Below are positions 1-54,447 of a DNA stretch of 54,447 bases, in pieces (the first letter of the stretch is position 1; every line of letters starts with the position of its first letter). The notes below the pieces were generated by a model. That model was not told where the DNA came from, did no database searches, and saw nothing but the letters and a program-made list of their open reading frames with translations. The position numbers and the translations under genes were made by a program. This DNA comes from an uncultured Spartobacteria bacterium (GTDB taxonomy: Bacteria; Verrucomicrobiota; Verrucomicrobiia; Chthoniobacterales; Chthoniobacteraceae). The stretch covers positions 1 to 54,447 of the forward strand of contig CAIURC010000104.1 of NCBI GenBank assembly GCA_903901425.1. Reading direction: 5' to 3'.

Positions 1-2689
1 CCAAAAGACAACGCCGCTGTGAGTCCACTGCCAATGCGTTTACAACCGCTGACTCCGGCATTGTTCTGCCGCCAAAACTCAGGTCCAGATTCCCATCCCC
101 CCCTAAACGGGCCAGACGATTCCGAGGAACGCCGTTGACCGAAACAAAAGTTCCACCGATCAGGATTCTGCCGTCCGCATCCAAGGCCAACGCACTCGTG
201 CCTCCAAACAAGTCATACCGGACACCCTCGGAGCTAAAACTCGGATCCAGCGAACCGTCTGGCTTCAAACGGCAGATAGTCCGGAAGGGAATGGAACCGA
301 AACTCTGAAAATCGCCCGTGATGATTGCCCTGCCCTGCGGATCCAGAGCCACCCTGCCCACCCGCCCTGATGGCCCGGCCGCGAGGGGCGGTTCCATGGC
401 TGCGCCAAAGGAGGGATCCAGAACTCCCTCCCGGTCCAGACGCGCCACACGGAGCCGATGCCTGCCCTGCACGACGTTGAAGTCTCCTGAAATCCAGATT
501 TTCCCCTCCGAATCTCGCAGGATGCTCACAACCCCTCCGTTGCACTTGTTTCCCCCGTACCCTGCGAACGTGGTATCCACGCTGCCATCCTGATTGAGGC
601 GCACCAGATTGATCGCCAAGGGGTCCCCGTTGAAGCTGGGGAACCCGCCTCCAATCAACGCCCTGTCCTCAGCATCGAGTCCCAAACCCCCCACCCATCC
701 GAAGCCCACGGGAGGCCCAGAAACTTGATACCCCATGTCCAACCTGCCCCCCGCGTTCAAACGCGCCACCCTGTTCCGCGCCACTCCCCCAATGCTCTCA
801 AAATCGCCAAGGATCACAACCTTTCCATCCCTCTGAAGGGCCATCTTGCGGATCGGAGCATTCGGAACCACGTCGGCAGTGTCCCCGCCGAATCCCTCGT
901 CCAAAACCCCATCTCTGTCCAATTTCGCAATGTACGGACGGACCCTGCCGGCAACGGTTGTGAAGAATCCGCAAATGTAGATGCTTCCGTTCTCCGCTAT
1001 TTTGATGTCCGTCACTCCGTGACCTGGCCCTCCCGCCACCGCAAAACTCCCATCCAGAGAGCCGTCTGGAAGCAACCGCACCAAGTGCCCTTTTGCCACT
1101 CCATTCACCCGACTGAACAACCCACCCACCAGCAGCCGACCACGGGAATCCGGCACCACGCACCAGACCGGTCCTTGGAACAGATCCTGATCGCCTCCGA
1201 GCTTCTGCGATAAACGACCTGAAACAGAAATCCGCACACAACTGCCCACGGAGTTCCCGCCCATCCGCGTGAAGGCGCCCGCAACAAACACCCGTCCGCC
1301 CCCCCCGTCCACCACCGCACGAACCTGCGAGTTGAATCCCCCCGTGTTCGCCTCAAAATCCGAGTCCTCCCTTCCTGAATGATCCAACCGGGCACCGTAC
1401 GCACTGGGCACGCCATTCATGGCAGTAAAATCCCCGCCGACCACTGCCGAGCCATCCGCAAGCACGGTTACCGTGCGCACCAAAGCATTCGCTCCAGAAA
1501 GATTGTTCCCAAAATCCAGATCCGCAGAACCGTCTCTGTTCAAGCGGGCCACGCGCCCCCGGGGCATCCCCTGCACAACCTGAAATGCACCCGCCACCAC
1601 CCATTTCCCCGTTTCCACTCCATCCATCCTATCCTTTGCTAGGCTCCACACCTCGCCATCCAATCCATCCCTCCCCAGCGCGAAACCGGGGTCAAACTCC
1701 CCCGTCGAGAGCAACCGGGCAAGATATTGGCAGGGCTGACTTCCCACGCGGGTAAATCCTCCACCCACGAGAATCCGGCCGGCATCATCCACGGCAATAG
1801 CCCGGACTGCACCATTGAAACCCGTTCCGGGATTGAACCGACCGTCAAGGGAGCCGTTGGATGCCAGTCGGACAAGCCCCGATCTGGGCTGCCCATTGAA
1901 CGACGTAAAAGCCCCGCCAACCAGCAATCCCTCCGCGCTCGGTACAATCGAGTACACAGGCCCGTCTGCAGCGTTGGCCCTCAACCAAGTTTGCTCGTTT
2001 GCCCCATTGATACGATGGACACGGGCAATTCTGAGACGGGATTCTCCATTGACCCGCGTGAATGCGCCTCCCAACACCACATGCCCATCCGCCTGAACCG
2101 CCACGGCATGCACGACTCCATTCACCGTGGGCCGAAACAATGGATCCAATGTGCCATCCCCATTCAACCGGACCACCCCAGAGCAGGAGACCCCATTGAT
2201 TCTGGAAAAATCCCCGGCAAGAATGGTCTTACCATCCGGTTGCACCGCAACCGCATGGACCTCACTGTCCAAGGTCGCATTCAGGTATCCGAACTCCAAC
2301 TCACCACCCTTCCGGGAATTCACCGCCAGTCCCGCCGCCTCGCTCACCTTTGATTTCCCTGCCCCATCCACCACTTCCACCGTGTAAAGGCCCGCATCCG
2401 AAAATGCGACCGCGGGAATCTCAAACTGCGCTGCATTTGCACGGAGAATCGGCTGCCCGTTTTTTCTCCACTGGTAGCCAACCGTACCCGCCCCAGAAAC
2501 ACGGATACTGAACACTGCGCTCTCCCCCACTGTCCGGGAGAGGCTTTCCGGAGCCGAGATTGCAAACTCCGCTGCCTGCGCCATCAGGCTGGATCCGGCC
2601 AACCAAGAAAAGGCCATCCAGAGGATGACAAAAACAAGAGGCGCTCGCCGGACTTGACGGCGGTTCAATCTGAGAGTGTCGGATTTCAT
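1..2689 (-). CDS. Secreted delta-60 repeat protein with N-terminal Ig-like domain (3' end cut by window)
   Basis: One open frame runs from an ATG at 2689 to the left edge (896 codons), so the C-terminus is missing. The protein opens with a basic, hydrophobic signal peptide ending near an Ala-Gln-Ala site (residues 1-40). An Ig-like module follows (about 45-110, with YQWRKNG and DAGLYTVEV). From about residue 125 there are roughly 55-60-residue repeats of the type VAVQPDGKTILAGDFSRING...VRLNGDGTLDPLF, which is the delta-60 repeat (predicted beta-propeller-like blades). At least twelve units are visible, some degenerate. Proteins of this kind in Verrucomicrobiota are exported and often very large, and their function is not established. 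No partner gene is evident; the nearest neighbour, at 3282, is divergent. Start choice rests on the signal peptide; there is no convincing Shine-Dalgarno sequence. Confidence 0.85.
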   Translation of the reverse strand, partial: MKSDTLRLNRRQVRRAPLVFVILWMAFSWLAGSSLMAQAAEFAISAPESLSRTVGESAVFSIRVSGAGTVGYQWRKNGQPILRANAAQFEIPAVAFSDAGLYTVEVVDGAGKSKVSEAAGLAVNSRKGGELEFGYLNATLDSEVHAVAVQPDGKTILAGDFSRINGVSCSGVVRLNGDGTLDPLFRPTVNGVVHAVAVQADGHVVLGGAFTRVNGESRLRIARVHRINGANEQTWLRANAADGPVYSIVPSAEGLLVGGAFTSFNGQPRSGLVRLASNGSLDGRFNPGTGFNGAVRAIAVDDAGRILVGGGFTRVGSQPCQYLARLLSTGEFDPGFALGRDGLDGEVWSLAKDRMDGVETGKWVVAGAFQVVQGMPRGRVARLNRDGSADLDFGNNLSGANALVRTVTVLADGSAVVGGDFTAMNGVPSAYGARLDHSGREDSDFEANTGGFNSQVRAVVDGGGGRVFVAGAFTRMGGNSVGSCVRISVSGRLSQKLGGDQDLFQGPVWCVVPDSRGRLLVGGLFSRVNGVAKGHLVRLLPDGSLDGSFAVAGGPGHGVTDIKIAENGSIYICGFFTTVAGRVRPYIAKLDRDGVLDEGFGGDTADVVPNAPIRKMALQRDGKVVILGDFESIGGVARNRVARLNAGGRLDMGYQVSGPPVGFGWVGGLGLDAEDRALIGGGFPSFNGDPLAINLVRLNQDGSVDTTFAGYGGNKCNGGVVSILRDSEGKIWISGDFNVVQGRHRLRVARLDREGVLDPSFGAAMEPPLAAGPSGRVGRVALDPQGRAIITGDFQSFGSIPFRTICRLKPDGSLDPSFSSEGVRYDLFGGTSALALDADGRILIGGTFVSVNGVPRNRLARLGGDGNLDLSFGGRTMPESAVVNALAVDSQRRCLL

Positions 2690-3281
2690 CACCGGGTAAT
2701 TCCAAACACTTAGCAACTCCTCCCCATGGGGTGACCGAGCCGTCAGGAATTCTCGCGACCAGAACAACGCCGATCGCCTTCCGACCGGCCAAAAAAAGAA
2801 ACCCTTCCTCCCCGCGAACAAACCGGAGACTCACCCACCGGGAAGGCCGTCTGACCCGGTCTCCGCAGTTTAGAAGGGCTGATCACTTGTTCATGCGCGA
2901 TGTGCGGAATTTTGACGCGCTGTCCGGCACTCCCTTTTCAACCCCCTTGGATTGCCAGGGGATCTGGGGGCCGAACCGGACCAGAGGTTGAGCCGCGCGG
3001 GAGTCGGGCGTGGACACCGCACGCAGAGGCAGGTCGGTCCCTGTACCGGCGAGTGCCACAGCGCAAGAAGCACACCAAAATCTTCGCACCCACCCGCGAC
3101 TCCAAATGATGGAAAATCAAATTCCCGGCAAACATCTTTCTGTTCGAGGCGGGGCGGGGTGATGGATTCGCAGGATCTTGTGTGGAGCAGCCCGGAACGA
3201 CACTGAAAGTTTTGCGTAGGGAAGGCTTCTTCCGTTGCCCAGACGCAAGGGAAGGCCCACAGTCTGCGGCCCGACCATCCC
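2690..3281. other. Intergenic region between divergent genes, nothing recognised
   Basis: This 592-base stretch separates the minus-strand delta-60 repeat gene from the plus-strand tgt fusion. Short open frames on both strands lack family features and have low-complexity Arg/Pro/Ser-rich translations. No tRNA, repeat array or strong hairpin was seen. It should hold promoters for both flanking genes, but no -35/-10 pair stood out. Confidence 0.5.
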
Positions 3282-5330
3282 ATGAGTGTTTCCCGCTTGG
3301 ATTTCCGTCTTGATGCCCCTGCGTCGCATTCGCGCGCCCGGGCTGCCACTTTTCGCACCCTGCACAATGAGGTAAAAACGCCCCTGTTTATGCCGGTTGG
3401 CACTCAGGCCACCGTCAAGGCGCAGCTCACCCAGAGCCTCGAAGACGCCGGCTCCCAGGTCCTGCTCGCCAACACCTACCATCTTTTGTTGCGTCCGGGG
3501 CCCGAGGTGTTTCAGCATACGGGCGGGATCCACGGCTTTATGAGCTGGAAGCGCTCGGTGCTCACCGATTCGGGCGGGTTCCAGATTTTTTCCCTGCCGC
3601 ATTCCCGCTCCCTGAGTGAACAGGGGGCTGTTTTTCAGAGTTATCTCGACGGGCAAACCATTCTGTTAAGTCCCGAGCTCAGCATTGAGACTCAAAAGGC
3701 CATCGGGAGCGATATCATGATGGTGCTCGACCAATGCATTCCCTCGACCTCCTCCGAGGCGGTGGCCCGCGAGGCCATGGGGATCACCCACCGATGGGCG
3801 GCGCGGAGTCTGGCCGCGCGTGGCGACTCGTTGCAATCGATGTTTGGGATTGTGCAGGGCGCGTTGTTTCCCGGGCTGCGCAAGGAAAGTGCGGCGAGTC
3901 TGGTGGAAATGCCCTTTGACGGGTTTGCCATCGGCGGACTGGCAGTCGGGGAAGACAAAACGGAGCGGGAAGACACCTGCGAATATACGGCCGCTTTGCT
4001 GCCCGAAGACCGGCCACGTTACCTCATGGGGGTGGGCACACCGTTGGATATCCTCGAAGCCGTTCATCGCGGCGTGGATATGTTTGACTGCATTATTCCG
4101 ACTCAGGTAGCCCAACGCGGCGGTGCGTTTACTTCACGCGGATTCCTGCAATTGCGCCGTGGAGTGTACAAATTCTCGAACCAAAAACTCGATCCCGCCT
4201 GTCCGTGTCCGACCTGTCAACGGTACAGCCGCGCTTATCTGCATCACCTCACCAAGACCAAGGAAACGTTAGGTTGGCAGTTGCTCGGACAACATAACAT
4301 CTATTTCTACCACAACCTCATGCGGGAAATCCGCGAGAGTATTCTCCAAGACCGGTTCCTGACATTCTACGAAGCCCACCGGATTCTCCTGAACGAGGAC
4401 GACGTCGACAACCCCGTCCACAAGCAGAAAACCAAACGCAAAAAGACGCCTGCGCTTACCCTCGGCGATTATGCCGTCCATATTGCCATGGAGGGGTTTG
4501 CGAGTATCAAGCACGTTTCCTCGGGCGAGATCCTGCACTCGCGAACCCCGCCGATGGACGAGGCCCGGGCGCTGTATGTCGAGCAATCCTGTCTGGCCGA
4601 ACGTCTCAGTCCCAATGCCGCGACTCAGGAACCGCTCATCGTCTGGGATGTGGGACTCGGAGCGGCGGCAAACGCTATGGCGGCCATTGAGTGTTACGAG
4701 ACGCAGGCCAAGGCCGGTCCCGTACGCCCAATGCGGATTGTAAGTTTTGAAAATGACCTCGACTCGCTGGAACTAGCCCTGCGCCATTCCGACAAGTTCC
4801 CGTACCTTCGGCACAGCGGTCCGCCGTCGATTCTGCGGCAGGGCGAATGGCAGTCGCGAGAATTTCCAGGCCTAAGCTGGCGCCTGCTTCGGGGCAGTTT
4901 CCTCGCCACGATGAACTCGGTGGAGGAACAGCCGGAAGTTATTTTCTACGACATGTTTTCGAGCAAAACCTGCGGTGATCCATGGACGCTCGCACTCTTC
5001 GAGCGGCTGGCCCGGGTTTCCCCCGGAAAAGGAGCCGAACTGTTCACCTCCAGTTGTTCGACCGCCTCACGGGTCGCCCTGTTGGGCGCCGGCTTCCACG
5101 TGGCCCGTGGCCGAAATTCCGGGGGAAAAGTCGAGACGACCATTGCGTTCACTCCGGCGGCCCGGAGCCGCGGCTTTGCCGGCCGGCACGAATTACTCGC
5201 CGCCGAATGGTTTTCGAACTGGAGCAATTCCTCGGCCAAGGTGCCGGCAGACCTCTCCGTTTCCGAACAGCTCGCCTTGGAGACAACGATCTTCAACCAT
5301 GAACAGTTTCGTGGTCTCTCGGCGCGTTAA
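3282..5330 (+). CDS. tgt: tRNA-guanine transglycosylase fused to MnmD-like tRNA methyltransferase domain
   Basis: Residues 1-370 are a full bacterial Tgt, which exchanges guanine-34 of GUN-anticodon tRNAs for a queuosine precursor. Visible features are DSGGFQ (acid/base Asp96), FGIVQG (188-193), the nucleophile region FDCIIPT with Asp269, and the zinc ligands Cys307, Cys309, Cys312 and His338. A Lys-rich linker (381-390) leads into a second domain (391-682) resembling MnmD/MnmC2, the SAM-dependent enzyme that makes mnm5U34. Its features are GEILHSRTPP, a degenerate SAM loop VWDVGLGAAANAM (454-466), YDMFSSK (556-562, where MnmD has DAFSP-like), and a C-terminal GGKVETTIAF. A normal Tgt is about 370-380 aa, so this 682-aa protein is a fusion of two wobble-base modifiers. 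The second activity is inferred. It is followed 14 bases later by the greA-like gene. Confidence 0.9.
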   Translation: MSVSRLDFRLDAPASHSRARAATFRTLHNEVKTPLFMPVGTQATVKAQLTQSLEDAGSQVLLANTYHLLLRPGPEVFQHTGGIHGFMSWKRSVLTDSGGFQIFSLPHSRSLSEQGAVFQSYLDGQTILLSPELSIETQKAIGSDIMMVLDQCIPSTSSEAVAREAMGITHRWAARSLAARGDSLQSMFGIVQGALFPGLRKESAASLVEMPFDGFAIGGLAVGEDKTEREDTCEYTAALLPEDRPRYLMGVGTPLDILEAVHRGVDMFDCIIPTQVAQRGGAFTSRGFLQLRRGVYKFSNQKLDPACPCPTCQRYSRAYLHHLTKTKETLGWQLLGQHNIYFYHNLMREIRESILQDRFLTFYEAHRILLNEDDVDNPVHKQKTKRKKTPALTLGDYAVHIAMEGFASIKHVSSGEILHSRTPPMDEARALYVEQSCLAERLSPNAATQEPLIVWDVGLGAAANAMAAIECYETQAKAGPVRPMRIVSFENDLDSLELALRHSDKFPYLRHSGPPSILRQGEWQSREFPGLSWRLLRGSFLATMNSVEEQPEVIFYDMFSSKTCGDPWTLALFERLARVSPGKGAELFTSSCSTASRVALLGAGFHVARGRNSGGKVETTIAFTPAARSRGFAGRHELLAAEWFSNWSNSSAKVPADLSVSEQLALETTIFNHEQFRGLSAR

Positions 5331-5344
5331 ACCCGCCTTTTCCC

Positions 5345-5824
5345 GTGAACAAAACAACCCTCCTTCAACAACTCCGCGAACATCTCACGGCCCGAATCGA
5401 AGGGTTCGCGCGTTCGGCACGCGAGGCGCATGCCGAAGCCACCCACGAACAAAACAAAGCCGAGAACAAATACGATACGCGGGCTTTGGAAGCCTCTTAT
5501 CTGGCGGAGGGGCAGACCCGTCAGGCAGCCGAAGTCATGCAAGCCCTGGAAGCACTGGGGTCGTTTTCCGTCCGTGATTTCGCCCCCACTGATCCCGTCG
5601 CTTTAGGAGCCCTGGCGGAATTTGAAGGCAAAGATGGATGCACCTGGTATTTTCTGGCTCCATGCGCCGGGGGGACCGAGCTTCTGCACGAGAACACAGC
5701 GGTGCTCGTATTAACCCCGCATTCGCCACTGGGCCAGCATTTGATCGGCCGCAAACTGGGCGAGACACTCACCCTCCAGTTCGGCAGAGAACGCGTAGTC
5801 TACCGGCTAAAATCGCTCCTTTAG
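5345..5824 (+). CDS. GreA/GreB-family transcription elongation factor-like protein
   Basis: The 159-residue protein starts at a GTG 14 bases after the tgt fusion and is probably co-transcribed with it. The N-terminal 70 residues form a predicted antiparallel coiled coil with acidic and polar residues around ENKYDTRALEASYLAEGQ, which aligns by eye with the GreA tip region. The C-terminal half ends in GRKLGETLTLQFGRERVVYRLKSLL-type sequence, matching the FKBP-like GreA/B C-domain (the usual GxxxGD core is less conserved here). Family members bind the RNA polymerase secondary channel and stimulate transcript cleavage. Whether this divergent version keeps that activity is unknown, and it may be a Gre-like paralogue rather than the housekeeping GreA. 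A 9-bp stem-loop lies directly after the stop. Confidence 0.75.
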   Translation: MNKTTLLQQLREHLTARIEGFARSAREAHAEATHEQNKAENKYDTRALEASYLAEGQTRQAAEVMQALEALGSFSVRDFAPTDPVALGALAEFEGKDGCTWYFLAPCAGGTELLHENTAVLVLTPHSPLGQHLIGRKLGETLTLQFGRERVVYRLKSLL

Positions 5825-5846
5825 AGCGGAGCCGGCTGGCTCCGCT
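5825..5846 (+). terminator. Stem-loop immediately after greA-like gene
   Basis: A perfect 9-bp GC-rich stem (AGCGGAGCC / GGCTCCGCT) with a 4-base loop begins one base after the stop codon. No U-tract follows, so it may be a pausing or RNA-stabilising hairpin rather than a strong intrinsic terminator. Confidence 0.45.
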
Positions 5847-6514
5847 GACCGTGCTTGCTTGCCCCAATCAGAAACCCGGATCAAGCGGTGTTTTGCGTGA
5901 GAACAGGACGATGGAACGCCCCCAGATTCCACCCGCGTCCTTCAGACTCTCTTGCTTCCCAACCCCAACCGTGCCCGGGAATCGGATCTGCTGGAGCGCG
6001 GTAAGAACTCCGGCTCTCGTCCGCTTGATTTCCAGGATCCCAGTCGGGTGTGCTCCACACTTGGCGCGGTGGCCAAGAAAGCAGCGTTCAGGCTGTCTGC
6101 AATCTTGGGAACAAACACAGTTGAGGAAAGATCGAGGCACACGCTCACCCAGCCTGATGTTGAGTCCCTTCCCCAGAAACGGGACCCATCCACTGAAATC
6201 ACCACGAGTCAAGCCGGCGGTCCGGGACCGGGCGCCCTGACGGGCAGCCGAGAGGTGTCCGCTTAAAAACCTTTTTGTTTTTTAAGATCTGGATCTGCTA
6301 CACTCCGGTGTGTGGCGGATTTGACACCGTAGCTTGCGATCTCAAAAAGAATCGGTTACGTTATCGAATAGCCGCAGTTTACCTAGCCTCCCCCCACTCT
6401 CAGAGACAAGAGCTCGTGGCCAACAATCAAGACGTACAAGGCTCCGTTAGCCATGTTGACCGTGACCCCAGTATGTGTCAGTTCACCGAGAGTGGTTTGT
6501 CTCCTCTGAGTCAC
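5847..6514. other. Long region without a convincing gene
   Basis: These 668 bases have lower GC in part and no frame with family motifs on either strand. A minus-strand frame around 5942-6205 looks mildly protein-like (aromatic and hydrophobic alternation) but has no recognisable domain and no clean start. It may be a decayed gene. An A/T-rich patch at about 6265-6290 and 6335-6375 could hold the promoter of the downstream small-gene/nucleotidyltransferase pair. Confidence 0.4.
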
Positions 6515-6862
6515 ATGGATCTCATCCTCCGCGTAAACCACACAAAGTCGAAACACAAACGGATCGCACTCGCCATTCATCAAAGGGCACTGCGTCAAAT
6601 CCGACAGAAGATCGGGTGGTCGATTGTCCATCACCCCCAGCAGACTCTGGAGATGGCACGGCAAACTTTGGCTCGTCAGATACAACGGTGCGGAAAACTT
6701 CCCCGATACCGCGCGTGGGAAAAGATTTTGAGCCTTTCCCCAGAGACAATAGCGATGCAGCTGCTTCGGGAAGACGCACGGGTGCAACAGCGGAACTCCT
6801 GTCATCCGTTCGGAAACGCCCTTTCCGTCTATGAAGCGCATCACCCCCGAGGACCTCACTAG
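6515..6862 (+). CDS. Small conserved-looking partner gene of a DUF6036-like nucleotidyltransferase
   Basis: A 115-aa frame ends 32 bases inside the next gene. The translation is basic and helical (IHQRALRQIRQKIGW, LEMARQTLARQIQR, YRAWEKILSL) and ends with an RVQQRNSCHPFGNALS segment. That ending resembles the conserved 'serine/polar-PF-x2-x-L' tail of small proteins commonly encoded immediately upstream of solitary nucleotidyltransferases; I recognise it by pattern only. The start is uncertain: ATG 6515 is the best in-frame choice, and the same frame stays open further upstream. The overlap with the nucleotidyltransferase gene suggests translational coupling. Function unknown; a regulator or antitoxin-like partner is possible. 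Confidence 0.6.
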   Translation: MDLILRVNHTKSKHKRIALAIHQRALRQIRQKIGWSIVHHPQQTLEMARQTLARQIQRCGKLPRYRAWEKILSLSPETIAMQLLREDARVQQRNSCHPFGNALSVYEAHHPRGPH

Positions 6863-7367
6863 AGCAGCGGAGGCCGTGGCGGAGATCACGGGGCAGTCTC
6901 ACATTTTTATTGTTGGGATGGCGTCCACCGCATTCTCGGCTCCCAACGTGGCCGGGATGCTGACGGATGACATTGACCTTTTCACCCCCGAATTGGAAAC
7001 GGGCTTTCTGGATGAGGTGATCGCAGCGGTGGGAGAAGGCAGCCAGTTTGAGGCCGACCACGGTTTTTATGTGGAACGGGTTGGCACGTGGGTCCTTCTC
7101 ACCCAACCCCGAGGTTGGATGGAGCGGGCGCTAGTTCTTCCCCATCCCACGCTGATGATTCACATTTTGCACCCACTGGACCTCGTCTACAACAAACTCG
7201 AAGCAGGCCGGAAGAAAGACCTCGAGGCGGTTGCTCAAGTCTTGAAGGCTGGCCCCGTCACTCTGGATGAGGTTCAGGATTTCATTCATCAATCGGGAGC
7301 GACGGAAGAAACCAAAGACGAGATTCTCAAAAACCTCAGCAGAGTACTCCAGACCTTAAATCGCTGA
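6831..7367 (+). CDS. DUF6036-like (AbiEii/MNT superfamily) nucleotidyltransferase
   Basis: The 178-aa protein has the minimal nucleotidyltransferase core: a helix, then FIVGMASTAF (26-35, replacing the usual GGxAxxL) followed by TDDIDLFTP (45-53), whose Asp47/Asp49 are the predicted metal ligands. A domain with LHPLDLVYNKLEAGRKKDLEAVAQVL follows, the D-hxx-K-x(n)-R-xKD signature typical of DUF6036/DUF6037-type enzymes. The C-terminal helices are amphipathic. It overlaps the upstream small gene by 32 bases. Such enzymes occur as solitary gene pairs with toxin-antitoxin-like or tRNA-modifying roles proposed for relatives; the substrate here is unknown. GC content and codon use are less extreme than in the neighbouring tgt and glt genes, which is compatible with recent acquisition. 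Confidence 0.8.
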   Translation: MKRITPEDLTRAAEAVAEITGQSHIFIVGMASTAFSAPNVAGMLTDDIDLFTPELETGFLDEVIAAVGEGSQFEADHGFYVERVGTWVLLTQPRGWMERALVLPHPTLMIHILHPLDLVYNKLEAGRKKDLEAVAQVLKAGPVTLDEVQDFIHQSGATEETKDEILKNLSRVLQTLNR

Positions 7368-7588
7368 CCTTCTGAGTCAGATCTTCGGGGCAAGATCCCT
7401 CGCGCGACAGACATCCTGATCAAGCGACAAACAAAACTCGGCAGGGACTCTGCGCGAGCTAAGTCAGACTCGCCCCAAACGGAGATTCGGAACTGGAGCC
7501 ACTGCCATAAATATGGCGTTTGCAGTCTCCGGGTTTCAGTGGTCTGGTTGAACCACTTACCGCTCCAAAATAGGAAACAGCCGATGGG

Positions 7589-9073
<1,485 letters not shown>

Positions 9074-9116
9074 GGTGTCAGTGTGTAAAAACTCTCTTTT
9101 TGTTTCCGGTCAACTC

Positions 9117-12100
9117 CTAGCCGCCGCCCACGCGTGCAACGTCGCGTGCGTTGATTTCGAAGGCCTCGTTCAATGCGTCGTCTCCGCTCAAGCCTTTGGC
9201 GGTTGCCGTGGCCAGCGCCTGAAGCACCCGCTTGTAGTCGCGCGGCATGACCTTCACGAACTTCGGCAGGAACGCATCCCAGTCGGCCAGCACATGCTGC
9301 GCTTTCCGGCTGCCAGTCAGCTCCGCATGGCGTTCCACGAGACGGCGTAGATGCACCACATCAGCGTCTTCAAGGGATTCAAGAGCAACCATCTGCTTGT
9401 TGCAGCGGGTGGCGAAATCCCCTTTCTCGTCGAGGATATAAGCAACCCCGCCGCTCATCCCGGCAGCGAAGTTGCGTCCGGTGGAACCCAAGACGACCAC
9501 GCGGCCGCCGGTCATGTATTCGCAGCCGTGGTCGCCCACGCCTTCCACCACGGTTTCCACGCCCGAGTTGCGGACACCGAACCGTTCCCCAGCAATGCCG
9601 GAGAAGTAGGCTTCGCCGGAGGTCGCACCGTAAAGGGCCACGTTCCCCAAGATGATGTTGTCCTCGGCAGCGAACGTCGCCTTTGCGTCGGGATAGACAA
9701 TCACCCGGCCACCGCTCAGGCCCTTGCCAACGTAATCATTGGCATCCCCTTCGAGTTCAATGGTGACTCCCTGCGGGACAAACGCACCGAGGCTCTGGCC
9801 GGCGCTCCCCTTGAACTTGAGATGGACCGTGCCGTCGGGAAGACCCGCCGGATACCTTTTGGTGATCTCGTTGCCGAGAATCGTTCCGACCACCCGGTTG
9901 GTGTTCTTGATGGGCAACTCGACGCGCACAGATTCGGCCCGCTCGATCGCCGGCTTGCATTTCTCCAGCAACACCGAGAGATCCAGCCCCTTCTCCAAAC
10001 CATGGTCTTGGGTCTCAGAGCAGAACCGGCCCACTTCAGGCCCCATGTTCGGCTGGTACAGGAGCTTCGAGAGATCGATCCCCTTCGCCTTCCAGTGGTT
10101 CACCGCGCGCCGCGGTTCGAGCACGTCCGTGCGGCCCACCAGTTCGTTCAAGGAACGGAACCCGAGTTGCGCCATGATCTCGCGAACTTCCTGAGCAATG
10201 AACCGCATGAAGTTCACCGTGTGAGCCGGGTCGCCTGTGAAGTTCTTGCGCAGTTCGGGATCCTGGGTGGCCACGCCAACCGGACAGGTGTTCAGGTGGC
10301 AGACGCGCATCATGATGCAGCCCAGCGTGACCAGAGGCGCGGTGGCGAACCCGAATTCCTCGGCGCCCAGCAGCGCGGCAACCACCACGTCACGGCCCGT
10401 TTTCAACTGGCCATCGGTTTCCACCACGATCCGGGACCGCAGTTTGTTCAGCACCAAGGTCTGATGGGTCTCGGCAAGGCCGAGTTCCCACGGGAGTCCG
10501 GCGTGTTTGATGGAGGTCTGGGGCGATGCACCAGTACCGCCATCGAACCCGGAGATCAGCACCACATCGGCATGTGCCTTGGCCACGCCCGTGGCGATGG
10601 TACCCACGCCCACTTCCGACACCAGTTTCACGCTGACCCGAGCCGCGCGGTTGGCGTTTTTCAGGTCGTGGATGAGTTCGGAAAGATCCTCGATCGAGTA
10701 AATGTCATGGTGCGGCGGGGGCGAAATCAGACCTACGCCCGGGGTCGAATGCCGGACCTTGGCGATCCACGGGTAGACCTTGCCACCGGGCAACTGGCCG
10801 CCTTCGCCGGGCTTCGCGCCCTGCGCCATCTTGATCTGGAGTTCGCGGGCCTGGGTGAGGTACAGGCTCGTGACACCGAACCGACCGGAAGCGACCTGCT
10901 TGATGGCGCTGTTCTTGGAGTCACCCTGTTCGTTGGTCCAGGTGTACCGGTCGGGATCTTCGCCGCCTTCGCCGGTGTTGCTCTTGCCACCAATCCGATT
11001 CATCGCAATGGCCAGACTTTCATGGGCCTCCTTGGAGATGGACCCGTAGCTCATCGCCCCTGTCTTGAACCGTTTAAGAATCGCCTCCACGGGTTCCACC
11101 TCCTCCAGGGAAACCGGGGTGCGCGGCTTGAAGTCGAGCAAACCGCGGAGAGTGAACATCTGATCCATCTGCTGGTTGACCAGCGACGAGTACGTCTTGA
11201 AGGTGTCGTAGTTGCCGTTACGCACCGCCTTCTGGAGGCTGTGGATGACCTGCGGGCTGAACAGGTGGGCTTCCCCTTCGTTCCGCCACTGGTAGTCGCC
11301 CCCCACTTCGAGCGTGCCCAAGTTCTCGACCCGTTCTGGAAACGCTTGGTGGTGCCTCGACAGGCTTTCCTCGGCGATCGCCGCGAGATCCGCACCCTCA
11401 ATCCGCGTGGCAGTGCCGGTGAAGTACTTTTCGACGACTTTCTGCTGAAGCCCAACGCATTCGAAGATCTGGGCGCCCATGTAGCTGTGAATGGTCGAGA
11501 TCCCGATCTTGGATGCGACCTTCACAATGCCCTTGGTCGCCGCCTTCACGAAGTTTTTGCACGCGGTGTAGTGATCCACGCCCACCAGCAACCCCTGACG
11601 GATCATGTCATCCAGCGTTTCAAACGCGAGATAAGGATTGATTCCGGCACACCCGTAACCGATCAGCGTGCAGAAGTGGTGGACCTCCTTGGGTTCACCA
11701 GACTCCAGAATAAGGCCGACCTTGGTCCGTTTGCCTTCGCGGATCAGGAAGTGGTGCAGGCCCGAAACCGCCAGTAGCGGCGGAATAGCTGCGTTCGCAC
11801 GGTCCACACCGCGGTCGCTCAGGATGATGAGGTTGATTCCCGCATCGATGTGGAGGCTGGCCTGGCGGCAAACCTCGTCCATCGCCGCCTCCAGACCCGC
11901 AGCGCCCTTGGCGGCTTCAAAAAGGGTCGGAATGGTCACGGACCGGAACTGCCCCTGGGCTACGTGCCGCAATTTCGCCAACTCTTCGTTGGTGATGATC
12001 GGGCTGGGCAGCTCAATCAAATGGCAGCTTTCCGGCGTCGGATCGAGCAGGTTGCGCTCCGGCCCAATTGTGGTGACGGAGGAGGTGACGATCTCCTCCC

Positions 12101-13703
12101 GGATGCAGTCGATCGGTGGATTGGTGACCTGCGCGAAGAGCTGTTTGAAGTAATCGTACAGGAGCTTGGACTTGTTGGAGAGCACCGCGAGGGGGATGTC
12201 GGTCCCCATGGAGCCCGTGGCTTCGACGCCGTCCTTGGCCATGGGAAGGAGCAGCTTACGCTCGTCCTCGAAGGTGTATCCAAATGCCAATTGCCGCTGA
12301 ACAACCGTTCCGTGGTCCGGACCGGGCACCTCGGGCGCATCGGCAATGTCCGCCAGCTTGATCAGGTTTTCGTCCAGCCACTGCCGGTACGGCTTCTCGG
12401 AGGCGATCTTGGCCTTGATCTCCTCGTCGGCAACGATCCTGCCCTCGTCCATGTTCACCAGAAACATGCGACCAGGCTGCAAACGGCCCTTCATCGCGAC
12501 CCGCTCAGGTTCCACCGGCAGCACGCCAGCCTCGGACGCCATGATGACCAAGTCATCCTTGGTCACGTAGTAGCGGGAGGGACGCAGCCCGTTCCGGTCC
12601 AGCGTGGCACCGATCATGGTGCCGTCGGTGAACACCACGGAGGCAGGACCATCCCAGGGCTCCATCAAGCAGGAATGGTATTCGTAGAAAGCCTTCTTCT
12701 CCTCGCTCATCGATTCGTGACCGCTCCACGGCTCCGGAATCATCATCATCATCGCGTGCGGCAGGGAGCGGCCGCCCATGACCAGAAGTTCGAGCACGTT
12801 GTCGAACATTGCAGAGTCCGAGCCGCTTGTGTTGACGATGGGCAGCACCTTGGTGATGTCCTCGCCGAATGAAGGACTCGCCAGCATCGGTTCGCGCGCC
12901 TTCATCCAGTTCACATTGCCTCGCAGCGTGTTGATCTCGCCGTTGTGCGCAATGTACCGGTACGGATGCGAGCGCTCCCAGCTCGGGAAAGTGTTGGTGG
13001 AGAACCGGGAATGGACCAAGGCCAGCGCCGAGTCCATCGCCGGATCCGCGAGGTCCAGGAAGTATTTCCCGACCTGCTCAGGCATGAGCATGCCCTTGTA
13101 AATCACCGTCCGACTCGAGATGCTCGGCGCGTACCAGAACTGGTCCAAGCCTGCCGTCCGGATCTTGCCGTGCGCCAGTTTGCGCAGCACGAAGAGCTTG
13201 CGCTCAAAGTCCACGTCGGTGGCACAACCGGCTGGCCGCTTCAAAAAGACCTGCCGGTGCTTCGGCTCGGATTTCCGGGCGGTCTCACCCAGCGAAGAAT
13301 TGTCAGTGGGCACGTCGCGCCAACCGAGAACCTCGATCCCTTCAGCCGCAGCCACTTCAGAGAAGGTTTTCTCGCTCTGGGCGCGGACGCCGGCATCGGG
13401 CGAGGTATAGACCATCCCCACCGCATACTGGCTCGGAGCGGGCAACTGGACCCCAGCGGCTCCCATGACCTTGGCGAAAAACCCATGCGGCAACTGCATG
13501 AGGATCCCGGCGCCGTCGCCGGTGTTGACCTCGCAGCCGCAGGCGCCCCGGTGGTCGAGGTTGATGAGAACGGTCAGAGCTTGCTGGATGATGTCGTGCG
13601 ACCGTTTGCCTTTCATCTGGCAGACAAATCCGACGCCGCATGCGTCATGCTCAAACTGGGGATCGTAGAGCCCCTGCTTCTCGGGAAGGCCGTTGTGGTT
13701 CAT
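9117..13703 (-). CDS. gltB: Glutamate synthase large (alpha) subunit
   Basis: The 1528-aa GltB starts at ATG 13703. This gives a 21-residue propeptide ahead of Cys22 (HDACGVGF), the N-terminal nucleophile of the class II glutaminase domain after maturation. The order is glutaminase (22 to about 420), central domain, FMN-binding synthase domain ([32 protein letters not shown]), 3Fe-4S ligands Cys1129, Cys1135 and Cys1140 ([16 protein letters not shown]), and the C-terminal GXGXG beta-helix domain. The same frame stays open about 112 codons further upstream, but that stretch is Trp/Arg/Lys-rich, unlike the family, and would bury the catalytic Cys, so I rejected it. First gene of gltBD. Confidence 0.97.
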
Positions 13704-13998
13704 CGTTGGGTGGGTCTGTGGTGAAGGCTGGCGGGGGCCGGAAGCCCCCAAAAATCCGGCGCATCCTAGAGGCCAAGCCCCGCCATGGAAATGACTTTTT
13801 GCAATCTTTTGCACCCAAAACCCGGTTTTGAGCCAAAAAAATGCCTTCCGACCCCATTTTGTAACCCAAAAAACGCCCTTTTCACCCCTCAGCGCGACAC
13901 ACTTTCGCCAACGACTGTCGTTCTCCCCCTTCGCCCACCCGGCTTGCTTTTCACCCTCCTCTCCGCACATCCTCCTCGAACATTCCTCCGCTCTCCCC
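13704..13998. promoter_or_regulatory. Divergent control region of gltB and the HMA-like gene
   Basis: This 295-base region separates two divergent genes and carries A/T-rich patches (13790-13875) in an otherwise GC-rich sequence, consistent with promoters in both directions. No clear operator, sigma-54 site or riboswitch was recognised. Confidence 0.4.
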
Positions 13999-14517
13999 AT
14001 GAAAACCACGCTTCTCTCCGTTTCTTTGGCCCTGTTCACCGTCAGTGCCTCACTCCTCGCTGAATCCTCTGTTCAACTTTCCGGTGTCCATCTCTGCTGC
14101 CGGAGTTGCGTGACCGGCGCCGAAAAGGCTGTGGCCAAGGTTTCCGGAGCCACCGCCACGGTGGATTCGAGCGCGGGCACCGTTTTGATCAAAGCCCCCG
14201 ACGCAGCTGCGGCCCAGAAAGCAGTAAACTCCTTGGTGGACGCCGGGTACTATGGCACGAGCGCCGATTCGGCGATCAAACCCAAATCCACCTCCAGCGC
14301 TGGCTCTCCCAAAACCTCCAAACTCGTATTGAAAGAGGTGCACCTGTGCTGCGGAAAATGCGTGAAGGCGGTGAAAGACGCCGTGGGCAGCGTCAAGGGC
14401 GTGACCGGCGACACAGCCAGCAAGGGCGCAAAAACCTTCGAGGTCACCGGGGATTTCGCACCGGCCGAAGTGTTTGCTGCCTTGGGAAAAGCCGGGCTCT
14501 CCGGAAAGGCTGAGTAA
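13999..14517 (+). CDS. Secreted protein with two HMA-like CCxxC domains
   Basis: The 172-aa protein has a clear signal peptide ([21 protein letters not shown], cleavage near 21-22). Two tandem ferredoxin-fold, heavy-metal-associated-like domains follow. The first carries HLCCRSC (Cys33, Cys34, Cys37) and the second HLCCGKC (Cys117, Cys118, Cys121). The usual HMA motif is GMTCxxC; here a double Cys precedes the x2-Cys and the Gly-Met is replaced by His-Leu. A Ser/Thr/Lys-rich linker (93-108) joins the domains. A soft-metal or copper sequestration role outside the cytoplasm is inferred, not shown. The start at ATG 13999 was chosen for its signal peptide; the frame stays open upstream. Neighbours give no metal-transport context. 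Confidence 0.8.
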
Positions 14518-14538
14518 TCGGACGCGGGCTGCGCTTGG

Positions 14539-14558
14539 GCATCCGCCTCACCGGATGC
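14539..14558. terminator. Short stem-loop between convergent genes
   Basis: A 7-bp stem (GCATCCG / CGGATGC) with a 6-base loop sits between the stops of the convergent HMA-like and cupin genes. No U-tract is present, so the terminator role is tentative. Confidence 0.4.
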
Positions 14559-14583
14559 CAGCGGAGCCGGAGTGTGCCTCGGA

Positions 14584-14997
14584 TCAGGCCTTCAAACCCC
14601 GCCAAGGTTCCTCTTCAGCGACCTCCACGGTCATCGGCCCCTCAATTTTGGCCGGAGTCAGAATCGCCAGAAAATCCACCTCCGCATTGGAGACGTTGTA
14701 AGAGCCGTGGATCACGCCCTTGGGGATGTAAATGGCGTCGCCAGCCTTGAGCACCTGCTTTTCCTGCTCGTACCACTGCTCCAGTTCACCCGAGAGCACG
14801 TAGATGATCTCGTCCATCTCGGGGTGCTTGTGAAACCCGTGGCTGAATCCGGGAGCCAGCTGCGCACGGACGAACACGAGGGAATCGCTCTGGACGGTTC
14901 CCGGCCGGGTGTACCAGTGGTGGGTGCGTCCGGGGAGCTGCTCGAGTTCGGTCTGCGCGTAGGTGAGGAATTTCCAGGGGAGATTCGGGTTTGCCAT
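14584..14997 (-). CDS. Single-domain cupin protein
   Basis: The 137-aa protein contains both cupin motifs in canonical spacing. Motif 1 is Gly50-x5-His56-x-His58-x4-Glu63-x6-Gly70, and motif 2 is Gly86-x5-Pro92-x-Gly94-x2-His97-x3-Asn101. The metal-binding triad His56/His58/Glu63 plus His97 is intact, so it should bind a divalent metal. Small cupins serve as isomerases, dioxygenases or ligand-binding regulators, and the substrate cannot be read from sequence. ATG 14997 is preferred over an upstream in-frame start because it gives the typical MANPN...WKFL beginning. It is divergent from the Tm-1-like gene at 15140. Confidence 0.88.
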   Translation of the reverse strand: MANPNLPWKFLTYAQTELEQLPGRTHHWYTRPGTVQSDSLVFVRAQLAPGFSHGFHKHPEMDEIIYVLSGELEQWYEQEKQVLKAGDAIYIPKGVIHGSYNVSNAEVDFLAILTPAKIEGPMTVEVAEEEPWRGLKA

Positions 14998-15139
14998 GCT
15001 CCACCTATGCCCGAGGCGACGCCCAGCGTCCAAACGGTTCCCCTATCCCGGGTCCACCTGTTGCTTGCCGCAATCCACACCCGCGCAGGTTCCTGTTGCC
15101 TCCGGGCTGCCGGACGCGCCAGATAGAGGGCCACCCGCC

Positions 15140-16375
15140 ATGAACATCGCCGTCCTAGGAACTCTCGACACCAAAGGTCTCGAACACGCATTTGTCGCCG
15201 ACCAGATCCGACTCCGCGGCCATCACCCGGTTCTGATTGATGTGGGAACCGGGGAACCACCCTCCACGCGACCCACTGTCACCCGGGAGGAAGTAGCGGC
15301 GGCTGCCGGAATCTCGCTGACCGACGTCCTCGCCAAACGCGATCGCGGCGTCGCTGTTGCCGCGATGTCGACCGCCGCGCCTGCGCTGCTCGCCCGGCTC
15401 CATGCCGAGGGCCGGATTGACGGCGTGATTTCGCTGGGAGGCGGCGGCGGAACAGCCATCGCAACGGCGGCGATGCGCGTGCTGCCGATTGGGTTTCCGA
15501 AGCTGATGGTGTCGACCCTGGCCAGCGGCAACACCGCCCAGTACGTCGGAGTCAAAGACATCGTGATGATGCCCAGCATCGTCGACGTCGCCGGACTGAA
15601 CCGGATCTCCCGCGAGATCCTCGCCCGCGCCGCTGGCGCAATCTGCGGGATGGTGGAAACGCATTCGCCGGGGGCAGAATCCGACCAGCCTTTGATTGTA
15701 GCCAGCATGTTTGGCAACACCACGGACTGCGTCCAGCAGGCGAAGAAACATCTGGAGGCCGCCGGATACGAAGTGCTGGTGTTCCATGCCACCGGCACCG
15801 GGGGCCGCACCATGGAGTCGCTGATTGAAAGCGGCATGGTGTCCGGCGTTCTGGACATCACCACCACCGAGTGGGCCGACGAGGTGGTCGGCGGCGTGCT
15901 CGGTGCTGGCCCCAACCGCCTCGAGGCGGCGGCTAGCCACGGGGTTCCCGCGGTGGTCTGCCCGGGCTGCCTGGACATGGTAAACTTTCAGGCCCCGGAA
16001 ACCGTGCCCGACCGGTTCAAGGGCCGGACATTCTACCACCATAACCCGCAGGTCACGCTGCTGCGGACCAACGCGGAGGAATGCCGCGAGATTGGGACGG
16101 TGGTTGCGGAAAAGATCAACCTCTCCACCGGCCCCGTGGAGGTTCTGCTGCCGCTGCGCGCGATCAGCATCATCAGCGCACCCGGCCAGCCCTTTCACGA
16201 TCCCGCGGCAGATCAGGCCCTTTTTGATTCCATTCGGTCCGGCCTGCGCACGGACATCCCCGTGCACAGCCTCGACACCGAAATCAACGCGCCCGAGTTT
16301 GCCAAGGCCTGCGCAGACGCCCTGCTTCGGGCAATCGCCGCGGCACAGGCGAGGATGGATTCCGGGCACCTCTGA
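15140..16375 (+). CDS. Tm-1-like ATP-binding (UPF0261) family protein
   Basis: The 411-aa protein is full length for UPF0261. It opens with MNIAVLGTLDTKG (ATP-binding Tm-1-like N-domain), has the Gly-rich loop SLGGGGGT at 98-105, a TLASGNTAQYVG segment, and the C-terminal half with FHATGTGGRTMESLI and ITTTEWADE. In plants the N-domain protein Tm-1 inhibits tobamovirus replicase. Bacterial and fungal homologues are thought to be small-molecule enzymes, sometimes near TIM-barrel signal-transduction partners; none is adjacent here. The start codon follows a GC-rich leader without a Shine-Dalgarno sequence. The frame remains open upstream, but that stretch has no family similarity. Confidence 0.9.
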   Translation: MNIAVLGTLDTKGLEHAFVADQIRLRGHHPVLIDVGTGEPPSTRPTVTREEVAAAAGISLTDVLAKRDRGVAVAAMSTAAPALLARLHAEGRIDGVISLGGGGGTAIATAAMRVLPIGFPKLMVSTLASGNTAQYVGVKDIVMMPSIVDVAGLNRISREILARAAGAICGMVETHSPGAESDQPLIVASMFGNTTDCVQQAKKHLEAAGYEVLVFHATGTGGRTMESLIESGMVSGVLDITTTEWADEVVGGVLGAGPNRLEAAASHGVPAVVCPGCLDMVNFQAPETVPDRFKGRTFYHHNPQVTLLRTNAEECREIGTVVAEKINLSTGPVEVLLPLRAISIISAPGQPFHDPAADQALFDSIRSGLRTDIPVHSLDTEINAPEFAKACADALLRAIAAAQARMDSGHL

Positions 16376-16426
16376 TACCCATTCTCCCCCGTTCTGGTCC
16401 GCCCCGCCTCCCCTGCCTGAGCTACG

Positions 16427-17164
16427 TCAAAACTCCGAGTGCAACTCGACGGGCTTGGCCTTGGCCTTCGTCCGCGCGCGGATGTTGAGGGTCTCCACCA
16501 GGAACGAGAACGCCATCGCGAAGTAGATGTAGCCTTTGTTGATGTGCTGGCCGCAGCCTTCGGCCACCAGCATCACGCCCACCATCATCAGGAAGCTCAG
16601 GGCCAGCATTTTTACGGTGGGATGCCGCTGCACAAACGCGCTGATTGAACCGGAAGCCGCCAGCATGACCCCCATCGCCAGCATGACTGCCGCAATCATG
16701 ACGCCAATCTGCTGCGCCACGCCCACCGCCGTAATCACCGAGTCGAGCGAGAACACGATGTCGATCAGCACAATCTGCGCGATCACCGCCCCAAACGACG
16801 CCCGGACACGGGAAGTGTGCTCATGGTCCCCACCCTCCAACGCCCCGTGCACTTCCTTGACGCTTTTCCAGATCAGAAAGACGCCACCCCCCAGCATCAC
16901 CAGGTCCTTCCCGGAAAAGCCGTGCCCCGCCACCTCAAACAACACCTTGGTCAGCCGGGTCAACCAGAACACCGAGCACAGCAGTAGGACCCGGCAGACC
17001 AACCCCAGCATCAGCCCGAGCGACCGGGCACTGGCCTGACGGTCCGAGGGCAGTTTTCCCGCCAGAATCGCAATGAAAATGATGTTGTCGATCCCCAGCA
17101 CGATCTCCAACACCGTGAGAGTCAACAAACTCAGCCACATCTGCGGATCCAGAGCCCAGTTCAT
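16427..17164 (-). CDS. TerC-family integral membrane protein
   Basis: The 245-aa protein has seven predicted membrane helices and the family's conserved acidic intramembrane motifs ExxLGIDNIIF (Glu20, Asp26) and DIVFSLDSVITAVG (Asp135, Asp141). A His/Glu-rich loop, GGDHEHTSR (111-119), lies between helices. TerC-type proteins (YgdQ/YoaE/Alx/MeeF relatives) include manganese exporters that protect or metallate exported proteins. Metal specificity here is inferred from family only. It is divergent from the secreted hydrolase gene at 17260 and convergent with the Tm-1-like gene. No riboswitch (yybP-ykoY type) was recognised in its upstream 95 bases. Confidence 0.92.
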   Translation of the reverse strand: MNWALDPQMWLSLLTLTVLEIVLGIDNIIFIAILAGKLPSDRQASARSLGLMLGLVCRVLLLCSVFWLTRLTKVLFEVAGHGFSGKDLVMLGGGVFLIWKSVKEVHGALEGGDHEHTSRVRASFGAVIAQIVLIDIVFSLDSVITAVGVAQQIGVMIAAVMLAMGVMLAASGSISAFVQRHPTVKMLALSFLMMVGVMLVAEGCGQHINKGYIYFAMAFSFLVETLNIRARTKAKAKPVELHSEF

Positions 17165-17259
17165 GCGGCCATGAGAATTCCGCTTTTCCCGGTCCGGTAA
17201 AGGGAATTCCGCTGGGATTGCATCTTCGCATTGCCCCCGGAATACTTACCGCTCCTCAA

Positions 17260-19263
17260 ATGAACCCCCGCGTGCTCCCCCTCCTCTGCCTCCTCGGTTC
17301 TGCCGCAACTGCCCCGCTCCTGGCCCAGACTGCAACGCCGCCACCCACCCCGGCTCCCAGCACCCAGACACCGCCGCCCGGCGTGCCCGTACCAGAGACC
17401 GACCGCGCCGCACTCGAGGAATCCCTCGGATCGCTCCGGACAAAGATCGCCGGGTTGGAGGCCAAAAAAGAGCCGCTCCTGCCCGACATCGAGATCTTCC
17501 ACAAAGCCGTCCATGACGCGCTCCGGTACGACGAAATTTTTGACCTGAAACAGGTCGTCGCAGCGAAACAACTCCTGGAGGAGGGACACCGACGCGCGGA
17601 TGCGCTGGCAGCGGGATCGGCGCCGTGGACCACCGCCTCCGGCACCATCGTACGCGGGTACAGGTCCCGCATCGACGACTCGATCCAGCCCTACGGCATG
17701 GTGCTTCCAGAAGGATGGCAGGAAAAAAAGGGATCCCCCGGGATGCCCCTCTACACATGGTGCCACGGACGAAGCAACGTCCTCTCGGAACTGGCCTTCC
17801 TTGCCGAGCGCATGAAAAAACCCGGCGAGTTCGCGCCGGCCAACGCCCTGGTGGTCCACATCTACGGGCGGTTTTGCAACGCCACAAAGTTTGCCGGGGA
17901 AACCGACTTTTTCGAGGCAACGGACTCCGTCCGGCAACGATACCCGGTGGACGACCAGCGCTGGGTCGTGGTTGGGTTTTCGATGGGGGGGGCATCCACC
18001 TGGCATCTGGCTGCCCATCACGCCGGCCTCTTTGCTGCCGCAAGCCCAGGCGCAGGATTCGCCGAGACCGCCGTGTACGCCCGTGTTTTTGATCCCGGCA
18101 AAACGCCTCCGCCGTGGTGGGAACAGATGCTCTGGCGCCAGTACGACGCCACCGTCTGCGCGGAGAACCTCTTCAACGTCCCGGTGGTCGCCTATTCCGG
18201 GGAAACCGATCCGCAGATCCAGTCGGCCCATATCATGCGGGACGCCATGACCGCAGAGGGGCTTTCGCTGGAACATCTGGTTGGCCCCAACACGGGCCAC
18301 AAGTACGAGCCGGAAACCAAAAAGAAACTGGACGCCAGACTCGCCGAACTGGCGGCCGCGGGCCGGGAACTGGTTCCCAAAAAGGTCCGGTTCACCACAT
18401 ACACCCTGCGTTATCCCCGGATGGAATGGATCACGCTGACCGGCCTCGAACAGCACTGGGAACGCGCCCGGATCGAGGCATCGATCACCGGTCCAAGCCA
18501 GCTCCAGATCCAGACCCGCAACATCGCCCGTTTCGAGATCCAGTTCCCGGCTGCGGCTCCGTGCCCGTTTGAAAAAGCCCCCGCCATCGAGGTCGACGGG
18601 CAACCCCTGGAAGGCCCATGGCCCCCAAAAGACGGCTGGCACGCAAAATTTGAAAAGTCCGGCGGCAAATGGAGCCTTGCCGGGACAATACCCCCGAATG
18701 GACTCCGCAAAACCCACGGGCTCACCGGCCCAATCGACGACGCCTTCATGGACGCCTTCGTTTTTGTGCGCCCCACAGGAACGCCGCTCCATCCCACCGT
18801 CGGCAAATGGGTGGACTCCGAAATGCAGCGCGCATTCCCCCAGTGGCGCACCGTTTTCCGGGGAGAAGCGCCGGTCCGGGACGATCAATCGGTCACCGAG
18901 GCGGACATTGCCTCGAAAAATCTGGTGCTCTGGGGGGACCCCTCCAGCAACAGCCTCCTCCGGCGGATCCTCCCGATGCTGCCTCTGGAATGGACACGGA
19001 ACACGGTGAAACTCGGGCGCACCGAGCTTTCCGCGGAACACCATGTGCCGGTTCTCATTTACCCCAACCCGCTCAACCCGGCCCGGTACGTGGTCATCAA
19101 CAGCAGTTTTACCTTCAGGGAAGGGAGTTCGGTGACCAACTCCCAGCAAACTCCGAAACTCCCGGACTGGGCCCTGGTGGACCTGCGCACGCCCCCTTCA
19201 AAGGAGGCGCCCGGCCTGATCCACGACGCCGGCTTTTTTGATGAACACTGGAAACTCCGCTGA
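17260..19263 (+). CDS. Large secreted alpha/beta hydrolase (prolyl-oligopeptidase/esterase fold)
   Basis: The 667-aa protein has a signal peptide (1-22), a Pro/Thr-rich linker (25-45) and a helical region. An alpha/beta-hydrolase domain follows, with GFSMGGAS (nucleophile Ser241), probable acid Asp317 (SGETDPQ) and His347 (NTGHKYE). These mark the S9/esterase fold used by many peptidase-like and acetyl-xylan or feruloyl esterase proteins. The C-terminal ~290 residues form a beta-rich accessory region with no clear match, ending with YPNPLNPARYVVINS, seen in verrucomicrobial and planctomycetal 'peptidase' proteins. ATG 17260 is chosen for its signal peptide. Sixteen bases separate it from cstA, so the two are likely co-transcribed. 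Substrate unknown. Confidence 0.85.
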   Translation: MNPRVLPLLCLLGSAATAPLLAQTATPPPTPAPSTQTPPPGVPVPETDRAALEESLGSLRTKIAGLEAKKEPLLPDIEIFHKAVHDALRYDEIFDLKQVVAAKQLLEEGHRRADALAAGSAPWTTASGTIVRGYRSRIDDSIQPYGMVLPEGWQEKKGSPGMPLYTWCHGRSNVLSELAFLAERMKKPGEFAPANALVVHIYGRFCNATKFAGETDFFEATDSVRQRYPVDDQRWVVVGFSMGGASTWHLAAHHAGLFAAASPGAGFAETAVYARVFDPGKTPPPWWEQMLWRQYDATVCAENLFNVPVVAYSGETDPQIQSAHIMRDAMTAEGLSLEHLVGPNTGHKYEPETKKKLDARLAELAAAGRELVPKKVRFTTYTLRYPRMEWITLTGLEQHWERARIEASITGPSQLQIQTRNIARFEIQFPAAAPCPFEKAPAIEVDGQPLEGPWPPKDGWHAKFEKSGGKWSLAGTIPPNGLRKTHGLTGPIDDAFMDAFVFVRPTGTPLHPTVGKWVDSEMQRAFPQWRTVFRGEAPVRDDQSVTEADIASKNLVLWGDPSSNSLLRRILPMLPLEWTRNTVKLGRTELSAEHHVPVLIYPNPLNPARYVVINSSFTFREGSSVTNSQQTPKLPDWALVDLRTPPSKEAPGLIHDAGFFDEHWKLR

Positions 19264-19279
19264 CACCCTCTTTTAACCC

Positions 19280-21619
19280 GTGAAAAAATTCCTCTCCTTC
19301 CTCGTCTGGCTGGCGGTAGCCGTGGCCGGCGCTCTGGCTTACCTGACTCTGGCACTCAAGCGGGGCGAACCCCTCAATTCCGGCTACATCCTGCTCGCCG
19401 CGGTCTGTACGTACGCCATCGGGTACCGCTTTTACTCCAAGTGGATCGCGGCAGCGGCGCTGACCTTGGACGACCGACGCGCCACCCCGTGTGAGGTCCA
19501 TGATGACGGCAAGGATTTCGTCAAAACCAACAAGTGGATCGTCTTCGGACATCATTTTGCAGCCATCTCCGGTCCCGGCCCGCTGGTGGGTCCGGTGCTC
19601 GCGGCGCAGTTCGGCTACCTGCCGGGCACGCTCTGGATTTTGATTGGGGTGGTGCTCGGAGGGGCCGTTCAGGATTTTGTGATCCTCGCTGCGTCGATGC
19701 GACGCAACGGGCGTTCGCTGGCGCAGATGCTGCGCGATGAACTCACGCCCGCAGCAGGCGCCATTGGCGTTCTGGCGATTCTCTCCATCATGATCATCCT
19801 CCTGGCCGTCCTTGCACTGGTGGTGGTCAACGCTCTGGCCGAGAGCCCGTGGGGCGTTTTCACCGTAGCCGCCACGGTGCCGATCGCGTTGCTCATGGGT
19901 GGGTACCTGCGCTGGATCCGGGTCGGGAAGGTTTTGGAAGGCTCGATTTTGGGCGTGGCGCTCCTGCTTTTGTCGGTTTGGGGCGGCCAATACATCCACG
20001 CCTCCCCGCAACTCAACCCGTTGTTCACCATCTCCGCGCCGCCCCTCGCCTGGACCATCATCCTGTACGCGCTCGCTGCCTCGGTGCTGCCCGTCTGGCT
20101 GCTGCTGGCACCGCGCGATTACCTGAGCACGTTCATGAAACTGGGCACCATCTTCGCGCTGGTGCTCGGCGTGTTCGTGGTTCTGCCCGAGATGAAGATG
20201 CCCGCCATCACGCCGTTCATCGACGGCTCCGGCCCCGTCGTTCCCGGGAGCCTGTTCCCGTTCTGTTTCATCACGATTGCGTGTGGTGCCATCAGCGGAT
20301 TCCACACTCTCATATCGAGTGGAATCACTCCGAAAATCATCACCCGCGAATCCTACACGCGACCCGTCGGCTACGGTGCGATGTGCCTTGAATCGCTGGT
20401 GGCCATCGTCGCCCTCGTGGCCGCTGCGACGCTCGATCCTGGTGTTTACCTCAGCATGAACATCAAGGCGTCCGGCGCGGATGCCGCGGCTATCGCACAG
20501 GCCACCGTCACGCAGGTCAACGCCTATGGTCCTGCATTTCAAGTCACCACGGACCAGATGAAGTCTCTGGCGGATCTGGTTCACGAGAACTCCCTCTTCG
20601 GACGGACCGGCGGTGCCGCCACGCTGGCGGTCGGCATGGCCAACATCTTCGGAAAAGTGTTCGGCAGTTCCCTTCTGGGCGTCTGGTACCACTTTGCGCT
20701 CATGTTTGAAGCGCTGTTCATCCTCACCACGCTGGATGCCGGCACCCGCGTCGGACGCTACCTCCTCCAGGACGCGCTCGGCCATGTCTGGAAGCCCTTG
20801 GGCAACACCAGCAGTCTATTCTCGAACCTCTTTGCCAGCACTCTGGTCGTGGCCGCCTGGGGCTATTTCCTGCTCAAAGCCGTCTATGATCCGGATGGCG
20901 GCATCAAGGCGCTCTGGCCCATCTTCGGCATCGCCAACCAGCTGCTCGCCTCCATCGCCCTCTGCCTCGCCACGACCGTCCTGCTCAAGACCGGCCTCCA
21001 GCGGTCTCCGAAAAAACAGCCGGCCCTTGCCCTCGTCACGCTCCTTCCGCTGGCTTGGCTGCTTACGGTCACCGCCACCGCCGCCGTTGAAAAAATCGGG
21101 CACTCCAACCCAAAGATCGGATTCCTTGCCGGCGCAACTGCCACGGAACAGAAGCTGCCCGCCTTGGAAAAAGCGCTCGAAACCGCGCCAGACGCTGCTG
21201 CGAAATCCAAAGCCGCTGCGGCGCTTAAGTCTGCAAATGCGCAGATCTTCAATCTCCGGCTGGATGCAGGCATCACTGCGGCTTTTTTGGGGATGGTGGC
21301 GGCGATTTTGGGCATCAGCCTGCGTGAATGGAGCCGGCTACTTTCCGGGAACCGGTCACCGGTAAGTTCCGAGACCGAACCAGTTTGGCTCAACCCGGGA
21401 AGCGTTCGGGAATCGGCGCCCTTTCCATCGATGGGCGTGATCGCGATTGGCCTGAGCCTGCTCCGCGAAATCTCTGGCGAGGGAGCGATTGACCGGGCCG
21501 AGACTGCCGCCTGTGCCTGTCAGACCACAGAATCGCAGGAGCCGACCAAATCGATCCGGCGCAATGTTTTTCTGACCACAACCGATGCCCGGTACCGGGG
21601 TATCAACCGTTGTTGCTAA
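19280..21619 (+). CDS. cstA: Carbon starvation protein A (peptide/pyruvate transporter)
   Basis: Starting at GTG 19280, the protein has about 15-16 membrane helices and the CstA hallmark GHHFAAISGPGPLVGP in the first third. GFHTLISSGITPK and a long hydrophobic C-terminal domain follow. CstA/BtsT-type carriers import peptides or pyruvate under nutrient limitation. After the last helix (about residue 690) the reading frame continues for about 80 residues of Cys- and Ser-rich sequence (ACACQTTESQEPTKS...RYRGINRCC). This does not look like CstA, so either a short tail follows or the natural stop was lost. Gene context (a secreted peptidase-like hydrolase 16 bases upstream) suggests a hydrolase/uptake unit. 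Confidence 0.93.
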   Translation: MKKFLSFLVWLAVAVAGALAYLTLALKRGEPLNSGYILLAAVCTYAIGYRFYSKWIAAAALTLDDRRATPCEVHDDGKDFVKTNKWIVFGHHFAAISGPGPLVGPVLAAQFGYLPGTLWILIGVVLGGAVQDFVILAASMRRNGRSLAQMLRDELTPAAGAIGVLAILSIMIILLAVLALVVVNALAESPWGVFTVAATVPIALLMGGYLRWIRVGKVLEGSILGVALLLLSVWGGQYIHASPQLNPLFTISAPPLAWTIILYALAASVLPVWLLLAPRDYLSTFMKLGTIFALVLGVFVVLPEMKMPAITPFIDGSGPVVPGSLFPFCFITIACGAISGFHTLISSGITPKIITRESYTRPVGYGAMCLESLVAIVALVAAATLDPGVYLSMNIKASGADAAAIAQATVTQVNAYGPAFQVTTDQMKSLADLVHENSLFGRTGGAATLAVGMANIFGKVFGSSLLGVWYHFALMFEALFILTTLDAGTRVGRYLLQDALGHVWKPLGNTSSLFSNLFASTLVVAAWGYFLLKAVYDPDGGIKALWPIFGIANQLLASIALCLATTVLLKTGLQRSPKKQPALALVTLLPLAWLLTVTATAAVEKIGHSNPKIGFLAGATATEQKLPALEKALETAPDAAAKSKAAAALKSANAQIFNLRLDAGITAAFLGMVAAILGISLREWSRLLSGNRSPVSSETEPVWLNPGSVRESAPFPSMGVIAIGLSLLREISGEGAIDRAETAACACQTTESQEPTKSIRRNVFLTTTDARYRGINRCC

Positions 21620-21651
21620 GCCCCGCCCACAAAAGTTCTGCTCCTCTCCCC

Positions 21652-22539
21652 ATGAAATCCCACGTCCCCTCCATCGGCCGACTGCAGTTGTTTGCATGCG
21701 TTGTTCTAGCCGGACTTCTGCCCGCCTCACCCGTTGCCGCGCAATCCACTCCTCCCGTGATTCCGCTCTGGGAAAAGGGCGCACCGGGGTTTGAAAACCG
21801 CAAGGACGAACCGGAACAGGCGGACAAAGGCTCCGTGACCAACGTCCATTACCCCACCCTCACCGCGTTCCTGCCTGCCCGTGAAAAAGCCAATGGCGTG
21901 GCCATCGTGGTGGCGCCGGGCGGCGGCCTCTCGAAGCTCGGATTCCAGTCGGGCGGAGTTGAACCCGCGGAATTGCTGGCAAAGGAAGGATACACCGCGT
22001 TTGTGCTGAAATACCGGCTCCCGCGCCAGCCCGGGGTTCCCTACAAGTTTGAGGAACACACCCTGCAGGACGGCCAGCGCGCCATCCGGATGGTCCGGTC
22101 GAAGGCCGCGGAGCTCGGGTTCCAAGCCGACAAGGTCGGCATTCTCGGGTTCTCCGCGGGCGGCGAGGTGGTTTCGCTCATCAGCTACCGTTCCGGCAAT
22201 GGCAATGCATCTGCAGAGGATCCGGTCGACCGCCTCAATGGCCGGCCCGATTTCCAACTCCTCGTCTATCCGGGCCCGCTCGGGATTCCCTCCGCGCTCC
22301 CTCCCAACTCCCCGCCCGCGTTCCTGCTGATCGCCGCGGATGACCCGCACACGAGCGTTCTTCTGAACCTCATGCAGCGTTTTCGCGAGACCGGGACTCC
22401 CTACGAGTGCCACATCTACACCCGGGGCGGACACGGGTTCGGCATGGGAAAACGCACCCAGCGCCTCAGCCTTTCGCACTGGCCGGACCGGATGCTGGAA
22501 TGGCTGCACGACGAGGTGCTGCATCCGGGCACAAAATAA
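21652..22539 (+). CDS. Secreted alpha/beta hydrolase (xylan-esterase-like, BD-FAE type)
   Basis: The 295-aa protein has a signal peptide (1-30, ending PVAAQ). Its alpha/beta-hydrolase core has the oxyanion segment VVAPGGG (86-92), GFSAGGE (nucleophile Ser168), AADDPH as probable acid, and GGHGFGMG with the catalytic His. Such 'endo-1,4-beta-xylanase-like' esterases remove acetyl or other ester groups from plant polysaccharides. The precise substrate is unknown. The gene starts 33 bases after cstA on the same strand and may be its operon partner. It converges with the FAD oxidoreductase gene at 22590. Confidence 0.88.
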   Translation: MKSHVPSIGRLQLFACVVLAGLLPASPVAAQSTPPVIPLWEKGAPGFENRKDEPEQADKGSVTNVHYPTLTAFLPAREKANGVAIVVAPGGGLSKLGFQSGGVEPAELLAKEGYTAFVLKYRLPRQPGVPYKFEEHTLQDGQRAIRMVRSKAAELGFQADKVGILGFSAGGEVVSLISYRSGNGNASAEDPVDRLNGRPDFQLLVYPGPLGIPSALPPNSPPAFLLIAADDPHTSVLLNLMQRFRETGTPYECHIYTRGGHGFGMGKRTQRLSLSHWPDRMLEWLHDEVLHPGTK

Positions 22540-22589
22540 CCGCCCAGAAACCGACGCGGCTTTCCTGCACCGGCGGCAGCGAGCCGGCC

Positions 22590-24260
22590 TCAGTCCAGCA
22601 ACTGATCCTCGGCAAGGAGCACCTTGCGGAGTGCGGAATAATCGACGTCCTGAACCGGAAGATTTCCTGAGAGCGCAATGGCGGCCGCTGCACCGGCGCT
22701 CTGCCCCAGAATCATGTACACGGGCTCCATCCGGGAGGAGCCATAGGCGGGGTGGCTGGATGAAATCACCGTCGGCACCAGCAGGTTCACGCAGTCCGCT
22801 TTCTTCGGACGGATGCTCCGGTAGCTGATCCTATACGGATTCGGCACGGCGTAATCGAACTGGCCCTCCACGCCGACCATGTCGCCTTTCCAGTTCCGCT
22901 GGGCTTCGGTGGCCTCGTCCGAGATCCGGATATGGGCGTCCTTGGCGGTCTTGTAGACGATCCGCCGCACCACATGGGAATCCATGATGAAGCTGCCCAG
23001 CCCAACGGAATCTTCGACGGTGGTTTTTCCCAGACAATCTTTCTCCGTGAGCACGTAGTCGCCCCGGAGCCGGCGCGCCTCACGGACATAGAGTTCGTGC
23101 GGCCAGCCTTCGGTTTCAGAAAACTCATTTCTGGGGAGACCGAACTTCCCGACCCGTTTCCTCAGCGGCTCCGGAATACTCGGATCATTCGCAAGGAAAT
23201 AGAGGTAGCCTTTCTGGTAGTTGACGTGGTCCTGAAAGATTTTCTCCCTTTCCTCGTAACTCCCCTCGGCCCATCCGTAGCTTCCACCAACTAGATCAAA
23301 GGAGACGGGCCCGGCACTGTTGCAGTCGCCTTCGTTGAGTTTGAACGGGCCGCGGGAGTAGACAAGGTTCCACCAGTCGGGGCTCGGCGCGGCGTTGATG
23401 TAGCGTTGGAGCAATTCGTAGCGTTCCCTCCGGAAATTGGCCGGCATTGGCCAGGGCAATGGGTTCTTTTCCGTGGCGTAGACCCGGAAACAGAAGGGTT
23501 GGCAGCGTTTGTCGGCCTGGCCGTGTTCCTCCATGGTGTACCCAACTGCGTGCACACCCTCGATCAGGCCGCTCTTCGGATCACCGGGTGTCTTGTAGGG
23601 ATCCACCATCCACTGAAAATTGTGCGGAGACTGGCGGGCACCAATCTGGATGCCGTTCAACATCTCACCATATTCCGAAGCAGACTCGCGCCCAGCCACG
23701 TGTTCGCAGCCCGCACGCGCCATCAAATCGCCCTCGTAGCTGCTGTCGATAAAGACGCCGCCCCGGGCCGAATTGCCGTTTTCAAATGTGATCCGGGTCA
23801 ACCGGGAACCGCTTTTTTCCACCCGGTCCAGCCGGTGCTCAAAGAATACCGGGATATCCAGATCGGTGAGCATGGTCAAAAAGAGTTCCTCCACCTGGGC
23901 AGGGCTCTGGGCCCGGTTTTTCCAGAACTCCAAAAACACCTTTTTGGCCATCCCGCCGATGGCATATTTTTTCCCGAAATCGACGTCGCTCAGCCCGGAG
24001 GAAGACATCCCTCCGACATGGCGGCGGAACACAAATACACCGGCGCTTTTTCCCATCCGTTTCGCCTGACAGGCAGCGGAGACCGCAGCCGGGCTCGCAC
24101 CGTAGATCACGACGTCGAACGCGAACTCTTTGGGGGCCGCGACTTTTGGGACGGGATAGTAGTATTTCAGGCCGGGATTCGGAGTGCCGGGCTTGGGGAG
24201 TTCTTTGGAAAAACCAGTCGCGGTAATCGCAAGGAGGGTGGTCAGGATTTGATGTTTCAT
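22590..24260 (-). CDS. Secreted FAD-dependent oxidoreductase (first of two paralogues)
   Basis: The 556-aa protein has an N-terminal signal-like segment and an FAD-binding Rossmann start FDVVIYGASPAAVSAA (48-63; the canonical GxGxxG is relaxed). It continues with RHVGGMSSSGLSDVDFG, IDSSYEGDLMARAG, and near the C-terminus NLLVPTVISSSHPAYGSSRMEPVYM. These mark the FAD_oxidored (PF12831) family of PVC bacteria, often found in polysaccharide-utilisation loci; the reaction is unknown. ATG 24260 lies 22 bases after the FecR-like gene, making it the third gene of the sigma-FecR-oxidoreductase operon. It is clearly paralogous to the protein at 32514. Confidence 0.88.
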   Translation of the reverse strand: MKHQILTTLLAITATGFSKELPKPGTPNPGLKYYYPVPKVAAPKEFAFDVVIYGASPAAVSAACQAKRMGKSAGVFVFRRHVGGMSSSGLSDVDFGKKYAIGGMAKKVFLEFWKNRAQSPAQVEELFLTMLTDLDIPVFFEHRLDRVEKSGSRLTRITFENGNSARGGVFIDSSYEGDLMARAGCEHVAGRESASEYGEMLNGIQIGARQSPHNFQWMVDPYKTPGDPKSGLIEGVHAVGYTMEEHGQADKRCQPFCFRVYATEKNPLPWPMPANFRRERYELLQRYINAAPSPDWWNLVYSRGPFKLNEGDCNSAGPVSFDLVGGSYGWAEGSYEEREKIFQDHVNYQKGYLYFLANDPSIPEPLRKRVGKFGLPRNEFSETEGWPHELYVREARRLRGDYVLTEKDCLGKTTVEDSVGLGSFIMDSHVVRRIVYKTAKDAHIRISDEATEAQRNWKGDMVGVEGQFDYAVPNPYRISYRSIRPKKADCVNLLVPTVISSSHPAYGSSRMEPVYMILGQSAGAAAAIALSGNLPVQDVDYSALRKVLLAEDQLLD

Positions 24261-24282
24261 AGTGGGGAGGGAAAGCGCCCGG

Positions 24283-25692
24283 TCAGTAGACACTCAGCCG
24301 AGGCGGAGAAAGCGTTGGATGGCGGTTTCCGGCAATGCCAAGCACGAGGCCGCCTTCCACCGTGATGGGGTTTTCGCGAACCAAAATCAGCGTGAGCAAC
24401 CGATTCGAATCAGTCTGGATCTGCTGTAGGAGTCTCGGATCCTCAACGACAAAAACCCCGGTCTGAACACCGCGCGGCACTGTGAACTCGCCCACCCGCA
24501 CCGCCTCAGATGTGTTCACCTTGCCTGCACTCGGGTCAAAGGCTGGCTGGGTCGACCAACTGAGCGCATCCGCGCTCCACGTGTCCGACTCGTCGCGGGT
24601 CACCGCGTAAACCGCGATCCGCGCGTCGTCTCCCTGCGAGGCATACCCGTACCCGGACGGATCGAGGTTCAAGGTGAGCCGGGCCCGCGTCGCATCCGGG
24701 ATTTTCGGTAGGGCACTGAGGTCGAACCGGAGCAGCACCTTGCGTCCGTATCCCTGCTCCAAGCAGTGCTTGAGCAGCAGCACCGTGGACGACTGGTTGT
24801 TGGCCGTGCGCGGCTCGGAGACATAGGCGGCCTCACCCCGCCCCGTGCGGGTGGTGATTTCAGAGGTGAAAATCCGGGCGGGATCTGCCGTTTCAGGGCG
24901 GCGCGGCTCCGGATGAAAAGGAATTTGGGGCAACACTTTCTCCGGAGTGATCGAAGCCATTTGCCGGGTGGTCAGCCGGAGCGGCGGCGCCCCATTGGCG
25001 TGCAAAAGTTCCACCTCGCCCTGCATCACATGCACGCTGGCATGCCCGGCGGAATCCGTACTGACTCCGAAATCTGTGCCGTGATCAATGAGAGTTGCGC
25101 TCGGTGTTTGAACGGTGAATCCGCGCGCGGCAGGGGGGACATGCGCCACGAGCGAGCCTCGGATCAGACGGCAGACATTCGGCGCCTCCACAGCCACTTC
25201 CGACGGCCCCTCCAGAGTGACCTCTGCCCCCTGTGCGAACCGGATGCGCGCGATCCCTTCGTTCAAACGGAGGGTGCCCTTGGAGAGCAGGCTTCCCTGT
25301 TCGGTGGGGAGCGAGCAACTGGCCCATTGAGCACTCTGAGACTCGACGACCTCCGCAATGCGGGGTTCTCTGCCTGCGCGGAATTGTCGGAATGCTGCGG
25401 CTGCGAAAACCAGAAACAGAGCGGCAGCCGCCCAGCGCCCAAAATTCCCCCCAAAAAAACGGCGCGTCGTGGATCCTGACGAGTTGCCAGCCGGCTCCTG
25501 CAGGAGAATCTCGCGCAGGCTTTGGGTGGAATTGGCCTGGGCTTCAAGCGCCACCTCAAGATTTGCGTACTGGAGGTAGAGTCGGGCCACGGCTTCCTCC
25601 TTCATCAAAGTGGTCTGGAGCAGTTCGCACTCTTCCTGCGTGCAGGCTCCCGCGAGGTGCCGTTGGATCAGATCGTGCCAGTCAGGAGTCAT
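24283..25692 (-). CDS. FecR-like transmembrane protein with C-terminal DNRLRE domain
   Basis: The 469-aa protein has a cytoplasmic, anti-sigma-like N-terminus (about 1-60, WHDLIQRHLAGACTQEECELLQ), one membrane helix (86-102) and a FecR beta-domain. The FecR part includes LRLNEGIARIRFAQGAEVTLEGP, SATLIDHGTDFGV and MQGEVEL (140-230). The C-terminal ~180-residue DNRLRE/CBM96-like beta-sandwich includes KVLLRFDLSALP, RARLTLNL and TWSADALSWSTQP, and may bind glycan. The start overlaps the sigma factor's stop in an ATGA. It therefore probably senses an extracellular ligand and controls the cognate sigma factor. The adjoining FAD oxidoreductase gene begins 22 bases downstream. Confidence 0.9.
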   Translation of the reverse strand: MTPDWHDLIQRHLAGACTQEECELLQTTLMKEEAVARLYLQYANLEVALEAQANSTQSLREILLQEPAGNSSGSTTRRFFGGNFGRWAAAALFLVFAAAAFRQFRAGREPRIAEVVESQSAQWASCSLPTEQGSLLSKGTLRLNEGIARIRFAQGAEVTLEGPSEVAVEAPNVCRLIRGSLVAHVPPAARGFTVQTPSATLIDHGTDFGVSTDSAGHASVHVMQGEVELLHANGAPPLRLTTRQMASITPEKVLPQIPFHPEPRRPETADPARIFTSEITTRTGRGEAAYVSEPRTANNQSSTVLLLKHCLEQGYGRKVLLRFDLSALPKIPDATRARLTLNLDPSGYGYASQGDDARIAVYAVTRDESDTWSADALSWSTQPAFDPSAGKVNTSEAVRVGEFTVPRGVQTGVFVVEDPRLLQQIQTDSNRLLTLILVRENPITVEGGLVLGIAGNRHPTLSPPRLSVY

Positions 25693-26216
25693 ACGTTTTG
25701 TTCCCGGAGCACGGTGCGTTGAACGCACTCGAGCAATGCCTGCCGGATCCGGTGGAGAATTTTGTAGAGCGCCATGGGAGTTTGACCGCGACGCTGCGCC
25801 AGCTCGTCAATCCGCGTGCCCCGGGCATAGGCACCGAGCACAAGTTCGCGCTGCGCCTGGGGCAGCTTCTGAAGGCAGCACTCCAAAGCCCTCCGCTCCG
25901 CAGCCCGCGGCTCCGATTCCGCCTGGGCGAGATCTGCGAGCCGTTGCACCAACTGATCGTCAAAGACATGCCGGTCCCGTGCACGCCGCCGCAAATGCAT
26001 CCGGACCAAATTCCGGGCAACGCCAAATGCCCAAGGCCGGAACTCCCGGGCAGATTCGAACCCCTGCCAGAGCGCGACAGCCAGATCCTGCATGACATCC
26101 GAGGACTCGTCCCGAGTTGGCAACAGCGAACGGACAAAGGCGTGCAACGCACCCTCATTTTCCGCGTACAGACGCAGAAACTGGTCATTCAGGGGGGGGA
26201 CAGAACGGGTAGTCAT
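25689..26216 (-). CDS. ECF sigma factor, Rhodopirellula/Verrucomicrobium type
   Basis: The 175-aa protein contains sigma region 2 (ALHAFVRSLL, DVMQDLAVALWQGFE, FRPWAFGVARN) and region 4 (LPQAQRELVLGAYARGTRIDELAQRRGQTPMALYK, described here by its ends). This is the pattern of the TIGR02989-type family expanded in PVC bacteria, which typically sits upstream of a FecR/LamG-like gene, as here. It overlaps that gene by four bases (ATGA), so translation is probably coupled. Its expected job is to direct RNA polymerase to a few target promoters, possibly its own operon with the FAD oxidoreductase. Confidence 0.92.
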   Translation of the reverse strand: MTTRSVPPLNDQFLRLYAENEGALHAFVRSLLPTRDESSDVMQDLAVALWQGFESAREFRPWAFGVARNLVRMHLRRRARDRHVFDDQLVQRLADLAQAESEPRAAERRALECCLQKLPQAQRELVLGAYARGTRIDELAQRRGQTPMALYKILHRIRQALLECVQRTVLREQNV

Positions 26217-26682
26217 GGAGGCTCTTTCTCAATCGTTGCCGGAGCCCCGTCCCTTTGCCGCATTTTTTCCCAAGTCTTTTTTCTGGCCCCTGAGAAGGCC
26301 CTGTCGGTGCGGCAAATCAAAACCGCTCCACGCCGGCTGGAATCCGGAACGGATTCCCCGCAACCTCTGTCTTTCCGTTCTTTCAGACCAGCCGCGTGTC
26401 GGGCGAGATCTCGGTCAACTCTTACAGACCACAGAACCAAACATTCGCGTGAGGCAACGGCTCACATGGGCAGGCTTCAAGCCCGGGGTATTTCCATTCT
26501 GGTTTGCCCCCAGAAATGCCGCCCCCCCTCGGCCGTGAGTTCTGCAGTTCGCGCAGTAGGGCCTGCGGAAAGAAAACACAGGCAGAGAAGGTCCATCCGG
26601 ATTCTCAGAGAGCCAGCAGGAAAGCAAATTCCGAGCGATGGGCGGCACTGCATCTAGGAAGCGATCGCCCACGGAACTCGTC
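26217..26682. other. Upstream region of the sigma-factor operon, no gene seen
   Basis: These 466 bases lie between the sigma factor start and the end of the next minus-strand gene. Short frames have no family features. Promoter elements for the sigma operon should be here; none could be assigned confidently. Confidence 0.45.
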
Positions 26683-27474
26683 TCACGGTTTCCCGGCGGC
26701 TTCCTGTCTTTCCTTAGCGATCTGGCCCGGGCGCTTCTGGCGGACAGTCCGGTCCTCCTGTTTGGGGAGTTTCATGCGATTCTTCGGCCAGCCGGGCTGA
26801 TACCCCGGCGCAAGGGTCCACAGGGTCACACGGTCCACCTCAACTTCGCCCTCCTGTCGCCCCACAAACGCAAGGTCATGATTGCCGCGGAGAAATGCCG
26901 CATGCTTGCCGTACAACACGAGACTGGGATCCATCCGCACCAAAACCTCGTCTCCACACACCTCTGCAATGACCTCGTACCAGCGCCCCGGCTCGAGCCG
27001 GAACTTTGGCTCCTGAGCCACCATAACTGTTTCGCCGTCCGCCATGAGACGCGCCCCCTCCAGCCCAAACTCCACGCGTCCAATGTGGTGCCCCAGATCA
27101 ATGGACGGGATTCTCCGCAGAGAAGGCACCGCCTCCGGATCCAATCCACCCAGAAATCGGACGGCAAAACGCGCGATGTAATCCGGCGGACAATTCCTGA
27201 ACCCACCCCGGGCCTCGAGCCCGCGGTGATCCTTGTGCGAGGCCTGATACCCGGGCGTGGAGGGGCGTCCGTGAAGAACGCCATTTTCCACCGCCCACTG
27301 CGTGCCCTGCGCCGGATGCCAGATCTCTTTTCCGAGCGGCTTGGGCGTTTGAAACTCGTCCTGATACACCGCGCGGTCGGGCACTAGCATCCACGGCTCC
27401 ATCTCGGCGTGGCCAGACGGAATCCAAGAACTGAAGGCGGCACAGAATAAAACCAAAAAGGATCGGTAAGACAT
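26683..27474 (-). CDS. Secreted jelly-roll (DUF1080-like) protein
   Basis: The 263-aa protein has a signal peptide (MSYRSFLVLFCAAFSSW..SGHA) and a beta-sandwich region. The pattern is VYQDEFQTP...WAVENGVLHGRP...YIARFAVRFLGG...RWYEVIAEVCGDEVLVRMD...VEVDRVTLW, which is the 3-keto-disaccharide hydrolase (DUF1080)/concanavalin-like plan. The C-terminus is Lys/Arg/Gln-rich. Function is inferred as sugar binding or hydrolysis outside the cell. ATG 27474 was preferred over an upstream in-frame start because it begins a clean signal peptide. The gene is divergent from the hydrolase at 27675. Confidence 0.72.
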   Translation of the reverse strand: MSYRSFLVLFCAAFSSWIPSGHAEMEPWMLVPDRAVYQDEFQTPKPLGKEIWHPAQGTQWAVENGVLHGRPSTPGYQASHKDHRGLEARGGFRNCPPDYIARFAVRFLGGLDPEAVPSLRRIPSIDLGHHIGRVEFGLEGARLMADGETVMVAQEPKFRLEPGRWYEVIAEVCGDEVLVRMDPSLVLYGKHAAFLRGNHDLAFVGRQEGEVEVDRVTLWTLAPGYQPGWPKNRMKLPKQEDRTVRQKRPGQIAKERQEAAGKP

Positions 27475-27674
27475 GGAGAGATGATTTCGGGACTCGCAAC
27501 CTACAGAGGGATGCTCCGCGAGAACCCGTTTTTGGACAGCGCTCCGTAGATTTTTGATGCGGCACGCCCTCCGGACCGGATCGAACGTGAGGCTGATCAC
27601 GCCATGACGCGCCTCAGATTTCCTCGACCCACAAGGTTTCTGGAGTCAATTTTCCCAGCACACAACCTCCTCCC

Positions 27675-28457
27675 ATGCGTTTGTTCCCCCTTCTCTTCGC
27701 GTTCCTTGCCCTAGTCGCCCCGCTGCATGCCGCCCCCCCTGAAAAACTCACCATCGACGGACATGCCGTTAACATAAAGGTCCCCGAGAAGGCGGCCCCG
27801 GGAAATCCGTGGCTCTGGGTGGGGGAATTTGGTGGGCACCTCAAATCATTGGAAGACGGTCTGGTGGAGCGCGGATGGCACGTGGTGTACGTGAGTGCCA
27901 GCAACCTGTTCGGCTCCACCCGGGCGATGGATCTCTGGGACAAGGTCTACGACCAACTCAGAACACAGCGCGGTCTGGCTCCGCGTCCGGCGCTGCTGGG
28001 CATCTCCCGGGGCGGTCTTTATGTGAATGCATGGACCCGCCGGCACCCCGACCGCGTCTCGGTGCTGTGTCTGGACAACGCCGTGTGCGACATCCGCTCC
28101 TGGCCGGGCGGATTCCAACTCACTGCCAAGGGCAAGGGCAGCACCAAGGACTGGGACCTCTACAAAAAAGAATTCCAGTTTGGATCCGACGAAGAGGCCT
28201 TGAAAAACTCGATCCAGCCCACCGCCGGGATGGATGCCGCAGTGAAAGCTGGTGTCCTGCTGATCTCGGTGCACGGCACCGCGGACAGCACGGTCCCCTA
28301 TGTCGACAACGCCCAGAAACTCGCAGAGTTCTGGGACAAAACCGGGGGCCGGACCCGGCTCTTTGCCAAGGAGGGCGGAGATCATCATCCGCACGGGCTG
28401 CCTGATCCGAAGCCTGTTCTGGAGGTTTTCGGGACCGAATCCCAGCAGCCCCGCTGA
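27675..28457 (+). CDS. Secreted alpha/beta hydrolase
   Basis: The 260-aa protein has a signal peptide (1-20, ending PLHAA) and an alpha/beta-hydrolase fold. The nucleophile elbow is GISRGG (Ser111, the middle x being Arg), the probable acid Asp lies in HGTADSTVPY, and the probable base His in GGDHHPHG near the C-terminus. The compact size and exported location fit a small carbohydrate or acyl esterase. The substrate is unknown. It converges with the response regulator gene at 28484. Confidence 0.82.
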   Translation: MRLFPLLFAFLALVAPLHAAPPEKLTIDGHAVNIKVPEKAAPGNPWLWVGEFGGHLKSLEDGLVERGWHVVYVSASNLFGSTRAMDLWDKVYDQLRTQRGLAPRPALLGISRGGLYVNAWTRRHPDRVSVLCLDNAVCDIRSWPGGFQLTAKGKGSTKDWDLYKKEFQFGSDEEALKNSIQPTAGMDAAVKAGVLLISVHGTADSTVPYVDNAQKLAEFWDKTGGRTRLFAKEGGDHHPHGLPDPKPVLEVFGTESQQPR

Positions 28458-28483
28458 ACCGCTTCGGCGAAGGCGGGATCGCG

Positions 28484-29116
28484 TCACACCCAGCCTTTCC
28501 GGACCGCCACCGCCACGGCATCCGAGCGGGTATTGACCTCCAGTTTCTCGTAAATGCGCCGGATATAGGTATCCACGGTGTGGATGCTGAGTTCGAGGCG
28601 GCCTGCGATCTGTTTCTTGAGCATTCCGGCCACGAGCAACTTCAGAATCTCCGATTCCCTGTCGCTCAATGGCACGGATTCGACCCTTGGTGTCATTTGG
28701 TTGAACTTTTCCAGAACCCGCCGGGCCACGCGAGGATTCATGGGCGAACCTCCGGCCAGCACTGTCTGGATCGCGGCCACAACCTCCGCGGCAGATGCAG
28801 TTTTGAGGAGATACCCCCGTGCACCCGCACAGATCGCAGGGAACACTTTGGCGTCATCGTCAAACACAGTCAAAACCACCACCAGGACAGAGGGTGCCGC
28901 TGCGCGGACCCTCGCAATCCCCTCAAGGCCAGGCATTCCGGGCAGCCCCAGATCTGCCAGAAGCACGTCCGGAACAAACCCCATGCCGAGGGCGATCAGG
29001 ACTTCGTCAAAAGATCCGAACCCACGAACCCCACCGAGGTCCGGCTCCGCCTCCAAAACGGCGGTGAGACTTTTCCGAAACGCCGCATGATCCTCAACGA
29101 GCCAGACGGTTTTCAT
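28484..29116 (-). CDS. NarL/FixJ-family response regulator
   Basis: The 210-aa protein has a receiver domain with acidic pocket Glu8-Asp9, phospho-acceptor Asp55 (LLADLGLPGM), Thr83 and Lys105. A LuxR-type helix-turn-helix follows (LSDRESEILKLL..., SIHTVDTYIRRIYEKL, about 148-205). Its start overlaps the stop of the upstream histidine kinase by four bases (ATGA), so the pair is a cognate two-component system. A likely target is the divergent GH105 gene, whose promoter region holds a 22-bp palindrome. Confidence 0.93.
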   Translation of the reverse strand: MKTVWLVEDHAAFRKSLTAVLEAEPDLGGVRGFGSFDEVLIALGMGFVPDVLLADLGLPGMPGLEGIARVRAAAPSVLVVVLTVFDDDAKVFPAICAGARGYLLKTASAAEVVAAIQTVLAGGSPMNPRVARRVLEKFNQMTPRVESVPLSDRESEILKLLVAGMLKKQIAGRLELSIHTVDTYIRRIYEKLEVNTRSDAVAVAVRKGWV

Positions 29117-31086
29117 TTCCTGGGAACCTCCACCCGAATTTCCGTCCCTTTCCCGCAGGCACTCACGATGTGCAACTCTCCGCCTGTGAGCACCGCGCGT
29201 TCCCGCAGGTTGCGGAGACCGTTTCCAACGGTCCCGCCCTCGAACCCCACGCCGTCATCGTGGACAGAGAACCGGATGGCGCGGTTGTCCCAGCCGATGC
29301 GGATCCGGACGTTCTGAGCCTGGGCATGGCGGGCGACATTGTGCAGGGCTTCCCGGAACATCAGGAGAAGATGCCGCTGGATCTCCGGCGCAACCAGGGC
29401 CCGCTTGCCGCGCGCATTCTCCGGCCCGAGGCATTCTGGCCGATCGTCGCGATCCACCTCGAAATCCCAGGATACAGCGCCCAGCAATCGTTCCGCGGAT
29501 TGCCGTGCCCCCTCCACAAGGTCCTCCAGATCGCCGCAGCCTTGCATCCACCACACCATGGCATGGATGGACTCAGCAGCCTCTTCTGCAAGGCGGGCGA
29601 CCTCTTCCAGCGCCGCTTTTTCTCCCGACCCCCTGTGCGCCGCCAGTCCACTCAGCAGCCGGATACTGCCGATCTGGCTTCCGAGTTCGTCGTGCAGATC
29701 ACGGGCAACACTTTCCCGGAGCGCCTCTAACCGCGCGGCTTCTTGGCGCCGTCCACGCCAGACCAGAAAAATGCCTCCAGAAGTCAGGACTGCCGCTACC
29801 GCCCCAGCGAGCCACCAGACACGCCGGGCTGCCTCAGACAACGTGCTGTCCCGCTTTCCGGCCAGAATCCGGAACTGTTGCCTTGCCTCACAAATCTGCG
29901 CCTCCCGGGCGAGACATGATTGCCAGTCCAGAAGCCGTCCCTGGCTGACCAGACCGTCGGTCAGGAATCCCGTTCTCCAGACCGGTTTCTCCGAGAGATC
30001 CGAAGCCGATACCGAACCCGTTTCTGCCACGTTCACACCAGCGGAAAACACCTGCAGTTCACCCAGCCCAAACACATAGTCCCGCGACCGCTCCCAGAGC
30101 CGCGTCGCTGTCACACGCACATGCCTTCCCATCACACCGCCTGCCGGAAAAACCACCGGGTTGTCGCCCGGCAGAGGAAAATCGGTTCCTACGTTTTCCC
30201 AAACTTTCACCGGGTCCCGAAATGTGGCCCCGGAAGCGATCTCGATCCTGAATCTGGTTGGAAAACCGAAGGCTTCCCGTTCTGGAAAATCGGGGGGGTG
30301 AGCCGGAATGAGGCGGATTTCAGAAACTACGCATTCCTTGCCGAGATCGACCTGAACCCATTTTTCCTCGTCCGGATTGCTGGACACACTGCCGCGCCAC
30401 CCATGGGTTCCTGGCACAGACCGGTCGACTGGCAAACCCATGGCTGAAATCCCATCCACAAGACCCGCCAAGCTCCATGCCGGCGCGGTTTCACTGGAAT
30501 GCGAGGCCGTCACGCGGCAGCGCGCCGCCACATCAGCTCCGCCCGAAAACGCGATGATTTCGCCGAGCGCAAAGAACCATTGCCCTGGATGCCGGATATC
30601 CGAACCGAGTTGCATTGCCGTCACCCGGAGGTACCGGAACTCGCCATCCGCAACCGGAACGGCCACCGGCCCGAATTCCTGGGGGCGATCGTCCCAGGCG
30701 GTTTCCTGAAGCAGAACGGGAGCGAGGAATTCCGGCTCCGAGGAACCCTCGACTCGGTAGGTTGTTGGAAAACCGTAGCACCCAGGCTCGGTGGTTGGGC
30801 CCGGAAACACTGCAGGAATCAGGAACAAGGCTTCTAGCTTTCTAGGTTGCCCCAAATCCACCTGAACCCAGCGTTCGCGGTCCCGCTCCCGGGAGAACCC
30901 GGAATGAAAGCCGAGGCTTTGGGACTGGACCGGCGATATCTGCCGCGGATGGCGAGGCAGTCGTTGGCGGACCACGGCCAGTTCGCGTTCGAGCCGCGCC
31001 AGTTCGGGGTTGAGGAGGTCCATGAGTCCGGCCTCCCCGCGGACTACGGTCAGACTGAGGAACAGGCAGAGCCACCGCATCGCCAA
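29113..31086 (-). CDS. Membrane histidine kinase with tandem F5/8C (discoidin) sensor domains
   Basis: The 657-aa kinase has a signal peptide and two extracellular F5/8 type C-like domains (about 48-180 and 188-350). Each carries W-V-Q-V-D-L-G and GFPTTYR/GFPTRFR, and a closing ALGEIIAF/GLGELQVF. A truncated third copy seems to start at about 352-388. One membrane helix lies at 424-444. A HisKA_3 dimerisation segment follows with RDLHDELG (phospho-His465), then an HATPase with EALHNVARHA, DDGVGF and GNGLRNLRER. Discoidin domains usually bind carbohydrates, so glycan sensing is the natural inference. A second in-frame ATG lies at 31080. Confidence 0.9.
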   Translation of the reverse strand: MAMRWLCLFLSLTVVRGEAGLMDLLNPELARLERELAVVRQRLPRHPRQISPVQSQSLGFHSGFSRERDRERWVQVDLGQPRKLEALFLIPAVFPGPTTEPGCYGFPTTYRVEGSSEPEFLAPVLLQETAWDDRPQEFGPVAVPVADGEFRYLRVTAMQLGSDIRHPGQWFFALGEIIAFSGGADVAARCRVTASHSSETAPAWSLAGLVDGISAMGLPVDRSVPGTHGWRGSVSSNPDEEKWVQVDLGKECVVSEIRLIPAHPPDFPEREAFGFPTRFRIEIASGATFRDPVKVWENVGTDFPLPGDNPVVFPAGGVMGRHVRVTATRLWERSRDYVFGLGELQVFSAGVNVAETGSVSASDLSEKPVWRTGFLTDGLVSQGRLLDWQSCLAREAQICEARQQFRILAGKRDSTLSEAARRVWWLAGAVAAVLTSGGIFLVWRGRRQEAARLEALRESVARDLHDELGSQIGSIRLLSGLAAHRGSGEKAALEEVARLAEEAAESIHAMVWWMQGCGDLEDLVEGARQSAERLLGAVSWDFEVDRDDRPECLGPENARGKRALVAPEIQRHLLLMFREALHNVARHAQAQNVRIRIGWDNRAIRFSVHDDGVGFEGGTVGNGLRNLRERAVLTGGELHIVSACGKGTEIRVEVPRK

Positions 31087-31138
31087 AACTGTACCGTGGC
31101 GACGAGGTCCTGCAAAGCGCGGACCCGAGTGTCTAGGG

Positions 31139-31160
31139 ATGTCACGCGCGCGCGTGACAT
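31139..31160. promoter_or_regulatory. 22-bp perfect palindrome (candidate operator) in the divergent region
   Basis: The core TGTCACGCGCGCGCGTGACA (31140-31159) is a perfect inverted repeat extended by A/T on each side to 22 bp. A further overlapping palindrome TGACATGTCA (31155-31164) adds a third half-site. It lies in the 107-base gap between the divergent kinase and GH105 genes, 34 bases before the GH105 start, so it is a good candidate binding site for the response regulator or another dimeric regulator. Confidence 0.6.
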
Positions 31161-31193
31161 GTCATCTGGCTGAGGTCTGCTATTCTGGGCGCC

Positions 31194-32429
31194 ATGAAGT
31201 TCCCAGGACTCCTCTGCTGCATTGGTCTTTTTCTCGCTGGCACCGCGCCGATTCTTCCAGCAAACGAGGCTCTGCTCCGTGCCGTTGCGGACTCTGTTCT
31301 GCAGCAGAGCACGCGGCGTCTGATTGACCATCGTTCGGGTCAGACCCACGAAGATTCCGCAGGCCTTGAGCCGGCGGCCGAAATCAGCGTGGAGAGCAAG
31401 TTCAACGCGTGGTTTTACCAGACCTGGCTCCTTGCGGATGGCATGCGGCATGTGGCTGAGGCGCTGGGAGAGCCGCGGTACCGCAATTATGGCGAAGCGA
31501 ACCTCGATTTTTTTTACCAACACCTCCCGTTCTTCGAGGCGCAACATCAGGCCGGCTTCAAAGCCGCCCCGGCCGGGGACGGCAAACTCTCCCCGGTTGG
31601 CCTGCACTTTGAAATCACCAGCCTCTGGCACACGGGCCTTGCACCGCTGGTCGTTGAACGCCATGCCGCATCCGGTGACAGCCGCTATCTTCCCTACCTT
31701 CATCGGCTCGATGTGTTTCTCCGCACAAATCCCCGCTTCCCGGACGGCACCCTGTATCGGCCGGGAAAAGGTTTGATGACCGATGACGTCTACATGACCG
31801 TGCCGCTTCTGGTGCGAAAGTGGCGGGCCACAGGGCAGGGCGAGTTCCTTGAGGATGCGGCGCAACAGGTGTCCGGCACTTACCAGCGCCTGCTCGATCC
31901 GCAATCCCGGTTGCTCAGCCACCTGTGGGACCTCAAAACCGGGGCGCCGGCTGGAGAATTCTGGGGACGCGGCAATGGCTGGGCGGTGCTGGCCTGCTGC
32001 GACCTTCTGGATGCGCTGCCTGCCGAACATCCGCTCAGGCCCCGCATTCTGGAAGTTTTCCGGACCCACATGGACGGGGTCCGCCGTTGCTCAGACCCCG
32101 CAGGCGGCTGGCACCAGGTGTTGGACCATTCCGAGTCATGGCTGGAGACATCCGCCACCGGGATGCTGACATTCGGCCTCGCCCACGGTGTGAATGCGGG
32201 GTGGCTGGACCGCTCCTTTCTGGACACTGCACAGCGAGGGTGGGAGGCGCTGGCACACAAGGTGATCCAACAAAACGGCCTCGCGGACCTGATCGATGTC
32301 TGTGCCTCCACAGACACGGGTTCACTCGACTACTACCTCACCAGACCCCGGCTCCAAGGCGATCTCCACGGCTTTGGCAGTTTTCTTCTGGCGGGCGCTG
32401 AGATCTGCCGCGCACCCCACACCCCCTAA
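31194..32429 (+). CDS. Glycoside hydrolase family 105 (unsaturated rhamnogalacturonyl hydrolase-like)
   Basis: The 411-aa protein has an N-terminal signal sequence (1-23) and an (alpha/alpha)6-barrel of the GH88/105 type. Features are KFNAWFYQTWLLADG, LMTDDVYMTVPLLVRKW (Asp197/Asp198), EFWGRGNGWAV (255-265), and the C-terminal GSLDYYLTRPR and HGFGSFLLAGAE. These enzymes remove the unsaturated uronic-acid residue that polysaccharide lyases leave on pectin- or ulvan-type oligosaccharides by hydrating the double bond. The gene faces the sensor kinase operon across a palindrome and is followed by a short tandem repeat and the FAD oxidoreductase. Confidence 0.9.
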   Translation: MKFPGLLCCIGLFLAGTAPILPANEALLRAVADSVLQQSTRRLIDHRSGQTHEDSAGLEPAAEISVESKFNAWFYQTWLLADGMRHVAEALGEPRYRNYGEANLDFFYQHLPFFEAQHQAGFKAAPAGDGKLSPVGLHFEITSLWHTGLAPLVVERHAASGDSRYLPYLHRLDVFLRTNPRFPDGTLYRPGKGLMTDDVYMTVPLLVRKWRATGQGEFLEDAAQQVSGTYQRLLDPQSRLLSHLWDLKTGAPAGEFWGRGNGWAVLACCDLLDALPAEHPLRPRILEVFRTHMDGVRRCSDPAGGWHQVLDHSESWLETSATGMLTFGLAHGVNAGWLDRSFLDTAQRGWEALAHKVIQQNGLADLIDVCASTDTGSLDYYLTRPRLQGDLHGFGSFLLAGAEICRAPHTP

Positions 32430-32506
32430 TCCACACCCCCTAATCCACACCCCCTAATCCACACCCACCCGCAAACCCATCCCCCCATCCCCCCATCCCC
32501 CCATCC
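32418..32506 (+). repeat. Tandem repeats at the end of GH105 and before the next gene
   Basis: Three near-identical 14-base units (CACCCCCTAATCCA) start inside the GH105 stop region (32418-32461). They are followed by several CCCCCCAT-type 7-8-base units (about 32477-32506). Each first-type unit contains TAA. These low-complexity repeats fill the gap to the FAD oxidoreductase start at 32514. Confidence 0.85.
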
Positions 32507-32513
32507 CACCCCC

Positions 32514-34175
32514 ATGAACCCATCATCGCCCCTCCGTTGTTCTTCCAGACGCCAGTTCCTGTCTGCATCAGGTTCCGCGTTCCTTGGAACCGTTCTCTGG
32601 CAGGCTGCCAGCGCTCAGGAATCTCGAGTCGCCGATGTCTGTGTCTATGGCGGCACGGCAAGCGGCGTCATGGCGGCGGTGGCTGCAGCCCGCGAAGGTG
32701 CGCGGGTCGTGCTGGTGGAACCCTCCCGGTGGCTGGGAGGGATGACCGGCGGCGGCCTGATCCATATCGACTGGGGCCGCAAGGAGGCCGTGGGCGGTTC
32801 CACGCGCGGGATCTTGGAGCAGGGCCTGAACGACCCCCAGTACCGCACACTGTTCACGCGGCTCCTTCAGGAACACCGGATCGAAGTGGTATTTGAGCAC
32901 CGGCTGTGTGCCGTAGAAAAAGAGGGGACCCGACTGAGGGCGGCGCGGTTTGAGTGCGCGCCACCCGATGCGCTGGGTGTTCCGGCTGAAACCGCCTCCA
33001 GACCAGAAGCGCTCCGGGTCACGGCCTCGGTATTCTTGGACTGCACCTACGAGGGCGATCTGCTCGCTCTGGCTGGTGTTTCCCACAGCCACGGCCGCGA
33101 GTCCCGGGAGATGTACCGGGAATCGCTCGCCGGCAGCCAGGAATTGATGACGGTTTATCCCATCGACCCGTACAAGGTTCCGGGCAACCCGCGCAGCGGT
33201 CTTCTGCCACTGCTCCAGGACCTGCCCCACCTGCCCGAGGGCAGCGCGGACGGGCTCACCATGGGCTATGGGTTCCGCTGGAAATTCAGCAAAGCAGCCA
33301 ACCGGCTCCCGATCGAGCCGCCGGAGGATGATGATCCCGGGACCTACGAACTTTTCCGGCGCGGCTTTCAGAACGGAGTCGACATGTTTTCTGGCCGCCA
33401 AATGAAGTACGCGGTTGGGAACTGGGAACCGACCCGGACGAGCTTTTACAGCTACGGCTCGGGCAACCTCAGCCGAACTCTGTGGGCCCCCACCAACTAC
33501 GGATCGAATGCCGGGTATCCCACCGGGAACTACCGGACCCGGGCCCGGATTTGGAGGGACCAAATCCGGTTTGTGCAGGGGATGACCCATTTTATGCGGA
33601 CAGATCCTGTGGTGCCGGAGAAGTGGCGAGTCATGGCGGCAGGCGTGGGCATGGAGCCGGGCATTTTTGATGAAACCCGGGGGTACCCGCACCAGTTGTA
33701 TGTCCGCGAGGCGCGCAGGATGCGGTCTTCTGTGGTGGTGACCCAGGCCGACATGGCCGGGACTGGGACTGTGCCGGATCCGGTCGGGCTGGCCTCCTAC
33801 GGGGTGGATGAATGGCCTTACGCCACGATTCCGTTTGACGGAAAAGTGGCCTTGCAGGGCGGCTATTTTTCAGAGGTCTGGCTCAATGAGGAAACCCGCG
33901 GCATCTACCAGATCCCCTACCGGGCACTCACCCCGCTCCGTTCCGAGTGCCAGAACCTTCTGGTACCGGTGTGCATTTCAGCCAGTCACATTGCGATGAC
34001 CTCGGTCCGGATGGAGCCGGTCTGGATGATTTTGGGCGATTCGGCCGGAACCGCCGCGGCCATGGCCGCGCGGGCGGGGATCGCGGTTCAGGACGTGCCG
34101 TACCCGGAACTCCGTTCCAAACTCATCGCTCTCCAGCAGCGACTGGAACGGCCCGAAGCTCTCAGGAACGCCTGA
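32514..34175 (+). CDS. Tat-exported FAD-dependent oxidoreductase (second paralogue)
   Basis: The 553-aa protein has a twin-arginine signal (SRRQFLSASGSAFLG, Arg-Arg at 12-13) and an FAD_oxidored core. Motifs are VCVYGGTASGVMAA, GGMTGGGLIHIDWG, DCTYEGDLLALAG and NLLVPVCISASHIAMTSVRMEPVWM. These are the same motifs, in the same order, as the protein at 22590, so the two are paralogues. The Tat signal implies that the protein folds with bound FAD in the cytoplasm before export. Position after the GH105 gene suggests that it acts on a sugar or uronate in the same pathway. The exact reaction is unknown. Confidence 0.88.
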   Translation: MNPSSPLRCSSRRQFLSASGSAFLGTVLWQAASAQESRVADVCVYGGTASGVMAAVAAAREGARVVLVEPSRWLGGMTGGGLIHIDWGRKEAVGGSTRGILEQGLNDPQYRTLFTRLLQEHRIEVVFEHRLCAVEKEGTRLRAARFECAPPDALGVPAETASRPEALRVTASVFLDCTYEGDLLALAGVSHSHGRESREMYRESLAGSQELMTVYPIDPYKVPGNPRSGLLPLLQDLPHLPEGSADGLTMGYGFRWKFSKAANRLPIEPPEDDDPGTYELFRRGFQNGVDMFSGRQMKYAVGNWEPTRTSFYSYGSGNLSRTLWAPTNYGSNAGYPTGNYRTRARIWRDQIRFVQGMTHFMRTDPVVPEKWRVMAAGVGMEPGIFDETRGYPHQLYVREARRMRSSVVVTQADMAGTGTVPDPVGLASYGVDEWPYATIPFDGKVALQGGYFSEVWLNEETRGIYQIPYRALTPLRSECQNLLVPVCISASHIAMTSVRMEPVWMILGDSAGTAAAMAARAGIAVQDVPYPELRSKLIALQQRLERPEALRNA

Positions 34176-34181
34176 CCCTGA

Positions 34182-37103
34182 TCAGTGCGGAACCGGGATG
34201 GACTTCAGATAGGCCACGATGTCGGCCACCTTCTGCGCATCCAAGCCGAGTTGCGAAGGTTCGTACATGAGCGAACGCCCCAAGGGCCGCAGCGATGCGA
34301 CCCGGCTCTTTGGCACCCGCTGGACGACCCCGCCCACGCACTTCATCACGACTGGATCCCCGTTGGCCACCACCATCCCGATGATGGTCAACCCGTCCTT
34401 GGTCTTCAGTTCCATTCCGTCGTAGCCATGGGAAATGTCGGAGGACGGATTCAAAATGGCGTTCACGATGACCTCACGCGGCTGTTGCGCACCGAAGGCG
34501 GTGAGGTCGGGACCGTAATCCGGTCCGGTGCCGCCGACTTGGTGGCAGGACAAACACGCGCCGAACGCCGCCTGTCCGCGGGCTGCATCGGCAGAGAGTT
34601 TCAGGATTTCCTCCGTGGGCGGCAGCTTGGGTGCGTCCTCCGGAATGGGCGGGAACTCGACTGCAGCCAGTTGCACTGTGTCGGGATCGTAGACGCCGGA
34701 TGCTTTGAGGCCTTCGGCGACCTCGAACTCTTTCCAGTCGTTGCCCCTCCGACTGAGCAGCCACCCGAGTGCTTCCTCACGAGCGGCCTGGTTTTTTGAA
34801 GCCACCTCGATCATCGCTGCAGCGGCTTCGCGGGTGGGGATGAAAGCGAGCGCAGTCAAAGCGAGGCTGCGTTGTGCGGGCGCGAGGTCAGGGTTCAACA
34901 ACCGCTTCTGGAGCGCCGGCACGGCTTGGGGCGGATGAAGCCGCCATGCGATCCAGGAGAACGTGTCGCTCCACTTTTCAGGGTCAGAGCCAAGTTCCTT
35001 GGCAAGCGCATCGTACACGGCAGATTCTTTGCCTTCGCAACCCATCCCGAATGCCTCGAGGTAGGCGCGGTCGCTTCCGTCGAACTGGCGGCCGATCTGG
35101 ACCAGGGCTTCCAGACTTTTTTCCGCCGGAACATCCCGGAGGGCGATTGCCACCTCGCGGCGCACCACCGGCGAGGGATCGCCTGCCATCCGCTTCACCA
35201 GGGGTTCCAGAGGTTGAGCCGCACGCCGCAGGGCGCGGAAAGCCACCATCCGCTTCTGGTCTTCGTCAGAGTTCAGCAGCGCCTCGACTTTCTCCACCCC
35301 CTTGGATCCCATCTGGGCCAGCAGCCAAGTTGCGCGGGCCGCCAGATACGGGTTGCTGTCCTCCAGCAATTTTGCAACTGCGGGAACGGCCTTGGCTCCC
35401 TGCGCTTTCAGGCGGACAAAGCCGCTGTGCCGGACATTCACCGCGGGACTCTTCAAAGCCGCGATCTGGCCTTCGGTCGTGGTCAGGTCCAGCTTGGGCA
35501 CCTTGGACTGAAATCCTTTGGGCGCAATCCGGTAAATCGCACCGGTGTACCGATCATCCAATGTCGCATGGCCGCCCACCCGGGGGTCAAACCAGTCCGC
35601 CACGTACAGCGCGCCATCCGGCCCCACCGCGATGTCGCTCGGACGGAACTTGGTTTCGATCTCGCCCGTCAGCTTTTGGCCGCGGCCCAAGAAATCGGAG
35701 CCTGAGAATTTGCCTTCCTTGTTGGAAGTCAGGAAGGCGAACCGTTCCAATTTCCACCCGGCGCCTTCCGGTTTGGGGCGATAGCCGTAGACGACGTTTC
35801 TGCCCGCTTCGCAAGCGAGGAGGAGGCCGTGCCATGCGTCCCCAAGGGCACCATTTTCGTAGAAGGCGACGCCCGTGGGTGAACCACCGCCATACACATC
35901 GCCGGCAGGCATCGTGCCTGGATCTTCCTGGCGCCATTCGGCGACGGCGGTGGGCTGGCCGGGTCGACGGTCGGCGCGCCACCCGCGGAGGCCGTCTGCG
36001 GAGACGAACCCGGCGTTGCCGCCCTCCATGACGCAGGAAACGCGGCAGGCTGGAGGATCGTCGTTGTCGCTCTGGAAGACGTCGCCCAGCGAGGTGACCG
36101 CCTGCTCGTAGCTGTTCCGGAAGTTGTGTCCAATGATCTCGACCTTGGAACCGTCGGGACGCATCCGTGCGGCGAAACCTCCGATCCAGACATGGCCGTC
36201 ATCGCTCTTCTGGCCGGCAATGTCGCGGGGTTTGAATTTTTCGCCGCCTTTGAGTGGGTAATCGTAGTCGCTCCCCATCCGGAATGTTTTGCCGGATTTG
36301 TCGGTAAAGAGCGCGCCGGTGTTGCCTTGGTTAAAATACCAGAAGCCGTCCGGGCCCGCGGTGACGCTGTGCAGGCTGTGGTCGTGCTGACGGCCGCCGA
36401 ACCCGGTCAACAGGGCTACCCGCGAATCGCCCTTGGCATCAAATTTTCCATTCCGGTTTTTGTCGGTGTAAAGGAGGAGATCCGGCGGTTGGGAAACCAC
36501 GACCTGATTGTCGAACACGGCCACTCCGAGCGGCGCCTCAAGGCCGGTGTCCTGAACAAAAACGGTGCTTTTGTCGGCTTTACCATCCGCGTTGGTATCC
36601 TCCAAGACGACCACGCGGTCTCCCTCGGGACGGCGTCCCGCCTTGCTTCGGTAATTGACGCCTTCAGCGACCCAGAGCCGGCCTTTGGCATCAAAGGAGA
36701 TGTTGGTGGGATTCGCGAGCATGGGCGAAGCGGCCCAGAGCGTGATCTCCAACCCTTCCGGCAGCGTGAAAAGCCCGGTTGGAACCTCGGTTCTGGGGTC
36801 TTCGGGGAGCACAGGCGCCGCCGGGGCCGGCGCTGCCTTCACCGCGGGCTTTGGGTCTCCGGTCTTGGGCGGTTCCTCCGGTTTTGCCGAGGCAGCCGGG
36901 ACAGCTTTTTCCACCGGTTTCTCCACCGGCTTTTCGGCAGGCTTGGCGGGGCTGGCTGCGGGATTTTTGGCGGCTCTGGCGGCCTCGGCCTGAACCTGTT
37001 TGCGGTTTTTGGGTTTGGGTACCGCGGATTCAGTGCCAGACTCGGCCAGAGCGCTTGCGGTGAGAGCAGAAAAAGAACTGAGGAGGACGAGGCTGCGTTT
37101 CAT
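34182..37103 (-). CDS. Secreted PVC-type sugar-dehydrogenase/HEAT-repeat/cytochrome c fusion
   Basis: A signal peptide is followed by a long Ala/Pro/Lys/Glu-rich linker (to about residue 95). A membrane-bound-dehydrogenase/L-sorbosone-dehydrogenase beta-propeller follows (LPEGLEITLWAASPMLANPTN-type opening, PSDIAVGPDGALYVADW), with HEAT repeats in the middle. The C-terminal cytochrome c domain has CLSCHQVGG at about 850 (the heme-binding CxxCH) and CVGGVVQRVPKS near the end. This domain order is characteristic of Planctomycetes and Verrucomicrobia. A periplasmic sugar- or alcohol-oxidation role is inferred. An in-frame ATG at 37109 would add Met-Pro to the start; I chose 37103 because Met-Lys-Arg suits the signal peptide. 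It converges with the FAD oxidoreductase gene. Confidence 0.9.
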   Translation of the reverse strand: MKRSLVLLSSFSALTASALAESGTESAVPKPKNRKQVQAEAARAAKNPAASPAKPAEKPVEKPVEKAVPAASAKPEEPPKTGDPKPAVKAAPAPAAPVLPEDPRTEVPTGLFTLPEGLEITLWAASPMLANPTNISFDAKGRLWVAEGVNYRSKAGRRPEGDRVVVLEDTNADGKADKSTVFVQDTGLEAPLGVAVFDNQVVVSQPPDLLLYTDKNRNGKFDAKGDSRVALLTGFGGRQHDHSLHSVTAGPDGFWYFNQGNTGALFTDKSGKTFRMGSDYDYPLKGGEKFKPRDIAGQKSDDGHVWIGGFAARMRPDGSKVEIIGHNFRNSYEQAVTSLGDVFQSDNDDPPACRVSCVMEGGNAGFVSADGLRGWRADRRPGQPTAVAEWRQEDPGTMPAGDVYGGGSPTGVAFYENGALGDAWHGLLLACEAGRNVVYGYRPKPEGAGWKLERFAFLTSNKEGKFSGSDFLGRGQKLTGEIETKFRPSDIAVGPDGALYVADWFDPRVGGHATLDDRYTGAIYRIAPKGFQSKVPKLDLTTTEGQIAALKSPAVNVRHSGFVRLKAQGAKAVPAVAKLLEDSNPYLAARATWLLAQMGSKGVEKVEALLNSDEDQKRMVAFRALRRAAQPLEPLVKRMAGDPSPVVRREVAIALRDVPAEKSLEALVQIGRQFDGSDRAYLEAFGMGCEGKESAVYDALAKELGSDPEKWSDTFSWIAWRLHPPQAVPALQKRLLNPDLAPAQRSLALTALAFIPTREAAAAMIEVASKNQAAREEALGWLLSRRGNDWKEFEVAEGLKASGVYDPDTVQLAAVEFPPIPEDAPKLPPTEEILKLSADAARGQAAFGACLSCHQVGGTGPDYGPDLTAFGAQQPREVIVNAILNPSSDISHGYDGMELKTKDGLTIIGMVVANGDPVVMKCVGGVVQRVPKSRVASLRPLGRSLMYEPSQLGLDAQKVADIVAYLKSIPVPH

Positions 37104-37109
37104 GGGCAT

Positions 37110-37396
37110 GGAGGGATGACTGGGTGGAGCGGCCCCTTCTTAGTCAAAAACTGGGGGTCGCGTGGCCAGCCCCAGTTAACCGCTGGATAGATGGCAGGTT
37201 TCAACATTTTTCGATTCGATTTGATCGATTCTTTTCACACTGGGAGCAGGCCCCATCGGGTTGTGTTTCCGCCGCATGAGGCACAGCTCATGCTCCTTTT
37301 CAGGGAACGGCAATTTCCGGGTGCATGGTGAAAGCGTGTTCCCCGGGTAAAGCCGCGAATTGGAACCGCAAGCAACCCTTTCCCCTAGAATCTCCT
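37110..37396. promoter_or_regulatory. Leader region with a 7-bp hairpin upstream of the HDOD gene
   Basis: In the 287 bases between the cytochrome and HDOD genes, 37274-37293 forms GCATGAG-6 bases-CTCATGC followed by TCCTTTT on the plus strand, similar to a terminator or attenuator. An A/T-rich stretch at 37199-37240 could hold promoters. I could not match this leader to a known riboswitch class. Confidence 0.4.
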
Positions 37397-38242
37397 ATGA
37401 CCACCATGGCCCCCATGACCCTTGAAAGCCTTCTCAAAGATGCGAATTCCCTGCCAAACCTGCCTGGCGTCGTGCAGCAACTGATCGAAAGCTTTGAGAA
37501 CGACAATGTGTCGATCGACGAGATTGCGGACATCATCTCGGCCGATCCGGTGTTGAGTGCCAAACTCCTGCGTCTTGCGAATTCCGCCTATTATGGGATG
37601 CCGCGGCAGATCGCGTCTGTCAGTGATGCGATGGCGATGCTCGGGTTCATCACGGTACGGACGCTCGTGGTTTCCTCCGGGTTGTCTGGAAGTTTCAAAC
37701 GTCTGCCTGGCATCGACCTGCAGAGTTTCTGGATCAACAGTCTGCACGTGGCCTGCCTGGCCAAGCACTGGTCCAGGCCGATCGGACTGAACCGGGAACA
37801 AGTTTTCACCGTGGGAATCATGCACCGGATCGGAGAACTGATCCTGCACCAGCGGCTTCCCGAGGAGATGCCCGCGGTGGAAGATGGCGCGGGACTCTTC
37901 GATCTGCACAGATTCCAAGTCGAGCGCCGGATCCTCGGGTTTAGCTACGCAGAGGCGGGGGCGAAACTGGCCAACCACTGGCATTTTCCCAACGCATTCA
38001 CCCAGTCGGTGCTCCGAACACCGGAACCGCTGGCAAACCCACAGTTCGATCCGGTGGCTGGCCTGATCTACCTGGCCACATGGCGGGTCTGGGCGGATTC
38101 CCGGGGTCTTTCCGAGGAGACGATTGCCGCGGACTGGCCGGAATCGGTGGGCAACGCATTGAACCTGACCCGGGAAACTGCGCTTCAGAATCTTCCGCCG
38201 CTCAAGCAATTGTCGGCGGGCTTGGAAGATTTGATTGGGTAG
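37397..38242 (+). CDS. HDOD-domain signalling protein
   Basis: The 281-aa protein has the HDOD pattern: LPNLPGVVQQLI, IDEIADIISADPVLSAKLLRLANSAYYG, DAMAMLGFITVRTLV and FTVGIMHRIGELIL. HDOD domains are catalytically degenerate relatives of HD-type phosphodiesterases and usually act in signal transduction (motility, biofilm, stress). The HD dyad is altered here (MHRIGE in place of HDIG-like). ATG 37397 fits the domain start better than an upstream in-frame start. A strong bidirectional terminator follows the stop. Confidence 0.9.
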   Translation: MTTMAPMTLESLLKDANSLPNLPGVVQQLIESFENDNVSIDEIADIISADPVLSAKLLRLANSAYYGMPRQIASVSDAMAMLGFITVRTLVVSSGLSGSFKRLPGIDLQSFWINSLHVACLAKHWSRPIGLNREQVFTVGIMHRIGELILHQRLPEEMPAVEDGAGLFDLHRFQVERRILGFSYAEAGAKLANHWHFPNAFTQSVLRTPEPLANPQFDPVAGLIYLATWRVWADSRGLSEETIAADWPESVGNALNLTRETALQNLPPLKQLSAGLEDLIG

Positions 38243-38248
38243 CAGGAG

Positions 38249-38287
38249 CCCCCCCCGCCGGGAGGTCTCTCTTCCCGGCGGGGGGGG
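38249..38287. terminator. Strong bidirectional stem-loop between convergent genes
   Basis: A perfect 15-bp GC-rich stem (38249-38263 with 38273-38287, left arm C8-GCCGGGA) with a 9-base loop sits between the stops of the HDOD gene and the uronate-isomerase-like gene. No U-tract is visible. Confidence 0.7.
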
Positions 38288-38309
38288 GCCAGCGGGTATT
38301 GAAGCCCGG

Positions 38310-39551
38310 CTAGAGCGCGAGGAACTCCTCGAGGGCGCCCCCGAGCAATCGGTGGACGTCCCTTTGGATCTCGTTCTCGGAGGGTTCCCAACCGGTGGCG
38401 GCGAGGTCCTCATATTTTTCGGAGAGAACCCGGGCGAGGATGGGCTTGGAGTGCGCCCATTTGTAAACGAGTTGGTCCATGACGCGGCAGTCGCTGTGCT
38501 GGGGCGTCATGGTCAGGCCTATCATCTCGAGGCGCATCCGGGTGACCTCCTCGATCAACGAAGGGTTGTTCATGAACCACCAGCATCCGAACACATGCAG
38601 GTTCCTGAATTTGCGAGCAGCAACACACAGGGCATGCTGGTCCTCGCGAGCCAGCAGGGTGCATAGGAATTTGTTGTCCGGATACGCAGCACAAAGCCGT
38701 TCCACCGCACCCACATCGGAGCCGCCGACGCTGTCCCCTGCCAGGCGGAGCTGCGGGTTCACATTTCTTTTCACGCCGATCATCAGCGCAAACGCCTGGT
38801 TGTGCTCCCGGCCGTGGGGCATGATCACCTCCTCAATCAGGCGCGCTGTGGCCCCCGTTCCCGGGAACTCGAAGTCGGGCGACAACGACACCATGCAGTA
38901 CTGCGAATCAATCTTCCGGGTCCAGTCCGCCAAAAACCGCCGCACCTCGCCGAAGGTTTTTCCGGAAAAATCGGTGGCGACGTCGTACCCCCACTGGCGC
39001 AGCTTGGGCACAGTGTTGGGCCAGTCGAGAAGCAGCGGGTCGATCCGCAGAGCGGCCACAAACCGTGGGTCCCGCTGGAACCCGGCCTCCCAGACGGGAC
39101 GCTCAAGGTCGTCAAAAGGGGAGTTGGTCATGCAGACCTTGCGCACACCGGACACCTCCAGAACCTTGGTGACAAAATCCTCCGTTTTCCAGGAGGCATA
39201 GTGCTGGCGCAATGCGTTGAGGTCGCGCCTGCGGACATCGAGCCCGAGCCGCTGAAGGGTGGTCAGCACGCCGCGGCAGGCCTCGGACACCGGTGAGTTC
39301 TGGAGAAACAACGCATCCCAGATCACTTCGGCCTGCCGGGACTTGGGCAGGGCCCAGAACTGGTCCGTGGACAGCGGCATCGCCCGGAACGATTCCGCAA
39401 TCAGGTAATGGTAGGTCAACAGCTCGTCGATACCCCACAAAAGCAACTGGCCAAAGGCCGGGTCGTACAGGTGGGTGTGGATGTCGTACACCGGCGTCCT
39501 TTCAACAATTCCGGTGACAAGAGGCGTGATCGACGTGGTTGAGGTTTTCAT
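38310..39551 (-). CDS. Uronate (glucuronate) isomerase-like amidohydrolase-fold protein
   Basis: The 413-aa protein begins its barrel with VYDIHTHLYD (His25, His27, metal-binding HxH) and has a helical insertion (46-160). VCMTNSPFDD corresponds to the TTDDPxD segment of UxaC. Further motifs are AALRIDPLLLDWP, VKRNVNPQLRLAGDS and PQHSDCRVMDQL near the C-terminus. It resembles the uronate isomerase family (PF02614), which converts glucuronate/galacturonate to fructuronate/tagaturonate, but it is divergent. Presence of a GH105 gene about 6 kb away supports uronate metabolism. An upstream in-frame start was rejected because the extra residues carry no domain. Confidence 0.78.
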   Translation of the reverse strand: MKTSTTSITPLVTGIVERTPVYDIHTHLYDPAFGQLLLWGIDELLTYHYLIAESFRAMPLSTDQFWALPKSRQAEVIWDALFLQNSPVSEACRGVLTTLQRLGLDVRRRDLNALRQHYASWKTEDFVTKVLEVSGVRKVCMTNSPFDDLERPVWEAGFQRDPRFVAALRIDPLLLDWPNTVPKLRQWGYDVATDFSGKTFGEVRRFLADWTRKIDSQYCMVSLSPDFEFPGTGATARLIEEVIMPHGREHNQAFALMIGVKRNVNPQLRLAGDSVGGSDVGAVERLCAAYPDNKFLCTLLAREDQHALCVAARKFRNLHVFGCWWFMNNPSLIEEVTRMRLEMIGLTMTPQHSDCRVMDQLVYKWAHSKPILARVLSEKYEDLAATGWEPSENEIQRDVHRLLGGALEEFLAL

Positions 39552-39696
39552 GTGGGGACTCCAAAAAACTGCGTTTCTCTTAGTGCCGAAAAGCCAAACT
39601 CCAAAGCTCAAACATCCCGGAGTGGATCCGGCCCCGGCATTTTCCAGGATCGCCTTCAAGATTTCCCTGTGGAATTTTTGCGAAAAACCCTTCGCC

Positions 39697-40869
39697 ATGC
39701 TCCCCCTGCACCGCCTTATTCCCGTTGCTGTTGCCCTTGTTTTTCCGCTGATTTGCCGCGCTGACCCGGCCCGGGACGCCGCCATTGCCGGAAAGCTCCA
39801 GCCTTACCTCGATTCCGGGGTTGTTTCTGGCTTGGTCACTCTTGTGGCGGACGAAACCCGGGTGCTGCATCTGGCCACACTGGGGAAGAGCGACTTGGCA
39901 TCCGGGGCTCCGATGAAGACCGATGCCCTTTTCTGGATTGCGTCCATGACAAAGCCCATGACTGCGGTTTGCGTGCAGATGCTGGTCGAGGAGGGCCGGT
40001 TTTCCCTCGAGGATCCGGTAGAAAAGCTGCTCCCGGAGTTCCGTGGCCAGAAACTGAGCAGCGGAGCTGACCCTGGACGCCCGATGACGGTCCGAGACCT
40101 CCTGACGCACAAGAGCGGGATCAGCGAGGTCCGCCAGTCAAAGGAAGAAACTACTCTGGCGGAACTCGTCGTGGATTACTCAAAAGCGCCGCTCCGCTTT
40201 GAACCGGGAAGTCAGTGGGCCTACAGCACTGCCGGCATCGACACCTTGGGCAGGATTGTCGAGGTGGTTGCCGGAACCCCCTTTGAAATCTTCCTCCAAA
40301 AGCGGCTTCTAGAGCCACTCGGAATGAAGGACACCACGTTCTGGCCCACCGCGGACCAGGCAGCCCGCCTCGCAAAAAGTTATTCAATCCCAAAGGGCCA
40401 AACCCAGCTTCAGGAGATTCCAATCAGCATGTTGCCCGGTGCCGTGACCAACCGGAAACGGCCCGCAAAACCCGGGGCCGGCCTTTTTTCGACCGCAACG
40501 GATGTCGCCGCTTTCTACCAGATGCTGCTTCAGGAAGGCCGGTTTCAGGGACGCACTCTGCTCACCCCGGCCTCGGTCAGGGCTCTGGTTTCGCCACAGA
40601 CGGAAATTATTCCGACTCCCTCTGCACCCGGCGTCACCATGGGACTCGGGTTCAAGGTTCAAACCGAGCCTCAGGAAGTTACGGCGGTCCAGGCGCCCGG
40701 CACATTTGGGCATGGGGGCGCCTACGGCACCCAGAGCTGGGCGGATCCGAAACACAAACTCGTCTATGTGCTTCTCATCCAGCGGGGTGGAATGCCCAAG
40801 GGCGATGGATCCGATCTCCGCGGCGCATTTCAGGAAGCCGCGTTTGCGGCCTTCGGCCCAGCCCGCTGA
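39697..40869 (+). CDS. Secreted serine hydrolase of the beta-lactamase (class C-like) family
   Basis: The 390-aa protein has a signal peptide (1-22) and the beta-lactamase/penicillin-binding fold. SxxK is Ser83-Met-Thr-Lys86, the Tyr motif is Tyr176-Ser-Thr (usual YxN), and HGGAYG near residue 346 replaces the KTG box. RDLLTHKSGI and LLEPLGMKDTTF are also typical. This group includes esterases, D-amino-acid peptidases and beta-lactamase-like proteins; resistance cannot be inferred. ATG 39697 is the signal-peptide start. It is divergent from the uronate-isomerase-like gene. Confidence 0.88.
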   Translation: MLPLHRLIPVAVALVFPLICRADPARDAAIAGKLQPYLDSGVVSGLVTLVADETRVLHLATLGKSDLASGAPMKTDALFWIASMTKPMTAVCVQMLVEEGRFSLEDPVEKLLPEFRGQKLSSGADPGRPMTVRDLLTHKSGISEVRQSKEETTLAELVVDYSKAPLRFEPGSQWAYSTAGIDTLGRIVEVVAGTPFEIFLQKRLLEPLGMKDTTFWPTADQAARLAKSYSIPKGQTQLQEIPISMLPGAVTNRKRPAKPGAGLFSTATDVAAFYQMLLQEGRFQGRTLLTPASVRALVSPQTEIIPTPSAPGVTMGLGFKVQTEPQEVTAVQAPGTFGHGGAYGTQSWADPKHKLVYVLLIQRGGMPKGDGSDLRGAFQEAAFAAFGPAR

Positions 40870-40964
40870 TCCCCCAACGCCCACTCCGCCGCCCGCATGC
40901 GACCATCCCGGCTTTACTCCCCGGGACAGGCCTGATTGAGTGCGCCTCCCCGCTTGAGGAGGTC

Positions 40965-41885
40965 ATGCTCGCTTCGTTTCTCACCACGGTTCTTTTCTCG
41001 TTCTCCGTCATTTTTGCGGCCCGGTCCTCCAAAGTGCTCGGACCGCAGCTCGCCAATCTTTCCCGGCTCCTCCTGGCCGCCGTTTTTCTGGCGATCTGGG
41101 CGCACGGATTCGGTGCTGGGCTTCAAGGCCCCGGTCTCCCCTGGTTTTTTCTGAGCGGCCTCATCGGGTTTGGGGTGGGCGACATGGCTCTTTTCGGCGC
41201 ACTGCCTCGGATCGGACCGCGTCTGGCAATTCTCCTGACCCAATGCCTTGCGGCGCCACTGGCGGCACTGACCGAATGGATCTGGCTGGGAAATGCCCTC
41301 CGGCCAGCCGACCTCGGCTGTGCGGCAGTCATTCTGGGCGGGGTTGCAGTCGCACTCGCCCCGGATCGGGGCTTGCCCGTGAGCCGCTCCACGTTCTGGC
41401 TCGGGGTGTTTTTTGGAGCTGGCTCGGCTTTTGGGCAGGGCATGGGCGCCGTCTTGAGCCGGAAAGCCAACGAGGTCGGGAGACTCGCCGGCTTCGAGAT
41501 CGACGGCGGCACCGCTGCCTACCAGCGGATCCTTGCCGGCGTTCTGTTGACCGCGGTTTCATTCTGGTTTTTCAGGCCCACCCCCGCGGCGTCTGGTACG
41601 GATGCCGGGCAGGGTGCCCCCGCGGCTCCCAGCGTGGACTGGAAAAAGGGCTGGCCCCTGGTTTTTGCCAACGCGCTCTCCGGCCCCACCCTCGGGGTGG
41701 GCTGTTACCAACTGGCCCTGAAAACCACGGCCGCAGGCCTGGTGCTGCCGATTGTGGCCACCTCGCCCCTGGTCACGCTGCTTCTCGCTTGGTGGATCGA
41801 CCGGGAACGCCCCACGCGCCGCTCCCTCCTCGGTGGGCTCCTTGCCGTCTCCGGCGCTGTCGCCCTCAAACTCCTTCTGGCTTAA
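40965..41885 (+). CDS. EamA/DMT-superfamily transporter
   Basis: The 306-aa protein has about ten predicted membrane helices arranged as two EamA-type halves (about 5-135 and 150-305), each beginning with a helix that contains Ala/Gly/Phe. The pattern is that of small metabolite exporters of the drug/metabolite transporter superfamily. Substrate unknown. It lies 95 bases after the serine hydrolase gene, on the same strand. A bidirectional terminator follows. Confidence 0.85.
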   Translation: MLASFLTTVLFSFSVIFAARSSKVLGPQLANLSRLLLAAVFLAIWAHGFGAGLQGPGLPWFFLSGLIGFGVGDMALFGALPRIGPRLAILLTQCLAAPLAALTEWIWLGNALRPADLGCAAVILGGVAVALAPDRGLPVSRSTFWLGVFFGAGSAFGQGMGAVLSRKANEVGRLAGFEIDGGTAAYQRILAGVLLTAVSFWFFRPTPAASGTDAGQGAPAAPSVDWKKGWPLVFANALSGPTLGVGCYQLALKTTAAGLVLPIVATSPLVTLLLAWWIDRERPTRRSLLGGLLAVSGAVALKLLLA

Positions 41886-41899
41886 CCCGCGCGCCAAAA

Positions 41900-41927
41900 T
41901 TCCGGGGGGCGTATCCGCCCCCCGGAA
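41900..41927. terminator. Bidirectional terminator between DMT transporter and pseudopilin 1
   Basis: A perfect 12-bp stem (TTCCGGGGGGCG / CGCCCCCCGGAA) with a 4-base loop lies between the two convergent stops. On the minus strand it is followed by ATTTTGG. Confidence 0.75.
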
Positions 41928-41937
41928 TCCGGCCCGT

Positions 41938-42375
41938 TCACTGGAGCTGGAACGGCGTCCAGAAGTCGGCTGGCGCGACATCGCTCAAAGCCGCAGCGGT
42001 TCCGGGCGGTGTGGAGATTGCACCATCCACGGTGTATGCGGCACCGGTGTAGTCGCCCCCAATCACACTTACCCCGGTGTTGAACAGGCTGCTGTTCGGT
42101 TTGAGGTACTGCTTGATCGCATCCCACGGCACCGCCGCCCCAGCGGCCTTGTTGAACTCAATCGCATACTGGTCCAGCGCCGAGTCAATCAGCCTCAGAT
42201 CCTCCAAGATCCGGCTGGCCTGAGTCCGCTTCCGGGCCCGCAGAAAGTTCGGGACCGCGATTGCCGCCAACAAGGCAATCACCGCGACCACGATCATGAT
42301 TTCCACCAGGGTGAAACCGGCCACGCCCGTCTTTTCGAGCAACCTCCGCAGCGCCCTGGGTTTGCTGGACTCCAT
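41938..42375 (-). CDS. Type IV/II pseudopilin (prepilin-type N-terminal methylation motif)
   Basis: The 145-aa protein from ATG 42375 has a 20-residue leader (MESSKPRALRRLLEKTGVAG), then the cleavage/methylation motif G|FTLVE and a hydrophobic helix (FTLVEIMIVVAVIALLAAIA). A short globular domain ends in SDVAPADFWTPFQLQ. Mature Phe1 and Glu5 are present, so PilD-type processing is expected. Other in-frame ATGs at 42384, 42429 and 42444 would add Glu-Ser-Met/Ile repeats, and the frame stays open to 42717. I chose the start giving the normal leader length. It is paralogous to the protein at 42848 and transcribed after it. Confidence 0.85.
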   Translation of the reverse strand: MESSKPRALRRLLEKTGVAGFTLVEIMIVVAVIALLAAIAVPNFLRARKRTQASRILEDLRLIDSALDQYAIEFNKAAGAAVPWDAIKQYLKPNSSLFNTGVSVIGGDYTGAAYTVDGAISTPPGTAAALSDVAPADFWTPFQLQ

Positions 42376-42444
42376 GGACTCCATGGACTCTATGGACTCT
42401 ATGGACTCTATGGACTCTATGGACTCCATGGACTCTATGGACAT
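42371..42444 (-). repeat. 9-bp tandem repeat carrying in-frame start codons upstream of pseudopilin 1
   Basis: About eight 9-base units, ATGGAGTCC or ATAGAGTCC on the minus strand, lie head to tail just at and before the pseudopilin start. Each unit encodes Met/Ile-Glu-Ser in frame with the pilin. Units with ATG are alternative start codons, so unit number would alter leader length in steps of three residues without changing the frame. Confidence 0.8.
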
Positions 42445-42761
42445 GCCGGGGGCGCTGTGGCCCTGCAGCTGAGGCTCCCTTGGGGCTCCCTCCACGCATC
42501 CAGCCTCTTTCTCCCTGCCTTCCATCTCAGCGATCCCGCCCGCCTCCAAGATCCCCGCTCTCTGTGGCTCTCCCTGCTCTCCCTGCCCCAGTTGTTCACC
42601 TGGCTGTTGATTCAGCACTCCTTGCTTCTCCTCCATCCGATTCATCGGCCCTCCTCCTGTTTTGGTTGATCCCGCCTTTTCCCCGGCTGTGCCGCCGGCC
42701 TCAGAACACCCTCTCAAAAAAATGAGCGTTCGGCGATCGGGAACCCGGCGGGAAATGGCCT
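42445..42761. other. Purine-rich spacer between the two pseudopilin genes
   Basis: This stretch lies upstream of pseudopilin 1 on the minus strand and has no recognised gene. Its minus strand is purine-rich with repeated GGGAGAGC-like units. The pilin frame stays open through most of it but gives Glu/Gly/Gln-rich residues with no domain, so I regard it as leader or promoter DNA. Confidence 0.4.
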
Positions 42762-42806
42762 CGGGAAAAAAGAACGGCCGCCGGATCCAGAAGGGTCCGG
42801 CGGCCG
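42762..42806 (-). terminator. Intrinsic terminator of pseudopilin 2
   Basis: On the minus strand, an 11-bp stem (CGGCCGCCGGA / TCCGGCGGCCG) with a 10-base loop is followed by TTCTTTTTTCCC. It lies 42 bases after the pseudopilin 2 stop. Confidence 0.85.
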
Positions 42807-42847
42807 CGCGCCCGGGGGGGAAACTGTGGGCGAGTCCCGGTCCGGGA

Positions 42848-43261
42848 CTACTGGGTCAGGGTGTACGGCGACCAGAAGGCGGCAGGAGCCACGTCCGAGA
42901 GGGCGGCTCCGGTACCGGCAGGCGTCGCAGGCACACCGTCCACGGTATAGGTGCCGGTGGTGTAATTGCCGCCAATCACGCTGGAGCCGCTGTAGAGGCC
43001 AGTATTGGGCTTGAGATACATCTGGATGTCGGCCCAGTTCACCGCGGACCCCGCGGCGCGGTTGTACTCGATGGCGTACTGGTCGATGGCGTTATCGATG
43101 AGCCGCATGTCTTCCAAAATCCGGCTCGCTTGGGAACGTTTCCGGGACCGCAGGAGGTTCGGGACGGCAATCGCGGCCAGGAGCGCGATGATGGCCACGA
43201 CAATCATGATTTCCACGAGCGTGAAACCCGCGCGATGGTTTTGGTTCAAACGTTTGAGCAT
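42848..43261 (-). CDS. Type IV/II pseudopilin, paralogue of the previous gene
   Basis: The 137-aa protein has a 12-residue basic leader (MLKRLNQNHRAG), the cleavage motif G|FTLVE and the hydrophobic helix up to AAIAVPNLLRSRKRSQ. A globular domain closely matches pseudopilin 1 (SRILEDMRLIDNAIDQYAIEY; DVAPAAFWSPYTLTQ). The paired paralogues with separate terminators probably arose by duplication. They look like the small major pseudopilins of verrucomicrobial type II secretion or type IV pilus systems; no assembly genes lie in this window. A candidate sigma-54 site lies about 85-100 bases upstream. Confidence 0.92.
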   Translation of the reverse strand: MLKRLNQNHRAGFTLVEIMIVVAIIALLAAIAVPNLLRSRKRSQASRILEDMRLIDNAIDQYAIEYNRAAGSAVNWADIQMYLKPNTGLYSGSSVIGGNYTTGTYTVDGVPATPAGTGAALSDVAPAAFWSPYTLTQ

Positions 43262-43345
43262 AGGATGTTTCTGGGTTTGGGGTTTTTGATTTTTTCGGGA
43301 ACGCTTCGGGCTGTTACCCGCTAGGATCCTGATGGGATATGCTTT

Positions 43346-43361
43346 AGCACTGAGGATGCCA
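43346..43361 (-). promoter_or_regulatory. Candidate sigma-54 (-24/-12) promoter of pseudopilin 2
   Basis: On the minus strand the sequence is TGGCATCCTCAGTGCT. GG and GC are spaced by ten bases, as in the consensus TGGCAC-N5-TTGC, with one mismatch in the -12 box. It would give a leader of about 75 bases. Type IV pilin genes are often sigma-54 dependent. The match is by eye only. Confidence 0.4.
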
Positions 43362-43500
43362 CCGCCCTGAAATGGCCTAGAAACACCCTCGCGCCCCCCT
43401 GTTTCACCCTTTCACCGGGCTTTGCCCTCTCAAAAACCTGAAAACCACCCCGAAACCTCTCAGATTTGAGACCCCCACCCGGGATCGGCTCCTGATTTTC

Positions 43501-45273
43501 GTGGCTGCACTCTGCGTCCAACTCGCGGTGCTCATCGGATTCTCGCGGAGCCCGGATTTTCTGCCGCGCGGAGACGACATGCAGTTCTACAGCGACTGGG
43601 GCCGGCGAATCGCGGCGGGGCAGTGGACGGATGGCCGCGCATTTTACGGGCTGCCCGGGTACGCTTATCTGCTGGGGATGGTTTACCGGGGGGTCGGGTT
43701 TGATCCGTTCACGGTGGGCCTGGTTCAGGCGGGATTGTTCGCCTGTGTGGCCGTGCTTCTGCATGCACTTGCGGAAAAGATGTTCGCGCCGTCCGGGGCG
43801 GCCCGGGCGGTGGGCTGGTGCGCGGCGGCAGGCTGGATCTGTTTTGTGCCCGCCCAGACCTTTGCAGCCGTCCTCATGCCCACGGTCTGGCTGGTGGCCG
43901 CCTACTGGGGTCTGGTGCTCTGGCTGGTCCGGGCGCGCCCCGGCCCATCGGTATGGCGCTGGGGCGGGATCGGCCTCGGCGTGGGCTGCGTGTCGATGAT
44001 GATCGCCACGATCACCCTGCTTTCGCCCCTGATCCTCCTCCGGATTCTTCAGACGGTACGGCATTCCGACAACGGCCGACCGGCTTGGCTTCGAATTCTT
44101 GCCGCCGCCGGGCTTTACCTGTCCGGGATGTTTGCTGGCTCGGCTCCAGCCTCGCTCCACAATTATCTGGTGGCCCGCGAGCCGGTGCTGCTTTCCGCAC
44201 ACAGCGGAATCAATTTCTGGATCGGCAACAACCCCGAAGCAAACGGGTACCCGCGAATCCCGGCGGGACTCCGGGCCACGCAGGAGGGGCTGCTGCAGGA
44301 TTCGATCCGGGTGGCGGAACGGGAGGCGGGGCGTCCGCTCACGCGCGCCGAGGTGTCGGCGCATTGGAATGCCAAGGCGCAGACCTACATCCGCGCGCAT
44401 TTCGGAGAGTGGTGCCGGCTGCTGCTCCGCAAAATCGCCAACTTCTGGAACGGCTACACCTACGACGACATCTGCTGCATCAAACGCTTTCAGGACCTTG
44501 GAATCACCTTTGCGGGCATCGGGTACGGCCAGGTGGCCGCGCTGGCGCTGGCGGGGGCGGGGTTTGCGCTGAGGGCCAATCCGGGGGCATGGTGGGCGGC
44601 TGGGGCGGTTCTGCTCCACATGGCGGCGCTGCTTCCCGTGTTTGTGACCGAACGTTACCGCCTTGCAGCCGTGCCCGGGCTCCTCCTGTTTGCCGCGTGG
44701 TGGGCGGTCACCCTCGTGGTGCATCTCCGGGGCCGCCAGTGGAAGAACGCCGCACTTCTGGCCGGGGCGTCGGTTTGCACCGGCTGGTTTGTCTCCATCC
44801 CGAGGCCTGACCCTGCCCTGTGGTCGCTGGACTTCTACAAAGCGGGCATCCGCCAGATTGACTCTGGGGAGACCGGGCAGGCTGCGCGGAATCTCAATAC
44901 GGCGCTGCGCTACGCCCCGGGCAGCCCTGAGATCCATTTTGCGCTGGGCAATCTCGCGCTCAAAACCGGGAACCGGGCGGCGGCGGAGGCGTTCTACGGC
45001 ACCACCCTCCGGATCCAGTCGTTCCACAGCAGGGCCCAGAACAATCTTGGGGTGCTGGCCTTGGAAAACCGCGACTGGGTCAGGGCAGAAAACTGCTTTC
45101 TGGCCACGCTCGCGGTGGAACCCGAGGACGCCAAGGCGTTTTACCTGCTTGCCCTTGCCCGGGAGGGTGCGGGGAAATTTGCGGAAGCCCGGGAGTCGCT
45201 GGCAGTGGCGTTGAAGCTGCGGCCGGACTTGGCGGAGTTCCGGAAGCTGGAGGATCGGCTCCGGGACCGCTGA
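43501..45273 (+). CDS. Membrane GT39-type glycosyltransferase with C-terminal TPR repeats
   Basis: The 590-aa protein starts at GTG 43501, with no better in-frame start before the upstream stop at 43378. It has about eleven membrane helices with a first periplasmic loop RGDDMQFYSDWGRRIAAGQW (acidic pair after the first helix, the usual GT39/ArnT catalytic location) and GLPGYAYLLG. The C-terminal ~130 residues form three TPR-like helix pairs (ARNLNTALRYAPGSPEIHFALGNLALK...), likely for protein contacts. Family members move a sugar from polyprenyl phosphate onto lipid, protein or glycan outside the membrane. A second such gene follows 48 bases later. Confidence 0.85.
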   Translation: MAALCVQLAVLIGFSRSPDFLPRGDDMQFYSDWGRRIAAGQWTDGRAFYGLPGYAYLLGMVYRGVGFDPFTVGLVQAGLFACVAVLLHALAEKMFAPSGAARAVGWCAAAGWICFVPAQTFAAVLMPTVWLVAAYWGLVLWLVRARPGPSVWRWGGIGLGVGCVSMMIATITLLSPLILLRILQTVRHSDNGRPAWLRILAAAGLYLSGMFAGSAPASLHNYLVAREPVLLSAHSGINFWIGNNPEANGYPRIPAGLRATQEGLLQDSIRVAEREAGRPLTRAEVSAHWNAKAQTYIRAHFGEWCRLLLRKIANFWNGYTYDDICCIKRFQDLGITFAGIGYGQVAALALAGAGFALRANPGAWWAAGAVLLHMAALLPVFVTERYRLAAVPGLLLFAAWWAVTLVVHLRGRQWKNAALLAGASVCTGWFVSIPRPDPALWSLDFYKAGIRQIDSGETGQAARNLNTALRYAPGSPEIHFALGNLALKTGNRAAAEAFYGTTLRIQSFHSRAQNNLGVLALENRDWVRAENCFLATLAVEPEDAKAFYLLALAREGAGKFAEARESLAVALKLRPDLAEFRKLEDRLRDR

Positions 45274-45321
45274 CGGGATTCCACGCACCGGCTCGCACGC
45301 AAACTGCCTACTAGAGAAACC

Positions 45322-46605
45322 ATGGATTCCCCGGAACCTCTGCCGTTGACCGCCGCCGCCCAGCCTCCATCCGGCCGTTTTCTGGCCGTGCTGCTGCTGA
45401 TCCTCGCCCTGGGTGCCGCCCTCCGCCTGGTTCCCGCCCCCGCTTTTCAGGCCGTGGGATTCGACGAGGCGCTGTACCGGGATTACGCGGTCAAACTCGA
45501 CCGGGTGGGTCTGGCGGGTTACCCGGACATCTGCGCGCTCTATCTGGAGCAGCAGCAGCGGCCGGAGGCCGGGGCCAAGCTTCCCCCGACCCGGTTTCTG
45601 TACGTCGGCTGCGCCACCCTGTGGAAAAACCTGTTCCACCGGAACACCCCGATGGCCGATCCCCGACAACCGGGTTTTGCCGGTCGGGATCCCTACCTGA
45701 TCTCGCTCAAATCCGTTTCCACTCTGTTCTCCCTTCTCCAACTGGCGCTCTTGCCACTCTGCGTCTGGCGAATGCTGGGTCCCGGCCCGGTGATCCCGGC
45801 CACGGCTCTGCTCGCGTGCGCCCCAGTCCCGATCCACATGGCCCAACACGCGTTGATCGACGGGTTCTTCGGGTTCTGGGCCATGCTCGCCCTCTGGCTG
45901 CTCTGGGAATCGCTCCAGCGCCCGCTGCCCGGGCGCCTGCTTGCACTTGGGGCATCCTGTGCTGCTCTGGTGCTGGCCAAAGAAAACGCGTTTTTTGTCG
46001 GAGCCGGTCTCGGGCTGCTTCTTCTGCTCGCAAACCGGGCCGGGTTTGGAAAACCCGGGAAGCACGTTTGGCTCGCCTGCGGGGCCGGGACGCTGCTTGG
46101 GGTTTCCAGCTTGGCGCTTCTGGCGGGCGGATTTGAAGCGGTCCTGGCCGTGTACAAACTCCTGGTCACACAAGCCAGCGTCCTGCCGTATGCGATCCAG
46201 ACTGGAGACGGCCCCTGGCACCGCTACCTTCTGGACCTTCTGACGGTCAACCCTGTGCTGTTCTGTTTTGCGATGGCGGCAGCACTCGGGAACGGTTGGC
46301 GCGTCCCGGCCACGGCTTATCTCCTCGCGTTCGTCGGGGCCACCTACCTGGTCATGTGCAACGTCCGGTACGGGATGAACCTCCGGTACACCACGCTCTG
46401 GGATTTCCCGCTCTGCATCCTGGCCGCCACCCAGATCCGGCATTGGGCCGGCACGTTTCCCGGACGCGCCGTCCTTCTTGAAAACGCGGTCCTGGGCGCG
46501 GCCTGCCTGTCCGCGCTCCATCTCTACCACGTTCTTTTCATCCAACACCCCCTCTACGAACTGGCATCCCGCGGCCTGTTGGAGGCTCTCAAAATCCTCA
46601 AGTGA
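45322..46605 (+). CDS. Membrane GT39-type glycosyltransferase
   Basis: The 427-aa protein has about ten membrane helices and a first-loop motif AVGFDEALYRDYAVKLD (the GT39 acidic pair Asp-Glu). The AQHALIDGFFGFWAML segment matches this superfamily's membrane-embedded 'D-x-x-F' pattern. It lacks a TPR tail. It lies 48 bases after the other GT39-like gene, so the two are probably co-transcribed. Its end overlaps the stop of the opposing GT2-methyltransferase gene by 8 bases. Donor and acceptor are unknown. Confidence 0.82.
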   Translation: MDSPEPLPLTAAAQPPSGRFLAVLLLILALGAALRLVPAPAFQAVGFDEALYRDYAVKLDRVGLAGYPDICALYLEQQQRPEAGAKLPPTRFLYVGCATLWKNLFHRNTPMADPRQPGFAGRDPYLISLKSVSTLFSLLQLALLPLCVWRMLGPGPVIPATALLACAPVPIHMAQHALIDGFFGFWAMLALWLLWESLQRPLPGRLLALGASCAALVLAKENAFFVGAGLGLLLLLANRAGFGKPGKHVWLACGAGTLLGVSSLALLAGGFEAVLAVYKLLVTQASVLPYAIQTGDGPWHRYLLDLLTVNPVLFCFAMAAALGNGWRVPATAYLLAFVGATYLVMCNVRYGMNLRYTTLWDFPLCILAATQIRHWAGTFPGRAVLLENAVLGAACLSALHLYHVLFIQHPLYELASRGLLEALKILK

Positions 46606-48166
46606 CCCCGGACTTGGCCGCCCGCCGGAGTTCCTCACTCGACTCCACGGTCTGTCTGAGAAGGTGAGGTACCGCAGGCTTGATCCGGGCCCGGACCAGG
46701 ATCTGGTAGGAGAACAGGCCCCGGCAGAACCAGATTGCGACCCGGTTTGCATGGAGCAGGAACCGCCCCAGCCAACCGTCTCCAACCGCCTTCGGATAGG
46801 GCGCGGGAATGCCGGCCACCTCGAGGAGTTCCATCCCGCTCTGTTCCAGCAGTTCCATCAGGGACCCAAACGTGAACAGCCGGGTGTGTGTCCGGTCCAG
46901 GATGCCTTTCCGACCGTAATTGAACTCCCCCAGCAGCAGCATGAAGCGCGTCACAAAAAATGCGACGTTGGCGGTGGTGATCAACAGCTCAGGCTGACGC
47001 ACCCCGCTCCCGGACCGCAGCCCCTCCAGAAACGCCTCCGGATCCCGGAGATGCTCAATCACGTCCAGAAGCAGCACCTGATCAAACTCTGAAACCGGGA
47101 CAGGGAACTCAGGGGAATTGAGGTCCCACTGGTGGAAACTCGCACCTGGCACATTCTGGAATGCGGAATGCTGGTCCAGACCCACCACATGGGCGCCGAG
47201 TCGGGCCGCTTCTGCAGCCAGAAGCCCCTGCCCGCATCCGATGTCCAGAACCCTGCTTCCGCCCCGGATGGCAGCCAGAGCCCGCGTATGGGAGGAGTCG
47301 AACCCGAGCTTCAGGTCGTACAGATGTTCCACCTGCCCCACGTCGAACTTCCGGTCATAGAGGAGGTTTTTCTCATGGCATTTTGCCCGGAGCATGGTCC
47401 GGAAAATGTCCCATGCGTATTTCAAGCCGTTCACATGGCAGATCTCGTCGCCGTAGAAGGTCGGGATCGGCAGTTCCTGGATGGCCAAGCCTGCGTAATG
47501 CAGTTGGAGGATGATTTCGGTGTCGAAATGGAAATCGTTGGAGTTGCGCTCGAACGGGATCCGGGCCAGTGCAGGCACCGAGTAGAGCCGGTAACCACTG
47601 TGGAATTCGCTCAACCGGGTGCCCAGGAGCGCGTTCTGGAACGTGGTCAGGACCTGATTGCCCACCCATTTGTAGAGCGGCATCCCGCCCTTCAACGCGT
47701 CTGCTTTTCTCAACATCCGGGACCCAAAAACCGCGTCCGCCTCCCCACCAATCAACGGAGCAAGCAGGGCGGGCAGCTTTTCCGGCGCATACTGGCCGTC
47801 CCCGTGCAACAACGCCACCACGTCAAACCCGTTGTCCACCGCGTACCGGTACCCGAGTTTCTGGTTGCCTCCGTATCCTTGGTTGAACGGGGTCCGCAGA
47901 AACGTCACCCGCATCCCGGCACAGTCGCTCACTTCCCGCCGCAACCCACACTCGAACGTGCGGTCCTTGGAGGAGTCGTCAATCACCAGCACCTCGACAT
48001 TCGGCAACCGCAGTTCGGCTGGAATCCGGTCCAGCACTTTCTCAATGGTCTTCTCCGCGTTGTAAGCAACGACGAAGATCAGAATGCGTTTCGCAGTAAA
48101 ATCGGTCACGGGCTTCTCTCCAGCAGCAGACGGGGAGTGCGCGCCGTTGGCCAGTGAAAAAATCAA
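46598..48166 (-). CDS. GT2 glycosyltransferase-methyltransferase fusion
   Basis: The 522-aa protein has an N-terminal GT2 domain (27-265, with FVVAYNAEKTIEKVL, VIDDSSKD and LLHGDGQYAP for nucleotide-sugar/metal binding; similar to DPM-like/polyprenyl-phosphate transferases). A C-terminal class I SAM methyltransferase follows (about 295-450, with RVLDIGCGQG and FDQVLLLDVIEHLRDPE). GTG 48109 is an alternative start close to the domain edge; ATG 48166 gives a Ser/Ala/Gly-rich extra 19 residues. Opposite in direction to the GT39 genes, it may supply the lipid-linked sugar they use; this is inference from context. Confidence 0.87.
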   Translation of the reverse strand: MIFSLANGAHSPSAAGEKPVTDFTAKRILIFVVAYNAEKTIEKVLDRIPAELRLPNVEVLVIDDSSKDRTFECGLRREVSDCAGMRVTFLRTPFNQGYGGNQKLGYRYAVDNGFDVVALLHGDGQYAPEKLPALLAPLIGGEADAVFGSRMLRKADALKGGMPLYKWVGNQVLTTFQNALLGTRLSEFHSGYRLYSVPALARIPFERNSNDFHFDTEIILQLHYAGLAIQELPIPTFYGDEICHVNGLKYAWDIFRTMLRAKCHEKNLLYDRKFDVGQVEHLYDLKLGFDSSHTRALAAIRGGSRVLDIGCGQGLLAAEAARLGAHVVGLDQHSAFQNVPGASFHQWDLNSPEFPVPVSEFDQVLLLDVIEHLRDPEAFLEGLRSGSGVRQPELLITTANVAFFVTRFMLLLGEFNYGRKGILDRTHTRLFTFGSLMELLEQSGMELLEVAGIPAPYPKAVGDGWLGRFLLHANRVAIWFCRGLFSYQILVRARIKPAVPHLLRQTVESSEELRRAAKSGVT

Positions 48167-48605
48167 CGCCGAAGACAGCCAGTCCCGGACAGCGTAGGAA
48201 GAATCAAAATCGTCCCGGTGCTTCCTCCTCAGGCCACAGGGCGCCCCGCTGGGGAGGGGTAAAGGGCAAGCCTCGGACTAATCCGCGAGTACGGGGCCGG
48301 TGCTGTCGTCCAGATTTGGTGCAGAATCCATGGTTTTTTGATCGCTGGGGCGGCTGTGAGTAGATTGTGAATAACCACTCCCGCCTTCCCGGCACACCCT
48401 CCTCCTACCCACAACCCGTGGGGGTGTGAAGCGAAAAAACCACAAACCCTTGCGGTTTCGCCCCGAGCCGGGCCGGTGAAAAACTCGGGATTCCTCCGGC
48501 GAATAAGCATAGCCGTGGAACCCGCTTCCACAAAGGATCTGGAGGGCGTCCGGCGTGAAACAGCCTGCCAGAAACGATCTGGGGCCCTGTGCTTTCCGGG
48601 ACCGG
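48167..48605. other. Intergenic region, no gene recognised
   Basis: These 439 bases between the GT2-methyltransferase start and the L,D-transpeptidase stop contain only low-complexity short frames. No tRNA-like cloverleaf was found on inspection. It should hold the promoter of the GT2-methyltransferase gene. Confidence 0.5.
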
Positions 48606-49184
48606 TCAGAACCCCGACCCGGCCAGCCGCGGATTGGCATGGGAGCGCGCCACCCACAACCCCTGCTCCAGAGGCACGTTCAACACCTCCACCCGCGTCC
48701 CTACCCGCACCGCGTCAAACAACGCAATCACGTCCCTGGAACGCATCCGGATGCAACCGTAGCTGTCCGGCCTGCCCACCCGCGACTCCACCGTAGTCCC
48801 GTGGATATAAATCCCTCGGGAATAGGCCGCGGAATTGCGCTTTTCCAAGCCCCGGAGTTGGAGGATCCGGGTCACGATTGGATCCCGGCCGGGCGCATTC
48901 GGCCGGAGCACCTCGCCGGTGGGGCGCCCCCCTTTAAATACGGTGCCCGGTCTGCTGCCAGCACCGATCTTCCCCGCCACGGACAGGGCACCGAGCGGGG
49001 TGGCATAACTCCGGGGTCTGTCCCCGAGTCCGAACCGGGAGGTGGACACGGGGAAACGGGCCACGCAGGCGCCATTTTCGACCAGAGCCAGACGCTGGTC
49101 GGGGATGCTCACAATCACGACGCGGTCGGCATGGAGGCTGATGTACGGCAACAGCAGGGCAAGGAAAGCAAACAGGGTTCTCAT
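48606..49184 (-). CDS. L,D-transpeptidase (YkuD domain), secreted
   Basis: The 192-aa protein has a signal peptide (1-19) and a YkuD domain with IYIHGT (His128) and SYGCIRM (catalytic Cys144) in the family's HGT...SxGCIR/M layout. It should catalyse 3-3 cross-links in peptidoglycan or attach proteins to it, in the periplasm. ATG 49184 is chosen for the signal peptide; an in-frame start further upstream would add 13 residues. The GT2 gene lies upstream on the same strand with a 90-base gap. Confidence 0.92.
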   Translation of the reverse strand: MRTLFAFLALLLPYISLHADRVVIVSIPDQRLALVENGACVARFPVSTSRFGLGDRPRSYATPLGALSVAGKIGAGSRPGTVFKGGRPTGEVLRPNAPGRDPIVTRILQLRGLEKRNSAAYSRGIYIHGTTVESRVGRPDSYGCIRMRSRDVIALFDAVRVGTRVEVLNVPLEQGLWVARSHANPRLAGSGF

Positions 49185-49274
49185 TGAAAATCTGCAAGTC
49201 GCCCCGCTTCTGCGGCGCGTCAAGGCGTGGTGCGGCCGGGCATTCCAGCCCCGCTGCCGCAGTTCTGCCCGCCC

Positions 49275-50774
49275 TTAGGCGGCCACCTGTCCATCCCGCC
49301 ACGCCCCGCGCAAGGCCGGAACCCACTGCGCAATCGAGCACAGGGACACGTATCCGAACCCTCCTGCAAACAGCACCAGAAACGGAACCGACAACCACTG
49401 CTGCTGCCCCATGGCGAACCAGAGAAAATACGTAAAGTACGCGGCAAAAGCGAGTTCCACAAAAGGCAGGATCCCTTTCAGAGGCGAGTAACGCGCCCCT
49501 TTCCAAGCCTTGCGCTGGGAATCAATCCCGTACTTCGCAGTCCGGGTAAACTCGGACTGGTGTCCGATCATCGCTTCCAATACCGCCCGCGCGTTGTTCA
49601 CCGCCAGTCCGACTCCCAGTCCGATCAAAGCCGGCAAGTACACGAGTTCCCGATGCCAGGTCTGCGGGTTCAACTCCCGCTGGGTGCAAACGTAAAAAAC
49701 CGCAGCCGGCAGGGACGCGGACACGAAGACCGGCAGGTCCAGCAGGATCATTCGCCAAATGCTGTGGGTGCCTCCGCCGCTGGAAGGGTGCAGCAGGATA
49801 CAGAGGAAGAAGAGGAGCAAATAGGCGTAGTTGGAAGTCAGATGGGCGGTGGCCTCGAGTTTCACCAACAGCGGCAACTGCGCCCGCCACACCGACGGCA
49901 GCAGCTTCAGGCAGGTCTGGATGGATCCCTTCGTCCACCGGTGCTGCTGCGACTTGAACCCGTTCATGTCCACCGGAAGCTCTGCGGGCGTCACCAAGTC
50001 CGCCAGAAAAACAAACTGCCACCCTTTCAACTGCGCGCGGTAGCTCAAGTCCAGATCCTCGGTCAGCGTGTCATGCTGCCAGCCCCCTGCGTCCCCAATG
50101 CAGCTCCGCCGCCACAAGCCTGCCGTTCCGTTGAAATTGAAAAAACGGCCGCTCCGGCTCCGGGCCGTCTGTTCCAGCAGAAGATGCCCGTCGAGGAACA
50201 TCGCCTGAACCCGGGTCAACAGCGAATAGTTCCGGTTCAAATGCCCCCACCGGGTCTGGATCATTCCCACCTTGGGATCGGTGAAGAAATGGATCGTCTC
50301 CAGCAACATCCCGGGATTCGGCACAAAATCCGCGTCCAGAATCAGGACATACTCGCCCTTGCACGTGGCAAGACCGTTCTCCAGCGCTCCCGCCTTGAAC
50401 CCGGTCCGGTCCTTCCGGTGGATGTACTCCACGTCCAGACCGCGCGCCTGAAGTTCGGCGACCCTTTTCTGGGCCAGCACGGTGGTTTCATCGGTGGAAT
50501 CGTCCAAAACTTGGATCTGGAGGCGATCGGCCGGGTACTGAAGCGCCGCCACGGCATCCAGAAGCCGTTCCACCACGTAGAGTTCGTTGAAGATCGGCAA
50601 CTGGACGGTCACCGTGGGCAGTTCCGTAAATCGGCCCAGAGGCTCCGGACGCCGGTTTCTGTGCTTCAAATACAGGTAAACGATGACGTAGCGATGCAAG
50701 CCGTACAGAGACAGCCCAAAAAGGACGACAAAGTAGCAAACCGTCCAAATTATGTCTCCCAAGCTGGCTTCCAT
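49275..50774 (-). CDS. Processive GT2 (cellulose-synthase/CslA-like) membrane glycosyltransferase
   Basis: The 499-aa protein has N-terminal helix 8-35 and a GT2 catalytic domain with VLDDSTDE (Asp91/92), DADF (147-150) and TEDLDLS (238-244). QQHRW (276-280) completes the D,D,D,QxxRW set of processive beta-glycan synthases. Four or five C-terminal membrane helices follow. It should polymerise a beta-linked polysaccharide (glucomannan-type is the closest look-alike) from a nucleotide sugar and extrude it. The product cannot be read from sequence. A 185-base divergent gap separates it from the unknown secreted protein at 50960. Confidence 0.9.
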   Translation of the reverse strand: MEASLGDIIWTVCYFVVLFGLSLYGLHRYVIVYLYLKHRNRRPEPLGRFTELPTVTVQLPIFNELYVVERLLDAVAALQYPADRLQIQVLDDSTDETTVLAQKRVAELQARGLDVEYIHRKDRTGFKAGALENGLATCKGEYVLILDADFVPNPGMLLETIHFFTDPKVGMIQTRWGHLNRNYSLLTRVQAMFLDGHLLLEQTARSRSGRFFNFNGTAGLWRRSCIGDAGGWQHDTLTEDLDLSYRAQLKGWQFVFLADLVTPAELPVDMNGFKSQQHRWTKGSIQTCLKLLPSVWRAQLPLLVKLEATAHLTSNYAYLLLFFLCILLHPSSGGGTHSIWRMILLDLPVFVSASLPAAVFYVCTQRELNPQTWHRELVYLPALIGLGVGLAVNNARAVLEAMIGHQSEFTRTAKYGIDSQRKAWKGARYSPLKGILPFVELAFAAYFTYFLWFAMGQQQWLSVPFLVLFAGGFGYVSLCSIAQWVPALRGAWRDGQVAA

Positions 50775-50959
50775 AGCATTTTTAATCCACTCTGGGCGGA
50801 TCGGCGGGGGATAATGGACCGTAGACCAAGGGGGTCAAGCGGTAAATCTCCCCCCAAAGTCCCCCCGGCCAAGCCCCAACCCCCGTTCGGATCGTCTGGA
50901 AAACCCAAAAAACCGCTCGGGCAGGAATTTTCCTGCTGCCAGCCCCCCGGGTTTCCCCC

Positions 50960-51796
50960 ATGCTCCCGCCCATGCCTCTCCTCCGGACCGTGTCCGCTTT
51001 CCTCGCCCCCCTGCTGAGCGGCCACCTCCTGCTGGCCGTCCAAAAGGACAAGTCCGGCGTACCCCAGAGCACCGACCTTGCCCATGTCCGTGAAGAGCTG
51101 GGCGTCAACCAGTTTACCGCCCCTTCCATTGCCCTGCTTCTGGACGAACTGGCCGCGCTCCACCCGGTTCCGCCCGAGAAGTTCTGGCGGGATCTCCCCG
51201 AGTCCACCCCGCAGGACCGACCCCGGCTCGCCCTGAGTGCGGGCCAGGTGATCGCAGACGGGTTGCTGGCCGTCGAAGGCAAAAAACGGTCCCGGCTCGA
51301 AAGCACAGGCCGCCTCCTCCTCAAGTTCGCCAAGGGCCTAGGCGTGGCAGACCATCTTTCCAGGCACAGCAAAACCATCATTGAACTGGCCGCGCGTGAA
51401 CGCTGGACCGAGATGCGCGAGGAACTGGTCCGGGCCCAAGCCGAGGTCGAGGCCGGCATGATGAGCCTCAAAGACGAAGAACTCGCCCACCTCGTCAGTC
51501 TCGGCGGTTGGCTCCGCGGGCTGGAGATGGCCGCTCAATCCGCCGCCGAGGGCACCCCGGACCGGGCCAAAACTTTGGTCCAACCGGAGCTCTACGATTA
51601 TTTCATCAACCGCCTCGAAACCCTCAGGCCGCCTCTCAAGAAATCCCCGCTCATGGTCCTGATCGCCGGAAATCTGGACCAAATCCGGACCCTGGCCGCC
51701 AAAAACAAGGAATCGGGGCCCGGCCCGGCCGAGATTCGCCAGATCCGGGATCTGGTGCGGGCGACCAACAGGGCGGTGGCGGGTTCGGAGCCCTGA
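50960..51796 (+). CDS. Conserved-looking secreted protein of unknown function
   Basis: The 278-aa protein has a signal-like N-terminus (ATGs at 50960 and 50972; the second gives MPLLRTVSAFLAPLLSG). The remainder is strongly helical and charged, with an Ala/Leu/Glu-rich core (IALLLDELAALHPVPPEKFW, REELVRAQAEVEAGMMSL) and no motif I recognise. It is rich in paired Arg/Glu and has no Cys. It precedes the ABC permease gene by 7 bases (51796 to 51804), so it is probably in the same operon. It is not a recognisable solute-binding protein. Function unknown. Confidence 0.75.
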   Translation: MLPPMPLLRTVSAFLAPLLSGHLLLAVQKDKSGVPQSTDLAHVREELGVNQFTAPSIALLLDELAALHPVPPEKFWRDLPESTPQDRPRLALSAGQVIADGLLAVEGKKRSRLESTGRLLLKFAKGLGVADHLSRHSKTIIELAARERWTEMREELVRAQAEVEAGMMSLKDEELAHLVSLGGWLRGLEMAAQSAAEGTPDRAKTLVQPELYDYFINRLETLRPPLKKSPLMVLIAGNLDQIRTLAAKNKESGPGPAEIRQIRDLVRATNRAVAGSEP

Positions 51797-51803
51797 GTCA
51801 CGC

Positions 51804-52607
51804 ATGGTTTCGGAACCCACCCCTGAGCCGCCTCCCCCGGAACCGCCCGCGGCTCAACCGCCCGCAACGCCCGGGTTCTGGACCCCGTCGCGTGTGGGGG
51901 CGCTGGCCCTGCTCGGAAGCTGCGTGGGAGCCGGGTTTTATCGCCTCTCCTACGAATGGGCCTGGGCGCCGGTCGCAAAATACTGGCGGCTGTTCCTGGA
52001 AGGTTGGGCGACCACCGTGGCGATTGCCGCACTCGCCCTCCCGCTCTCCCTCCTCCTCGGCATCCTGCTCGCCCTCCTCCGGCGCTGTCCGGTGCCGCTC
52101 CTCCGCGAAACGGCGCGTCTCTGGGTGGAACTCACCCGGGCCACACCGCTCCTCATCCAGATCTGGCTCTATTTCTATGTCTTTGGACAGGCGCTCCATC
52201 TGGAAAACCGGTACATCCTCGGCCCCCTGATTCTTTCGGCGTTCAGCGGCGCGTATCTCAGCGAGATCCTGCGGGCCGGGATCGAATCGGTGGGCGCCTC
52301 CCAAATCGACAGCGCCCGCGCGATCGGCCTGACCCGGTTCCAGACCTACCGTCACGTGATCCTGCCTCAGGCGCTCCGCCGGATCCTGCCGCCCCTCGCC
52401 GGCCAGTTTGTTTCCCTGATCAAAGATTCCTCGCTGCTCTCCGTGCTCGGGCTCAACGAACTGACCCTGGCCGCCCAACAGGTGAACGCTTTCACCTATG
52501 CCGCATTTGAAAGCTATTTCCCCGTCCTGGCAGGCTACCTCGTCCTCACCCTGCCGCTCTCCCTCTGGAGCCAGTCCCTCGAACGCAAAATCCGGTTTGA
52601 AACTTAA
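51804..52607 (+). CDS. Polar-amino-acid-type ABC transporter permease
   Basis: The 267-aa protein has a Pro-rich N-terminal tail (2-28), five predicted membrane helices and the permease EAA-like loop GASQIDSARAIGLTRFQTYR followed by VILPQALRRILPPLAG. This is the HisM/GlnP/ArtQ pattern. ABC importers of this kind need an ATPase (next gene) and a periplasmic binding protein, which is not in the window. It starts 7 bases after the unknown secreted protein gene. Confidence 0.9.
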   Translation: MVSEPTPEPPPPEPPAAQPPATPGFWTPSRVGALALLGSCVGAGFYRLSYEWAWAPVAKYWRLFLEGWATTVAIAALALPLSLLLGILLALLRRCPVPLLRETARLWVELTRATPLLIQIWLYFYVFGQALHLENRYILGPLILSAFSGAYLSEILRAGIESVGASQIDSARAIGLTRFQTYRHVILPQALRRILPPLAGQFVSLIKDSSLLSVLGLNELTLAAQQVNAFTYAAFESYFPVLAGYLVLTLPLSLWSQSLERKIRFET

Positions 52608-53328
52608 TTTCCAAGCCCTTTCCAAGCAGCTCGGCTCCCAACTGGTCCTCCGCGGAATCGATGCCGAGTTTTCCCCGCTCCAGTGCCTCGCGCTCATTGG
52701 TCCCTCCGGCAGCGGCAAATCCACCCTGCTCCGCCTCCTGGCCGGACTCGACACCCCGGACACCGGCGCCATCCTCATCGACGACCGCCCGCTGCCCACC
52801 CGGGAACGCGCGCTCCGCAAACACCGGGCCCGGCTCGGCATCGTGTTCCAGGCCTACAACCTGTTTCCCCACCTGTCCGCCCTCGAAAACATCACGCTCC
52901 CCCTCGAACGCGTTCACCGGTTCCGGAAATCCGCCGCGGAACAGATCGCGTTGGAAACCCTCGAACGGTTTCAACTCGCCGCGCATGCCCACAAAAAGCC
53001 CGCCGCACTTTCCGGCGGCCAGCAGCAGCGCGTCGCCATCGCCCGCGCCGTGGCCTGCAAACCCGACCTTCTCCTCCTCGACGAGCCCACTTCCGCACTC
53101 GACCCGGAAATGACTTCCGAGGTGCTGGACCTCCTCCTCCAGCTCCGGTCCGAGGGACGCCCCATGGTCATTGTCACCCACTCCATGGGCTTTGCACGCA
53201 AAGCCGCCGACGCCGTCGCCTTCCTCGCCGATGGCCAGATCCTGGAACACGGGCCCGCGGAGGCCCTGTTCAGCGCCCCAAAAACTCAGGCACTACGCGA
53301 TTTTTTAGACAAAGTCCTCCGCTACTGA
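52597..53328 (+). CDS. Polar-amino-acid-type ABC transporter ATPase
   Basis: The 243-aa protein begins at TTG 52597, overlapping the permease by 11 bases; an upstream ATG would create a non-conserved Ser/Pro-rich 33-residue extension. Walker A is GPSGSGKST (35-43), the Q-loop Gln85, the signature LSGGQQQR (138-145), Walker B LLLLDEPTS (158-166) and the H-loop HSMGFARK. The length and motifs match the GlnQ/HisP group. It should energise uptake with the adjoining permease. Its end overlaps the opposing pseudouridine synthase stop by 7 bases. Confidence 0.93.
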   Translation: MKLNFQALSKQLGSQLVLRGIDAEFSPLQCLALIGPSGSGKSTLLRLLAGLDTPDTGAILIDDRPLPTRERALRKHRARLGIVFQAYNLFPHLSALENITLPLERVHRFRKSAAEQIALETLERFQLAAHAHKKPAALSGGQQQRVAIARAVACKPDLLLLDEPTSALDPEMTSEVLDLLLQLRSEGRPMVIVTHSMGFARKAADAVAFLADGQILEHGPAEALFSAPKTQALRDFLDKVLRY

Positions 53329-53894
53329 CCCCGCACAAACACCTGCGCGCGTTCCGCCTCCGACAACGCACGCCAGCGCCCCACCTCCACGTCCACAGGC
53401 TCAAACCGCCCAATCCTCCTCCGGATCAGGCGCAGCGTCGGATGCCCCACCGCCGCCGTCATTTTGCGCACCTGCCGGTTCCGGCCCTCCACGAGCTCCA
53501 GTTCCACCCAGCAGTCCGCCACGTTCTTCCGGAACCGGATCGGCGGATCCCGGGGCGGCAGAACCGGTTGCGGCTCCAAAATTCTGGCCCGGCAGGGCAG
53601 GGTTTTCCGGCCTTCAATCAGCACGCCCCGTTCGAGTTGGGCAATGGCTTCCGGCCCGGGCACCCGCTCCACCTGGGCCCAGTAGGCGCGGACATGCCGT
53701 TTTTCGGGACTCAGCAACCGCGTGTTCAGCCCGGGCTCATCGGAGAGCAGGAGCAACCCCTCGCTGTCTGCGTCCAGACGCCCCAGGGGATAAACCCCTT
53801 TGGGAAAACCAAATTCCGCCAGCGGCCGGTTGGCAGAGCCGTCCGGCGTGAACTGGGACAACACCCCATACGGCTTCCAGAACGCGATCAGCAT
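53322..53894 (-). CDS. RsuA-family pseudouridine synthase (RluE/F-like, without S4 domain)
   Basis: The 190-aa protein has the RsuA-family core: FWKPYGVLSQF, the catalytic GRLDADSEGLLLL (Asp41), LNTRLLSPEK, and GRNRQVRKMTAAVGHPTLRL near the C-terminus. No S4 domain precedes it, and the size matches RluE. It isomerises a uridine in rRNA (E. coli RluE acts on 23S rRNA U2457), though the site here is not known. ATG 53894 starts the domain directly; the upstream open frame encodes unrelated residues. It converges with the ABC ATPase gene. Confidence 0.93.
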   Translation of the reverse strand: MLIAFWKPYGVLSQFTPDGSANRPLAEFGFPKGVYPLGRLDADSEGLLLLSDEPGLNTRLLSPEKRHVRAYWAQVERVPGPEAIAQLERGVLIEGRKTLPCRARILEPQPVLPPRDPPIRFRKNVADCWVELELVEGRNRQVRKMTAAVGHPTLRLIRRRIGRFEPVDVEVGRWRALSEAERAQVFVRGQ

Positions 53895-54046
53895 CCCCCA
53901 TTTCTGGCATCCGGAACCGATTGCGTACAGTCCGAGCAGGCCTTGAACTCTGGGCATCCGGGCTTCGCCGGTTCGATGAAGCATGTACAGGGCCTGCTGA
54001 AAAATGGCGGTGTGCTCTTCCACCCCGGGCATCCAAGATCCCAAGC

Positions 54047-54229
54047 ATGAACTCCGACGAACTCCGGGAGCCCTTGAAAAAGCGCGTGGGCGGCAGTTTG
54101 TCACGCCTGCCAGCGCTTAGCCGGCTCGCAATGCTTCAGCGCAATGCGCTGCTCCTGCGAGGCAACGTCTGGAAACCGCCCCACGATCATGGAACCCTCG
54201 TTCGCAAAAATGTTGGCAGAACTCGCTGA
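54047..54229 (+). CDS. Small protein, probable partner of an interrupted nucleotidyltransferase
   Basis: The 60-aa frame (opening MNSDELREPLKKRV, ending WKPPHDHGTLVRKNVGRTR) overlaps the next, truncated reading frame by about 41 bases. That mirrors the layout of the pair at 6515-7367. It is basic and helical with no recognised domain. Its short length may reflect a real small gene or a decayed one. Confidence 0.5.
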   Translation: MNSDELREPLKKRVGGSLSRLPALSRLAMLQRNALLLRGNVWKPPHDHGTLVRKNVGRTR

Positions 54230-54245
54230 CCACCATGTGCGCTTC
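54189..54245 (+). pseudogene. N-terminal fragment of a nucleotidyltransferase, interrupted by a RAYT element
   Basis: MEPSFAKMLAELADHHVRF is the usual start of MNT-type nucleotidyltransferases, where VVVGG follows. At 54246 the sequence changes to the end of a transposase element, so the rest of the gene is missing from this window. Confidence 0.5.
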
Positions 54246-54447
54246 GGGGTCAGGGTGCAAATCTTGACAGCTTTATTCTTGAGCGGTCCTAATTCCGACC
54301 AGAAAGCTCCGGATCTTTTCCGGCACCTTACCCAGTGCTTTTGCTCGATCCCACCTTCGCAATTGCTGGCTCACGCTCGCCGGGCTTCGCATTGATCGCC
54401 TTTCCGCGAGCCATTCCTGAGAAACCGTCGTCCGTTTCCAAAGCCAC
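54246..54447 (-). mobile_element. End of a REP-associated tyrosine transposase (RAYT) element
   Basis: The boundary sequence GGGGTCAGGGTGCAAATCTT (54246-54265) is followed, on the opposite strand, by the C-terminus of a RAYT-like transposase. The boundary resembles the conserved ends that I associate with verrucomicrobial RAYT units. The remainder of the element continues past the right edge. Confidence 0.6.
54273..54447 (-). CDS. RAYT (IS200-like, REP-associated) transposase, C-terminal part
   Basis: A minus-strand open frame enters from the right edge and ends at a TAA at 54273-54275. It contains TVSQEWLAERRSMRSPASVS, typical of the C-terminal helix-turn-helix of Y1-family RAYT proteins (the 'xxWIAERLxMxSxxxVSxxL' pattern), then QQLRRWDRAKALGKVPEKI. 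The catalytic HUH and Tyr are outside the window. Confidence 0.6.
   Translation of the reverse strand, partial: WLWKRTTVSQEWLAERRSMRSPASVSQQLRRWDRAKALGKVPEKIRSFLVGIRTAQE

Follow-up and report, generated by a model that had tools for sequence, protein, structure and literature searches.

Two-component systems of the NarX/NarL and UhpB/UhpA type combine a kinase with HisKA_3 and HATPase_c domains and an adjacent regulator of the GerE type, and the SusD-linked hybrid systems of Bacteroidetes PULs connect a periplasmic sensing of glycans to the induction of degradation genes, a role that we propose for the system described here as well. Much complex polysaccharide from algae and plants is broken down by Verrucomicrobiota and Planctomycetes, and little is known about how these bacteria detect it. 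The DUF1549, DUF1553 and DUF1501 proteins are abundant, and we know of no function for them. In freshwater Verrucomicrobia, some PSCyt genes were reported to encode carbohydrate-binding modules and to lie near sulfatases, with unknown function (PMC5615132). Our literature search returned no paper joining discoidin, histidine kinase and Verrucomicrobia, and none linking DUF1553 or DUF1501 genes to a kinase, a regulator or an operator.

Here, we analysed a window of 54,447 nucleotides from an uncultured Spartobacteria bacterium, in which a two-component system with a discoidin-type sensor lies divergent to a putative glycan-degrading gene. The features of the locus are:

28484-29116, minus strand: response regulator of the NarL/FixJ type, with a receiver (Asp55) and a GerE helix-turn-helix
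29113-31086, minus strand: discoidin-sensor histidine kinase (F5_F8_type_C, HisKA_3, HATPase_c), predicted start ATG 31080
29902-30036, minus strand, within the kinase gene: N-terminal-type discoidin segment, residues 351-395 (NvA..vtas..W..LvDG), previously described as a truncated third F5/8C module
31139-31160, no strand, intergenic: predicted operator, the 22-bp perfect palindrome ATGTCACGCGCGCGCGTGACAT (family consensus GTCACGC-N4-GCGTGAC)
31181-31186, plus strand: TATTCT, a -10-like box 7 nt before the GH105 ATG
31194-32429, plus strand: secreted unsaturated uronyl hydrolase of the GH88/GH105 type, the predicted target (PF07470, E 6e-59)
32514-34175, plus strand: FAD-dependent oxidoreductase (PF12831, E 1.8e-81)

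Translation of the kinase probably begins at ATG 31080 and not at TTG 31086. Pfam places F5_F8_type_C at residues 196-334 (34.8 bits against a gathering cut-off of 28.2), HisKA_3 at 457-511 and HATPase_c at 570-656, and the phospho-acceptor His 465, the N-box Asn 583 and the G-boxes are intact. The regulator matches Response_reg (1.2e-16) and GerE (1.6e-16), and an ATGA overlap joins the two genes, as a preliminary description of the locus had stated. The pair thus carries the phospho-acceptor histidine, the HATPase_c domain and the adjacent receiver-GerE regulator of a HisKA_3/NarL-FixJ system. Compared with NarX/NarL and UhpB/UhpA, a discoidin input replaces the nitrate-sensing or transporter-coupled one, the system has its own operator, and its partners are cytochrome-type/DUF1501 pairs or CAZymes. 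The best NCBIfam relatives were UhpB, NarQ and NarX for the kinase and MadR, MctR and NarL for the regulator, all under the cut-off; by the full-length cut-offs the kinase is not an ortholog of NarQ (42 of 553 bits) or NarX (32 of 578 bits), the match covering the kinase core only. Unlike the PUL hybrids, kinase and regulator are separate genes and the sensor is of the discoidin and not of the Reg_prop/Y_Y_Y type. A profile search of the window genome for SusD (PF07980) gave no match, in line with the earlier view that this is not a SusD/hybrid system.

How is the sensor built? A single transmembrane segment (residues ~423-443) separates an N-terminal signal or helix and two successive discoidin units, each a C-segment followed by an N-segment, from HisKA_3 and HATPase_c. 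By sequence, the discoidin (CBM32-like) modules sit outside the inner membrane. Two F5/8C modules had been proposed and both were recovered, module 2 by Pfam and module 1 (residues ~58-183), which Pfam misses, as an internal repeat of it (38% identity, E 3.4e-12). The proposed third, truncated module is a real segment, located just ahead of the juxtamembrane helix and kept across 34 aligned homologs, and it is the truncation that probably does not hold. Behind each C-segment of the sensor (GYHS..KWVQVDLG ... LGE..VF) comes an N-terminal-type segment (NvA..vtas..W..LVDG), and since there is one N-segment per C-segment, residues ~351-395 are probably not a truncated copy but either the displaced N-segment of a permuted discoidin unit or a segment that closes module 1. 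The same C-then-N order occurs once in PSD1 (DUF1553) proteins beside sister kinases, where it lies between predicted coiled-coil helices, and also in a Bacteroidetes GH78-type protein. The sensor resembles CBM32/F5_F8_type_C modules in fold and conserved core and differs from them in lying within a membrane kinase and in its apparent permutation. AlphaFold (pLDDT 58 for the sensor, 64 for a single unit) modelled the C-segments as a discoidin fold and left the N-segments without clear placement.

The window kinase is a member of a large family of discoidin kinases of the Verrucomicrobiota type. Of 387 genomes that sample the whole phylum, 45 encode the discoidin sensor. Six family kinases are encoded in the window genome, five of them further full-length paralogs with 31-39% identity, and genomes of the same taxonomic family hold additional ones. 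The whole architecture is conserved among 34 kinases aligned from related genomes, and a cognate regulator gene comes after nearly all kinases of the family. The recurrent neighbours are PSCyt1-PSCyt2(DUF1549)-PSD1(DUF1553) with DUF1501, and PSD3/4/5-PSCyt3 proteins with DUF1552 (DUF1592-DUF1552 pairs). A PSD1 gene adjoins 11 of the 34 kinases (0.7 expected) and a PSD4 gene 5 of the 34 (0.3 expected), with expectations based on an assumed density of 930 genes per Mb and P values that overstate the surprise because related loci were counted as independent. The association of PSD1/DUF1553 with the kinases exceeds chance; PSD1-domain genes number 51 in the window genome. Some of the partner DUF1553 proteins carry the discoidin unit of the kinase itself. 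More distant family members neighbour GH115, two GH78, GH2, raffinose-synthase-like, sulfatase and autotransporter-type genes, and several family kinases have no adjoining CAZyme or cytochrome-type gene. Within a clade of support 95/85 the window kinase takes a basal position, and most other members of this clade lie next to PSD1-DUF1501.

A perfect palindrome between kinase and GH105 had been noted before, and with 22 bp it is the longest one in the 675 kb of sequence that we examined; its core GTCACGCG-NN-CGCGTGAC occurs nowhere else in the 5.1-Mb genome. The half-site of the palindrome is also present in inverted repeats ahead of sister kinases, and a motif search returned sites of the GTCACGC-N4-GCGTGAC type upstream of the kinases and, separately, upstream of the PSD1 partners. 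With a matrix trained without the window, the window site scored 19.5 bits and ranked 12th of 941k positions. The best 12 of these positions all lie at family kinase, PSD1 or GH105 promoters, most of them being part of the training set, while the window site and the L062 site (23.0 bits, in a PSD1 upstream region) lay outside of it. A Markov background predicted zero sites at the score level of the window site. In three loci (L048, L049 and L067) the kinase promoter and the DUF1553 promoter each carry the operator. In L043, L052 and L049, where the kinase and DUF1553 genes diverge, it is located between the two, as it is here between kinase and GH105. The closest relative of the window kinase is that of L048, whose regulator is nearly identical to the window regulator in the recognition-helix region and where the same operator is found.

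Could the palindrome instead be bound by an unrelated regulator, or be a structural (CG)n element, with no relation to this two-component system? It has a CG run at its centre, and a palindrome of such length is possible by chance in a GC-rich genome. However, its TCACGC half-site recurs with a 4-nt spacer at sister kinase and partner promoters while the central four bases vary from site to site, and we therefore regard this explanation as highly improbable. The spacing of the sites hardly varies: the distances from the operator centre to the partner ATG are 44, 44, 44, 44, 45, 45, 43, 42, 45 and 47 nt, and 44 nt for GH105, while the distance to the kinase ATG is 65-69 nt in most loci (69 nt in the window). 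Scanning the kinase-GH105 intergenic region with a sigma-70 consensus yielded no promoter. A TAnnnT box 5-8 nt before the ATG, at 6-7 nt in most targets, is present in 8 of 12 operator targets and in 26 of 387 background genes (P 1.6e-7, a value that again counts related loci as independent and so overstates the enrichment), and its position suggests an activator geometry. In the window, the TATTCT box is so near to the GH105 ATG that it suggests a leaderless transcript or a very short leader.

Based on these comparisons, we propose, at a probability of roughly two in three, that the locus encodes an autoregulated two-component system of the discoidin-kinase family whose glycan-responsive regulator would activate GH105 via a shared operator. 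The sensor modules would bind an extracellular or periplasmic glycan, and binding would alter the phosphorylation state of the regulator. As a phosphorylated dimer, the regulator may then bind GTCACGC-N4-GCGTGAC over the -35 region, with its centre at about -42 to -44, and activate GH105 and probably also the next gene. From the other flank of the operator, it would control its own kinase-side promoter. The oxidoreductase gene follows GH105 on the same strand after a gap of 84 bp and probably shares its transcription unit, the operon being a prediction from gene arrangement.

The part of this model that concerns GH105 is well supported by comparative footprinting: in sister loci the partner genes of the kinase have the same motif ahead of them, likewise at 44 nt, which makes it probable that GH105 is under the control of the regulator. 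One may argue that the operator only autoregulates the kinase-regulator pair and that the divergent GH105 gene is a bystander, since GH105 adjoins the family in this genome only and the operator also occurs at sister kinases without an obvious partner (L061, which lies at a contig end, and L073, which has none). Yet the GH105 ATG stands at the modal partner distance and not at that of the kinase side, with the -10-like box in register before it, so that we consider a bystander role quite unlikely. GH105 stands where the sister loci have their DUF1549/DUF1553-DUF1501 operons, and for this reason it looks like a lineage-specific recruit to a switch that was already in place. As a conserved partner of the kinases GH105 was rejected: PF07470 occurs in 3 of 15 genomes, and only in that of the window does it lie next to a kinase. 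The preliminary description had seen here a polysaccharide-sensing system facing GH105, a distinct route to the control of uronic-acid polysaccharides. The control of GH105 is supported, as the palindrome behaves like the operator of the system and is suitably placed before GH105. The uronic-acid specificity is unsupported, because GH105 is a lone addition to a switch that has other usual targets, the nearest sister kinases mostly adjoining DUF1549/DUF1553-DUF1501 genes.

What the sensor reads is a separate question. A domain search of the extracellular residues, proposed earlier as a check, returned the discoidin fold with similarity to carbohydrate-binding modules, and sequence searches together with fold searches, the latter on models of modest quality, returned CBM32, other sugar-binding modules, neuropilin and allantoicase. 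Because CBM32 and other sugar-binding modules are among these relatives and dominate the VIA matches, the sensor modules likely bind an extracellular or periplasmic glycan, and the earlier proposal of a lectin-like glycan sensing is plausible to this extent. The recurrence of CAZyme and sulfatase neighbours and the presence of the discoidin unit of the sensor in the Bacteroidetes GH78-type protein point in the same direction. On the other hand, discoidin domains bind proteins and lipids too, and the nearest PDB relatives by sequence are the b1/b2 domains of neuropilin, which bind proteins, while the top Foldseek match is allantoicase. The sensor might then read another surface or envelope cue, or a discoidin-bearing protein of the cytochrome type via a domain-domain contact, instead of a free glycan. 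The partner DUF1553 proteins with the discoidin unit of the sensor would fit such a contact, and the F5_F8_type_C domains of PSCyt proteins have been classed as protein-protein interaction domains (PMC5615132). Weighed against the sugar-binding relatives, we judge this reading unlikely, though with a better claim than a bystander GH105.

We speculate, tentatively, that the sensor kinases and their targets, the extracellular cytochrome-type DUF1549/DUF1553 proteins, share a circularly permuted discoidin module and hence the same ligand, that together they form a first regulon, and that GH105 links this regulon to the breakdown of uronic-acid glycans. Some of the planctomycete-type PSCyt1-PSCyt2-PSD1 proteins, which have DUF1501 partners, share both the discoidin unit (C- then N-segment) and the operator with the kinase, and are its apparent targets, with the kinase as their sensor. 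A shared operator, if true, would define the first regulon for DUF1549/DUF1553 proteins. With its recognisable operator, the sensor family makes regulons predictable and offers an approach to the function of DUF1549/DUF1553/DUF1501 proteins; the ligand of the sensor, once found, would give the trigger of these effector proteins, and the control of GH105 is a directly testable prediction.

The divergent position of GH105, described before, was confirmed by the PF07470 match on the plus strand opposite to the kinase. The best PDB matches of the enzyme by phmmer are 3k11 (3.9e-45) and the GH105 enzyme YteR (4.8e-32), and it was by these nearest matches that GH105 was chosen over GH88. Its Asp197 aligns with the active-site Asp in the 'WLDGLYM' motif of YteR, which we take to be the catalytic Asp143.

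The idea of one operator for the whole kinase family was rejected: in other sub-clades the inverted repeats differ from this one or seem to be absent, and some family members have no detectable operator of the GTCACGC type. A strict pattern gave five exact sites in 40 family genomes, three at family kinases and two that are probably chance. A genome-wide regulon from the loose pattern YACGCNNNNGCGTR was likewise dismissed, as the pattern alone is uninformative: it matched 14 sites, and its reversed control matched 23. A scan with CACGYNNNNRCGTG added an 18.5-bit site (L128) with no gene start near. Among the sites of the YACGCNNNNGCGTR scan, a high motif score and an ATG at 44 nt coincided only at C104, C30 and C134, and in the last of these, in the same genome, a decayed PSD1 (DUF1553)-DUF1501 fusion keeps an intact 25-bit operator at 44 nt.

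An intact operator of 25 bits lies 44 nt 5' of the ATG of a PSD1 (DUF1553)::DUF1501 fusion (L114:1500-2217, at about position 22835 of contig C134), which is decayed, with frameshifts and stops downstream. This fusion is a relic operator target in the same genome as the window kinase. Because an inverted repeat differing from the family operator, CCCCCGAAAACTCGGGGG, is found upstream of the kinase in two further loci (L063 and L068), between the kinase and the DUF1592/DUF1552 genes, we suggest a second, putative operator class for this sub-clade.

Within the window, the following features were observed:

24283-26216: sigma-70-like factor and FecR domain protein bearing a CBM96 module
29401-29436 (-): 12-residue insert of the kinase (residues 551-562), in the linker preceding the ATPase domain
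32417-32507: two short tandem arrays, CCACACCCCCTAAT (3.6 copies) and CCCATCCC (4 copies)
34182-37109: PVC-type heme-binding protein (TIGR02604/TIGR02603, DUF7133, HEAT repeats)

The linker insert is missing from all 33 aligned relatives of the kinase. The arrays occupy the gap from the GH105 stop to the start of the FAD oxidoreductase, and this gene pair is adjoined by the heme-binding protein; a DUF7133 protein likewise adjoins the kinase of L074. The sigma-70-like and FecR-CBM96 genes possibly form a second surface-signalling and carbohydrate-linked set.

Elsewhere, the C-segment/N-segment discoidin unit of the kinase sensor also occurs in a Bacteroidetes protein (L029:2857-6210), labelled GH78-type by eye from its sequence. 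Two discoidin kinase-regulator pairs stand in tandem at L098:1944-7964, adjoining a PKD-domain protein.
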